Shown here piece after piece: positions 1 to 64,000 of a stretch of DNA of 64,000 bases. Origin of the DNA: Luscinia megarhynchos (lineage: Eukaryota > Chordata > Aves > Passeriformes > Turdidae); assembly GCA_034336665.1 (NCBI GenBank), contig CM067585.1, forward strand, positions 362,501-426,500. Direction: 5' to 3'. Under the pieces are notes generated by a model. It worked only from the letters and a program-made list of their open reading frames with translations. It ran no database searches and was not told where the DNA came from. Both the position numbers and the translations under genes were made by a program. Within the stretch, counting starts at the first letter, position 1. The number at the start of each line of letters is the position of its first letter.

Positions 1-243
1 AGCATCCTGCCCACTCCCGAAAAGAGAACCCAATGTGCCACCCCAACAAAGGCCCAGGCCCCGCATCTCCGCACCGGGGGAGCCCGAGCTCCCTGCCCTC
101 TCCTCCCCACCCAAAGGGGCTGACCCAGCCGTCCTGCCCCCAGCACTGCCCACAGCGCCCCGGCCGCCTCTCCTCCCCCGGCCCCAAGGGCCGCAGGCGC
201 CCGGGCCCTCTCCTCGCGGCGGCGGGCCGGAGCCCGCGCTCAC

Positions 244-350
244 CCGTTCTTGAGATCCACCTCGAGGATCTTGCCGTAGCCCTTGAAGAAGCGCTCCACG
301 TCGCGCTCCCGGGCCTGGTAGCTGAGGCGGCCGATGTAGACCCGCGGCAT
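244..350 (-). CDS. SRSF4: SRSF4 first coding exon (partial gene)
   Basis: The exon encodes the first 35 residues plus two bases of codon 36 of an SR-family splicing factor. It opens MPRVYIGRLSYQARERDVER and continues FFKGYGKILEVDLKN. This is the start of an RRM: VYIGRL at residues 4-9 is the RNP2 strand. From what I know of the family, the QARERDVERFF stretch fits SRSF4 better than SRSF6 (NVREKDIQRFF) or SRSF5. The start codon is the CAT at 348-350 read in reverse, with a donor GTGAGC immediately after 244. The rest of the gene (remaining RRM, second RRM, RS domain) lies beyond the left edge. The protein binds exonic enhancers and promotes splice-site recognition in nuclear speckles. Its neighbours, MECR and PTPRU, support the assignment by synteny. 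Confidence 0.95.
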
Positions 351-530
351 CGCGGGGCCGGGGCTGCGCCCGGGGGGCGTGAGGGGCCCGCGGGCCGCGC
401 GGCCGCCTGACGTCACGGCGGCGCGCGGGCAGCGACGCGGGGCAACGTCACGGCGCGCCACGCCCCCCGCGCGGGCTGGCTCTTAAAGGGGCCGCGCCGC
501 CTGCGGGCCCCACCAGCTGCGGGGATGAGG
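351..530 (-). promoter_or_regulatory. SRSF4 CpG-island promoter with CRE
   Basis: This is very CG-rich sequence just upstream of the SRSF4 start codon. It holds a perfect cAMP-response element TGACGTCA at 408-415 and a second half-type site, AACGTCACG, near 444-452. No TATA box lies at a sensible distance. Known SR-protein genes use CpG-island promoters, so a promoter here is expected; the exact transcription start is not visible. Confidence 0.75.
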
Positions 531-2577
531 AGCCGCTCCCGCGGCGAGCGGGCCGGGCCCTTTCCCACGCGCGGGCCTGACGGGCGTTCCCGCGTGTCTG
601 ATGTGCAGCGCAGCGTGGGACCCCCTCCCGCCGTCGGGGGCTTGTGGGGTCCCCTCTCCCCGTGGGGATTGGGTGTGTTGGGGTCCCGTTTCCCATGGAG
701 AGGATGGGTCGGTTCCGCTTTCCCCCGTGCAGGGCGCTAATCAGGGCGCCGAGGGTCCCGAGGTTCTCTCCCCAGCAGGGCTGCTCCCGAAACGCCGGAT
801 CCTGGTGGGACCCCGAGGGCAGGCAGCGATGGGGATCCCACATCCCACACTCGGGGTGCCCCGGCGCCTCCCCACGCCATTCCCCACCCGTGGCCAGACT
901 TGGCTGTTCCGCATTCCCTTCGGTGAGCAGCAACATCCCTCTTGCTGAACTCTAAACGTCAGTTTGGGGGAATTTTATCCTTTTGGTTGAGACGTCAGAT
1001 GCCTAAATCGCACCAAATCCCAAGAAAGGATCTTGGAACTTTCCAGTGTTAGCAGCCGCCCTCCTAAAAAACCCCACAATCACCTCCACAGTGATTAATA
1101 CTGTGTAGGTGCAACATCAGCAGCTGGATTTCCAACCATGATCCTGCTCATTTAACAAGGAGAATTAAATTTATTTATTTATTCCTTCGTGCCCTGGTGT
1201 AGGAGTGAGAGGTCGGAACATTTTGTGAGAGTTCCCTAAAGCATGTTGGATTTTATTGCTGGGCCAAATAAACAATGGGGGATAAAAGCTTTGCATTAAT
1301 TTTTCTGCTTTATGTCATGTTCAATAGTGCTTGTAACGATCTGTAAGTTCTTTTTTTGCTTTTTTCCCCACTTTATCCATTGATCAGGAAGCATGGAGGC
1401 ACAGGATGAGGCTCTGCCTCCAATGCTGGCACGGGGAAGGGAAATGCACAATACTGGGGGATTCATTAGGGATGGAGGAGGAGAAGGGTGACACTGGCAC
1501 AGTCTGTCCTGAGGCACACCTCTCTGCTAAGGGAGATCTCAGAGTGAGGGGATTTAGGGGGATGCAATGGCTTTGACACATCCATTTAGATGCCAGCATG
1601 GCACTGGGGTTTAATTTCAGAGAGTTCTGCTCTTCCAAGCGCACATGCAGTTGACAGTGCTCCCTCCAAGCCTGAGCAACATTCCTGCCCTGCTCTTCTG
1701 CTCACCCCATGGGACTCAGAAAATCCCCCAAATGAAGGCACACTTCCCTGGGCTGCCCCCACACCCTCCCTGTGCACGGGCATGACACTGCCATGTCCCA
1801 GTGAGGCCTTTGGTAGATCCCGAGGGGCCCTGCCACAACCCCACCAACTCATCCAGGACTGCAGGGTGAATCCCAGAGCAGCCTTCAGCTGCCACAACCG
1901 GTCCCTCACAATTCCTCTGGCCACACACAATTCCATGGCTGCAGTCCTCCTACTCAGAGTGTGCTGGGTGGGAACAGGGCACAAGGTGGGAGAACTCCAA
2001 TGAGGTCCCTGGGTCGGGTTCTGAAGGTTCTGAGGCAAAGAATTTCGAGGAACCCAGCCCAAGGGAAGTTATTTCCATTGCAAGATGTGCTTGGGGAACA
2101 TTTCCCCTACAATTCATCCTATGGAGCAGCATGGAGAGCCTGCTGGGACCCCAGAGCACCATCCCAGGAACAGGGACAGTCACAGCAGAAGCAGCTCTGT
2201 GGACAGCACACACCTGGGCTATTCCAGAGGAATTCCATACAGGCATTTCTGCATGGGGGAGAAGGTGCTCGAGTAAAAACCTCAGGTCTGGGGCACTTGG
2301 ACATCCCCTGCCAGCACAGCTGCCCAGGGGCACCGGGACACAGCATTGCCCTGGCAGACATTCCACACAGAAATACAGCTGGAATCAGCTCTGGGGTCAA
2401 ACAGCTCTCTGGGAAATCAGGGTTTTGGGGTTATTTCTGCATCTCCCACCTCCTGCTGCCAGGAGACAGGTGTCACGCTGTGATGTCACTGTGATGGAAC
2501 AGAGGCTGGAGAATTTCCCAGGCAGCTGGAGCTACAGGACTCCATCCTGCTGACTGGTTGGAGGCAGCCAAGTCAAA
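531..2577. other. Spacer between SRSF4 and the HSF-like gene
   Basis: CG content falls away from the SRSF4 promoter. An AT-rich stretch runs from about 950 to 1400, including ATTTATTTATTTATT near 1168. An AATAAA at 1266-1271 has no gene in front of it. I see no exon with a recognisable product; the short ORFs here have no family resemblance. The last few hundred bases may be 5' leader of the HSF-like gene. Confidence 0.5.
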
Positions 2578-3090
2578 ATGGAGCTGTCTTCACAGGAGAC
2601 ATCCTGTGCTTCTGACCTGGAGGATCCAGCTTGGTGGGTGGCTTCAGCTTCTCCTCACCATCCCGGAGATGATATGCGACCATCGTGGGATGCTGCCGCT
2701 GGACTCCCTGCAGGCAAAAACGTCCTTGAAAGTTGGCCTGATGAATCCTGGGACCCCAACATGAAATTTAGCTCCTTGAAGATCTCTGCTAGCACCAAAC
2801 CTTTGGCTGACTCCTTCCTTGAGAAGCTCTGGCAGATCCTGAGCAGCCAGAGTTTCGAATCGATCTGGTGGGGCAATGATGGGAATTGCATTATCATCGG
2901 AGAAAAGCTCTTCAGGAAGGAAGTGCTGGGTAGGAGAGGGCCCCAGAAGATCTTTGAAATGGAGTCCATGAGAGGCTTCCTTCTGCAGCTCATGTTCCAT
3001 GGATTCCGCAGAATGGAAGGGGATTCTCCCCTGCTGACCTCCATGGAGGAGCTCCGAGCAGTGGCAGCAGCTGGGTCTGCACTAGGAAAG
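2578..3090 (+). CDS. HSF-like gene, exon 1 (DNA-binding domain)
   Basis: The ATG at 2578 begins an acidic, tryptophan-rich N-terminal arm (residues 1-78), followed by the HSF fold. The exon ends with GCACTAGGAAAG and a strong donor GTACGTCAG at 3091. It is 513 bases long, exactly 171 codons, with no stop. An upstream ATG exists in another frame, but the downstream domain fixes this frame. Confidence 0.75.
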
Positions 3091-4559
3091 GTACGTCAGC
3101 TCCTCCCGACTCAGAGATTCCTTGGGACATCCAGAGGGAGGCTCACGTTTGGCTAAAATGTGCCTAGGCAAGGCTGGAGACTGGACAGGAGCAAACAGCT
3201 TTGTTTTGTCGTGGGGTTAGTTACTCTGGACACGCTGAGGGGCCTGAAAACCAGCAGGCTTTGGGTTCCTTCAGCAGTTTTCCGGCTTTTGAAAACCCTA
3301 CACTTCTCTGCTCCCAATGCTCAAACATGAGGGTGGTTGTAACTTAACAAAGCTCTGTCCCCACACTTTTCTTAGCTGAAGACTGAGATGTGAAATGCCA
3401 GAGTCCTTTAAACCCCCATTTCTCCTTTCTCGCACCAATGCCTGGCTCCCTCGGATTTCTTCCTCCTCCTCGCAGCAAACAATCTTCCTTTTGCCTTTTC
3501 CAGCTGCTGTTCTACTCCAACCCCTTTTTCAGGAGGGATGACCCGCCCTGTGTCCAGAGGGGTGTGCAGGGTGCTGGGCAAAGCACAAACCCCCTGGCTG
3601 TGCCCCCTCCGGGCACTGAGATCCTGGCAAAGCTCCCAAGGAGAAGGTGGGATGCTCAGCCGGCATCGAGAGCAGAGGAGGAGGATGAGGACACGCAGAC
3701 ATCTACGAGCAGCAGCTGCACAGTGCCCAGGCCCCGGGCGGACATGAGGCCTGAGGCGGGCACCAGGCCTGAGGCGGGCACCAGGCCTGAGGCGGGCACC
3801 AGGCCCCGGGCAGACACCAGGCCCGAGTGGACACCAGGCCCCGAGGCGGGCACCAGGCCCCGAGTGGACACCAGCCCCCGGGCGGACACCAGGCCCCGGG
3901 TGGGCAAAGGGCCTCGACTGGACACCAGGCCCCGGGCGGACACCAGGCCCCGAGGCGGACACCAGGCCCCGGGCGGGCACCAGGCCCCGGGCAGGCCATG
4001 CCAGGCCCCCGCCATGCAAGCGGCCCTGCAGACACAGCCCTGCCGGCAGACACAGCCCAGCCAGCACCCAGCAGGCAGCTCCTGCTCCGGCCGCGCCGCC
4101 TCTGCCCCACAGCCCCCCTCCTGCCCCGCGCGGGCCCCTCACGCTCGAGGCACTGCCCGCGCCCTGCTCAGGGGCCGCACTGGCCCTGCCCTGCCCTCCG
4201 TGGTTTGCGGTGCCAACGCTGGGGCCAGGGCCGGTGGCCGGCCACGCTGGGGCCCACGGCCACTGCCCCACCTGCAGCTGCACGGCCAACGCTGCCGGAC
4301 CTCAGCCAGAGCTGGACTGGCAAGAGGGACCATAGGGAGCTTGTGGGGTCGTAGAGGCAGAAGTGCAGCACAGGAGGAAGCAAGAACACATTGTTGGTGG
4401 TTCTCAGTAATAAATCTTTTCACGTTGCTCTGCGGTGTCCGGTCACCGTCCCACACCTGGGCAGGAGGGCCTTCAGGGACACTGAGGGCCTGGCTCCAGT
4501 GCTTGATGGCCAAAGGCTCTGGCCCTTGCAGTACCCTTGGCAAAACCCAGCCGGGGTGA
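2578..4559 (+). CDS. HSF-family (HSFX/HSFY-like) transcription factor, two exons
   Basis: Coding exons are 2578-3090 and 3504-about 4559, joined by a GT-AG intron in phase 0. Exon 1 gives 171 residues. Residues 79-146 form a winged-helix HSF DNA-binding domain: FLEKLWQIL, then SFESIWWGNDG, LFRKEVLGRR and FLLQLMFHGFRRM. Exon 2 opens LLFYSNPFFRRDDPP, matching the conserved FYYNPNFKR-type segment that follows the domain in human HSFY. The recognition helix is degenerate: the usual SFVRQLN(L/M)YGF reads GFLLQLMFHGF, so the conserved arginine is a leucine. The C-terminal half is an arginine/proline-rich 18-bp coding repeat. Its single-base indels make the reading frame and stop uncertain. HSFs bind heat-shock elements in the nucleus, but HSFY/X-type members are germline-biased and poorly understood. 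HSF5 is a less likely alternative. Confidence 0.7.
3504..4559 (+). CDS. HSF-like gene, exon 2 (C-terminal part, end uncertain)
   Basis: The acceptor TTGCCTTTTCCAG ends at 3503 and the exon continues in frame with LLFYSNPFFRRDDPPC. After residue 250 or so it becomes the repeat-coded RPEAGT/RPRADT region. The frame stays open to 4559, which is beyond an AATAAA at 4409-4414. A stop at 4352-4354 in another frame sits neatly before that signal. The true end may therefore be earlier if a repeat indel is an assembly error. Confidence 0.55.
   Translation: MLFYSNPFFRRDDPPCVQRGVQGAGQSTNPLAVPPPGTEILAKLPRRRWDAQPASRAEEEDEDTQTSTSSSCTVPRPRADMRPEAGTRPEAGTRPEAGTRPRADTRPEWTPGPEAGTRPRVDTSPRADTRPRVGKGPRLDTRPRADTRPRGGHQAPGGHQAPGRPCQAPAMQAALQTQPCRQTQPSQHPAGSSCSGRAASAPQPPSCPARAPHARGTARALLRGRTGPALPSVVCGANAGARAGGRPRWGPRPLPHLQLHGQRCRTSARAGLARGTIGSLWGRRGRSAAQEEARTHCWWFSVINLFTLLCGVRSPSHTWAGGPSGTLRAWLQCLMAKGSGPCSTLGKTQPG
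3730..3996 (+). repeat. 18-bp minisatellite inside HSF-like exon 2
   Basis: About 15 units of an 18-bp motif resembling GAGGCGGGCACCAGGCCT encode six-residue repeats (E-A-G-T-R-P and variants). Some units are 17 or 19 bases, so the frame slips between R-P-R-A-D-T and other readings. Confidence 0.85.
4409..4414 (+). terminator. Candidate poly(A) signal of the HSF-like gene
   Basis: A canonical AATAAA followed by TCTTTTCACG. It lies 55 bases after an in-register TAG in an alternative frame and inside the longest open frame. It is the only such signal close downstream of the gene. Confidence 0.5.
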
Positions 4560-5023
4560 CCCAGGCACCTGCAGGAGCTGCAGCAGCACCTAGGGCCACT
4601 CCAACCACAGCACCCCTCACCATTTGGGGCAGTCCCTGCCCCTCCCTCCTCATTCTTGGAGCAAGCCTGGAGGCAGCGGGGCTGCAGGGAGATGACTTGG
4701 GCTTCCCTGCTCATACCACATTCCACAGGGATAACTACAGACCTGCCAGCCCCAAAAGCTGGAGGGGGAACTGCTGCTCTTTTCACACCCTGAGCTGAGC
4801 GAGCCGCAATTTGGGCTCCCAGACTCCCCCCAGCTACAGTGAGATGCAGCCTCCCTCCAGCAGCACTGCCACACAAAGCTGCAGAGACTTTCAAAGCTTT
4901 CAGTGGGCACCCGAAATGTGAAAAACAAAGGAAAACAGAAATTAAATGGATCCGGAGAGTCTTTCCCCCCCTCAAGTCTGTGGACAAGCACGTGGAACAG
5001 GACAGGGCTCCAGGAGACGCAGG
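4560..5023. other. Tail-to-tail gap between HSF-like gene and MECR
   Basis: The two genes converge here. The stretch likely contains the MECR 3' untranslated region, read on the minus strand below 5024. I see no strong minus-strand AATAAA close to the MECR stop codon and no separate gene. Confidence 0.45.
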
Positions 5024-5187
5024 TCAGAGGAGCAGGATCTGCTTGGAGGACACAAAGGGCTTCATGGAGTCCTCCAGCGCCGGCCTGTAGTCGTGCAGCG
5101 GGACCTCGGTGCAGGCCGGGGCGGTGAGCTGGCCCCGGCGGATGAGCTGGCACAGGGCGTCCACCATGGCGGCCACGCGCTCCCGCT
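5024..5187 (-). CDS. MECR: MECR exon 10 (last coding exon)
   Basis: Encodes [20 protein letters not shown] and [20 protein letters not shown], ending [14 protein letters not shown] and TGA (5026-5024). 164 bases, acceptor GCGCAG. The close match to the human C-terminus shows the gene is intact. Confidence 0.95.
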
Positions 5188-8100
5188 CTGCGCGGCAGGG
5201 AGGAGGGACAGGAGGGAGCTCTCACCGTGCCAGGCAGGGCCATCCCCTCCTGGAACCCTGCCTCAGGCCAGACAGCCTCCCTGGGTGTGACCCGGCACGA
5301 GGGAACAGCCCCCAGCATGGTCCTTGCCTGAGCCCAGCGCCAGTGTCTCAGCACCCTGCTGATACCTTACGTTTTAGCCTTCATATTTTTCAGATTCTGC
5401 ACTGCATTAGTATATAACTCTGAACTGATACCTTAAGTTTTAGCCTTCATATTTTCCAGATTCTGCACTGCATTAGTATATAACTCTGAACTGATACCTT
5501 AAGTTTTAGCCTTCATATTTTCCAGATTCTGTACTGCATTAGTATATAACTCTGAACTTCATATGAAGTGTCACCCAGTTCACAGTTTAGTTAGACAAAA
5601 CAATCCTTTTCCAGCCTGAGAACCAAGGACACCGCTGCAGCTTATAATAATAATATAAACAATATAAATAATATATAAAATAATATAAACAACAGGGAAT
5701 TGAGGAGAGCAATCTGGGAGGATGGGACTGCATAACCAGGAGTCGTAATTGAACAATGAATGCCATTATGTAAATGGACCAAAACCTATAAAATTGTGAA
5801 AATGTGTGACCCATCCTCAATCTTGGGTGTAGCCTCAGCTGGGCTCCTATACTGCCCAAGGTGAATCCTTTGAAGGCTTTTTAATAAATACCTATCTATT
5901 CCTTTAACACTGCCTAGCCTCTGCTCCAGGTAGCCTCTCAAAGCATCACTGGGACAAGCAGAGATGGCTCCATGAGGGGGAGTGCAGATGGTACTGGGTG
6001 GGGTTTGGCTGTGCTCCCACACCTGGCAGGGACACAGCTCCTTGGCCCTCCAGCTCAGTTCCCTCCAGCTCAGTTCCCTCAGCCCCCCCAGCTCAGTTCT
6101 CTCAGTTTCCTCCCAGCTCAGTTCCCTCAGTTTCCCAGCTCAGTTCCCTCAGCCCCCCCAGCTCAGTTCCCTCAGTTTCCCCCAGCTCAGTTCCTTCAGT
6201 TTCCCCCCCAGCTCAGTTCTCTCAGTTTCCTCCCAGCTCAGTTCCTTCAGTTTCCCCCAGCTCAGTTCTCTCAGTTTCCTCCCAGCTCAGTTCCCTCAGC
6301 CCCCCAGCCCAGGTCCCTCAGTTTCCTCAGTCCCCCAGCTCAGTTCCCTCATCTACCCCCAGTCCAGGTCCCTCATCTACCCCCAGTCCAGGTCCCTCGG
6401 TTTCCTCAGTTTCCTCAGCCCCCCTCAGCCCAGGTGCCTCAGTTCCCTCAGTTCCCCAGCCCCCAGCCCAGGTCCCTCAGCTCCCCCAGCTCAGTTCCCT
6501 CAGCCCCCAGCTCAGGTCCCTCAGCCCCCAGCCCAGGTGCCTCAGTTCCCTCAGCCTCCAGCCCAGGTCCCTCAGATCCCCCAGTTCCCCCAGCCCAGGT
6601 CCCTCAGCTCCCCCAGCTCAGTTTCCTCATTCCCCCCAGCTCAGTTTCCTCAGCCCCCCCAGCCCAGGTGCCTCAGTTCCCTCAGCCCCCCAGCTCAGTT
6701 CCCCCAGCCCCCCAGCCCAGGTGCCTCAGCCCCCAGCCCAGGTGCCTCAGTTCCCTCAGCCCCCCAGCCCAGGTGCCTCAGCCCCCAGGCCAGGTCCCTC
6801 AGTTTCCTCAGTTCCCCCAGCCCCCAGCCCAGGTCCCCCAGCCCCGGCCCACCCTGTGCGTGCTCCTTCCGCCACTGCGTCATCCAGAACCCGCGCAGCC
6901 GCACGTCCCGGAAGATGAAGGCGCTCTGAGGAGAGGGAATGTGTCACAGCTGTGTGTCCTCCCGGCGCCCAGGGACATTCCTGTGTCCCCTTGTGCAAAT
7001 GGACACGCCGTGGAGCACAGGGGACTGAGGAGGGGCAGCCCAGTACTCACCACAGGCACCGTCACAGGCTGCTTTGCCATCCCCCCGTAGGTGACCATGG
7101 TCCCCTTGGGCCTGCAGTAGGAAAGGGCTGTTGGCTTAGGTGGTCCTGAAAGTGCAGCTCTGAGTTGCCACCTCCTCCTCTCCCATCCCCAAACCCCCTG
7201 GGGCTGTCCTTGCACCCAGGGCTCACCAGTTACCCCTCAGATCCACTCTCCTCTTGCTTCCATGCACCACTAGCTGATTTTGCAGCTCAGCACACCAGTT
7301 GCACCTTGTCAGGACCTGGGGGACCTTCACAACTGGACCCCAGCTGCCCCCAGCCACCAGCACTGTGAGACTTTAAATCACTGTTGTTATCCAAAAACAC
7401 TTTTCCATTCATCTTCCCTCTCCAAAAGTTCAACAGACTCCGGAGCAGGACCCTCTATTGCCAGTTTCTGTCCCCAAGCTTGTGCCCAACCCAGCCCAAC
7501 TTACTGCAGATGCCGCAGCATCTCCGTGGTGCTTTTGCCTCCAACACAGTTCAGGGCAAGCCGGGGCCTTGGGATGCTCTGCAAGAGTTTACAACAAAGG
7601 TTCCCAAACTTGATGGCTCCTTCAGGGGACGGGAGCACAGTTCTTGACAAAGCATCTCCATTAACCTCAACATTTCCCTGAGGGCTGCTGAGAGTTATGG
7701 AGCTAAAATCTGTAAGAATCAGGAGCATTTCAATCCCCTGCAGGAAGACACCTTCAGCTAGACCAGGCTGCTTCAAGCCCAGTCTAATTGGAACCAAAGT
7801 CTGTGATGCTTCCCTTGTGGCAGCAGCAAAATCCCTCCTCTCCTGGGGCTAAATCCTGATCCGGAAAGGAATTTGTCCTTCCCACCATCCCTGCATTTCT
7901 CCCCAGTACTGAACAGCAGTGACAGCCCTGGACCATCTCTAATGGGATCAGCATTGAGGTACCTTAAATATATCTTTCATCTCTGGCTTTCTCAGCATCT
8001 CCTCCGTGACGACGTGGTCAGCACCCAGGGCCATCAGCCTCTCCACCAGCTTCGGGAGATCAGGTCTGGGGTGGGAAAAAGGAGATTAAAAAAGAGGACC

Positions 8101-11100
8101 AGATGAGCCAGGAAGCAGAGTTCCACCTTGTCCTTCCTTCTGCTCCGGCATTGAGAGGGGACAACAGGGAAGAGGCTGGAGGACAACTTGGAGGAGCCAA
8201 CAGGAGAAAATCCTGGGTTGGACGAGCAGATCCAGCTCCAGACTTGCTCCTGCCCAGGGGACCCACCTGTTCCTCACCACGTTGATGGTCCTGATGCCGG
8301 AGGCCCTGGCGATCTGGATGACAGCCTGACCCACTCCACTGTTGGCAGCGTTCTGGATGAGGGAGTCACCTGGGGGCGAGCAGACCCGGATTGGCACGGC
8401 AGAGGCAGCCAGGCACCCCGCGTGGAGCCCCGGGGCAGGGCCCTACCGGGCAGCAGGCTCTCGAAGTCGGCCAGCATGCGGAACGCTGTGCAGGGGTTGA
8501 CGCTCAGGGTGGCAGCACAGAGCACGGGGATGTCACTGGGCACCTTCAGCAGCATCTCCTCGGGGAACACTCCCCGTGTCCGCCACGTCCCTGGCACGGC
8601 AGCACAGCCACAGCAGGGGACAGCAGAGGAAAACCATCAGCTCGCAGCACAGCCCTGGCAACCAGCTACGCTCCAGAGAGGGAATTATGGAATGGGCTCC
8701 CACATGGGTAGAGCCAGAATGCTGCAAGAGGCAAGGAATGGATTCCTCGCTGCCTGCCAAGATTTATCACCCAGCACAGCCTCATCATTTCCCAGAGGGA
8801 TAATGGCACTGGGGCTCCCTCAGCTATGTGTGCTGAGTTAATGGAAATACTCTCCCTCCTATAGATGAGCCCATATATTCTAAGCCAATTTAGTCAGCTT
8901 TACTCCCTCTACGCTTATATCCAATTTAACCTTCCATCATCTATTTACAGTGTTTTTATGCTTAAAAATACCCCATTTGGCTCTTAACTCCATCGTTTTC
9001 CTTCTCTCATTTAGCAAAAAGCCTTTTAAGAAGAAACAGGCAAAGAACAAGCTGTGACACTAAACCACAACCAGCAAATATTAGGCCATTGGCATCTTGG
9101 AGGAGCACGGGAGACATTAGTTGGGAAATAAATTTCCACACTCTCCCAGTGAGAAAACTACAGTGAAAGGCCACCAGGAGCTTGCCCATGTGAAATGTTT
9201 TGCCCCAGGTCTTTAGGGAAGCTCTAAGCTGATGGGACAAAACATGGTTGTTTCCAGAGAAACACAGATTGCTGCAATGCCTTATAATGGCACAGACATC
9301 CCATAATGGGTCTATGCTACAGGAAAGAAGATTATTGCTAAATTTAAGTTTGGCACAAGCAATGGCATTGCCACTGCCCCTATTCCAGGTGTTCTAGAGT
9401 GCATGCTAAGTCGTGTGCACAGAAGCCTCTTCCCTGAGGACCCTCAACCTTCCTGAGTCTGTGGAAGATGAGCAGCATCACTTGCTGCAGCTGGGGAGCA
9501 GGAACTGAACTCGCTTTAAAAAAAAGACATTAAAACATAAAATTAAAATATATCAATAAATTAAAAATAAAAACAGCTGGTGAAAATAAACCAAGACACA
9601 AACAGGTAAGAAATAACTCCATCAATTATCCCAACCGTCTCACTGTGATCACATGGCAATAAATGGGTTCCAAACTCCTGCTTCCCTCGCCCAGCATTCC
9701 CCAGTGGAGCTTTGTTCCCCACTTTGAGCCCCCCATCCCGTCAGGTGCAATTGCTGTGAGTGATGGGGCCATGGCTCTATCCACACCCTACAAAGATGGT
9801 GCTTTGGAGAGCTGTGCTTTTACTCTGGAGCCCCCAAAATCCCCCGGCAGCTCATACAGGAGCACAACCACCAGTCTGCTCTCTGGGCAAGCCTGGGCAC
9901 CTCCCAGGGGCTCCAGCACCCCAAAAATCCCCTGGGAAGATGCTGTGCTCACCAAGTCCGGCCTCGGCAGGGATGACCCAGTCCCCGGGCTGCAGAGCCG
10001 CCACGCGGCGCCCGACCTGCAGCACCTGCCCGACTCCTTCTCCGCCTCCCACGGCCGGCAGCGGCGGCAGCAGCGGGTACGAGCCTGCGGGAGGGGAGGG
10101 GAGGGGAGGGGAGCTGGGACCTCTGACAGTCCAACATTCCCCAGGAGACATGGCTGCACCCTTGAGCAGGACCCTCTGACAGCCCAGCACTCCCCAGCAG
10201 CCACGGCTGCACGAGCTGGGACCCTCTGACAGCCCAGCACTCCCCAGGAGCCATGGCTGAACCTTCCCACACAGCAGCGGGTACGAGCCTGCGGGGAGGG
10301 GAGGGGAGGGGAGCTAGGACCTCTCACAGCCCAGCACTCCCCAGGAGCCATGGCTGCACCCTCCCAGGAACTGGCTTTGATGATCCTCGTGGGTCCCTTC
10401 CAGCTCGGAGCACCCTGCAAGAGCCAATGCACCAAGTGTTAATCCAGCACATGACCTTGGATCATGTTGATGTCGGCGGGATTGATGGGGGCTGCCAACA
10501 TCTTGACGTGGACATCGCAGTCCCCCAGCTCGGGCTCTTCCAGCTCCTTCAGTCTGAACAGGGAGACACAAAGGAAAAGGGCATTAGCACGTTTCTCTGC
10601 TCTGGCTGCATCACTTAAATTAACAGCACCATATGTCCCATCCCATTGAAAAAATCAGACTTATGTTAGACAGAAGGACAGAGTTTTGGAGGAGGCTGCT
10701 AAAAGCCACCCAAAACAATCCCATACCACCAACCCCAGTGATGCCCCCTAAACTTAATTAACTCAGCAGGTTGTGTAAAAAAGCTGCTGTTTTGGCTGGG
10801 GATTTTATGGTTTGTCCTGCCCTGCTCAAGCATGATGGGAACCTGTGATATTTCTGGAAATCTGTGAAAAAGGAGAAGTCAAGTCACAAAGCAAGACCGG
10901 TCTTGCACAAACAATGGGGTGGTGACAGCAAATCTGAGGAAGTGGCAGTGGTGACAAGCACCACTGCACAACTAAATGATCATTTGGAAAAGCAACAGTC
11001 CTTCTCCAAAAAACCAGAGGGTTGGAGTCTGGCTGCACCTGGGTAACGTACCAGCATGAACTGAGCTGGTTCAAGAGGTGCAGCAAGACCTCAAAGTCTC

Positions 11101-11829
11101 CGCCCTTGGAAAAACAGCCTGAACTCCACCAAACTATGACTTTCTTTTCCAGGATTTTTGATGCTGAGCATCAGCAGCTGTCCCAAAAAATGCCTGTGAT
11201 GCTGCTTTGGAATCTCAAGGAGAAGCGCCATCAATGGGATGCAACCCAGGATGAAGTTGGGGCGCAGCGATGCTGGGGCCCGGACCTCCCTGCCGTACCC
11301 CAAATTAAGCAAGAATGGCTTTTTGAGAAAAACACGAGGTTTAAGGCAAACACAAGGAGCAGCAGCAGGAAGCCAGGGGATATGGAGTCTCCACCTGTGA
11401 GACCAGGAAAACATGGGAGAATACCGGGGTCCTCCCGTGCCGCTCTGTGTTCGGGGGTCCCACAGGGAGCTGCACCCCCTCCCCACCCTCTACACCTGGG
11501 GTGGGCAAGTCCTGAGCCCCTGCGGCACCCCAAAGCCTCACCTGCACCCCCAGCCCTCTGTGCCAGCCGCCACTGCGGATCTCTGCCCAGCCTCGGCCCC
11601 ACACCTGCCCCCGCCTGCAATGCCCCCCAGACCCCCCCCGTGTCCCCCCTTACTGCACGACGGCGGCGGGCTCCCCGTGCCGCTCATAGAGCAGCCCGAG
11701 CGGAGCGGTCCCCGCCGGGGCCGATCGGGCCCGCACCGGGAGGGTCCGCACCGGGGGGGCCCGCACCGGGGGGCTCAGCACTTGGGGGGCCCGCGCCCCG
11801 CGCAGCGCCCGCGCTGCCGCCCGCTGCAT
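5024..11829 (-). CDS. MECR: MECR, mitochondrial trans-2-enoyl-CoA/ACP reductase, complete
   Basis: Ten coding exons total 1128 bases, giving 375 residues against 373 in human. In transcript order they are 11829-11654, 10553-10456, 10084-9953, 8590-8447, 8369-8267, 8065-7963, 7578-7505, 7111-7051, 6925-6853 and 5187-5024. All introns are GT-AG and all phases agree. The enzyme reduces trans-2-enoyl-ACP with NADPH, the last step of mitochondrial fatty-acid synthesis that feeds lipoate formation. The N-terminal 45 residues are arginine-rich without acids, as expected for mitochondrial import. Seen landmarks: [17 protein letters not shown] with Tyr94 (the catalytic tyrosine, same number as human), [13 protein letters not shown], the nucleotide-binding [15 protein letters not shown] around residues 190-204, [22 protein letters not shown] and the end [14 protein letters not shown]. 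Confidence 0.96.
5361..5558 (+). repeat. 66-bp repeat, three copies
   Basis: Three nearly identical copies begin GATACCTTA(C/A)GTTTTAGCC, at 5361, 5427 and 5493. Only a few bases differ between copies, so the expansion is recent. They lie at the front of an LTR-like element and probably belong to its U3 region. Confidence 0.9.
5361..5948 (+). mobile_element. Probable solo LTR of an avian endogenous retrovirus
   Basis: This AT-rich insert lies in GC-rich MECR intron 9, on the strand opposite to MECR. It has LTR order: a repeated U3-like part, TATAAAA at 5787-5793, AATAAA at 5883-5888, then CCTAGCCTCTGCTCCAGG and an end in GCATCA near 5948. The terminal segment resembles songbird ERV LTR ends as I remember them. 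No gag, pol or env reading frame flanks it. The left border and target-site duplication could not be fixed. Confidence 0.65.
6045..6840. repeat. Minisatellite in MECR intron 9
   Basis: About 30 imperfect units of roughly 24-27 bp based on CAGCTCAGTTCCCTCAG followed by CCCC or TTTCC. Later units change to CAGCCCAGGT(G/C)CCTCAG. The minus strand, which is the MECR transcript strand, is guanine-rich. It ends about 13 bases before exon 9 (read on the plus strand). Confidence 0.9.
6853..6925 (-). CDS. MECR: MECR exon 9
   Basis: Encodes [20 protein letters not shown] and EHAQ plus one base. 73 bases, acceptor CTCCTCAG, donor GTGGGC. The array in intron 9 begins almost directly after this exon. Confidence 0.94.
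7051..7111 (-). CDS. MECR: MECR exon 8
   Basis: Encodes [20 protein letters not shown]. 61 bases, acceptor CTGCAG, donor GTGAGT. Confidence 0.95.
7505..7578 (-). CDS. MECR: MECR exon 7
   Basis: Encodes [20 protein letters not shown] and LRHL plus two bases. 74 bases, acceptor CTTGCAG, donor GTAAGT. Confidence 0.95.
7963..8065 (-). CDS. MECR: MECR exon 6
   Basis: Encodes [20 protein letters not shown] and [14 protein letters not shown]. 103 bases, acceptor CCCCAG, donor GTACCT, ending in phase 0. Confidence 0.95.
8267..8369 (-). CDS. MECR: MECR exon 5 (NADPH-binding)
   Basis: Encodes [20 protein letters not shown] and [13 protein letters not shown]. The NSGVGQ loop is the nucleotide-binding turn of the medium-chain dehydrogenase/reductase Rossmann fold. 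103 bases, donor GTGGGT. Confidence 0.95.
8447..8590 (-). CDS. MECR: MECR exon 4
   Basis: Encodes [20 protein letters not shown] and then [19 protein letters not shown]. The acceptor CCAG and the donor GTAGGG flank 144 bases. The [10 protein letters not shown](F/Y)RML stretch is typical of the family. Confidence 0.95.
8591..9952 (-). other. MECR intron 3
   Basis: About 1.4 kb without exon signals. An AT-rich block from roughly 8840 to 9660 includes poly-A-like runs near 9518-9580. No repeat family was recognised with confidence. Confidence 0.5.
9953..10084 (-). CDS. MECR: MECR exon 3 (catalytic tyrosine)
   Basis: Begins [20 protein letters not shown] and ends [12 protein letters not shown]. 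The acceptor CCCGCAG and the donor GTGAGC flank 132 bases. Tyr94 is the third residue. The 5' boundary of this exon is duplicated about 204 bp further upstream in the gene (see the decoy acceptor). Confidence 0.95.
10081..10370. repeat. Tandem repeat in MECR intron 2 containing a copied exon 3 acceptor
   Basis: Units of about 50 bp carry ACAGCCCAGCACTCCCCAGG and (A/C)CATGGCTG. A 20-base segment covering the exon 3 acceptor and first exon bases occurs at 10071-10090 and again at 10275-10294. Both copies are followed by GGGGAGGGGAGG runs. Confidence 0.85.
10456..10553 (-). CDS. MECR: MECR exon 2
   Basis: Encodes [19 protein letters not shown] and [13 protein letters not shown]. The acceptor is CTGTTCAG and the donor GTCATG. 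The INP(A/S)DINMIQG motif is the family hallmark leading to the catalytic tyrosine. Confidence 0.95.
11654..11829 (-). CDS. MECR: MECR exon 1 (presequence)
   Basis: The exon encodes 58 residues plus two bases, starting [15 protein letters not shown] and ending [12 protein letters not shown]. The donor is GTAAGG. The ATG is the first in frame and gives a basic, acid-free import signal. Three 15-bp coding repeats lie inside it. Confidence 0.93.
11725..11769 (-). repeat. 15-bp coding repeat in MECR presequence
   Basis: Three head-to-tail 15-bp units in MECR exon 1 code [10 protein letters not shown] and P-V-R-A-R. Every unit keeps the frame and contributes arginine without acidic residues. Confidence 0.9.
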
Positions 11830-11830
11830 T

Positions 11831-11930
11831 CGGCCCCGCTCGGCTCAACTCGGCCCCGCTCGGCTCAACTCGGCCGCGCTCGGCTCAACTCGGCCGCGCT
11901 CGGCTCAACTCGGCACTCCTCGGCTGAGCC
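11831..11930 (-). repeat. 20-bp repeat in MECR 5' leader
   Basis: Four good copies and one decayed copy of CGGCCCCGCTCGGCTCAACT (plus-strand reading) begin one base upstream of the MECR start codon. Copies three and four carry CGGCCGCGCT instead. Confidence 0.93.
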
Positions 11931-12027
11931 CGGCGCTGCCGCCGGTGACGCTCCGCTTGGCCCCGCCCCACAGGCCCCGCCCCCCTGCCCTTAAGGCGGC
12001 GCGGCCGCTCCTGCGCTGAGCGGGCGG
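11931..12027 (-). promoter_or_regulatory. MECR CpG-island core promoter (inferred)
   Basis: CG-dense sequence just upstream of the repeated leader includes CCCCGCCCC-type Sp1 boxes near 11960-11985. There is no TATA box. The transcription start is inferred, not seen. Confidence 0.5.
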
Positions 12028-12290
12028 GGGGAGAGCCGGGACTAATTGAGCCGGGACTAATTGAGCCGGGACTCACCGACTGAAACGGGACTTGCGGGGA
12101 TTAATTGAGGCGGGATTGACTATGCGGGGACTCACTGACTGACTGTGCGGGGAGTCACTGAGCCCGTATTAGTTGAACCGGGACTCACTCACTGAGCCGG
12201 GACTCACTAACTGAGCCGGTATTAATTGAGCCGGGACTCACTCACTGAGCCGGTATTAACTGAGCCGGGACTCCCCGACTGACCGAGCGC
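12028..12290. repeat. 15-bp-type repeat upstream of MECR
   Basis: Degenerate units of GAGCCGGGACTAATT and GAGCCGGGACTCACT alternate with CACTGACTGA segments. They sit directly behind the MECR promoter and would be transcribed only if the start site is upstream. Confidence 0.85.
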
Positions 12291-12479
12291 GGCCCCGCTC
12301 CCCGCTGGTTCGTCCCCAGAACGCTCTGGAGTTTTCAGCTGTGTCCGTGCCGAGCTCTCTGTGCGATGGGCCCTGGATCGGGGATCGTTTAGATGAGAAG
12401 TGCTGCGGGATCATCGCTGTGGGACTGCCCTGCATCCCTGGCGGTGTCCCGGTGTTGGACGGGGCTTGCAGCGCCCTGG

Positions 12480-12560
12480 GGCGGTGGAAGGGCAGGGCGG
12501 GGATGGGCTGAGCTTTCAGTCCCTTCCAACCCGAACCATTCTGTGATTTTGGGGAGAAAA
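12480..12560 (+). mobile_element. CR1 LINE 3' fragment
   Basis: GTCCCTTCCAACCCGAACCA followed by TTCTGTGATTTTG is the 3' end of chicken repeat 1 in sense orientation. Short and 5'-truncated, as most bird CR1 copies are. Confidence 0.75.
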
Positions 12561-15500
12561 GCCCCTTTTCTCTGCCTTATTACCCTCCCTGCTGCCCTGG
12601 CCAGGACGGACAGACTCCCAGCAGGGAGAGCTGCAGGAAGCGTTCATCAGGCCATTGTTTAAAACAGATGCCTGACACAAGCGGTGAGAAAAATAGCATT
12701 GAATTAAATTACTATCAGGATTTATCTTGGAGGAAAGGTCTCAGGGAGCTCCCGCCCAGCCCGGGCCGTCCTGCCCCTCCCGGGCTGTGGAACCTGCACT
12801 TCGGGGGACCAGTTCTGCTCCAGCCTGTCAGTCAAGTGTCCCTCTGAAGAATCCCAGCATCAGAGTGCAAGACTTGAAATAAAACCCTTGGATAGATTAA
12901 AGCATGTTTAGCCACTCACAGGTAAAATAAAAATCTAAGTTTAAGTTTTAGAATAAGCAAGCAAGTAAGGATAAGCTTTAAATGCTTTTAAATAGTAAAG
13001 GTCTCAAATACCAGAGTAAAAGTGCAAGTTCTAGTAAAGGTTAAGAAACATAGTCCTAAATACTAGTGCTTCCATGGAAGCTCTGAGAACATAGTTTTAA
13101 ATGTAATAAACTATAGTAAGGATATCACTTACATATTTCAAATAGAACCAGATAGACCATATGTGCAGTTTGTAGGTTTGCTAAAAAACTAAAATTCTAG
13201 TAAGTTAAAAAGTAGTGGTTCGAGTTTGTGTCTTTAGCCTGTGGGACAGTTTGTATATAAGAATCTATACATTAGGGAAAGCTGCACGTCTTTTGCCCTC
13301 TTGCTTTTGTTCCCACTCTCCTCACCACCATCATCATTGCCCCAAAATAATAAAAACTGCCACAGCAAATCGGCCCTGCTGGGACCCTGGGGAGCAGAAC
13401 TCCAACCCAAAACTTCAGCATGGACTTTAACTTGTAACTCTTTGCCTTTCAAAGCTGATGTGCCTTTGCAATAAACACCTTTGTAGCATCCCTTAGCTGC
13501 TCGGCCTTTAAAGAAAACAACCACAACCCGACTGATGGTGAAAAAAACAACCACAAGCTCTGCCCCTGCTCTGCAGGGTTGGGGTCCAAAGGCCACAAGC
13601 ATCACCCCAAATCCAAATGCTTCCCCTGGCTGCTTGCCCCACCCCATCCTCAGGCACGGGGTATTTCATTATAGAATTGCTGTGTTTGTGATTGATATCC
13701 ACGGGAGGATTGCTCAGCTCATCCCCACAGATTGTTCCCACTCCAATGACCCAGTGCAGACTGAGACAGGGCCAGGTGCTCAGGGCCAGGTCCTGTCTGG
13801 CTCAGGTGACCATCCCTAAGGCTGTCCTGATCCTAAATAAAAAACTCAGTCAAGCTGCTTGATAGTTCACATCATTTTTTTTAATAAAAAAGGAAAATTG
13901 CATATTCTGTGGGGTATGAATTCATGTCAATTCAAGAAGAAGGAAAGGTTCAGATTCGGAAAAAGCTCTCTTCCAGAGTGCTGGTGAAGGGTTTTCTGCC
14001 TTCTCTGGGGTGTGATTTGCTATTGGGGGTGCCTCAGATGCTCGGGGTGTTCCCACCAGAGCCTCTGGGACAGCACGGGGGAGAGAGAGGGAAAAAGAAC
14101 TTTTCTCACCGACTCCTTCAGTTCACAAAGGAGCCTCGAGGTCACTTGCAGGTGGATGTAGAAGTCTCCCCAGTGATGGCACTGCAAGGACAGCAGAGGC
14201 AGAGGACAGAGCAGCCTTTTGCCACCTGCTTGTTTCGGTGGGATCCTGGCAGCACCTCCCCCTCTGGGCAGGAAGGGCCTCCCTGGCTGCTTCAACCAGC
14301 ATTTTAATCTAATCACAGCAATAAAATAATGGGATTTTAATAATCCCAGAACCTGCAGCTTTCCAAGGACGCCAGGAGTGCCTCAGATATTGTGTCTTGG
14401 GGGGACACATGAGCACTCTGTGCTGGAGGACACTGGTGGGGCCCATGCCCTGCCCCAAAGCAAAGGGTTCATCACCAATTACAGCAGCCAAATGACAGGC
14501 CTCTGTCCCTTACAAACGTGTGCAGACACAAATCAGGGCTGGCAGACAATTTGTGATTATTTGGTTAATGTTTCTCCTGTAACAAGCACAATTTCCGGGT
14601 GATTAATGACTACTGCACATCCTGGAATTGCACTTTCTTATACAAGTGCTGCATGAAAACCACTTTGCAGTCGAGGTTTTAGGAGTGGGTGGGCAGAGGA
14701 GGAAGAGGAGATGATTCCTCATCTGGAGTCTGGGGGAAGGAGTGATGTCCTCTGCTCCCTTCTCTTTAACCCCTGTTGTTGTTAATGAGCTCTGATTGAT
14801 CACTTTTTCCTGATTTATACCATTGATTAATTGGCACTGTTGGCCCCTGGGCACGGCTGGAAGGCACAGGTGCTGCCAGTGAGTTGGGTTTGCTCCTGTG
14901 AGGGGATGCAGGGTGGGAACAAGCACCTTTGTGACACCAGGCTGGCATTTGCTGCCGTGTCTTCCCCTGAATCCTGTCGGGGACAGAGATTTTCTGTGCT
15001 GGCTTAGGAGGAGTTGAGCCCAGCAGGCTCAGGCTGACCCCGGGAGCCTCGTGGGCTGTGCTGCCTCCAGCTCTCAGTGCTTAATCAAGTTAATGTGGAA
15101 TTGTTAATTAACTGCTTATAAGATTGACACGCCTTTTAATTAAAGGGAATAATAATTTATTGCCTTTTCCCTTTTTGGTGGAGAAGTGGAAGGTGTGTCT
15201 GCTTTGCTTAGGAAAAAATAAGGAAGCTGAGGCTGGAGAGGTTTCTGGGAATGGTTCCTGGGGTGGGATTGGATGTTGACCTCGGTGGCCATCCCAGCCA
15301 AGCCCTGCTGGATCCCTGGACATCAGGCCAGGAGGTGGGCTGGGACCCCAGGGCTGGCAGGAGCCACAGGGACAAGGCTTGTCCAACAAGCTGCAAAAGA
15401 ACTCCCAGGTCCAGGCAGAGAAGGGGATGCTCAGAATCCCCCAGGGGGAAGGGGCAGAGGGGCTGCCCTGCCCCACTGAGCTCCCACATCCCTTCTCCCT

Positions 15501-16380
15501 CTTGCCATCCCTGCAGCCACCACCCTGTGCCCACTGCAGGCTCCTGGGGCCAATCCCTCCCCTCTCCTGCGTTTTGTGGTGCCTGTGAGCAGCTCAGCTG
15601 GTTGTTTCCCCATTTGGAGCCTCATTCCCCCAAACTCAGCAGTGCTGGCAGAGCCCCATTGAATGGCATCAATCACTTTTTATTAGACATGCCTAAATCT
15701 CTGAATGGAAAGACACATTGCCCTTAAAGACCTGCTGTACATAATCCCTGGTTTATCCCTGAATCCCTCATTTAACACCCCTGATGGAGCTGGACAATCC
15801 CAAACTATTGAATTCTTCACCCCAGAACACGTGCCCAACGCTGCTCCCAGCTCCACACGGGGATGAGGGGTGCTGGCATGGGATGCCCACAGAGGTTTTA
15901 CTTTTTAAACACACTGATGGCTGTTTCTTCCTTCTCTGATGTTTTTTCAAATCCCCCTTTAAACTGTTTCATTGTCAGATAATTAAGGAAAAATGTATAG
16001 GAAGAAACACGAGTCTGGGTGGCAAATGGAGAATTGATGAGTTCTGATCCTCTGCCAAGGAGGTGAACAAGGGGATTCAGCTCCAGCTGTAAATAAAACA
16101 GGAGAGGGAGGTGCTGAGAGGACCCAGCTGTGCTGGGACATTGTCCCTGCTTGCTCCCTGCTGTTCCCATCACAGCTTCTTCCCGTGGCACCAAAATTCG
16201 GGTTGTGTGTGGAGCTGGTCCATCCCTGCACGTTCAGGGGAGATTGACACAAAAATCATCCTGTTCAGGCATTTTCCAGCTTGGGACAGTGCAGGAACTG
16301 GGGACTGGTGTTTGGGAGGTGACACAGAACTGAGGTGTGGTGTCCACTGGCCATCTCCAGCTGGATGAGGAACAGCACGG
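12561..16380. other. Intergenic DNA, MECR to PTPRU, part 1
   Basis: No exon was recognised. AT-rich tracts lie at about 12830-13260 and 13840-13920. Clusters of homeodomain-type TAAT/ATTA words lie at about 14540-14850 and 15070-15150, including GTTAATTAAC near 15104-15113 and TTTAATTAAA near 15135-15144. These look like possible regulatory elements for either neighbour. Confidence 0.4.
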
Positions 16381-16389
16381 CTGGGAGGG

Positions 16390-16765
16390 GGAGGGGAGGT
16401 GCTGCTTTGGGGAATTGCTGCTTTTGGGGAGATGCTGCTTTTGGGGAATTGCTGCTTTGGGGAATTGCTGCTTTTGGGGAGATGCTGCTTTTGGGGAGAT
16501 GCTGCTTTTGGGGAGATGCTGCTTTTGGGGAATTGCTGCTTTTGGGGAATTGCTGCTTTTGGGGAGATGCTGCTTTTGGGGAGATGCTGCTTTTGGGGAA
16601 TTGCTGCTTTGGGGAATTGCTGCTTTTGGGAGATGCTGCTTTTGGGAGATGCTGATTTGGGGAGATGCTGCTTTGGGGAGATGCTGCTTTTGGGAGATGC
16701 TGCTTTTGGGGAATTGCTGCTTTTGGGGAATTGCTGCTTTTGGGAGATGCTGCTTTTGGGCCCCA
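16390..16765 (+). repeat. 17-bp minisatellite
   Basis: About 22 units of GGGGAATTGCTGCTTTT and GGGGAGATGCTGCTTTT. The plus strand is guanine-rich. The array lacks stops in most frames, so several overlapping spurious ORFs arise here. Confidence 0.95.
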
Positions 16766-19700
16766 GGTTGCCACAATGACACCCAGAGGCATCACTCCAA
16801 ATCACTTAGCAAGGAAGATCTCTAGAAACAGCTTGAAAGGTTGCCCAGGTGAAGAAAGGCACCAGACTGGTGTATTTTATCCTTTTAAAACCGTATTTTA
16901 ACTCACCTTTTTTCTTTCTGTTGTCTGCAGTCCTGAATTTTCCCCAGCATTGCAGGAAACTGTGAGCATGAACAATTACTTGGGGAAAGAACTGGTGCAT
17001 GCCTGGGTTCTGTCCCTGCCAGAGCTGGTTGGATTTGTCTGTTCCTGTGAAATGCCCCATGAACTCTTTGTCACAAACATCCTTTCCCCAGTGGGGCTTG
17101 GAAAACCACCAGAGCAGAGCTGCTGATGCCTGGAAGAGGGCAAACGAGAGAGAGGAGAGCTGACACTTCCCCTGTACACAAAATAAACCCAAACAGGATG
17201 TAAACCCAAATTACAAATTATAATAAATAACTGCTGGATGTGATACTGTTCCCTCCCTTCCTTGCAGCTGGATTTTAAACGGAGTTGGGTGCACACCCAG
17301 CTCTGTGCTCAGGCTCCAGCCTGTCAGCACCGAGACATGATTATGAGAAATTTGAGCAATAGCCAAATCTCAGGTCTGAAAATAAATGACACTTTGTGAT
17401 TTTGGATGTGACCAGAGACACAGAATGCCTTGGCTGATTTCCATCCCCCCTCAGGAAACTCCGTCCTGAGGCGATTCAGAAGGAGCAGCACGAAGGGTTT
17501 GCTGTGGAACTGCTTGGGCTCAGTGCCTCAGCTCTGGCTGGTTTTTGATCAAGGTCATTTCTTGCAAGGCTCAGGGATGGGCAAGCCCATGCAGCTGGAA
17601 TGGACAGATGGATGGTGCACGGTTCTGTGGGACATTTGGGGTTAAAAGCAGTTTGTGGAAATTCCAGGAGCATTTGTGATGCTCCCAGACAGCTCCAGAA
17701 GCAGGGAAGGGACTAAAACGGACCCTTGTGTCCCCAGTAATGTGATTTTTAACCGTTTTACATGACAATTCCAGGGTAGGGACCACAGGGTAACACAGAG
17801 CTACCTCAGCATTTCCACCCTGCACTCACAGAGGTCTTTCCAGGAATAAAAAAAAAAAGAGACACAAGTGACCTGAAGGGAGATAAATAAGCCCAAAACA
17901 AGGTGAATGGAGGGAACATTTGGGCTTTTCCTGCGTGGACGGCCAGGAAGCAGCTGTGGCTCCAGCAGCAGCACAGATGCCCAGAGGGGACACTGCAGTG
18001 ATGTCCCCACGTCTGTCACACTCCAGAGGGGACAGAAGTGGGAGGAAGTAGCAGAGGGGGAACAAGCAGAGTCTGAATACCTGTTGGGATTTACCTTTCT
18101 GCAGTGGAGCTGCTGCCTGGGGCCGTGCCCTGCCTGCCCAGGAGGAGGGCCCGGGGTTTGCACCTCTCTGAGGAAATGCCTGTAACCCCCGGGGGATTTG
18201 GGGCACGGGGGGCAGCCAGGGCAGTGATGCTCCAGAGCATCTCCCAAGGGCTGGGACACTGCCACGGGCTGGGCTGGGCTCCCCCGCAGCTCTGGCACAG
18301 GGCAGAGCTCTGGGGAAATGCAGGCACAGCTCTCCCCGAGATGAAAAGCAGAGTTTCCCCTTGGGATAAGTGCCCGGGCTGGGCAAACAGCAGTTTGCTG
18401 CATGCAAGTGCCCCCAGGATTCAGCATGGGACATTTTGTGCCACCCAGCACCCAAAGAATGTTGGAGCAGCACCAGGGTGAGGATTTAGCTGTGGGGGTT
18501 GGCACTGATCCTTGAGCTTCCCAATCCCCACGGAGAAATCCCAGAGCCCCCTGAGCCCAAACCAGGAGGTGGCTTGGCAAAGGGCTGGGTGTTAAACAAC
18601 ACCTCCTAACACCTTCTAACGTCTGCTAACATTTTCCTGTTTCCCCTGGGAGCTCTTGCTCATTTGCTGCATTGAACAGGAATAGGGAGTTTTATTTGGA
18701 TGGAGGCACAGAAGTTATTTCATCCTTTCAGGCTGTGATAACTCATCTAATAGCCCCATTACATCCGGCCAGGCAGGCGTCTGACCCGGGCTGGGCAGAC
18801 AGGCAGGAGAGCAGCAGCATGAGATAATCTATTGTGTCTGCTAAGGAAGAAAAAGGATTTTTGGCATTAGCAAAAAGGCAGGTGATTTGAGAAAATAGCA
18901 GAGTTGTTAGAAAGGGCTGGATGGGGGTGTGATTGATAGATGGAGGTAAGAAAAAGGGGGATATGGGAGGAAGAGAGAGACTGGAGTAAAGGGAAAAGGA
19001 GGGGAAAAAAAACAGAAGGCAAAAATTTTAGGGAGATGAAATTGCTTAAAATTCAGCGTGGGGTGTTGTGTCCCAGCAGCTGCAGGGAAGGCACTGGGAG
19101 GAATGCTGGGGAGGAGTGATGGGCTCTGTGTCCTGTGGTTTAACGGGGAAAAATGAGGAATTGCTGTGCTGCCAGCAAAAGGTGGCATTCTGAAATGAGT
19201 CAAGAACGAAAGGGTTTTGGTGAGGTCAGTGTGGAGGTGCTCACCCAGTGCCTTGGTGGGGACCAGTGGGTGCTGCAGCTCCACCCCTGGGCCCAGGATA
19301 AGGGCTCAGGGCAGCGCCTCTCCTCAACCTGCCATTTTACACTGAGAGCAAATAACCCTGCTGAAAGTACTGCTGGCTCCACGAGACTCAAAGCCCCAAA
19401 TCCAAGCTCTTCACCCAGCCCGGGAGAAGCCATGAGATGTGCTGTGGCCACGCTGGTGGCTTGAGGCTGCAGTCGCTGAGCACCCCAGAGCTGAACACAT
19501 TTCTGCCTCGAGTGGGAGGGATGGTTGCAGCGGGGACCATTTGCAATCACAGCAAGGCCTGTATTTTTCCTGCAAATGACTGTACTTGAAGAGTGATTAC
19601 TTCATTTTAGCTCGATTGCTCCTGCAAGACACTTGGGGGCTGATGACACAGAGAGACCGGGCAGGGGACTGCCAGGGCTCGGGGTGGGAGGAGAGGCTGG

Positions 19701-20150
19701 GAAGGGGTTAGGGGAAGGATTTGCACCCCAGGGATGGGATGGAGGCGGCTCCTGATGGGCTGTCACGGCTCCATCCGTGCAGCTGCGTGGGGCAGCGCTG
19801 GCTGCCCCGTCCTTCCTCCCGTCACTGCTTCCCCTCCTTCCTCCTCGGGGCGCAGGGATTGGTCCCGGGCCGCTCCTGCTGGCGCTGTGCCGCTCCAAAG
19901 CCACCCCTTGTCCCTGCCGGTGCCCCTGGCCCGGCCAGCGCCAGGCAGGTCTCCCCCAGCTCGGGGAGGCGGCCACGGGTCCTCGGCCAAACTGCCCCGT
20001 GGGGCAGGCGGGATTTGAGCCGTGCTGGAGGGGCAAATGTCCGTGTCTGCGCTCCTGCCGAGCCCTGGGGACAACTCCTGCTCGTCCCCAAACCTAGAGG
20101 CAACACGAATCCACGCCCTCCGTGCATTTCCTGGCGCGTCCCTCCGCGCA
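16766..20150. other. Intergenic DNA, MECR to PTPRU, part 2
   Basis: No recognised exon. The stretch at about 18590-18870 is less GC-rich, with repeated CTAAC words, ATAACTCATCTAATAG and GATAATCTATTG. It may be regulatory. The region from 19700 onward becomes CpG-rich. Confidence 0.4.
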
Positions 20151-20154
20151 CGCA

Positions 20155-20820
20155 GCCCCTCAGCCCGGGGGCTCTGCGAGCCCTTCCCCGGGGAGCTGTG
20201 CCAGCCCCTTCCCCGGGAGCTGCTGCGAGCCCCTTCCCGGGGGGCTGCTGCGAGCCCCTTCCCCGGGGGCTGCTGCGAGCCCCTTCCCCGGGGGCTGTGC
20301 CAGCCCCTTCCCGGGGAGCTGCTGCGAGCCCCTTCCCCGGGGGCTGTGCCAGCCCCTTCCCCGGGAGCTGCTGCGAGCCCCTTCCCGGGGGGCTGCTGCG
20401 AGCCCCTTCCCCGGGAGCTGGGCCAGCCCCTCAGCCCGGGGGCTCTGCCAGCCCCTTCCCCGGGAGCTGCTGCGAGCCCCTTCCCCGGGAGCTGGGCCAG
20501 CCCTTCGCGGGGGCTGCTGCGAGCCCCTTCCCCGGGAGCTGCTGCGAGCCCCTTCCCCGGGAGCTGGGCCAGCCCTTCGCGGGGGCTGCTGCGAGCCCCT
20601 TCCCCGGGGGCTGTGCCAGCCCCTCAGCCCGGGGGCTGTGCCAGCCCCTTCCCCGGGGGCTCCGCTCGCCCTGGGCCGGGCCCAGCCCCTCCCCGGGGGC
20701 TGCTGCGAGCCCCTCCCCGGGGGCTCCGCTCGCCCTGGGCCGGGCCCAGCCCCTTCCCCGGGGAGCTCCGCTCGCCCTGGGCCGGGGCCAGCCCCTCGCG
20801 GGGGCTCGGAGCCTTTGGGA
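20155..20820. repeat. GC-rich minisatellite of about 26 bp
   Basis: About 25 units built from GCTGCTGCGAGCCCCTTCCC and a shorter GCTG(T/G)GCCAGCCCCTT form, joined by CCGGGGG. GC exceeds 75% by eye. It is open in several frames. Confidence 0.92.
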
Positions 20821-21249
20821 GCCCCGTGCCCGTCCCGCGGGGCGCAGGCGTCACCCGGCGAGCCCCGAGCCCCGGGGAGGCGGCTCGGCCGGGCTGGGGG
20901 TGCCGAGCGGGCTGGAGACCCGCGGGGAGCGGGGAGCGCTCCTGCTGTCACACGCTGGCTGCGACACAAAGCCCCTTGTCATTGTTTCGGGGTTAGTTCG
21001 GAAATACAGTTCAAGGGTCTAAAAGGCGATGGAGAGCGCAGCACAGAGCTCCAAGAGGCAGCTGAAAAACTCCGTGTTTCCTGCTGGATTCCCCCAGAAT
21101 CCCGGGGAATATCCTGCCTCTGCTTGCCCTCGGCTGCATTTCCCCCCGAACTGTTTCAATTTCAGCTGCTGAGACGAGACCCCCGGGATTCCCCCCAGCC
21201 CGGGCGGAGATGTGCTGAGCCCCTGTCCCAGGGAGGAGGAGGCTGGGAG

Positions 21250-21805
21250 GGGCTCTGCAATGTCCCCAGGGCTGTGCAGTGTCCCCGGGTCAGTGCAGTG
21301 TCCCCAGGGCTCAGTGCAGTGTCCCCAAGGGCTCTGCAGTGTCCCCAGGGCTGTACAATGTCCCCAGGTCAGTGCAGTGTCCCCAGGGCTGTGCAGTGTC
21401 CCCGGGTCAGTGCAGTGTCCCCAGGTCAGTGCAGTGTCCCCAGGGCTGTGCAGTGTCCCCGGTCAGTGCAGTGTCCCCAGGTCAGTGCTGTGTCCCCAGG
21501 GCTGTGCAGTGTCCCCAGGTCAGTGCAGTGTCCCCGGGTCAGTGCAGTGTCCCCAAGGCTCTGCAGTGTCCCCAGGGCTGTACAATGTCCCCGGGTCAGT
21601 GCAGTGTCCCCAGGGCTGTGCAGTGTCCCCGGTCAGTGCAGTGTCCCCAAGGCTGTACAATGTCCCCAGGGCTCTGCAGTGTCCCCCGGGCTGTGCAGTG
21701 TCCCCGGGTCAGTGCAGTGTCCCCAAGGCTCTGCAGTGTCCCCAAGGCTGTGCAGTGTCCCCAGGTCAGTGCAGTGTCCCCAGGGCTGTGCAGTGTCCCC
21801 AGATA
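21250..21805. repeat. 19-bp minisatellite
   Basis: Roughly 30 units alternate TCAGTGCAGTGTCCCCAGG and GCTGTGCAGTGTCCCCAGG, with TACAATGTCCCC variants. Unit order is mosaic rather than regular, suggesting unequal exchange. Confidence 0.94.
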
Positions 21806-22494
21806 ATGAAGGCAGCAGCATCGCTCGGGATGAGCTGAGCCTGGGTGAAGCTGGTGGGCAGTGCTATCCTGCTCCCAGGGCTGGGAGCTTCCTGGCGGGC
21901 TCACAGGGCTCAGCAGCCCCCAGCTGCTGTCCTCTGTCCCTCTGCCACCTCGCTGGGTGCTGCCCTTCAGGACAAGGCTGGATCCTCGCAGGGTGATGCC
22001 AATGCCAGGGACTCCCCCTGTCCGATTTGGGGTGACAAGTTCCAACATTTCCAGCATTGTTCCCTCTGGCTTCCAAGTTTTCCTGTGCTCAGGCAGTTCC
22101 CAGCCTGGGCGACCCTCAGCCGGGAAGCTGATGCACAGTTCCCCTCCTCCTCCCCCCAAACCTTTGGGAAAACATTTCCCTGCAGAAACAGGAGCGGAGA
22201 GGATGTCAGTGAACAAGGGCCCTTTCATGCCCGCTGGCAGTGCCAGCAGGGGCACGGGGCTGCCAGTGCTCTGTGCACTCGCCTGGGAAAGGGAGAACCC
22301 TTCCTCCCTTACATCCTCGTGGGTTTCTCCTTTCTGCTCACTCTGAGCTGGATCCTGCGCCTCCCTCTGCCACCCCTCCCCACCCTGGGGATGCTGGGTG
22401 TCACTGGGGGATGCTGGGTGTCACTGGGGCCTCAGGTGCCACTGCTGCTCATGCAGCCTTGTCCAGCTCTGCCTGTCACCACCCCTCGGAGCAC

Positions 22495-22795
22495 AGCACC
22501 CTGTCCCTGTCCCTGTCCCTGTCTCTGTCCCTGTCCCTGTCCCTGACCCTGCTGTCCCTGTCCCTGTCCCTGTCCCTGCCCCTGTCCCTGTCCCTGCCCC
22601 TGTCCCTGTCCCTGCCCCTGTCCTGTCCCTGTCCCTGTCTCTGCCCCTGTCCCTGTCCCTGTCTCTGTCCCTGTCCCTGTCCCTGTCCCTGCCCCTGTCC
22701 CTGTCCCTGCCCCTGTCCCTGTCCTGTCCCTGCCCCTGTCCTGTCCCTGTCCTGTCCTGTCCCTGCCCCTGTCCTGTCTCTGCCCCTGTCCCTGC

Positions 22796-22831
<36 letters not shown>

Positions 22832-22904
22832 CCCTGTCCCCTGTCCCTGTTCCTGCCCCTGCTCCCTGTCCCCTGTCCCTGTCCCTGTCCCCGTCCCCTG
22901 CCCC

Positions 22905-22935
<31 letters not shown>

Positions 22936-22960
22936 GTCCCTGTCCCTGTCCCTGTCGACA
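22495..22960. repeat. TGTCCC hexamer array
   Basis: About 75 copies of TGTCCC with CTGCCC, TGTCTC and TCCTG variants. The minus strand is a run of GGGACA. Confidence 0.95.
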
Positions 22961-23569
22961 TCCAGTCCTGTGCTGCCGACTGTCTTGTCGTGTCCTGTGC
23001 CCTGTCGACTGTCCGTGGCTCTGTCCCCCATGTCCTGTCCTGTCCATGGGTTTTGTCCCTGCCTAGGGGATCCAGCCAGGGTGCCAGCTCAGGGTGTGCA
23101 GCACCCCATGTCCACCCCTAGCTCCTGTCGCACTCAGCTTGCGGGGACCCTACAGCTGGGGTGATCCCGCATTCAGCCGGGGCCCTGCTGTAAGCAGGAC
23201 CCGCCCCCTCGCCCGAAGCCGGGCATCCTCCACTGCGTCAGGGAGCGCTTCCACTCCGTGCACTGGCTACCTGCACCCGCTCCAGCCACTCCAGTCCGCT
23301 GTCCAGGACCCCAGTCCACCTCGGTACCGGAGCTGCCCTCCTCCGTAGCCCCGCAGTCCCTGTCCCGGGACATTCGCGCCCTCCCCGGGACTCCCTCCCT
23401 TTCCCTGTGTCCCCGTGGGAATCCCCTAGCCCACTCCATGCCGATGCCTCCCCCTGACCTCGCTCCTCCCCCACTTTCGTAGCTCCCCGGTCCACCTCTG
23501 CCTGCACTCCTCGCTCTGCTCCCCGTACTCCTCCCCGCACTGCTCCTGTCCCCGCCGCCTCGCTCCTCC

Positions 23570-24080
23570 CCTCTCCTCTCCTCTCCTTTCCTGCTCCTCT
23601 ACCTCCCCTGGCTCCTGCTCCTCTCCTCTCCTCTCCTCTCCTCTCCTCTCCTCTCCTCTCCTCTCCTCTCCTCTCCTCTCCCTCTCCTCTCTCCTCTCCT
23701 CTCCTCCTCTCCTCTCCTCTCCTCTCCTCTCCTCTCCCTCTCCTCTCCTCTCCTCTCCTCTCTCTCCTCTCCTCTCCTCCCTCTCCTCTCCTCCTCCTCT
23801 CCCTCCTCCCTCTCCTCTCCTCTCCTCCTCCCTCTCCCTCTCCCTCTCCCCTCCCTCCCTCCCTCCTCCCTCCCTCCCTCCCTCCCTCCCTCCCTCCCTC
23901 CCTCCCTCCCTCCTCCCTCCCTCCTCCCCTCCTCCCTCCCTCTCCTCCCTCCTCCCTCCCTCCCTCCTCTCCTCCTCCCTCTCCTCCTCCCTCCTCCCTC
24001 CCTCCTCTCCTCCTCCTCCCTCCCTCCCTCTCCTCCCTCCCTCCCTCCTCTCCCTCCCTCCTCTCCTCTCCTCCTCCCCC
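23570..24080. repeat. 500-bp polypyrimidine tract upstream of PTPRU
   Basis: Almost pure C and T on the plus strand: first CCTCT pentamers, then TCCC tetramers around 23840-23920, then mixed CTCCTCC. Mirror symmetry is extensive. It ends about 340 bases before the PTPRU start codon. Confidence 0.95.
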
Positions 24081-24199
24081 GGTACCAGAGAACCCCCTAA
24101 CTCCCCCGGTAACTCCCGGGACCCCTCCCCACCTCCTCCTCTCCTCTCCCCGGTACCGGAGACCCCCCAGCTCCCCCGGGACCGCCCCCCCGCTGCCCG

Positions 24200-24420
24200 C
24201 AAACTTCCCGCGGCACGGCCGCTCGTGCCCGCCAGGGGGCGCCGCCGCCCCGCCGCCGGTCCCGGTACCGGCGCCCCCCCCGCGCCCCCCGCGGGCGGCG
24301 GTGACGTCAGAGCGGCGCGAGCCGCCGCCGCCGGTATTTGAGGCGCGGGGCGGGCGCGGGCCCCGCTGCGCCCCCGCCGCGCCGGCCCCGCCCGGCACCG
24401 GCCCCGGCCCCGGCCGCACC
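24200..24420 (+). promoter_or_regulatory. PTPRU CpG-island promoter with CRE
   Basis: Very CG-rich, with a perfect CRE TGACGTCA at 24302-24309 and a weak TATA-like TATTTGA at 24335-24341. The start codon at 24421 follows about 80 bases later. Transcription start is inferred to lie near 24365. Confidence 0.7.
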
Positions 24421-24493
24421 ATGCGGAGCGCCCGGGCGCTGCTGCTCGCCCTCGCCCTGCGGGTCTGCGCGCTGGACTCCGAGACGCCCGCCG
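24421..24493 (+). CDS. PTPRU: PTPRU exon 1 (signal peptide)
   Basis: Encodes [20 protein letters not shown] and ETPA plus one base: a short basic start and a leucine/alanine core, as in a signal peptide. The donor is GTAGGA. Ends in phase 1, followed by a 15.3-kb intron. Confidence 0.93.
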
Positions 24494-27400
24494 GTAGGAA
24501 CGGAGCGCGGGGTGCGCGGGGAGAGGGGTCCCGCTCGCTCGGTGCGCCGCCGGGGCTCCGCCGCCCCCGGGGCGCGGGGGGTCCCGCCCGTCCCGCCGCC
24601 ACCTGTTCCCACCGGAGGGTCCCCGAGCCGCCCCGGGACCCGCGTCCTCACTGAAGCCACCGGGATCCCGCCCCTCCCCTCGGGAACGGCGCGGGGCTCC
24701 CCCCAGACCCCGCCGCCACCGGGGGAAGTTTTCCCCGCCGGGGTCTCGGCGGCGCCCCCGCCCCGAGGATGCTGCGCCGAGCGCGGCCCCGCGGCTCCCG
24801 CTCGCTCCCGGTACCGGGGTCGCCGTCCGAGCTTCCCCCCCGTTGCACCCCCGGAGGGAAAAGTTCCCCCGGCGGCGGCGGGGGCGGGAGGAGCCCCCGC
24901 GCCGGTGCCCGAGGGGCGGCGGGTCCCGCTGCGCTCACGGGGGCACCCGCCGGTAGAACAGGTGGCGGCCGCGGCGGCTCCGGTCGCAGCCTCCGGCTCC
25001 CTTCGTTCCGCGGGGGTACCGGGGGAGTTGTACCATCTATCGATTAATTTGATTTATTAATTTACATGATTTAAGTTTTGCTCTCCTGTCCCTGTGCCCC
25101 CCCGGGACCCCCAGGCAGGGCTGGGGAAGGGCTGATGGGGGGTGACGACGACTCGCTCCCGGATCCGTTCGGGAAGCGGGAGCGGGGTTGGATGCTGCGG
25201 GAAGTGAGAATTTGGGGCTCCCGAGGTGCTACCGGGGGCTGCGAGCGCTTTTTCGGGGAAACGGAGCCGCGGGGGAACCGGGAGTTGGTGCCTCACTGCA
25301 AGGGGTCCCTGGCGCTGTCACCTCCGGCTCCTGAGTGATGCTGATCACATTAAAGTGCATTTTTGCCTAGTTCTTTGGGTTTTTATCTTTAAATCCAAGC
25401 TGCTCACCTGCACTCAGTCCGTGTGGTGGTGCATTGATTTTGTTTTTTTGGGTAGTGGCATTTCTCCAAAGATTATAAATAGTGACACCCATCAGCAGAA
25501 AGCAAGCGGCGGCTGACCTGTGCGGCGGGGGATGGATGGGGAGCGCAGACACGGTGGGCGGGGGGAGTGAAGCCGCTGAGGCCCCCCTGGCTCATGCAGG
25601 GGGTGGGAAATGGGAAGGGTTTGCATTTTGGGGGGAGGGGGAGAGGTTGTGTGCTGGGAGAGCTGCTCTGAGCTTCGGGGGGGCTGGGGAAACTGAGGCA
25701 CGGGCTCAGCGCTCCGCTGGAATAGCGGCCTCTGCCCCCCCGTTTTGGGGGGTTCGGGGTTGCTGCTCCCCAGCGCTCCTGTGTGTGCGCTGCTGGCCTC
25801 GGGGTGGAGGGGCCGTGCTGGGGACGGGGGGCTCCGTGGGGAGAATCCCCTCCTAAGCAAAGCCTTTTCCCGCGGTGGTTCCCGTCGCTGCAGGACCGAG
25901 CCCGCTCCCGGTGCGAATCAGGAGCGTTTGCTCCATTTCCCGCGGATGCGGAGCCGAAGGGACGCGATGCAGCTGCGGGTGGGGGTCCGCTGCCAGCCCC
26001 CGCTCCCCTGCGGGCAGCTTTTCCCCTGGATCTGTTTGCTCCTGCTGCTGTGGCTGTGGGGAGGTCGCCCGGCTCACCCCTGGGGCTGGGAAAAAGCGCT
26101 TGAGCCCTTTGCACGTGCTGCGGGCCGCTGCGGAGGAGCAGCGCTTCTCTCGGTGCGTGTTTCAAGGAGATGGGTTATTTTACCTGTGCCTTGGCCAAGA
26201 ACGGGCCCGGCGTGGTCCCTTCTGCAGGGGGGGAAACTGAGGCACGGGGAGGAAGTGGGGTGCCCTGGTCACAGCCCCCCACGGCCCTGGGGCGCTGTTT
26301 GCCCCTCGTTCCTGAGGGTTTCGGGGTGAGTGCGCGGCCGCGGGCGGCGCCGTGTGCTCGTCACGGAGGGACCCGGCCGGTGTTGGGGGGCACTGGCTGA
26401 GCCCCGAACGGAGCGGGTTGGAACGGGACCTGGCCGGTGTCGGGGGGCTCTGGCTGAGCCCCGAACGGAGCGGGTTGGAACGGGACCCGGCAGATATTGG
26501 GGGGCACTGGCTGAGCCCCAAACGGAGCGGGCTGGAACGGGGACCTGGCAGATATTGGGGGGCACTGGCTGAGCCCCGAACGCAGCGGGGCTCGTGTGTG
26601 TGAGCGGGCTGGGACGGGACCTGTGGCCGGCACCTTTGGCTTTGCCAGCCCCGTCTCTCCCTGCGGGCTCCCTGCGCAGCACACGGAGCTTTCCCCGCGG
26701 GCAGGAGCCGCCCGGAGGCCGGGCCCGCTCGGCTGTTCCCCTCCGCTGTTGGCGTTCCCTGCCAGGACAGGTGCGTGTGACACCTGGGGCCGCGCTGAGG
26801 GCACGCTTGGCTCGGTGATGTTTCCCAGCCCCGACGGCTCCGTGGTGCGCCCCGGGAATTCAGCGCTGAGCCGCTCGGTCCAGCCCCTGCTCCCCGCGGC
26901 CCCGGCCGTGTTCCGCCACGGGGGACGCGACACGGGGACACGCCACGGGGGACACGCCACGGGGACACGCCACGGGGCCACGCCACGGGGCACGCCACGG
27001 GCACGCAGGGCCGCGGCGCTCCTGCCGGAATCCTGCGGAAGCTGTTCGCGCTCGGCTCCGACTTCGTTAGCAGCAGTGAAGCAAACAGAATATTTGGGTT
27101 GCAGCTTCCGCTTGGGAGGGGGCGGCCGGGGAGCGCCGCGCTGGGGCCGGTGGCGTCTCCCGAGGCTCGGACTGGCGGGGGCCGCGGTGAGCGGCGGGGT
27201 CAGGCGGGGGTCCCGGCCCCCGCGCGTCGCTGTGCCCCGACAGCTGGCGGGGGGCGCGGTGCCCCTGACCCGACGCGCGGAGTGAATGGGAGCAGCCGAG
27301 CGAGCGGCGCCGGGGCCGGGGGGACAGCGGGGGACGCTCGGGGAGCGGCTCGGCAGCAGCGGCGGCCCCGGTGCCGCCGGGGACGGGCCCGTGTTTCGTG

Positions 27401-30400
27401 CCCGGTGCCGCTCTCCGGCGCTTTCCCGGTGTTCGTTCCCCTCCACCCGCTGTCCCTGGACTCTCCCGTGCCGAGGCGTTTTTATTTTCCGCACCCCGCC
27501 TTCACCGAGCGCATAAATGTGCGAGAACGTTACATTTTCCTTCTCAGCTTGTTTCAGGCTGCGGTTGTTTTTTTGTTTGTTTTTTTTTCTCTCCCCTCTT
27601 GCCTGTTGTGCCGTGCCAGGGAAGAAGCTCTTTCTCTCCTTTGCTCCTGCGTGTTTTTAATGCCCTGGGAATGCCGTGCCCTTTCCCGGAGCACCCAGGC
27701 TGTGCAAACACCCTCGAGGCTCCTGGGTCGGGACGCTCTGGAAAATCCTGTTGACGTGCCCAGGTGTGCCCAGGGCAGAGGTTTCTGCTTTCCCAGCCCT
27801 TGGCTCTCCAGCGTGTGCAGAGGGACCCTGCAGGTGGTGGGTTCTCACCAGCCACGAGGCAGAAGCAGAATTCAGGGAGGCTCCAAGTGGTGCTGATGCT
27901 CCTGGATGGACTTGTCCCTCTGGCTCTGTATCTGCAGCTCCCTGGTGGAGCCTGGCAGTGCCTGGTTTTCATCTCCCCCACCACGACTTGCAGTTGCATT
28001 TGTTTCATTTTTACGCTTTTCTTCTTGTTCCAAAACTCCTGTTTCATGTTTTTCCTCTGGGTGCCTGGGCCTGCCCTGGCCCCGGGAGCAGGGATGCTGG
28101 TGAGTCACCTCCTGGCCTGGAACGCACATTTTTCCCTTTATTATCCAAGCTGAGACAAACCAGCCCTATTCCAACTTCCCTGGAGCTTTCCCAGAGTGCA
28201 GCCCATCAGGATCAGGGCCTGGGGGAGGAGGGACACCCTTGGAAGGGCAAGGCAGGTGCCTGCTGGTGCTTTAACCCCTGTCCTGGCTGTGACAACCTCC
28301 TTGCTGTCTGCTGACGTTGGTTTTCCCCTTGACTGCTCCTGGGATGGAGCTTTTCTGTCACTGCATCACCCAGTCCTTGCTCTGCAGAGGAGTTGGGAGC
28401 TCTGAGCACCCCAAAATGCTTCATCACAATCTTCTCCCAGTGCAGTCCCTCTGCAGGGCTTTGCTGCTCTGCTTTGGGCAGTCATGTGAGGGTTAAGCAC
28501 GAGGGGCTGGAGGCAGAGGAAGGCAAATCCCTGCTGCCTCTCTGGGAGGTGGCACAGGCTCTGGAGAGCCTCATGGGCATGGCCCTGCCATCTGCCTGCC
28601 TGAACAGCCAGAAAGAAGCTTTTTAATAATCTATTGTTAACATGCACTTAATTGTCTTATTAGGCATGTCTGGGAACCTTTAGTTGATGTGAGATTTGAT
28701 GTCAAGAGTCCCAAACCTCTTCTCCCCTGTGGCAGCTCAGGATTTGCCTTGCAGCTTTCCTTGGATGCTGCTGTCCCGTGCCAGCCTGGAGACCCCTCTT
28801 TGTGCTTGGTGAAGCTGAGGCTTTGTGCCCTGGGCAAGAAGGATCCCCAGCAATTAATGCCCTGGAGCTGATTGCCTCCTCGTTGTCAGCCTCACACTAA
28901 ATAGGTCCTGAAGATGGAGCTTGTCCTTTTTCTGCAGGTGCCTGGCAGGAGCTGCTGCTGCTTGTGCCCCTGCCGGGGTGGTGGGCTGGGGAGGGGGTGC
29001 CAGCCTGTGGCTGCCTGGCTGGGCTGTCCTGGGGAGGGAGGATCTGCTGCTCTTGGGGTGAAGGAGGCTCTGGGGAGTGCCTGCGGGGCTGGCAGGTGTC
29101 CAGACTCTCCTGGGTGCTCCTGAGCTCTTGTTTTCCTGCCCTGGGAGTGGCAGGTTCTGCACCCTCTGCCTGGATCAAAAGGCAAAGTCCAGCTGCTCCA
29201 GCTGCTGGAAGGCAGAGGCAGGAGAGCTCTTGCCTGTGGAACTGGAACTCCCTTTCCCCCCTGCTGCCAGCGCTGCCAGCTGCCCTTTGTGGCTGTTCCA
29301 TGTATTTTTTACTCAGGAGTGTTTGTGGTGCTGCCTGGGGTCACAGCCCAGCTCGGGGGAACTTGAGGGGCCAGGCTTCCCCCAGTTCTCCCACCTGGAG
29401 AACAATCCCAGGCTGGCTGTCCCTGTGTGCTGTCCCTGGGTGCCCCTGCCAGCCCCAGTTTGGGTGCTGGTGCTGTGCTGGCAGCAGAACTGCCCCGTGC
29501 TGGGGGTGCAGGGGGTGCAGGGGCTGTTTCTGGGCTCCCTGGCCCCTGGGAATGCAGGAATGCAGCCTGGGGCTCACTGGGGCCTCAGGGTGCCACCTTG
29601 GCAGATTCTCAGCTGGAAGGACCCTCCTGCCTGGCTTTGGTCATGAATTTGTTGTTTCCTGACCGTCCTGCCTCGCCCAGTGCAGATGCTGAGGGAAGTG
29701 CTTGGCACCCCTGGCACTGACCCCAGTGCCCTGCAGCAGGGGGGCCCAGCTCGGGGGAGGCTCTGGGCAGCCCTGCTGGAAAAGGGGGGCAGGGCTGGGC
29801 CTGGGGACCCCCTGCCCAGCAGGGTGGGCCCTGCCTGAAGCTGGGACAGCCCCCACCCCAGCAGGGATGCACTGGGAGCAGAGCACTGACTGCAGCTGGG
29901 GGCTGGGAGCATGCTGCAGCTGGAGCAACTTCCTGAATATTTTTGTCATGCACAATTTTTTGATGCCTTTTTTTTTAATTTGGGCCTGAAAAATCCTGGC
30001 AAATCGCTGTGACAGGGGGGCTGTGCTGGCACAGCTCCCCCAGCTCCCTGCAGCCAGGCTGTGCTGGGGCTGGGGAGCCCCAGGTGAGCAAACAGCTGCT
30101 CTGGCTGCCTGGACTGCCCGTGTGGAGCCCTTGCTGCCAGCATTGGGTGACCAGGGCTGTGGCAGGGTGGGGAGCAGGGTGAGGGGTGGGGACACGGGTG
30201 ACCTGATGGATCCCAAGGAGGCCACTGTCCCCGGGCCTGCTCAGGACACTGTCCCTGGTGACCCCGGGTGCTGCTCGTGCTGGAGGTTTCAGCCTGATCA
30301 GCCCAGGTGGCTGAGCCAGAGCCCTGGGCCAGCAGGGCAGCCCCAGCTGCTGGACAGGCACCCCAGGGCAGGGTGGCACTGGAAGGGGACAGGAACCACT

Positions 30401-33400
30401 TGCTGTGGCCCAGGGAGAGGGGCTGGGCCCTGCTGGGGCTGGCAGGAGCCTGGGGAGGGCTGTGCCTGCAGGAGGGGAGAGCAGGGGCAGGGATGGACCC
30501 AGCACTCTCCCTTCCCTTGCTGGGATGGCTCTGGGGTGTCTGTGCCTCTGGGGGACTCCTCGGGGCTGCCCCTCTCTGTCCTGTGCTGGGTGGTGCTGGA
30601 GGGTCCCAGGGCTGCTCAGGCAGTGCAGGCACATCCACCCCAGGGCGGTGTCTCTGCAGAGCCCTCCCTGCTCTGGCAGCCCCCGTGGGACCCCACACAG
30701 CCTGGGTGCAGCTCCTCACCCTGCCACCATCCTGCCACCCCTGCTGCACAAACGCTCCTTCCTCACTGCCAGGCTCAGTGTGGGGAGAGATCCTGGGCCC
30801 CCCGGCACCTCAGGCCCTCGCTGGGACATCTGCTCCTGGGGTTTGGGTGTCAGGGGGCACCTGTCTCTGCACCCCGAGCTGTCTGGGGTGGTTTTTGGGG
30901 AAGGAGCAGCTTGGGAGTGGCTTTGGAAGGCCCCAGTGCCAGGGCAGGCTCTGAACTCTGCTGCAGGTTCAGTGCTGCCCTCCTGGGGCTCTTCCCAAGG
31001 ACTCGCTCGTTTCTGTTATTGTTTCTACTTATTTTTACTGTATTTTCATCTATCTGCTGAGTGATAATATCCCATTGATTTTCTGCAGCCAGCAGCCAGC
31101 CTGCTTTCCCTGGATTATAACAGTATTAACCTAAAGCAGTGCATCTCTGCATTGGGCTATTTCTCTTTATATCAGCTGAACTCTTGATTTAGTCTCTGGC
31201 CTCTCACTCCTGCCTGGGGAGCTGCTGGCTCTGGGTGGCATTTCTCTGTGCAGGAGGGCTGTTTCCTGCCTGCCTTCCCATGGCTGCAGCTGCTCCTGGA
31301 TGGGAGCCGGGACCTGTCTGGGGCAGGGGCTGGGAGGTGCAGGCACTGGGGTTAGTGGTTCTCCCAGGGGCTTGCAGGGTTTTGTGTGCACTTCTGGCAC
31401 TGCAGAGGCTTCTCGGCCATTCCTGCACACGGTGTGATCCAGGGTTTGCTGGGATGGGTGGAGGGTGCTGCAGGATGGATGGATGGTTGGCTGGGGGGCT
31501 GAGCCAAATTCATGGACTGGTAAACCGTGGGAAAAACCAACCTCTGTTTTCTGGGCTCGATTTGCTTTTCCTCTGCCTGGCTGAAGAGTGCCTGGCATGG
31601 TGCAGTGTGCTCCAGCGCTGTGGCAGGTGGGCACAGGGCTGTGGTGGGGGTGCCCGTGTCCCAGGGCCCCCTGCCCGTGTCCCAGGGCCCCCTGCCCGTG
31701 TCCCACTGGCACCTGCCCGTGTCCCACTGCCCCCTGCCCGTGTCCCACTGCCACCTTCCCATGTCCCAGGGCCCCCTGCCCGTGTCCCAGGGCCCACTGC
31801 CACCTTCCATGTCCCAGGGCCCCCTGCCCGTGTCCCAGGGCCCACTGCCACCTCTCCATGTCCCAGGGCCCCCTGCCCGTGTCCCAGGGCCCCCTGCCCG
31901 TGTCCCAGGGCCCACTGCCACCTTCCATGTCCCAGGGCCCCCCTGCCCGTGTCCCAGGGCCCCCTGCCCGTGTCCCACTGCCCCCTGCCCGTGTCCCACG
32001 GCCCCCTGCCCATGTCCCAGGGCCACCTGCCCATGTCCCAGGGCCCCCTGCCCGTGTCCCACTGCCCCCTGCCCGTGTCCCACTGCCACCTGCCCATGTC
32101 CCAGGGCCCCCTGCCCGTGTCCCAGGGCCCCCTGCCCGTGTCCCACGGTCACCTGCCATGTCCCAGGGCCCCCTGCCCGTGTCCCACTGCCCCCTGCCCG
32201 TGTCCCACTGCCCCCTGCCCGTGTCCCACTGCCCCCTGCCATGTCCCACTGCCCCCTGCCCGTGTCCCACTGCCCCCTGCCCGTGTCCCACTGCCCCCTG
32301 CCCGTGTCCCAGGGCCCCCTGCCCGTGTCCCACTGCCCCCTGCCCGTGTCCCACTGCCCCCTGCCCGTGTCCCACTGCCACCTGCCATGTCCCAGGGCCC
32401 CCTGCCCGTGTCCCACGGCCCCCTGCCCGTGTCCCACTGCCACCTTCCAGCCCACGTCAGGCAGCCACGCTGCTGCTCCTGGCTCTGCTGGTGCCTTGGA
32501 AGCAGCAGGAGCAGCACAGTGACCTGGATTTTGGTGGCACTGAGCCCCCCTGCTCCTCTCCCTGGGCTGCCTGGGCACGGTGGGGATGCTCTGGCCCCGG
32601 GGCTGGGGGGAGCTGAGGGCTCTCTGCCTCTGTTCTCTTGCCCTGAGAGCCAGGACTGGCCCTTGAGCTGCCTCCTGGGCCCTCCCGTGCTCCACCCCGG
32701 AGGATGAGCCTCCTGGCACTGTGCCCTGCATCCACCACTGTGGAGATGTGCTGTGGGAGGGGAGGCTGAGCGCTCCCCCCTTCCCATCCCCGGCAGAATG
32801 AGGTCGGTGTAGAAAACTTGGTCTTTGCCATGATTCCTGCAGCTGGAGTCGGAGCCCCCAGGGCTGTGTTGGTGCTGCTGTGTCCCTGGAGCTGCTTTTG
32901 CTGCCTGACTTGGTGCCAAGGGTGTGCCCCTCAGCCTCAGCCCTGCTCTCTCTGCTGTGGGGTGGGTGGTCCTCAGCAGGGACCTGACAGCAATAAAGGA
33001 GCCAGGGGGAGCAGTGACCTTTCTTCCCCTGCTTTTCCCAGTTTTTGCTGTGTTCCCATTTTCCCCCAAGGCTGTGTGATTGCACAGGGATGATCAACAA
33101 TGGCAGGATGGAGCTTTCCAGAGGTTTCCAGAGGTTTCCTGCCTTGCTTTCCTTCCCACCGAGCCCAAGAGGCAGCACTGGCCGCGTTAATCAAGCGGTG
33201 GTTCATTATTACAGCCCTGAGGTGTCACTGTTCGAGCCCTGAGGGTCAGTGGTGTTTTTGTGCTGCAGGACCTCTCTCGAGCAGAACTGCAGTGATGTTG
33301 GGAACAGCCCCGTCTGGGCCCAGGTGGATGGGGTGTTAAATCCCCACATCCCCTCTGGGCAGGGAGCTAAAACCTCCTGGCCCGTGTCCCCAGCATCTCC

Positions 33401-36400
33401 AGGGCAGCCAGGGAGGTGACCCCAGGGGGACGCTGCTGGTGCCACCAGCTGCTGCAGCACCCTGCAGTGTGACCCCCCTGGAGCCAAGAGCAGCTGCAGC
33501 TGGATTTGCCCCAGGGAAGGATTCTTGCATCCCCTTTTGCCCTTAAATGCACTTCCACCATGCAGTGATGCACGGCACACCTGTCCTTGCCCAAGCCGTC
33601 CCCGTGGCATTGCAAACTCTTTGGAGCTGGATCTTCCCAGTGGTGTTTGCCTCAAAGTGCCTGTAATGAACCCAGATTTGCCAGTTCTCCCATCCAGAGG
33701 CTCCTCAGGGGCTGCTGGGACTGGGCACTCGCTGCAGGAGGTTTGACAACTCCTTGGGGACCTGCAGGTAAAAGCCAGAGAGAGTCTTTAACAGTCCAAA
33801 AAAAAACAAAAAACAAAGGGATAAAGGCAGATTTATGTCTTGTGTAGTTGCTGGCAGATGGATATTGTTCTCTAGTCCTGCATGTTGCAAACACTGAGGT
33901 TATCAGGCATAAGTGACTTATTATGCAAATCCTCTGTCTTAATATCTGGCTGCTCTCTCCCTGGGACTGCATTGGCCAAACCCCACGCGTTCCTGGAGCT
34001 GCTAATGTTTGCACATTAGCTTCTCTGGCTAATGCACAAGGCTTCAAGTTGCAAATTGATGTTTCTTACAGCTGAGCAAATTATTTTTCTATTATATACA
34101 ATATTTAAAATTATTCGGAGAACCAAAACAAACTACTGGTGAGAATTCTAATGGTGCTGCTTTCCACATTCTTCCAACCAGCTTCTGTCGGGGCTGGGAA
34201 ATCAGTGACATTTCTCTTGGAAGTTCCTCTTTGGCAGGAGTGAGGAGCAGGAGGGGGTTTGCTGTCACCTCCGGGCAGGGATGCTCAGGAGCCCTTTGGA
34301 TGCTGTGCCGAGGGCAGCTGGCCTGGAAGAGGCTCTCCCAGGAGAGTCTGGGCTGGCCGTGGAGCTGAGGCTGTGCCTGCAGGTCCCTGCAGTGTGGGGT
34401 GCTGGGGCTGGCACACAGCACGCTGTCCCGTCTGGGTTCCCACACCGAGCTGGGTTCCTCGGTGCCAAACAGCCCAGCCCTGGGAGCCCTGCAGGCGGGA
34501 CTGGTCCCAGTTCCTTCACCTCGCCCTGCGGGGTGCTGTGCACAGGATCCCCCTGCCTGGGAAGTGCCCCTCGTTGCAGAGGGGCTGCAGAACGTGCTCC
34601 TGTGCCTGCCAGCCCCCGAGGGAAGCAGCTCCCAGCCTTTCCTTCTGAGGGGTGTGCCGAGGAAACCTTCAAACAGCAGCTGGGATCGGGGAGGAGGAGG
34701 CTGGCCCTGCTCGGGGGAAGGGATGGCACCGTGCTGGGATCTGCTGGGGCCCAGCACAGCATCTCCCCGGGCTCTCTGCCATCCCGGGTGATCCCAGTGT
34801 TCTGGGTTTCACCACGTCCCCGTCTGCAGCAGCTCCTTGGCCATTTACACTGTGCAGACAAAGAGCAGCTTCCTCACGTGTGCGAGGCGAGGCCACGGGC
34901 ACGATGCTGTGGGGGTACAGCTGTGGAGCCTCTGCCTCCATCCCCTCTCCTGGGAGGCAGTGGGAGCTCTGGGTCTGATGGCAGCAGAGCTCTCCTCGCC
35001 CCCTGCCACATCTTGGTGCAGCCATTTGATGGTTTTACCATGCAGGGTGGCTGCACCCCGGAGATGACCATGGGGCTAAGCCAGGGTAGGAGCAGAAGAG
35101 GCTTTTCCCATCGGGACCGGGTGTCCTGGGTGGCTGCACTGTGTTCTGTAGCTCTGGGCAAACAGCACTTGCTAAAGTTTTGGAATGAGCCCCTTTTTCA
35201 TAAGGCCTGTCCCCATTTTGGGAGATTATTGGTGTATCGTTCCCATCAATGACACCCCAGAGGGTCTTGGGTGGGAGAGAGCCCAATCCTGCCGTCCTGG
35301 GTGGTGCTGGGCTGTGATCCCAGTCCGGCATGGTGCTGGGATGTGATCCCAATCCTGGATGGTGCTGGGCTGTGATCCCAGTCCTGGATGGTGCTGGGCT
35401 GTGATCCCAGTCCGGGATGGTGCTGGGCTGTGATCCCAATCCTGCCATCCCGGATGGTGCTGGGCTGTGATCCCAGTCCCGGATGGTGCTGGGCTGTGAT
35501 CCCAATCCTGCCATCCCGGATGGTGCTGGGCTGTGATCCCAGTCCCGGATGGTGCTGGGCTGTGATCCCAATCCTGCCATCCCGGATGGTGCTGGGCTGT
35601 GATCCCAGTCCCGGATGGTGCTGGGCTGTGATCCCAGTCCGGGATGGTGCTGGGCTGTGATCCCAATCCTGCCATCCTGGATGGTGCTGGGCTGTGATCC
35701 CAGTCCCGGATGGTGCTGGGCTGTGATCCCAATCCGGGATGATCCCAATCCCGGGTGGTGCTGGGCTGTGATCCCAATCCCGGATGGTGCTGGGCTGTGA
35801 TCCCAATCCTGCCATCCCGGATGGTGCTGGGCTGTGATCCCAATCCTGCCATCCCGGATGGTGCTGGGCTGTGATCCCAGTCCCGGATGGTCCCAATCCG
35901 GAATGGTGCTGAGCTGTGATCCCAGTCCCGGATGGTGCTGGGCTGTGATCCCAATCCTGGATGGTGCTGGGCTGTGATCCCAATCCTGCCATCCCGGATG
36001 GTGCTGGGCTGCCCTTTGGCTCAGGAGCCTTCTCAAGGCTGCTCGATAAAAGGCAAGAGGAGCCATGGATCATGTCCCACGGTGCAGGAGGTTAAACAGG
36101 AAAGGTTTAAGTGTGTAATTAACTTGGAAGAGAGAGCAGCGCAGACTGTGGGGATGAAAGAGCGCGGGGTGGGCTGTGGGCAGGCGGCCACGTTCCTTGG
36201 TGGCCACGGAGAATTAATTAGATGCTGTCCTTTGTACTTGGCTGTTTGGTCTTTCTTTTCCTCCCTCGTCTTTCTGAATCGCTAGTCCCTCCCCAGATTT
36301 CCTCCTCTCCATCCCTGTAGAGGGGGATGCTGAGTGGCAGTGGTGCCCTTCTCCCTGGTGAATGCATTAATCCACCTCCTTTGCCTTCTTTTTAAGAAAA

Positions 36401-39400
36401 TTTAGTCCATCTGGTGTTCAATCCTCGTGCTGGTGCCCGTGCCTCTGCTCCCTCAGCTCGCCCTGGTGCTGCAGTGGTACCTGGGGGGATGCTGAGCCTG
36501 TACCAGGCTCCGTGACAAACCCCTCGAGCCACCTGTTCTGGCTTGCTTTCCAACAATCCTGCTTCTTCTGGTGTTTAACTCCGCCCTGGTGCCTGTCCCT
36601 CCGCTCCTTTCCCCTGGGCACTGGCGGGTCCGGGCAGGGGCAGCAGCACAGCTCTCCATCTCCCTAGCAAATCTCTCCAACACCTCATTTTTCATTTTTT
36701 AAAGCTGTTCCGGCCTCTGCGGTGCTGAACGCCCGTGTGGGAGCTCGCCCGTCTCCCCCGGCCGGGATGGCGGTGATGCTCGGGGGTCTGTGCGGGGCAG
36801 GTCCCGTCCGCGGCTCGGGCAGGCTGTGCTCGGGTGATCGGGCAGCTCCGGGGGGCTCCGGCTGTGCCTCAGAACATCCCACCCGGGCAGACCCCAGCTC
36901 CCGGCGGTGTTTTTGGCTGTTGCCAGGTCGGGATCTCGCCGCCGTCCCCTCGCGGCCCGGAGCCAGCCCTGGGGGCTCCTGGGTTCGTTCTCGGGCGGAT
37001 CCACACCCGCAGCGCTCACGCAGCTCCCGCCGCCCCCGTCCTGCTGCCCTCGGCGTGCAATAACCCTCCCGCTGCTGCCGGTGGCTATTCTGGAGCGCAG
37101 CCTCCCTGCCCTCCTCCGACTTTCCGCAGCTGCTGGAGCGCCTCCAGCCACCCCCCGTGGAGCTGGGCTGTTGGCATTTAATTGCTCAGGTGTTAATTTT
37201 TATGCCCTTAATCTTACTACGAGGCAGGAGAACCTGCTGGAGCTTGAGCTTCTCCCTGCCCTGTCCTTGGCGGGGGAGAGATGGTGCCAGAAGCATCCCA
37301 TAACTCAGGGAAACCACGGCTCGTGAAACCCTTTGGATTTTTTCCCCTGTGTGTACACATCGTGGACAAATTAGGGAAATGGGGTGGCCGGTGGAGCTGC
37401 CTTCGTTCTGTGCCGTGGCACTAAACCTGTCCGGGGAGGGAGATGGATCAGCTCGGCCCGCACAAGATCTGCTCTGAAATTGCGATTTAAACTTGCGGAG
37501 CGCCGGCATCGCCTCGTGGGTGGCCCAGGGCGCAGCCGGGGGTGGCAGCAGGGTTTGGGTGGGGCTGCAGGCCGGCACGGGGAGGAGGACACATCTCATT
37601 GTGCTTTCAGCGGCTGGGAATAGTTTATTGGGGGTGAAGAAATCCCTTTTCCCTAGGAATGGGGCTCTGCCAGCCTGAAACATTGTTTGTCTCTGCTCTG
37701 GTTTCTCAGGCCAAAAAAAAAAATCCCCCAAGAACAAATTTCTGCCTCCCAGAATATCCTGCTCTTTATATCTTGGAAAGAAACACTTGGGCTGTTTTTT
37801 CTTTTAAATCACTTGGCACTTAGTCTCTGACACTGTTTTATTTTGAAATTTATTTTATTTTCCTTCCTTCCTGGAAAATTTTGACAGATTTGTGCTTTTC
37901 CTCCCGTTAGAAAGTGCAGCCAAGTTCCAGACTCTGAAATCTGCCGCGTCTCGTGGTGAGAGCTGAGGGCCTGGGGCTGTGGTGCGGGGGCACAGCCGCA
38001 CGTGGGCTGGGCAGACGCTCCATTTCGGGAAGGGCTCTGGGAAAGCTGTGATGTCTCCGTGCTTCCAGACGTATGAATAGGAGAGAATTTGCTTACACTT
38101 TTTAAAAAAGGAGTTTCTTATGGCTCTGAGAGGAAAAAACAGTTGGTGACGGAGCGGGAATGTGCCCTCGTGCTTTAACAAATGAGCGCAGAGGGGCGAA
38201 AAAAGCCGCAAATGTCTTCTTGCATGTGATAGAGTTGGGATTTGAAATTTCCTGGGCATTTTACGGGCTTTTTCCCCGGTGTTTGGACTCGTGTTTGACT
38301 AAGTGTTGCATCCCTGAGCGCAGGGAGGCACAGCCCGCGCCGGCAGCGAGGCCATGTAGCCGCCAAATCCCCGGCGGCGGGGGAATTACTGATGTAATTT
38401 GGGATGAAATGGGGAGAGAACAGCAGGAATAATCCCTCGGCCCCGCTCTGCTTTCGCGGCGGCCGTCGGGGGGTATTTGCCTTTGTTGCTTGCGCTGGCT
38501 CGGGGCCGCGGGCCCCGGCGGTTCGTGCGCCCGTCCCGGTGCTGCGGTTTGGGGACGGCGGGCGGGAGCGCCGGCGGCGGGGATGCTGCGGGGCTGGAGA
38601 ACGCGCTGGGCTGGGGCTGGGGGCGCGACGGGGGCTCTGTGCCCCTCCCGTGGGGCTGCGGGGAGCCGCGGGGAGCAGGAGTGCCCGAGGTGAATCTGTC
38701 ACCGAGCGGAGCCGCCCGAGGGGCTCGGCGGGGTGGGGGGCTCGGCCGCCCTCGGGGGCGGGAGGTGCCGGGTGAGAGCTGCCAGACCCACATCGGGAAT
38801 GTCTGGAGCCCCCCGGCACTGCAGGGGTGCCACAGTTCCTGATCCAGCACTGCAGGGGTGCCACATTGTCCTGGGGGGCACTGCAGGGGTGTCACAGTTC
38901 CTGGGGGGCACTGCAGGGGTGTCACACAATTCCTGGGGGGCACTGCAGGGGTGTCACAATTCCTGATCCAGCACTGCAGGGGTGTCACACTGTCCTGGGG
39001 GACATTGCAGGGGTGTCACACCGTCCTGTGGGGGCACTGCAGGGGTGTCACACCGTCCTGCTGGGGCACTGCAGGGGTGTCACAGTTCCTGGGGGACATT
39101 GCAGGGGTGTCACAATTCCTGGGGGGCACTGCAGGGGTGTCACAATTCCTGATCCAGCACTGCAGGGGTGTCACACAATTCCTGGGGGGCACTGCAGGGG
39201 TGTCACACTGTCCTGGGGCATTGCAGGGGTGTCACACAATTCCTGGTCCACCATTCCAGGGGTGTCACACCATTCCAGGGGTGTCACAGCATTCCAGGGG
39301 TGTCACACCATTCCAGGGACATTGCAGGGGTGTCACACAATTCCTGCTCCAGCATTTCAGGGGTGTCACACCATTCCTGGTCCGGCATTCCAGGGGTGTC

Positions 39401-42400
39401 ACACCATTCCAGGGTGTCACACCATTCCAGAGGTGTCACACCATTCCAGGGGTGTCACACCATTCCAGGGGTGTCACACCATTCCAGAGGTGTCACACCA
39501 TTCCAGGGGTGTCACACCATTCCAGGGTGTCACACCATTCCAGGGGTGTCACACCATTCCTGGGGTGTCACACCATTCCAGGGGTGTCACACCATTCCAG
39601 GGGTGTCACACCATTCCAGGGGTGTCACACCATTCCTGGGGTGTCACACCATTCCTGCTGGGGCGTCCTGGGGCCATCCCGCCGTCCCGGTGGCACCGTG
39701 GGGCGGGAGCAGCTGCCCGGGCGCTCCGGGTGACAGCTCTGTCCCCACAGCTGGCTGCACCTTCGAGGAGGACAGTGACCCCGCCCAGTGCGAGTACAGC
39801 CAGGGCGTGGACGATGACTTCGACTGGGAGCTGGTCCGCAGTTACCTGACGCCTCACCTGAGCCCTGACCTGCCTCACGGTGAGTCCTGGGTGTCCTGGC
39901 CCTGCCCCCTCTGTCTGTGCACCAGGGCATCTCCAGAATCTTTGGAATGGTAGGGAAGAAAATGACAGCGGACTTTAAAAAAATCTAAAATTTAATTTTT
40001 TTTAAATTATAAAATTTTAATCGGCTTAAAATAGTCTTTTGTTATTTTCTGGGTCCATGTCTTCTCTGGTGGCCAGGCAGCTGTGAGGAGCTCCCCTCTC
40101 CACGAGGATGCTGTGGGCACCGTGCCTGGGTGCATCTGGGGGCTTTGCTCATTCCCTGCTCTGAACTCTGTCCTGCCCTGGACCCTTTTTCTCAGTGGGG
40201 TTCACTGGATGTGAGATGCTCCTTGTTCTTGGCACTGCTGGCTCCTGCCTGATCCTGAAGACCGAGTCCTGTGCTGAGGATGGGCAGGAAGACAGGAGAG
40301 CTGGTTTACAGCTCAACAGTAAAAATGACCTTTTCTGTTTATTAAGATATTACCTGCTTTATAGGGAACTCTTTACTGTTCCATCAACCTGCCTGCAGCT
40401 GTTTATCTTGTGCCTTCTTCATGGCAGGGCTTAGTTTGGCTTTTCCCCTCCACTAACTCTCTGCCATTGCCTTTTCCCATCCCCTTTGCCTTCCATCCTG
40501 TCCCTCCTGGCATGTCCTGGGTGAGGGCAAACAACCTGCAGGGTCTGCTGACAGATCCCTGCTCCTCCCTGGATGATTTCTCCAAGTAATTGCTTTAAAC
40601 TGAGCTGTCCTAATTGGTGTGTGTCCCGGGGGGTGTCCTGGGGAAAGCAGAGCTGGGATTGAGGTGAGGCTGAAACCTGTAATTAGCCGAGTTTCCTGCT
40701 CAATATTCGGTGGCAATTTAAAATCTGCAGTGAGCTGCCCGAGTTTAAGGCCTGGGGGCTGCAGGGGGGCTGCAGGGTGGGGCGGGGCTGCTCTCCCTGC
40801 TCCAGGAGCAGAGGTCGAGGGGTAAGCTGCAGGACTGGTGGGGGTGGCTGTGACATCTCGGGCTGGGCGCTGTGAGCACTGCAGAGCCACCCTGGGGAGG
40901 GGATTTGTGTCCCTGCAGCTCCCCTTGGAGCAGGTGGATGGTCTTGGGGCACTGGGGGTGCAGGGACCCCGATTTTGGCTGGTGTGACCCTGTCTGGGGT
41001 GGGGGCTGTGCACGAGGCTCCTGCAGCAGCTCAGGGGATCAAAGGGATGTCACAGCACCAGGGAGCCCTTTCCAGAGAGTCTCGTGTCTCAGGTTGAAAT
41101 GAGTTTTTGTTGGAGATCAGCCAGTGCCGAGGAGTGTGGGATTTACTGCTGCTGGCCACCTGCTGCTACCTTTCCATCCCATCCCACTCTCCTCTTGCTT
41201 TCTTGTTTGGTTTGGGGCTTCTTCCCCCTTCTCTTGAAATGACAGATGGGTCTCTCCCACATTGCAATCGTGATTATTGGTTTTTTTTTTTTGTGGCTTT
41301 ATTGTTCCCTTTTTAAAGGAGCAGCTGTAGGGGGCTGGGTAAGGCAGGTGTGGGCCTGCAGTCCCAGACTAGCTTGGGTTGGAAGGGGCCTTAAAATCCA
41401 TCCGGTTCCACTCCCAGCCATGGCAGGGACACCTCCCACTGCCCCAGGTGCTCCCAGTGTCCAGCCTGGCCTGGGGCACTGCCAGGGATCCAGGGCAGCC
41501 ACAGCTGCTCTGGCAATTCCATCCCAGGGAACAATTCCTGCCCAGGATCTCCCCCAGCCCTGCCCTCTGGCAGTGGGAGCCATTCCCTGTGTCCTGTCCC
41601 TCCTGCCTTGTCCCCAGTCCCTCTGCAGCTCTCCTGCAGTCTCTTTTGGCACTGGAAGGGGCTCTGAGGTCCCCCACTCAAAATACTAAAATAACATATT
41701 TGTGGGTGAGATTTTTCCTCAAATGTGCCTTTTCCTAGATTTTTCTTCACTGACATTAGGAAACCACCCGTGCCTTGGAGCTGCTTGGTGATGGAGCTGC
41801 TGTGTCCTGCACAGCCCTGGCCCCGTGCTGGGGGGCACTGAGCTGTTGTCCCCACCCAGAGGAGCTCAGATGTCTCCCCATGCCATCCCATGCCATCCCA
41901 TGCCATCCCATGCCATCCCATGCCCATCCCATGCCCATGCCATGCCATGCCATGCCATCCCATCCCATCCCATCCCATCCCATCCCATCCCATCCCATCC
42001 CATCCCATCCCATCCCATCCCATCCCATCCCATCCCATCCCATCCCATCCCATCCCATCCCATCCCATCCCATTATCCCATCCCATCCCATCCCATCCCC
42101 ATCCCATGCCATCCCCATCCCATCCCATCCCATCCCATCCCATCCCATCCCATCCCATCCCATCCCATCCCATCCCATCCCATCCCATCCCATCCCATCC
42201 CATCCCATCCCATCCCATCCCATGCCATCCCATGCCATCCCATCCCATCCCATTGATCCCATCCCATCCCATCCCCATCCCATCCCATCCCATCCCATCC
42301 CATCCCATCCCATCCCATCCCATCCCATTATCCCATCCCATCCCATTGATCCCATCCCATTATCCCATCCCATCCCATCCCATCCCATCCCATCCCATCC

Positions 42401-45400
42401 CATCCCATCCCATCCCATCCCATCCCATCCCATCCCATCCCATCCCATCCCATCCCATCCCATCCCAGGGCTTGCTCCTTCAGCTCCCAGCTCAAGCCCC
42501 ACTTCCCAGTCAGCTCCTGCTGCACACCCACAACCCTGAACCACAGAGGCTGGCTGTGTGCTGCCGTGGCAGCTGCTGCAGGGTGCCCGTGGTGGGACAC
42601 AGCCCGTGCTGCTGGGGCTGCCTCGGGAGGTGCTCAGGAGTGGGGGCGGTTCCCTGATTCCCGTGCTGGCTCCGACACGGAGGGATCCAGCACACCTCAG
42701 CTTCTGCCACAGCCCGAGGTGTCCCCAGCCCTGAGCTCACCTCTGAGCACATGCAGGGGTTTGAGTCCAGCTCTTTCCATGAGAGGCTGCAGGAGCTGTT
42801 CTCAGAGGTTTCCATGGCTGTTTGTTCTCCCTCATCTCAGGATTGCTCTGCCCAGCTCACAGCTCTGCTCGCCAGACGTCCAGGGCAGAATCTGCCTGGA
42901 GAGGCAGGACTGAGCTTTTATAGTCTGAATTACCTACTGGGGATTTACAAGTGACCCCCAATACAATACAACTTTGTTAAATGATCCAGCTCTGACCCAT
43001 CCAATCTAAAGTGCCAGCATGTCACCCAGCATGGATGGCACGGAGCAGAAGGAGGAAGAGGTATCCACACCCCAAATTCTCCATCTTGGCCACGTGTCCC
43101 TTATCACAAACATTCTGGAAATCTGCTCATTCTACATTCTAACAGTCTGATTTACACTCTGTTTATTTTTGCAGCTTGCATTTCTTCTCTCAACGTTGGT
43201 AAATTGTTCCAAGGAGCTGAATCCAGCCCCTGAGACACCTGGGTCTCACTCGAGGGTCTTTGAGGACCCCGCCAGGGGGGTCTTGAACCTCCCAGGGAAG
43301 CCAGAGGACACTCTGGGCTCCCACAAGCTCCCAGCAGCATTTCCTGGAGACAGCAGCTGCAGGGCTCAGACCTGCTCCCTGCCTCCTGTCTGGCAGTGCC
43401 GCCCTCTCCCTGCCTGCCTCCCCTGCCTGCTCTTGCTAGTTCTTTTTAATTTATTTTTATCTCTCGATGATTTTGTAGGAGGAAAAACTCATTGAGATGG
43501 GGAGCAGAGGGAGTGGGATCTTCCCCCTCTTCTTCTAGGGCTGTTTGGGTTTTCCCTGGAGGGATGCAGGACCGTGGGATGGGCAGCACGATGAGGAGAG
43601 CTGCCCCTTCCCTCCCTTGGGCACTGCAGGGACCAGGGGCAGCCACAGCTTCTCTGGGCACCAGGGAACAATTCCTGCCCAACATCCCATCCAGCCCCAC
43701 CCCTCTGGCAGTTTGAAGTACCTCTGCTTCTCTTATATTTACAAAAGAAACCCAGCCCACACCCTGGGCTTCAGGCTCATGCCAGATATTTACAGCAGAG
43801 GAGGATAAAATTAGCACAAAAGCGAGGGGTTGGAACCTGCTTTTTCCAATCCTGCAACACCAGGAAGAAAATTCAGAGGGGAAAATAGTGTGTGTGGGAG
43901 GCCCTGCCCAATGAGGGATGCTCAGGTGCATCCCTGCTCCCAGGTGACCTTATGGGCATTCTCTGTCTTTTAAAATAACTCATCAGTGGTTTGATTTTAG
44001 TCTTGGCCTCTTTATTTTGGTCCTGTGCCTTTTTGTTTGCAAAGGGAGGGCAGAGGAAGGGCCTGTGTTTGTTAGCAAGAGCCTGCTCGTTAATGAGGTG
44101 GCTTTTGGGAGATGTCCCCTGGCATGGGGTGGGTCAGTGGTCTCTCTCCACTCTGCTCTTGCCTGGACCAAATGGGGCTGATCTCATTAGAGCAGAAGTA
44201 ATTTTGCTGGGGGAAATAAGAGGAGAAAAAAGAGAAGCGTGGACGGAGTGGCTTCCCCTCGGTGTGTGAAACGAGCTGTGCTGGACTCTGAGGAAATAAA
44301 TTGTCATCACTTTATTTCACCCTGAGTAGGCACCCCAAGGGGCTGGCAGGACCAGCAGCCATGCAGGTCAGAGCTGTGGTGAGCATTTCCCCTCTGGGAC
44401 TGCTTTGCCTTGCCCCAGCTCCCGTCCCTGAGGAACTGGGAGATGCCTGGTGCTGGCACTGTGTCACCCCAGCTGGTGCTGGGACCCCCTGGGTGTTCTT
44501 GGGGTCCCCAAATTCTGGGACATGAATGGTGCCTCCTGCCAGCCCAAGTGTTGCAGGGAAATGGATGGGTGCCCCTGCAATCCTCCTGCACTTTCCTTAG
44601 GCTTTTCTTGGAGCTGCTCAGTGGGAGTTGATGGGAGGAAAGTGCCTGAGTTTAGAATTAATAACAAAGCACTGACTGTCAGGAAAACAATGGTAGGCCT
44701 GGATAAACGGCCCAGCTTTGTTATTTACAGCTTCTGCTGGTACTAAAATGGAGATGAACATTGCCCTTGCCTTTGGTGAGGGGGAGGATTCATGGGGCAG
44801 CTTCCCATGCACCCCATTTCCCATCCATCCTGAATGCCAGCCCCAGGCCCTGGGGCAGCCCTGGACTCCTGCATCCCCCTCCTGCCTCTGGCCTGGGCTG
44901 GAGGGTGCAGGAGCAGGGAATGGTGCTGCCCTTGGGGCCCCCTTTGGGATTGCCATCCTGCCTGCCCAGCTTCAAGGCTGTGCTGGGCTCCTGGTTTTGC
45001 TGATGTTGGGTGGTGGGAGGTGGGATCCCAGCTGGCACGTCTGGCAATGACAGCCCAGGCGTCCCTGAGAGCTGGGATGCTGCTGCTGCTTGTTAAACCA
45101 ACGAGGTTTTCCCCTGCAAGTGCCTGCTGAGCACAGTTTAAACGCAGTGACAACTGTGTGGTAAATGATACGAGGAGCTGGGAATGGAGTTAAACAGCTG
45201 GGCCCGTCTGGGGAGGGGGGTTGATGCAGCCAAAGCTGTGAGAGTTAAAGCAGGGTGACACTGGAGCTTTTCCTGACCCTGCTACTCTGGGGAGGCAGCA
45301 GCTCTGATCTTCCCCTCCTCGTCCAGCAGCCAGGTCCCACTGCAGCGTCCTGCCTCTGCCCAAAAGGCATCCGAGTCCATGCCAGGCCCTCTCCTGTCCT

Positions 45401-48400
45401 GCACACCTTGGTGGGCTGTCGTGGGCAGCACCCTGGGGTACATGGACATCCTCCAGCTTCTCTATCCCTTCTGGTAAAGCTCAGGAGAGGTGGAACAGGG
45501 GGATTAGAATCATAGAATTTAGTTGAGAGGGACCCCCAGGATCACCCAGCCCAGCCCAGCCCCCAGCAATCCCCCTGCCCATCCCTGGAGCTCTGGCAGC
45601 CTCGGGGCCGTGCCCATTCCCTGGGGAGCCTGGGCAGTGCCAGCACCTCTGGGGAGGGAAGAACCTTTCCCTGAGCTCCACCTGAGCCTGGGCAGTGCCA
45701 GCACCTCTGGGAGGGAAGAACCTTTCCCTGAGCTCCAGCCTGAGCCTGGGCAGTGCCAGCACCTCTGGGAGGAAGAACCTTTCCTGAGCTCCACCTAAGC
45801 CTGGGCAGTGCCAGCACCTCTGGGGGAGGGAAGAACCTTTCCCTGAGCTCCACCTGAGCCTGGGCAGTGCCAGCACCTCTGGGAGGGAAGAACCTTTCCC
45901 TGAGCTCCAGCCCAGCTCCAGCCCTCCCTGGCTCTGGCCCTGTCCCAGGGAGCAGAGATGGGAGCTGCAGCCCAGCTGAGCTCTGCCCTCAGCTCCTCTG
46001 CTCCAGCTGCACACGCCGAGTGCCCTCAGCCGCCGCCCGTGTGGCCCCTCCAGACCCGTCAGCACCCTCATCGCTGCTCCCCTCTTTCCAGGCTCCTACC
46101 TGATGGTGAACTGCTCTCAGCACGCCGCGGGCCAGAGGGCCGAGCTGCTGCTGCAAGCCCTGAGCGAGAACGACACGCACTGCCTGCAGTTCAGCTTCTT
46201 CCTGTTCAGCCGGGACGGCCGCAGCCCCGGCTCGCTGCGGGCGCTGGTGCGGGCGGCGGGCGGCCCGGCGGGCGGCGCCGTGTGGAGCGCGGCCGGCTCG
46301 CTCGGCCGCCAGTGGCACCAGGCCGAGCTGGCCGTCAGCCTCTTCTGGCCCAGCGAGTACCAGGTGAGGCAGCGTGCCCCGGCCCCGGCCCGGGCCCCGG
46401 CCGCGGGTGACCCCCGTTTGTGCCGCAGGTGCTCTTCGAGGCGGTGGTGTCCAGCGAGCGCAGGGGCTACCTGGGCCTGGATGACATCCTGCTTCTGAAC
46501 TACCCGTGCTGTGAGTGCCGTGGGGGCGCCGGGGCAGGGCTGGCAGCAGGGCTGGCAGCAGGGCTGGCAGCCTGGACCCTTGGGGAGGGCAGAGGGCCTA
46601 GTGCCAGTGTGCAGTCTGGTGGCCTGGGTGCCCTGGTGTTACCTGGGCAGGTGGAGCTCCATCTCCATCTCCTGGGCTCCTTCTTTGCGTCTCCGTGCCT
46701 GTCTCCACCAGCTCCGACATTGCTTTAGTTTTTATAAAACCTTGGAAAAGACTGAACACGAGGCCTGAGTGTCCCCATCAAGAGAGGCCTCCGAGGCTAG
46801 TGGAGACCCAAAATCCCAGGCTGTCCCAACACACTGGCTCTTGGGGTCATCCCTATTTCTTGCAGGCAGGAGACCTGCCCCGTCTATCAATACTCAGCAT
46901 CTGTCAGACCAGCACTGTGAAGTGCTGGAGAGAAAAGGCTTTTCCCTCCCTGGGACACTGGCGGGTTCTGTGGGGACAGGAGCACATGGCTGGAGGGTGG
47001 GCATCAGGCCCAGCTCGGCTGTGACATCCTGGGCAGGGTTTTTGGGTGCGGAGGGACTTGTGCAGCAGTGCTGCCGTGGGGCCCCTTGCAGCTCAGTCCT
47101 TGCTCACCCCTTGCTGTGTCCCTCGGCAGCGAAAGCGCCCCACTTCTCCCGCCTGGGCGACGTGGAGGTGAACGCGGGGCAAAACGCCACCTTCCAGTGC
47201 GTGGCCACGGGCCGGGCGGCCGAGGCTGAGCGCTTCCTGCTGCAGGTGAGCAGAGGGGCTGCGGCACCGCCCCAGCCCGCGCGCTCGCGGCCGTCCTGCG
47301 GCAGAAAACCCCGCTGGGCATGCGGGACAAGGGCCGTCCCCCAGCGCTGGGGACACCCCGGTGGCTCTGGAGGTGCAGGCACCTCTGTGGGGCAGGAATG
47401 GGGCAGGAATGGTGAATATGGAAGTTAACCCATGGGGCAGGGAGAGCTCAATCTGTGGGGCAGAGAATGGGGGAATTTGGGGTATTGATCTGTGGGGCAC
47501 AGAGCTCAATCTATGGGGCAGGGAGAGCTCAATCTGTGGGGCAGGGAATGGGGGAATTTGGGGATTGATCTGTGGGGCACAGAGCTCAATCTGTGGGGCA
47601 GGTTTGGCTCAATCTGTGGGGCAGGACTGAGCAATTTATGGGGCAGGAACGGAGGATCTGCGGGGCACAGAGCTCAGTCTATGGGGCAGGTTTGGCTCAA
47701 TCTGTGGGGCAGGACTGAGCGATCCATGGGGCAGGAACGGAGGATCTATGGGGCACAGAGAGCTCAATCCATGGGGCAGGAACGGAGGGTCTGCGGGGCG
47801 CAGAGCTCAGCCTGCGGGGCAGGTTTGGAGTGGCGAAGGGGGTCTGTGGGGCAGGCATTGGTGACGCCGTGTCCCGTGGGCAGAGGCAGAGCGGCGAGCT
47901 GCTCCCTGCCGCCTCGGTGAAGCACGTCAGCCACCGGCGCTTCCTGGCCACGTTCCAGCTGGCCGCGGTGACCGGGGCCGAGCAGGGCCTGTACCGCTGC
48001 GTCACCCAGGCCGCCCGCGGCGCCGGCGTCTCCAACTTCGCCGAGCTCATCGTCAAAGGTGCGTGCGCTGCGCCGGGGGGGTGCCGCGACAATGGCACTG
48101 CGGTTTCGCGCTGGGGATGAGCTGTTAAATGTGCAGCGTGGAACCAGAAACTCCCTTCCCCGGTAGCCTTAGATCATTTATTTTTGATTGCAGTAGGTGG
48201 GAATTAATTAATTATGGTGAAACTGTGCGGCACCACGCTGGGCCGTGTGACTTATAAAGATAATTAAGGTTTGATCAGATGAAACCCTATTGCAGCTGTT
48301 AAAGCCTTCTGAAAGTGATGGAGGGCACAGGCACAGCCTGAAGTTTGAATACTGAATTGATACACCCTGTACTTGGGTGACTCCCACATCCTCTGGGTAG

Positions 48401-51400
48401 GGAATCCGAGTTTGTTCTGTGCTGTGTAGCACAAATCCCAGAATGGTTTGGGAGGGACTTTAAAGCTCATCCAGCCCCATCCCCTGCCATGGGCAGGGAC
48501 ACCTTCCACTCAACCAGGTTGCTAAGAGCCCTCTCTAGCCTGGCCTTGGACACTTCCAGGAATGGGGCAGCCACAGCTTCTCTGGGCAACCTGTGCCAGG
48601 GCTTCCCCACCCTCAGGGAAGAATCTTTTCCCAGTGTCCAATCTAAACCTGCTTTGCATCAGTGTGAAGCCATTCCCCCTAGTCCTGTCACTACATGCTA
48701 TTGTAAAAAGTCCCTCTCCATGTCCTTTGTAGCCCCTTCAGATACTGGCAGGTCACACTTAGGTCACTCCAAAGGTTCTCTCTCTTCTCCAGCCTGAGTG
48801 TGGTGGGTTGGTGTGGGAAAAGACCCTGGGAGCACGCTGACTGCAGCCTGTAAACAATAACATAAAGCCACGGTACCTGTGGTTGTGCCAGCGCTGGCCT
48901 GGCTCTGGGGATGCTCCACCTGCCCCTCTGTGCTCTCTTCCAGAGCCCCCCACCCCCATTGCCCCTCCCCAGCTGCTCCGGGCTGGCTCCACCTACCTCA
49001 TCATCCAGCTCAACACCAACTCCATCACCGGCGACGGGCCCATCGTGCGCAAGGAGATCGAGTACCGCATGACCTCGGGGCCCTGGTCCGAGGTGCACGC
49101 CGTCAGCATGCAGACCTACAAGCTCTGGCACCTGGACCCCGACACCGAGTACGAGATCAGCGTGCTGCTCACCCGGCCCGGCGAGGGGGGCACGGGCAAG
49201 CCGGGGCCGCCCCTCGTCAGCCGCACCAAGTGTGCAGGTGGGTCCTGGCGTCCCCTGTGCTGTGCTGAGGAGGGGAGCTGACCCAGGCACCTGTGTGTGT
49301 GCTGGCAGAGACATCCCTCGTTCACTTCTCCCATTCACTGCAATCAGAGCTGGCTGAACTCCCTCCCGCTGGTGGCACTTGGTCCCTCTCCTCTGGAGAG
49401 CTTGGCTTGGGCTTGGTGACAGCACGAGGGCTCCCGTGCTGCAGGCACCTTTCTGTGGGCATCTGGGGCTGCCTGTGGGGCTGGTACCCTGCTTCACCTT
49501 CACAGGGAAGGATGAGCCTGTGAGGGCTGCTGCCCCTGCAACTCAAACTGCAGGGTTGGTGGCTGACAGATGTCCCCAGTGGTGCCCTCAGCCCTGTCTG
49601 CAGGGTAGCAGCATCCTCTGCTGGGGCGGGTCCCAGTTTTGCAGCCAGGGTTGCTCTCTGCTCTCGTCCCTTTTGTCCCTGTGCTGTAAAGGGTTTTCCC
49701 TGGTGAGGCACATAAACCCGTGGGATGTGTGCCCCCGGGCTCACCTCTCCCATGTCTTTCCCCGCAGAGCCCATGCGAGCCCCCAAAGGCCTGGCTTTCT
49801 CTGAGATCCAGTCCCGACAGCTGACGCTGCAGTGGGAGCCCCTGGGCTACAACCTGACGCGCTGCCACACCTACACCGTGTCGCTGTGCTACCGCTACCT
49901 GGTGGGCAGCGGCCACAACCAGACCTTCCAGGAGTGCGTCAAGATGGAGCGCAACAGCAACCGCTACACCATCAAAAACCTGCTGCCCTACAGGAACATC
50001 CACGTCAGGCTCGTCCTCTCCAACCCCGAGGGGCGCAAGGAGGGCAAGGAGGTGACATTCCAGACAGATGAGGACGGTGAGTCTGCTCGGGAGCTGCATC
50101 ATCCCCAGAACTGCAGCTCTGTAGCTGCCGAGCTGCTGGGCTGTTTCACAGGAAACATGGTGTGCATCCCTGGCTCCTGGCCCGTGGGCATGATGGGAAT
50201 ATCTCCTGAGCCAAGGAGGGGGTGAAACGGATCTCCCAGCCCCAGAGCTGTGTGACAGGAGGAGAGAGAAAGGGCAGTGGTGGTGTTTGTGGAAAGGAGA
50301 TGCCTGGTGGGCTGGGAGGCTCAGGCACTGGATGGGGATGTCACTCTAGACCCACTGCCCTCATCCCTGGAGTGGAATTTTAGCAATGGAGGGTGTGGGA
50401 GTTGGCTCATACCCAGCTTCTCTCAGCACGAGTCGTCCTCACTCACCTGTTACTGGGAACCAAAGCCTGGCAGCCACAATAACAGCAATTAAAACCATTA
50501 ATGCTCTGCACTCGGGTAACATCTTTTATCTGCTTGGTTGCGATGGACTCGGCCCTGCTGCATTTTCTGGAAAAGTGCTGCTCACCAGCACAGGTGCAGC
50601 TTTCCTTGGCTTCCCTGGGGCTCTTCCCTGGTGAGGTTTGCTCTCAGGTGGGTTCAGGTTTGTGCTGAGAGCTCTGCAGTGGTAAGGTCCTGGTTTCTGG
50701 CAGCAGCTTTGCTCCTGTTTTTCCCCCTGTTCTGGCTGTGCCCTCTTCTGGGTTCCCTGTCGCCTGAGCAGGAGGACATCCTTGATGGACACTCCAGCAT
50801 TGCTCCAAGACTTCTTGGTTTTGGAATCTCTTGCTCTGGCAAGCCCTTCCCTGAGGATCTGCTCAAGCTGAGGCTGCTGGAGAGGTCTGGCCTCACGTGC
50901 CCCCACCCTGGCTGCATCTCGCCATCAGCAGTGCCTGAGTCGCTCTGGGGATACAGCAGGAGCTGCAGGACAGAGCTGGCTCTGGGTGTCCAGTGCCTCT
51001 GTCAGTGACAGGCCACATCCAAGGCTGGCCTCTCCCACTGCTGGCTGCTGGGGCCTGAGTGTGGCTGGAGCGTCCATGGCTCTCACCTGGAGTCATCTGT
51101 TAAGCAAAAATGGAATTAATCTTCAAAGCACTTCTTAGCATCAAGAATCAGCAATTAAAGTGAAGGAACTAGTAATTGCAAAGGATGGAGCTGGCTCTGG
51201 AGCCCTGGAGGACCCCTGAGGAGAAGCCTGCCACAGAATTCCCTGCACAGGACTTGCAGTTGTGTGGGCAATGCTCACTCCTGTCTGCCAGGCTGGAAAG
51301 GAAAACCTGAAGAGCTGGAGTGGAGCTGAAAGTGTCTCCAGGTCCTTTTGTCGTCTTCAAAGCCTAAATCCAGCACCTTCCTCTGCACACCAGCACTTTC

Positions 51401-54400
51401 CACATCCCCAGCCCTGAGCCTGCCCCAGCGGGGGCACCAGCTCCACCCTGCCAGTGGTTTATTTTCCAGCTGTAATTGCTCCTGTTGTTCTCACTGGGCT
51501 GTGACTGCTCCAGCTGTTTGCTTATGGAATATTAATACAGGAGCTCCAGATGTCTTTTTGCTATGCTCTAATCACTCCAGCTGCTTTTCCCTGTGCCTCA
51601 ATTAACTGGGGCTAGTGGCTTGCCCCTTGGATTGAACTTGAGGCTGTGTATACATTCAGTCTCATGGAGATGGATCTATGGATACCCTCCTATGGATATA
51701 TGGCAGATACTCCTCACGTGTCTGGCCCAGCCTGCCTGGGAGGATGATGAGAGTTTGAGCTCCTAGAACTGTGGGATGATGCAAGTAAACCAAGGTGCCA
51801 AAAGCTTGTTGATCACAGGACCCTTAATTGTGGTTTATTTTGGCATGAGGTCAGTTTTGGCAGCAGCATCCCCTGGGGCTGCTGTTGGTGGGCTGCAAAG
51901 AGGCACCTCCCCATCCTGAGTGGTAAGCCGTGGTTTTGGGCTGGAAGATCCAAGTAACTGGGCCAAACCAAGGCTGTTGTTTACAGCATCCCTCTTGGAC
52001 CCTGGGCAAAGCTGTGCTGGGCGTGTGGGCAGGACACTGAGGGGAGTGTGCTGCATGCATGGGTTGTCCAGCTGGTGTTTCACTGCCCCTGTGGATCCAC
52101 AGCTGGAGACTTCATTCTGTGCGTGCCTGAAATGATGGACCTCAGTCCCTGGGCCCTGTGGAACTATCCCTGCAGTGTGATGGTGCTGCAGGGAGCCAGT
52201 TCTCCCTGTGCAGGCAGGGTGCATGTGCTGCAAGCCAGGATAAATACATGTGTATAATTCCATAAATAACTATATGTTTGCAAATATGCATGGCAGAGGG
52301 GTATGTGCACACCTGGGAGCTGTTGTGTGCATCCTCTGTCTCTCTCACCCTGGGGTGGAAGCATGATACCTGTACTTATATACGTGAGTATATAGGCATT
52401 ATAATATTAAGATAATATATAAATTACCCTATGGACAAAAACAATGATACAACATACAATAATAAAAATTGTCTATATAATGCAGACTATGTATAATAAT
52501 AGAAAATAACATATAATTATATATAGTGTAGGTTCTGTATATTAAAACCCAATCTCTGTAGGTACACACTTTGTTGCCCTACAGGTTTCTGTAATTCTTC
52601 CCAAATTTAATAAGTGTACGCGTGTAGGACACAGTGCCTCTGATGAAATTAACGTGTAAATCAGGTGCAAACGGCGCGTCTGCACGGTGGGAAGCGGGAG
52701 GTGATCCCTCTCTCCCGGCCCGTAATCACCCCCGGACAAAAGCTGTGAAAAAAACCGATCAGCGAGAAGAGCTGCTGTCGCCTGCGAGCTCTGGGAGGGG
52801 GGATGCTGCTGGTGCCTCCCCCGCTGGCCGCCTCAGGTGGAGAAATCCATCACAAGGGACGGGTATTGATCCCGGCGCCGCTGACTGCCGCCTGCAATTA
52901 CAGTTATTACTGTGCTGCTGTTAATTGGAGGGGAGGCTGGGCCGCGTCCAGCCTGGCTGTGAGCTTGTTGCTGCTGCTGGCAGTGTCACCACAGGATGCT
53001 AATGGCTCCGGGGGGAAATCGGGGTGTGGGGGAAAAGGGAACTTCTTTTTTCCTCACGCTGGAAAGCTCGGGCACCCTGTGCCTGGGCTGAGGTGCTGGA
53101 AGTGGTACTTGTGGGGTTTGTGCTGCTGTGGGGACCTCCCCTCCCGTGGCAAAGTGTCACCAGTGGATCCAGGAGCATCGATGCCTTGGGCATCCCCCTG
53201 GGGAGCCACCAGCCGTCTGGTGGCACACGCTGGGGACGAGTGACACGGCAGTGGGAATGAGGTGGCCCATCCACGTCCACCCAGAGGGGTTTCCTGGAGG
53301 ACTCCTTACAGGCTGGTTTACCAGCTACATCCAAGCACGCCTGCTTTCCTTCCCCAGTGCCTGGCGGCATCGCCTCCGAGTCCCTGACCTTCACCCCGCT
53401 GGAGGACATGATATTCCTGAAGTGGGAGGAGCCGGTGGAGCCCAACGGCCTCATCACGCAGTACGAGGTGCGTGCTGGCCGGGTGGCACCCGGGGACACG
53501 GGGACACGGCGGGGTCCTGCTGAGGGCAGCGTTGGGGGAGTCTCAGACAGTCTCTGCCTGTCGGCCGTGGGGAATAGAGGCAGCTGCTGCTACCCCTGAG
53601 CCCTTTGGCTTTTCCAGTGAACCTCTGGCTTTCCTTTCACCTCCAGGCTGCCCCGTGACTGTCCTCTCCTCCCTTCTTCACCCAAATCTGGGCTCTGTCC
53701 CCTCTCCCACGGCCACAGGTGATGCTGTACCCTGTCCCTGCAGATCAGCTACCAGAGCATCGAGTCCTCGGACCCCGCGGTGAACGTGCCGGGCCCGCGG
53801 CGCACGGTGTCCAAGCTGCGCAACGAGACCTACCACGTGTTCTCCAACCTGCACCCCGGCACCACCTACCTGTTCTCGGTGCGGGCCCGCACCGGGAAGG
53901 GCTTTGGCCAGACTGCGCTCACCGAGATCACCACCAACATCTCGGGTAGGTTCCCCTCCCCGCCTGCTGCTGGCTTCTCCTGCGCTCCGGAGCCCTGCGG
54001 TGGTGTGGAGTCTGTGGCTCACTCTCGTGTGCTTTTGGTGGCTGGATGCTGCCACAGAACAATGCTCCAGCTGTGCTGTGAGCCCCAGGCAGTCCCCAGA
54101 CTGGTGGGTCTCTGTCTGGGGAGTCTGGCCCGCCCGGTGCTGGTGGCTGGTGCTGTCAGAGCTCTCAGTGTGTGCGTGAGGGATTAACTAGGCTTTGCTA
54201 ATGAGCCTTGCAGTACTTGGGGCTCTGCACTCGTGTCTGTGGCGTCGCATTAACTGCAGCAAACGGCCTGAGCTGCGTGTGAATGGGACACTGGGACAAA
54301 GCAGCTGAAGCTGGGCCCCAGCGGCTGCCAGCGATGATCTGGGGACCACAAGGCTGTACCAGGCATGAGAGGGGTTCCCCTACCTTGGTCTGGGGCTGCT

Positions 54401-57400
54401 GCTGGGCTGGCTCAGCTGTGCTTCTGCCCTGGGATGGGGGAAGCTCACACTGTGCCCGTGAATTCTGGGTGGTGCTGTTCTTGGCCGCATCTCAAGACTG
54501 GAGCATTCAGGTTATGCTGAGGATGGATGCCACTCTTGGTTTTTTCACCTCTGCCGGACTGGTGTTGGGAGTCTCCCTTGTGCACACCCAGGGGTCCTCT
54601 CTCAATTCTTTCTCAAGACCTGGAGAGATTTTTTTACTTTATTTGCAATAATTCGTATTACACCACTGGGCGATGCCTTGCCCTGGGCAAAGCTGCTCGT
54701 GCCTCAGTTTCCCCCTGAGCCAGGGGAGCCCCAGAACTGACTCCAGCTCCCGTTGCAGCTCCCACCTTCGACTACGGGGACATGCCGTCGCCGCTGGGCG
54801 AGTCGGAGAGCACCATCACGGTGCTGCTGCGGCCGGCGCAGGGCAGGGGCGCTCCCATCAGGTAGGCCGGGCTGCGGGAGGGCGAGGCCCCGAAACAGGG
54901 CGGCACGGCGGGCTCCAGGCCGGGGCAGCAGCGTTCTTCCCAGGGCTAACCCGTGCCTGCCCTCGCCAGCACCTACCAGGTGATTGTGGAGGAGGAGCGG
55001 CCCCGGAGGCTGAAGCGGGAGCTGGGGGGGCAGGAGTGCTTCCCGGTGCCGCTCACCTTCGGTGACGCCGTGTCCCGAGGCGCCGTGCACTACTTCGGGG
55101 CAGAGCTGCCTGCCAGCAGCCTCCCCGAGGCCAAGCCCTTCACCGTGGGCGACAACCAGACCTACAGCGGCTACTGGAACCCGCCCCTGGAGCCCAAGAA
55201 GGCCTACCTCATCTACTTCCAGGCCATGAGCAACCTCAGAGGGGTGAGTAGTCCTGGCACCCAGCCAGGGGCTGGACAGGTAAAGGCAGTCTGGGGTCTG
55301 GGGGTTGATAAAAATGGGTCTACTTTTAGATCCCTCTTCCCTGGGTCACCCTCTGGGTTCAGGTGTCTCGCCAGGGGAGCAGTTGGTGCTCCAGGCCACC
55401 CTTAATGGCATGTTGGGATGATGGGTGGGTGTCCTGCTCCAGCACCCCTGGGTGGTGCCTGTCCCCATCCCCGTGCCAGTGCTGGGGGTCAAGTAGCCTA
55501 ATTTCCTCCACCCACTGCAGTACCAGCCAGGACCCCAACAAGCACCAGTGCAGAGGGGACCCCCTTCCTGGGGCTGCCCCGCTTGAGAAGGGGACTGTTC
55601 GGGCAGCCTGAGCTGAGAGTCATTGCTGGGACCCAGCCCTGGCAGGACAGCCAGTCCCAGCTCCAGAGATGCTGCAGCTCCCGGGCTGCCCTTCCCTCCC
55701 TGCTGCTGCCAGTTCCCTCTTGGCAGCTGGAGCCCCTGCATCCTGATTCCTCCAGAAACCACCGGGCAGGACCACCGGGATCCTGTGGGACCACATCTGG
55801 GCACCACCCCCGGACGGCGGGAGCGTCCTCATCCTGCACTCCCTGTCTGCTGGGAAGTTGTTACCGAGTCCTTTTGTGTGCTTGGGGCTCGTTCGCACCT
55901 CGCTGGGGCCGAGAGAGACAGGGAGGATCCCGGCTCTGGATAATAACTGGTGGCTGATGCTGTGCTCCATCGTTCCTGCTGGGAGGCAATGGATTTATCC
56001 CAGCTGCCATCAGACGTTGGAAATACGCTGGATCGTAGCTGGGGTTTTTCGTGCCAGATGAAGCAAGAAGCAGGAGAAGGAAAAGCTGGAGATCCCAGGG
56101 AGAGCAGTGCTGTAGCTGGCCCTGCCCTGGGCATATGGCATGGGCAGGTCTTGGGCCGAGGGTGGACAGAGCAGCAGTGGTGCCTGGTGTCCTGAGAGAC
56201 TGGAGGATGCTTGGAAAAGAAGACAATACTGCCACAATGGTGCTTTTTATTTTGCAACAGAAGTTGAAGGCATGGAAAAATGGAATATTTTAGCTGAATC
56301 CACCCCTAAATTGCAAATGTTGAAACTGTTGGAGACTTGAGCTGGGACCTCATGGCAAAATTGGCAGCAGGTGCAGAGCACCAGGATTGCAGCTTGAAAC
56401 TTTGACTGATGGAAGACAAGCCCATGGAGCTCTGGATGACATGGAATGTTATCCATAGGAATGTTTTAGCTGTAGCTGGTGGCACATTGGTGACATGTGG
56501 CTTGGCTGCGTCTGCTGGGTCCTCCCACGCTCCTGAGCTTTGCCATCCCCTCTGCCAGGAGCAGTGGCTCCAGCTAAACCTGGGAATGCTGGGGACAGAT
56601 CATTCAGCAGCATCTCCTGGGATGTGGGTTCCCAGGAGCTGTGGGGTGCTGCTGTGCAAACCACCCATGGGCTCCCTTAACCTGGGGGCTGAAGCACCAG
56701 TGGAGCATTCCTGTGCCCACCCAGCCTCGCTGGGGCGGGAGTGGGGAGTGGAGCCGCTGATCCAGCACTGATCCCCCTTTTTACCTCCGCAGGAAACTCG
56801 GCTGAACTGTGTCCGGATTGCTCGCAAAGGTGAGCCCTCCCCTCCCCTGATCCCACCTGCTGGGGAGGGAATAGCAAAATCTTACGAGTGCCTAGCAAGT
56901 AGTTCTGAAACAACAGATTAAATAGAGATGTTAGCAGTGTTTGACATAGATGCTGAAAATAGTTATGTTAAGGTTTGAAGCCTCTTTTTTTGTTTAGAAA
57001 ATACCAAATGCCACAAATACCAAAGAACCAACAGGCGTCCTGTCCCAAGCCTGGCGGGAGAGGTCTGAAGATAAGGGTTACAGATAAGAAAGCCATAAAA
57101 CATTGTAATTTAGTAGTTCCTATAGGTTGTATGCAAATATTAAGAAATTAGTATATTGTATGAGATTGGTTATTGGAAATTAGAATATTCATCATAGAAG
57201 AATACTTATTGTATTGAAAACGGAAAATCGCTCTCTTACCTGGCTTCTCTCTCTAAGCTCTCTTACCCCCTTGCTCTTATCACTCTCCATGCTCTACACT
57301 CTCTCTTACACCCACACCTTATAATAAAAATACAAACCTGAAGAACAGAAAATAGAGAGCTCCTGAGTCTGTCCAGCGACCGTCCAGCAACCCTGATCCC

Positions 57401-60400
57401 ACCGAGGCTGGGGCTCCTGCCCACGGGTGGGGACCGGCCCTGGCGGTGCTTGGGCTGCATGTGACGGGTTATTCCAGCCACACCCCGCACTCTTTTGTTC
57501 ACCACTCTCTTTGGCATCCGGAGTTTTTCCCGTGGTTGAATTTTCCTTCTTAATGCTGTTACCGTGGTGGAGATGGCAGGCTGAAGTGGTGGTGCTGGGT
57601 GCTGAATCCAGGGATGGATGATCTTACCTGGGGTGTGACGAGAGGTGCACAAAGGGACTCTCTCACCCCACTGGAACTGAGAGAGGGACTTGGCCACGGT
57701 CATAGCGAGGCACCACAGAGCCCTGTAGCATCTTGGTGGAATAATGTGTGTTCATGGAGAAACGAGCATCCCGTGGGATGAATCCCAGTGTTTTCATGTC
57801 TGATGTTGCCAAGCCCCTTGCAGTGGAGTGTGGTGGGTACTCACAGCACCCTGTCCACCCACCCCTCCTGCCTGTCCTTGTCCCCTGGCAGCTGCCTGCA
57901 AAGAGAGCAAGCGTCCCCTGGAGGTGTCCCAGCACTCGGAGGAGATGGGCCTGATCCTGGGGATCTGTGCTGGGGGGCTCATCGTGCTGATTATCCTGCT
58001 GGGAGCCATCATCGTCGCCATTCGCAAAGGGTAAGGACACCTGGGCTGGGCTGGTGCTCCCTCCCTCCCTGCTCAGCCCTTCTCCAGCACCCCAGCACTA
58101 GCTGGAGTTACTGGTGGGCATTCAGGTGTGCTGGGCAGGCTCCAGACACTCCCCTGAGCTGTGCATCCCACTGCACACAGAGCCTCTGTGCACTGTGGCA
58201 CCAGGCAGGGCAGGGGACACTGGGGACCGAGCAGCAAAGTCCTTTCTGCATCTTTGTTCCACTGTCCCTCTCCCCCATATTTTTTGGTCTTTTGCCTCTT
58301 CTCCTGCTGCTTCTTGGCTTTGTGCTGCTCTGGTGGTCCTGCATGGATGGAAACACTTCTGGCCTGTGCCTGAGCCCTACCCCAGTGCCAGGCCCAGCTG
58401 TCCCCATTCCGCCAGCTCTTCCTGCCAGCAGCAGCCACGGGACCCCAGGGCGTGCAGCCCCACACCCAAACTTACAAAAATCAGCTTAATCTGCACTGAG
58501 ATGTTGCCTCTGGGCTTCTCTGTTGCCTTGGCCAGGCCAGCATGAGCACATCAGCATGGATGTGGCCGTGTCTGTGGGGGTGGGCTTGTACTGGGGAGCT
58601 CGTGGGTGGGAGGGAGGAGGACGAGGGCTTTTCGGGACACTCATCCCTGGGAGCACTGGGGATGCAGCCAGTGCTTTTCACGTGCCTGGAAAAGTGGCTT
58701 CTTCCCTGCAGGGCTCGAGGCAGCGCCGGGCTGGGGGGGCTCTCAGGGCTGGGATAAAGGACAGCAATTAAACACGGGGCTTGGGAGGATGGAGCAAAGT
58801 ACGTGAACAGCCAGAGGGAGAGAAAAACAGCAGGGCAGAGCCTCGGTCTCTGTAAATCTGCAAAGCTCTTTGTGGCTCGTGCACCCTGGAAGGATCCTTG
58901 CAGATTGATGCTCCTGGAAGAGCGGGGCTGCAGCATCCCTGCACACTCTGAGGTGCAGGGCTGGCTCATGGCTCCGTTGGATCCTTCCCCGATGGAGCAA
59001 ATGCCAGCAGTGCTGGTGTGTTTTGGGGAGTGATGCTGTGGGTGGGAACTGTGAGTGTGGCTGCTGCATTCCCATTGCTGGTGCTGTGGGACAGGAGGAG
59101 GAGGAGAAGCTGCTCTGCTTCAGCATCCCAGGATGAACCTGTTGAAGGATAAACCAGAGCTACAAATTAGATGTGGTGCTCAGAGCCCTGAATTTCAGGC
59201 TGTTGGGAAGCTGGGATGAGCTTATAAATCTTCTCCAGAGTGCTTTGCCATTGGAGAAACACTGATGTGGTGGAATGGAAATGCAGCTTTGGAATATGTT
59301 TGTCTCTAGTAAATGGTGCACTGGGAATGTGACATCCCAACCCCATCTCCCCCTCTGGGCCCCTAACCAGCAGCCTAGGGAAAATCTCTACTTTTGGGAC
59401 ATCTTTGTTGCTCACTCTAAAAAGTTATGGAATAACCCGTTGGACAGGGGTGCTGTGGACACCCACCACACGTGTGGTCATGCTGAGAGCCAGTGCTTGT
59501 GCTCTGCTGCCGGGGTGCTGGCTCCTGCCTGGAGTAAATAACCTGTGGGTGCCACAGGGGAGCCTGATTCCTTTACGGTGCATTGAATTTTCTGGCAGCT
59601 GACTTGCCCTGTAACCTCCCTTGCCAGTGCTGGAGAAAAGCTGCTTATGCAATTTCTGCTGTTCTCTTTGTTTGCACGCTTGCCAGGAGGAACTACTATT
59701 CTTACTCCTATTACCCGTAAGTAATTGTCATTCTCCTGCTTTACCCTCCTCCTGGCCGCCCCCCTCACCCCGCTGCTCCAACAAGTCCTTATCTCTGCCA
59801 AGTGTGTTTTAAGGGTCTCTTTGGATCAGGGAAAATAATGCTGCTGAGCTTGTTAGAGACAGAAGGCAGCATAAAGGGGAAGGGTCAGTGACTCTGAAGG
59901 AATTCTGGATTTTAGCAGTGCCTTGCAGTGTTCCAGACCCACCACGATGCCGACACAGGCTCAGATCTCCTGTTCATCCTTCTGGTCTAATTGCTGCTCT
60001 GGTTTCGGAGCCTGATGCTGCCTCTCAAAAACATTCATTCAGCTTTCTTTGCCTAAATGATTTGAATTCAGGGTGTAAGGTTCTGTCCCAGTGGGAACTC
60101 CTGGGATTTCTCAGCATCTTTGTGAGGCGTCTAAAGAGACCCTGCACGTCGGGAAAAGCCTCTGCAGTGGGTGCTGAGCATGGGTTTACTCAAGGGGGTC
60201 CAGCCCATCCTTTGGGATGGATTTGGCCCTGACAAGGCTTCAAAGTCACAGAATGGTTTGGCTTGGAAAGGACCTTAAAGCTCATCTCATTCCAACCTGT
60301 GCCGTGGGCAGGGACACCTTGCACTAGACCAGGGGGTAGTGCCTGGAGAAATGGGGCTGGGGAGGGCTGGGGCAGACCCATCCGATGGGAGATGGCTGGA

Positions 60401-61393
60401 GAGGGCACTCCTGGCTGTCCAAGGGCAGGGAACAGGAGGGGACACTGAGCAGCTGGAGTGGCTGCAGCCAGTGAGGGATGCTGCACGTGCGGCTGTGACC
60501 GGCCTGGGACAGCAGAGCACTGAAGCATGATGACCACACTGCTGCAAATAATCTGTCCTGCTGCCAGGAATAACCCTGGAGCTTTGAGGGCACCTTAGAG
60601 CACCTGATGGTGGGCCCTGCTCACTTGTGCTCCTCCCTGCTGCAGGAAACCCGTGAACATGAGCAAAGCCACCATAAACTACCGGCACGAGAAGGCGCAG
60701 ATGATGGGCGCCGTGGACAGGAGCTTCACGGACCAGAGCACCCTGCAGGAGGACGAGCGCCTGGGGCTGTCCTTCATGGACACCCACGGCTACGGGAACA
60801 GAGGTGAGCTGGAGCCTGCCTTCCCCTGCTCTGGGCACAGAGCTGAGGGTGGTGAGCAGGCATCCCCCTGCTCCCGTCCCACAGCTGTGGCAACCAAGGT
60901 AACGATGGGGATCCTGGCATCCCCCTGCTTCCTTCCTGTTGGGAAAGATGTTACAGGAAAGCCTTAGTTACTGAATTACCCTGAAACAATGGGATGGCCC
61001 CTGAAGGCAATCCCCTCTTGACAGAACAATGCCCTCTGCCAGAGAGCAACTCCAAAGGGCACAGAAAGACTTGCCAGGGTCCAAAGATTAGTTCTTAGAG
61101 TTTAAAATATTTTAAACACGCTATGCTAATATAGGGGTTTCTATAGGCTGTATGTAAATGCTGTAGAATTTGTATTTTGTATTACATTGGTTAGTGGAAA
61201 TTAGAATATTCATCATGGAAGAAGATTTATTGTATTGTAAATGGGAAATCGCTCTCTTCTTGCTCTCTTCCTCTTCTTTATCTCCCTCTCTCTCTCTATC
61301 ACCCCTCCCTTTACATCTAATACCTCCCTCTCTTCTTTCTCTTTCCCTGCTTTGCTCCTCTTAACTCTAATGCTTCTTCTTGCTCTCTTCTCC

Positions 61394-61450
<57 letters not shown>

Positions 61451-63761
61451 CCCCCCCCTTTTATCTCTTTTTGTCCTGCTCTGGGAGCTGTGCCGGGCAA
61501 CCCCTAGCAGTATCTTTTATGATAAACTGTAATATTTAGTTTATACAGAGCACTTGAGCTTTGTCCCTCACTGTCTATCCTGACACAAAGACTCCTGAAG
61601 AGTCCCGCACCTTCCAGCCACAGCGAAGGTGCCCAGTATCCTCAAAATATCACAGAAACAGCCTGCCCAAGCTCAAGGAGTGTTTGGACAATGCACAGAG
61701 TGGGGTTGTTGGACTGTCTGTGCAGGGCCAGGAGTTGGACTCAGTGGTCCTTGTGGGTCCCTTCCAACTCAGGATATTCTGTGATTCTATTGAAGGCTTG
61801 GTGTTACATCTATTTTAGACTGCTGTGTGTAAATCTCCAAGAGCATGGATTTCGTCGGTGTTGGAGCTTTTGCCACCGTCCAGGCCGTGCTGAAGGGAAG
61901 GCTCTTGTGGGAGAGCTGGGTCTCTATCCTCTTGTGGAGATCTGAGCTTGTGGCTGAGCAGTTTGAGGCCATTTGTGGGCTCAGGATCAGGCTGCAGCCC
62001 CCTTGGAACTGGAATCCCGTTCCCTGGCTTATGCTGAGGTTGGAAGCTTTTCCCCCAGCCTGGGCTCTGAGGGGTTAAAGAGCCCCCGCACTCACATCAG
62101 AGGGAGACTGATAACTTCACACCCACTGGAGGAGGTGTCTCCGTGCTGATTTAGTGTGAAATAACTCTCTGGATGCCCCAGTTTCAGCCATATGCTGGTA
62201 ACATCTGTTGCAGTGGCTGGAGGACGCTGCGCGCGGCTCTTGCGCTCCGGCTGCGGGCTGGCGCACCTCCCGCCCCTGCCTCACGGATCATCACAGCCCA
62301 GAGGGCAAGCTGGGCCTCCTCCCAGTACACAGAGCTAGCTTAGGTGCATTTTTTCTTTGGTTGCTCTTCTTGAAACTCCCAGAGGCTGGTGGGGCTGAGC
62401 TGGGGAGCCCGGGCTGCCTGCCACGGCTGGGTTTACACGGCCACTGCCTGTAAATATCCTTAATTAAGGAAGGGAAGTGAACGAGTTGGTGACTGGTTGG
62501 TGGCTGTCCCCCCCACTCCATTCTTCAGTTTCTCTGCGTTTGAAAGAAAGTCACTAATCCTCATGGAAACCAAGTGGTTCCTCAGTAGAACTGTGGAACT
62601 GTGGCAGCACCTTGCAAATGCCAGCAATTAATTAATTTCTTGTTAATCCCAGCGGCTGATGAGCCCATTGGTCAGGTCATGGGGTGTGGAGCACTCTCCT
62701 GTGTTGTCCTGTTGGTTCCCACTACCAGAGGACAGGGTCAGATGGGATATTGGGAAGGAATTGTTCACTCTGAGGGTGGTGATGTCCTGGCACAGGGTAT
62801 GCAGAGCAGCTGTGGCTGCCCCTGGATCCCTGTCAGTGCCCAAGGCCGGATTGGAGAGGGCTGGGAGCGCCCTGGGACGGTGGGAGGTGTCCCTGCCATG
62901 GCAGGAGGTGGCTCTGGATGGGCTTTAAAGTCCCTTCCAACCCAAACCATTCCATGGGTCCCTGCCTGCCCATCTCCAGGAGTAGTACAGAGCATCAGGT
63001 TTTGTGCAAACCCAGATTTTGGGATCTGGTGTGGGAGCTTTCCCTGACAAACACAGGTGAGGTTTTAGACAGGCTGTGCTGGTAATGACACAGCAAAGGC
63101 GTAAACCAGGTAAATACTGCACAGACTCTCCATCTGACAGCAGTGAGCTCCATTTGTGGCAGCCTGAGGAGTCCAGTGCTGGTCTCTAGCAGTGAGGGAA
63201 ATGAACTGTTAAGCTGTGCTGGAGACTTTGGCAAGGTGATTTTTCAGCTCAGGATCTTGTGCGAATATTTGGGCTCGGAGCTCTTGCTTGTCTGCGTGGG
63301 AGCTCTTTGTTCCAGACGATGGGAAATGAGATTATTGCCCCTTATGGCCTTGCCCACTGATTTCTAATAGATCTGCTGGGGTCCTGAAAGGCTGTACTGG
63401 GCATTTTTGGCTTTGTGGTGTAGAAAGAGCTGCAGAGAGCATGAGGGGGTGGCAGTGGGATTGGGGGCTGGGCCTCGAGGAGGTGGCAGCCCCAGCATCT
63501 CGTGGGTGCGGGGGGGCGACGGGGGCAGCCGAGGAGTCGCTGCCCCGACAGCCCTGCCTGTCCCGTGGCGCAGGGGAGCAGCGCGGCAGCGTGGTGACCG
63601 AGTCCAGCAGCCTGCTGGGGGGCTCCCCGCGGCGCCAGGGCCGCAAGGGCTCCCCGTACCACACGGGGCAGCTGCACCCCGCCGTGCGCGTGGCCGACCT
63701 CCTGCAGCACATCAACCAGATGAAGACGGCCGAGGGCTACGGCTTCAAGCAGGAGTACGAG
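24421..63761 (+). CDS. PTPRU: PTPRU, receptor-type protein tyrosine phosphatase U (5' 17 coding exons)
   Basis: The 17 exons total 2691 bases (897 codons) with matching phases throughout. Order: signal peptide (1 to about 20), MAM domain (about 25-186), Ig domain (187-282), four FN3 domains (283-380, 381-483, 484-587, 588-715), transmembrane helix (about 745-769) and juxtamembrane region to residue 897. A furin-type RLKR site lies at 635-638 in the fourth FN3; R2B receptors are known to be cleaved there into two linked chains. MAM sequons include NCS at 74 and NDT at 94. Juxtamembrane residues such as [28 protein letters not shown] and [15 protein letters not shown] match PTPRU, not PTPRK, PTPRM or PTPRT. 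The protein mediates cell-surface adhesion and junction signalling. Both phosphatase domains lie beyond the right edge. Confidence 0.97.
24494..31650 (+). other. PTPRU intron 1, first part
   Basis: CG-rich to about 25000, then mixed. A second CpG-rich block lies at about 26880-27450. No coding exon with a known domain was found; the long open frames reflect high GC rather than genes. Confidence 0.5.
26340..26590. repeat. 57-bp-type tandem repeat in PTPRU intron 1
   Basis: About four copies containing TGGCTGAGCCCCGAACGGAG and a GG(T/C)GT(T/C)GGGGGG or GATATTGGGGGG variant. Runs of six guanines recur in each copy. Confidence 0.88.
31655..32450. repeat. 21-bp minisatellite in PTPRU intron 1
   Basis: About 38 units in two interleaved forms: CCCCCTGCCCGTGTCCCA followed by GGG or CTG, with CCATGTCCCA variants. 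It is stop-free in all three plus-strand frames and at least two minus frames, producing ORFs up to 608 codons that are not genes. Confidence 0.95.
33780..34130 (+). promoter_or_regulatory. Candidate AT-rich enhancer in PTPRU intron 1
   Basis: An AT-rich island in GC-rich intron. It holds a perfect octamer ATGCAAAT at 33923-33930, a CCAAT-type GCATTGGCCAAA near 33969-33980, and an inverted repeat GCTAATGT-TTGC-ACATTAGC at 34001-34020. Function is inferred from motif density only. Confidence 0.35.
35285..36010. repeat. 29/37-bp minisatellite in PTPRU intron 1
   Basis: About 22 units of GGATGGTGCTGGGCTGTGAT ending either CCCAGTCCC or CCCAATCCTGCCATCCC. The two lengths alternate in blocks, a higher-order pattern. 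Minus-strand frames stay open. Confidence 0.95.
36690..38815 (+). other. PTPRU intron 1, CpG-rich segments
   Basis: CpG-dense blocks lie at about 36700-37080 and 38340-38800, separated by a CpG-poor, AT-richer stretch around 37650-38120. They could be internal promoters or enhancers. No exon was recognised. Confidence 0.4.
38815..39657. repeat. Minisatellite ending just before PTPRU exon 2
   Basis: First part: about 15 units of GGCACTGCAGGGGTGTCACA with TTCCTGGGG or GTCCTGGGG. Second part: units of CATTCCAGGGGTGTCACAC about 20 bp long. Around 17 units carry the palindrome GGTGT-C-ACACC. The array ends some 95 bases before the exon. Confidence 0.95.
39751..39879 (+). CDS. PTPRU: PTPRU exon 2 (MAM domain start)
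   Basis: Encodes [20 protein letters not shown], then [20 protein letters not shown] and LPH. The acceptor is GTCCCCACAG, the donor GTGAGT. Cysteines 27 and 36 of the MAM fold are present. Confidence 0.95.
39880..41372 (+). other. PTPRU intron 2, first part
   Basis: A short poly(A/T)-rich patch lies at 39970-40030, and the rest is mixed. No exon or repeat family was recognised before the CR1 copy. Confidence 0.4.
41373..41680 (-). mobile_element. CR1 LINE fragment
   Basis: Contains TTGGGTTGGAAGGGGCCTTA, CCATGGCAGGGACACCTCCC and further CR1 3'-region words in reverse order. It is the antisense reading of a CR1 3' end. Confidence 0.8.
41878..42470. repeat. CCATC pentanucleotide microsatellite
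   Basis: About 115 copies of CATCC, beginning with a mixed CATGC/CATCC zone and broken by a few ATTAT, ATTGAT and CCCCATC variants. The minus strand reads ATGGG repeated. Confidence 0.97.
42471..43530 (+). other. PTPRU intron 2, middle part
   Basis: No exon or assigned repeat. An AT-richer interval lies at about 42910-43200. Confidence 0.4.
43540..43720 (-). mobile_element. CR1 LINE fragment (short)
   Basis: GGCAGCCACAGCTTCTCTGG followed by GGGAACAATTCCTGCCCAAC is CR1 3'-region sequence in antisense. It closely resembles the copy at 41373-41680. Confidence 0.65.
43721..45505 (+). other. PTPRU intron 2, last part
   Basis: No recognised exon or transposon. Short tracts rich in TAAT and TTTATT lie at 43960-44050 and 44285-44325. 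Confidence 0.35.
45506..45910 (-). mobile_element. CR1 fragment with internal tandem expansion
   Basis: The left end AATCATAGAAT is the reversed CR1 terminal repeat. From about 45625, a 57-bp CR1-derived unit starting GAGCCTGGGCAGTGCCAGCA is repeated five times with small differences. Confidence 0.8.
46092..46363 (+). CDS. PTPRU: PTPRU exon 3 (MAM domain)
   Basis: Encodes [20 protein letters not shown] through [19 protein letters not shown]. 272 bases, acceptor TTTCCAG, donor GTGAGG. It holds two N-glycosylation sequons and the alanine/glycine-rich middle of the MAM domain. Confidence 0.96.
46429..46510 (+). CDS. PTPRU: PTPRU exon 4 (MAM domain end)
   Basis: Encodes [20 protein letters not shown] and LLLNYPC. 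82 bases, preceded by an intron of only 65 bases. GYLGLDDI(L)LL is the canonical MAM closing motif. Confidence 0.96.
47130..47245 (+). CDS. PTPRU: PTPRU exon 5 (Ig domain, first half)
   Basis: Encodes [20 protein letters not shown] then [19 protein letters not shown]. The FQC cysteine is the first of the Ig disulfide. 116 bases, acceptor CTCGGCAG, donor GTGAGC. Confidence 0.95.
47395..47830. repeat. Minisatellite in PTPRU intron 5
   Basis: Units combine GAGCTCAATCTGTGGGGCAG, GGAATGGGGGAATTTGGGG and GGAACGGAGGATCTATGGGG in changing order. It fills most of the 638-base intron between the two Ig exons. Confidence 0.92.
47884..48058 (+). CDS. PTPRU: PTPRU exon 6 (Ig domain, second half)
   Basis: Encodes [20 protein letters not shown] to [24 protein letters not shown] carries the second Ig cysteine. 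175 bases, donor GTGCGT. Confidence 0.95.
48438..48797 (-). mobile_element. CR1 LINE 3' fragment, about 360 bp
   Basis: Starts AGAATGGTTTGGGAGGGACT and continues through CCATGGGCAGGGACACCTTC, CAGCTTCTCTGGGCAACCTG, CCATTCCCCCTAGTCCTGTC and TAGCCCCTTCAGATACTGG. This is the longest and clearest CR1 copy here, antisense to PTPRU, ending 146 bases before exon 7. Confidence 0.9.
48944..49237 (+). CDS. PTPRU: PTPRU exon 7 (FN3 domain 1)
   Basis: Encodes [20 protein letters not shown] through LVSRTKCA. 294 bases hold the whole first FN3 domain, including [20 protein letters not shown]. Phase 1 at both ends, so the domain is a symmetric module. Confidence 0.96.
49768..50076 (+). CDS. PTPRU: PTPRU exon 8 (FN3 domain 2)
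   Basis: Encodes [20 protein letters not shown] through [15 protein letters not shown]. 309 bases, phase 1 at both ends. [17 protein letters not shown] is the FN3 G-strand region. Confidence 0.96.
50077..53357 (+). other. PTPRU intron 8
   Basis: 3.3 kb without recognised exons. A strongly AT-rich block at about 52240-52560, with many ATATAAT words, contrasts with its surroundings. It could be an old insertion or a low-complexity patch. Confidence 0.45.
53358..53467 (+). CDS. PTPRU: PTPRU exon 9 (FN3 domain 3, first part)
   Basis: Encodes [20 protein letters not shown] and [17 protein letters not shown]. 110 bases, acceptor TTCCCCAG, donor GTGCGT. Intron 8 before it is 3.3 kb. Confidence 0.95.
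53744..53945 (+). CDS. PTPRU: PTPRU exon 10 (FN3 domain 3, second part)
   Basis: Encodes [20 protein letters not shown] through [18 protein letters not shown]. 202 bases. It contains [20 protein letters not shown], the conserved FN3 core. Confidence 0.96.
54759..54861 (+). CDS. PTPRU: PTPRU exon 11 (FN3 domain 4 start)
   Basis: Encodes [20 protein letters not shown] and [14 protein letters not shown] plus two bases. 103 bases, donor GTAGGC. Confidence 0.95.
54970..55243 (+). CDS. PTPRU: PTPRU exon 12 (FN3 domain 4, furin site)
   Basis: Encodes [20 protein letters not shown] through [17 protein letters not shown] at residues 635-638 is the family's proprotein-convertase site. 274 bases, donor GTGAGT. 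Confidence 0.96.
55244..56792 (+). other. PTPRU intron 12
   Basis: 1.5 kb; no exon, microsatellite or transposon could be assigned. Confidence 0.35.
56793..56829 (+). CDS. PTPRU: PTPRU exon 13
   Basis: A 37-base exon encoding [12 protein letters not shown], the end of the extracellular part. Acceptor CTCCGCAG, donor GTGAGC. Identified by match to the human order GETRLNCIRIARK. Confidence 0.94.
56930..57400 (+). mobile_element. LTR-like insertion in PTPRU intron 13
   Basis: AT-rich block with GATTGGTTATTGGAAATTAG, ATATTCATCAT, a run of CTCTCT words and AATAAA at 57323-57328, then GTCTGTCCAGCGACCGTCCA. The order is that of a retroviral-type LTR. It shares about 130 bp with the element at 60950-61590. 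No coding remnants were seen, and the borders are approximate. Confidence 0.6.
57892..58030 (+). CDS. PTPRU: PTPRU exon 14 (transmembrane helix)
   Basis: Encodes [20 protein letters not shown] followed by the hydrophobic [20 protein letters not shown] and IVAIRKG. 139 bases. The basic RKG stop-transfer marks the cytoplasmic side. Confidence 0.97.
58031..59686 (+). other. PTPRU intron 14
   Basis: 1.66 kb with no assigned element. It leads to the 30-base microexon; a pyrimidine-rich stretch (TTCTGCTGTTCTCTTTG) precedes the acceptor. Confidence 0.4.
59687..59716 (+). CDS. PTPRU: PTPRU exon 15 (30-base microexon)
   Basis: A 30-base exon supplying RNYYSYSYY plus parts of the flanking G and P codons. 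It corresponds to RDHYAYSYYP in human. Acceptor TTGCCAG, donor GTAAGT; phases 2-in and 2-out keep the frame whether it is included or skipped. Confidence 0.93.
60244..60335 (-). mobile_element. CR1 LINE fragment
   Basis: TCACAGAATGGTTTGGCTTG followed by GGACCTTAAAGCTCATC and GTGGGCAGGGACACCTTGCA is a CR1 3' end in antisense. Confidence 0.85.
60646..60803 (+). CDS. PTPRU: PTPRU exon 16 (juxtamembrane)
   Basis: Encodes [20 protein letters not shown] through [12 protein letters not shown]. 158 bases, acceptor CTGCTGCAG, donor GTGAGC. The stretch is nearly identical to human PTPRU, which fixes the paralogue. Confidence 0.97.
60950..61590 (+). mobile_element. Second LTR-like insertion, PTPRU intron 16
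   Basis: A related copy of the intron 13 element: both contain GGAAATTAGAATATTCATCA, TTATTGTATTG and AAATCGCTCTCTT in the same order and orientation. The CT-rich part is expanded here into a long (CT)n run. Confidence 0.55.
61395..61450. repeat. CT dinucleotide microsatellite
   Basis: About 26 uninterrupted CT units, likely grown from the pyrimidine-rich part of the surrounding LTR-like element. Confidence 0.95.
61675..61800 (+). mobile_element. CR1 LINE 3' fragment
   Basis: GGACTCAGTGGTCCTTGTGG, GTCCCTTCCAACTCAGGATA and TTCTGTGATTCTATTGA form the CR1 3' end in sense orientation, with the typical terminal octamer. Confidence 0.9.
62690..62962 (+). mobile_element. CR1 LINE 3' fragment
   Basis: Sense-strand CR1 words include GTGTCCCTGCCATGGCAGGA, GTCCCTTCCAACCCAAACCA and TTCCATGG. 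5' truncated; the terminal repeat is worn. Confidence 0.85.
62963..63573 (+). other. End of PTPRU intron 16
   Basis: No repeat or exon recognised between the CR1 copy and exon 17. Confidence 0.35.
63574..63761 (+). CDS. PTPRU: PTPRU exon 17 (to start of phosphatase domain 1)
   Basis: Encodes [20 protein letters not shown] through [17 protein letters not shown]. 188 bases, donor [21 protein letters not shown] leads into the first phosphatase domain. No later exon is visible before the window ends. Confidence 0.96.
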
Positions 63762-64000
63762 GTGGGGACGGCTTGTGCCAGCACCTCGGGGGGACTGGGA
63801 GGCAGGATGGAGGGTGGGGGGCACGTGGGCAGGATCTGTGGGCGAGGAGAGGATGCTCCGGGTCTGAACTCTGCCTGGGGGCTGTCCTGAGTGTGGATCC
63901 AGCTCTGGGTTATTGGTCAGCTTGGGCAGGTCCCTGAGATGAGCCAAAGCCAGCCAGCCCCGTCTGCAGTGCGTCATCCCAGCTCTCCTGCAAGGGCCAG
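63762..64000 (+). other. PTPRU intron 17, start
   Basis: Intron sequence up to the window edge. Nothing else seen. Confidence 0.5.

What the first reader, a model, noticed from the sequence alone, without database searches (positions are those of the whole stretch)
2578..4559. Extra HSF-family gene between SRSF4 and MECR with a degenerate recognition helix
Seen: a two-exon gene with an HSF winged-helix domain whose recognition helix reads GFLLQLMFHGF instead of the family's (S)FVRQLN(L/M)YGF. The arginine and asparagine that normally face DNA are lost, while the fold core and splice structure are kept. Family knowledge: HSFY/HSFX genes are sex-linked and germline-biased in mammals, and I know of no such gene at this autosomal position in human. 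Inference: either an avian-lineage HSF with altered or no heat-shock-element binding, or a gene in decay.
Basis: partly seen in the sequence, partly recalled or inferred. Interest (0 to 1): 0.75.

Follow-up and report, generated by a model that had tools for sequence, protein, structure and literature searches.

The report
Bird HSFY gene with altered helix
A songbird carries a copy of an ancient heat-shock-factor gene (HSFY) whose DNA-reading helix, nearly unchanged from sharks to emus, has lost its DNA-contacting amino acids in this bird and its relatives; the fold still seems to be kept by selection, so the protein probably does a different job from normal heat shock factors.

Summary
The gene is real: exon 1 2578-3090, intron 3091-3503, exon 2 from 3504, Pfam HSF domain E 1.4e-13, between an RRM (SRSF4) exon and MECR exons. 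It is not an isolated oddity: it belongs to the HSFY family, listed here from sharks to mammals, in a Neoaves branch. The helix keeps both Arg and Asn in 112 of 117 readable non-bird rows and in emu and rhea, but in 0 of 86 other readable rows, birds or unnamed bird-like contigs. Passerines fix FLLQLMFHGF. In 11 passerine rows the exon 1 domain differs 3.2-fold less than translated intron (0.079 against 0.252), so it is not simply decaying. A model of a close relative keeps the HSF fold. Correction: the end 4559 is wrong. The conserved C-terminus lies in another frame and stops at 4335, after a net +1 shift in an 18-bp minisatellite: a broken tail or an assembly error. Best reading: an HSFY duplicate that no longer reads heat-shock elements but keeps its folded domain for another contact. 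No transcript or dN/dS evidence could be obtained.

The parts
240..350 (-).
   Evidence: Pfam RRM_1 E 2.7e-6; the gene name itself comes from no call
2578..3090 (+). Exon 1, 171 codons: N-terminal linker and most of the HSF domain
   Evidence: relatives
2815..3090 (+). HSF-type domain, exon 1 part (residues 80-171)
   Evidence: Pfam match residues 80-187 of the spliced protein
2965..3015 (+). Recognition helix SMRGFLLQLMFHGFRRM; Leu136 (2983-2985) for Arg, Met139 (2992-2994) for Asn, His141 (2998-3000) for Tyr
   Evidence: contact roles from passages of PMC8379338
3091..3503 (+). Intron, GT-AG, 413 bp
   Evidence: its first part appears, translated, at the end of several database proteins
3504..3551 (+). 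End of the HSF domain in exon 2 (residues 172-187)
3727..3995 (+). 18-bp GC-rich minisatellite in exon 2 (79% GC); off-length units of 17, 19 and 19 bp give a net +1 shift
   Evidence: not seen in relative P0051
3996..4335 (+). Conserved C-terminal coding stretch in the +1 frame relative to the start of exon 2; stop 4333-4335
   Evidence: tblastn with P0051, P0001, P0002, P0015; stops
4409..4414 (+). Poly-A signal AATAAA
5024..8636 (-). Exons of MECR (with introns between), tail to tail with the HSFY-like gene
   Evidence: solved mitochondrial enoyl reductases, E 4.9e-16 and 2e-48, queries joined by eye from the window

Best explanation
The locus is a Neoaves duplicate of the ancient vertebrate HSFY gene. 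Shown by sequence: it keeps an HSF winged-helix domain, but the Arg and Asn that read the heat-shock element are Leu and Met, and the C-terminal contact Arg is Gln. Inferred: it no longer binds heat-shock elements; the winged helix is kept as a folded scaffold whose old DNA-facing surface, now hydrophobic (Leu, Met, Phe), contacts another partner. By analogy with mammalian HSFY it is most likely expressed in the germline. In this individual or assembly the C-terminal tail is out of frame because of a minisatellite.
Against: No binding, expression or localisation data. In a 17-row passerine set the helix is no more conserved than the rest of the domain (14 of 289 minor cells against 77 of 1292) and holds no excess of fixed changes (2/17 against 7/76, p 0.67), so there is no positive sign of a new helix function. 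Exon 2 is out of frame here. Unnamed short contigs carry frame-broken relatives (P0101, P0106, P0107, P0108), and P0013 lacks three helix residues. Database proteins are biased to open frames and to conserved parts. The model's mean pLDDT is only 56.7.
Confidence: 0.55

Rival explanations
1. A gene in slow decay. Duplication in early neognaths released it from constraint; the contact residues drifted, and copies are lost lineage by lineage, this one by a frame-breaking minisatellite.
For: Stem branch of 0.20 for neognaths against end branches of 0 to 0.04 in the eight reptile rows; out-of-frame tail; frame-broken unnamed relatives; helix no more conserved than the rest.
Against: The domain differs about three times less than translated intron in 11 passerine rows; Leu and Met are kept in 20 of 21 readable passerine rows.
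Confidence: 0.25
2. A DNA-binding factor with a changed site. The helix still enters the major groove but reads a different sequence.
For: Fold and helix kept in the model; basic residues remain at the helix end (FRRM).
Against: The three sequence-specific contact residues are gone and the DNA-facing positions are hydrophobic. Net charge of the domain cut is +1 in the window, 0 in P0001 and -2 in P0002, but HSF2 is also 0 in the same cut, so charge does not decide.
Confidence: 0.15
3. The exon 2 frame break is an assembly error and the gene is intact in this bird (compatible with the best explanation).
For: 79% GC array whose units differ in C-run length; P0001, P0002 and P0051 are database proteins that run through to the conserved C-terminus.
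Against: No call speaks against it; no reads could be examined.
Confidence: 0.5

Closest known systems
[quoted passage not shown]
   Same: Same HSF domain and same tree; C-terminal HCP.C.C motif shared with turtle HSFY, in the window in the +1 frame.
   Different: Helix Arg, Asn and Tyr lost; C-terminal KRR stretch lost; here it lies beside SRSF4 and MECR. Intron positions of HSFY in other animals were not examined.
Avian database entries named HSFX1, HSFY1, HSFX3 or HSFX/HSFY-like (for example P0001, P0002, P0003)
   Same: Direct relatives; the 14 best hits, all passerine, are 71-90% identical; nearly the same helix.
   Different: Many are exon 1 only: 13 of the 51 proteins hold the exon join by motif. 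I saw no paper that describes them (listings).
HSF1, HSF2, HSF4, HSF5 DNA-binding domains
   Same: Fold and Pfam family.
   Different: Their contact residues are missing; Pfam showed no second domain in the window's product. That HSFs have a multimerisation domain (HR-A/B) is from passages of PMC12366260.

Membership tests
HSF superfamily | HSF-type winged-helix domain | tested here: met
   Pfam PF00447 E 1.4e-13; fold of relative P0001
HSF superfamily | RQLN recognition helix | tested here: not met
   FLLQLMFHGF
HSFY clade | Groups with HSFY in a tree | tested here: met
   apart from HSF2 and HSF5 97/97; neognath clade 100/97 among HSFY rows rooted on sharks and a ray; 107 columns only, no mammalian HSFX in the trees
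HSFY clade | Conserved C-terminal tail with HCP.C.C | tested here: inconclusive
   present, but in another frame from the start of exon 2
HSFX against HSFY | Nearer to HSFX or to HSFY | not tested
   no mammalian protein named HSFX stands in the listed hits (one search lists 120 of 258)
HSFY | Germline expression | not testable with these tools
   no expression data held
HSFY | Sex linkage (mammals) | not testable with these tools
   chromosome of the window unknown; the search of its own genome did not complete

The most novel reading that the evidence does not exclude
Neognath birds turned an HSFY winged helix, whose recognition helix is nearly invariant from sharks to emus, into a module that does not read heat-shock DNA; its former DNA face became a hydrophobic protein-binding surface, fixed in passerines.
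Probability: 0.3. Interest if true: 0.75.

Novelty: new variant of a known kind. Interest (0 to 1): 0.55.

Why it matters
[quoted passage not shown] an older paper says the gene appears identifiable in birds (PMC4460688, passages). The hits here put HSFY-like genes in sharks, coelacanth, amphibians, reptiles and ratites. The neognath break is a natural experiment: one conserved helix lost in one clade while the fold stays. It would test what an HSF domain can do without reading its DNA site, and whether mammalian sex linkage of HSFY followed an older autosomal role.

Tried and rejected
Burst of change in the helix: a count of fixed against variable sites gave nothing. Stronger conservation of the helix than of the rest: seen in 11 rows (1 of 14 sites variable), not in 17 rows that include suboscines and Smithornis, so dropped. 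A tree rooted on HSF2 and HSF5 put neognaths outside reptile plus mammal HSFY; holding all 66 bird rows together was not rejected (p-AU 0.449), and a tree rooted on sharks and a ray gave one neognath clade, so I read the first rooting as long-branch pull. Contig lengths (several Neoaves relatives at 8.7-8.9 Mb; three of the second Neoaves clade at 23.9-25.1 Mb, like rhea at 25.1 and emu at 28.0 Mb; but others at 42, 110 or 133 Mb) hint that the window's copy moved to a small chromosome; hint only. dN/dS, synteny in other birds and transcripts could not be tested: no DNA or reads of other birds were reached. The query held some intron letters; only residues 73-119 matched. The listing was swamped (52,699 papers) and says little.

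Full report
What is there. The window holds a two-exon gene on the plus strand. Exon 1 is 2578-3090, the intron 3091-3503 with GT and AG ends, and exon 2 starts at 3504 in frame. The spliced product has one Pfam match up to E 1, HSF_DNA-bind, residues 80-187, E 1.4e-13, 51.7 bits. Left lies an RRM exon on the minus strand, right lie MECR exons on the minus strand.

What is wrong in it. The stop at 4557-4559 lies beyond the poly-A signal at 4409. Relatives P0051, P0001, P0002 and P0015 match exon 2 in one frame up to the tandem array and in the +1 frame after it, to a stop at 4333-4335. The array has an 18-bp unit (3727-3992) with units of 17, 19 and 19 bp among the rest, net +1. P0051, a passerine-like relative without the array, reads through. 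Either this copy has a broken tail or the GC-rich array is misassembled; reads would decide.

Relatives. A protein search gave 51 hits with E up to 1; 47 carry a species name, all birds, annotated HSFX1, HSFY1, HSFX3, HSFX- or HSFY-like, or uncharacterized; four are unnamed. A profile search (100 hits) added Galloanserae, rhea, turtles, tuatara, squamates, a second Neoaves clade and two mammal HSFY. A third search (258 hits, best 120 listed) added emu, gavial, amphibians, coelacanth, sturgeon, paddlefish, sharks, rays, elephant shark and many mammals. None of the 117 named rows of that list is a neognath bird; the list runs down to 419 bits, while emu and rhea score 822 and 818. So no neognath protein with a canonical HSFY was seen, within the length filter of that search; the 138 unlisted hits were not seen.

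The helix. One alignment of 213 fetched proteins and the window. Of 118 non-bird rows (three of them unnamed), 117 have a readable helix: Arg at the R71 position in 114, Asn at N74 in 115, both in 112, Tyr in 117; the five exceptions are mammals. Emu, rhea, gavial and axolotl read CMKSFIRQLNLYGFSKM; elephant shark and coelacanth differ only in the last letter. Of 23 passerine rows (the window, named species, and P0017 and P0076, assigned by sequence) 21 are readable: Leu 20 and Val 1 for Arg; Met 20 and Ile 1 for Asn; His 21 for Tyr. The other 71 rows (neognath non-passerines and unassigned fragments, a few of them passerine-like) gave 66 readable by the script; one, P0051, holds exon 2 only and is dropped, leaving 65. 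Arg stands in 7, Asn in 34, both in none. The seven with Arg are Penelope, Asarcornis, Alectura, three Callipepla and the unnamed P0091, all with His for Asn. The third specific contact, Arg117 of HSF1, is Gln in the window and Glu in P0001 and P0002; exon-1-only rows cannot be read there.

Why it matters for DNA. In HSF1 and HSF2 crystal structures the Arg makes the paired bonds to the G of GAA, the Asn a water-mediated bond, the C-terminal Arg an auxiliary one (passages of PMC8379338). Arg-to-Ala abolishes binding in two maize HSFs (passages of PMC12251660). Loss of all three makes normal HSE binding unlikely. This is inference; nothing was assayed. That the new Leu, Met and Phe face the old DNA side follows from the position of the residues they replace; no surface was computed.

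Selection. Several database proteins run on into the intron, which gives a noncoding comparator. Twelve rows were set up; P0010 was dropped because the splitting pattern did not match it, leaving 11. Mean pairwise difference: exon 1 domain 0.079, N-terminal part 0.160, translated intron 0.252. Variable sites 25 of 93 against 22 of 26, Fisher p 1.4e-7. The rows share ancestry, so the p value is only a guide. Caveats: the intron stretch is 26 codons and was kept by annotation only where open. Against a special role of the helix: in 17 rows it is no more conserved than the rest and holds no excess of fixed changes.

History. In a tree of 62 rows and 107 columns, rooted on elephant shark, a shark and a ray, the 36 neognath rows form one clade (100/97, stem 0.20), the second Neoaves clade is separate (100/100), and the window lies in passerines (100/99). 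Penguins hold both types, though in different species (P0019 Spheniscus, P0085 Eudyptes). The duplication and speed-up therefore precede passerines; Asn to Met is a passerine step. Few columns, so many forks are open.

Decay. Four fragments from unnamed short contigs look frame-broken (P0101, P0106, P0107, P0108), and P0013 lacks three helix residues. They may be real losses or assembly errors; loss in some lineages is likely.

Print. The review PMC12366260 (passages) limits high-confidence HSFX/HSFY orthologues to mammals; PMC4460688 (passages) says the gene appears identifiable in birds. In the listings I saw no title or abstract start on this bird gene or on the helix loss. Most subscription papers are not held, and no full text beyond the passages named was read.

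Noticed in passing
window 3727-3995: 18-bp GC-rich minisatellite inside coding exon 2, not seen in relative P0051, with off-length units.
   Followed up: yes
window 5359-5558: Three tandem copies of a 66-bp unit, 97% matches, in the MECR region.
   Followed up: no
window 6046-6845: Long CCCAG/CTCAG-rich tandem arrays between MECR exons.
   Followed up: no
window 5640-5910: AT-rich stretch followed by a segment with AATAAA that looks, by eye only, like the end of a repeat element.
   Followed up: no
proteins P0081, P0084, P0085, P0089, P0090, P0094: A second Neoaves HSFY-like clade with another altered helix (for example SFTHRLHLYGF), 100/100.
   Followed up: partly
proteins P0026 and P0048: Two different proteins of Strix uralensis whose longest contigs have the same length (8,834,000), a possible local duplicate.
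   Followed up: no
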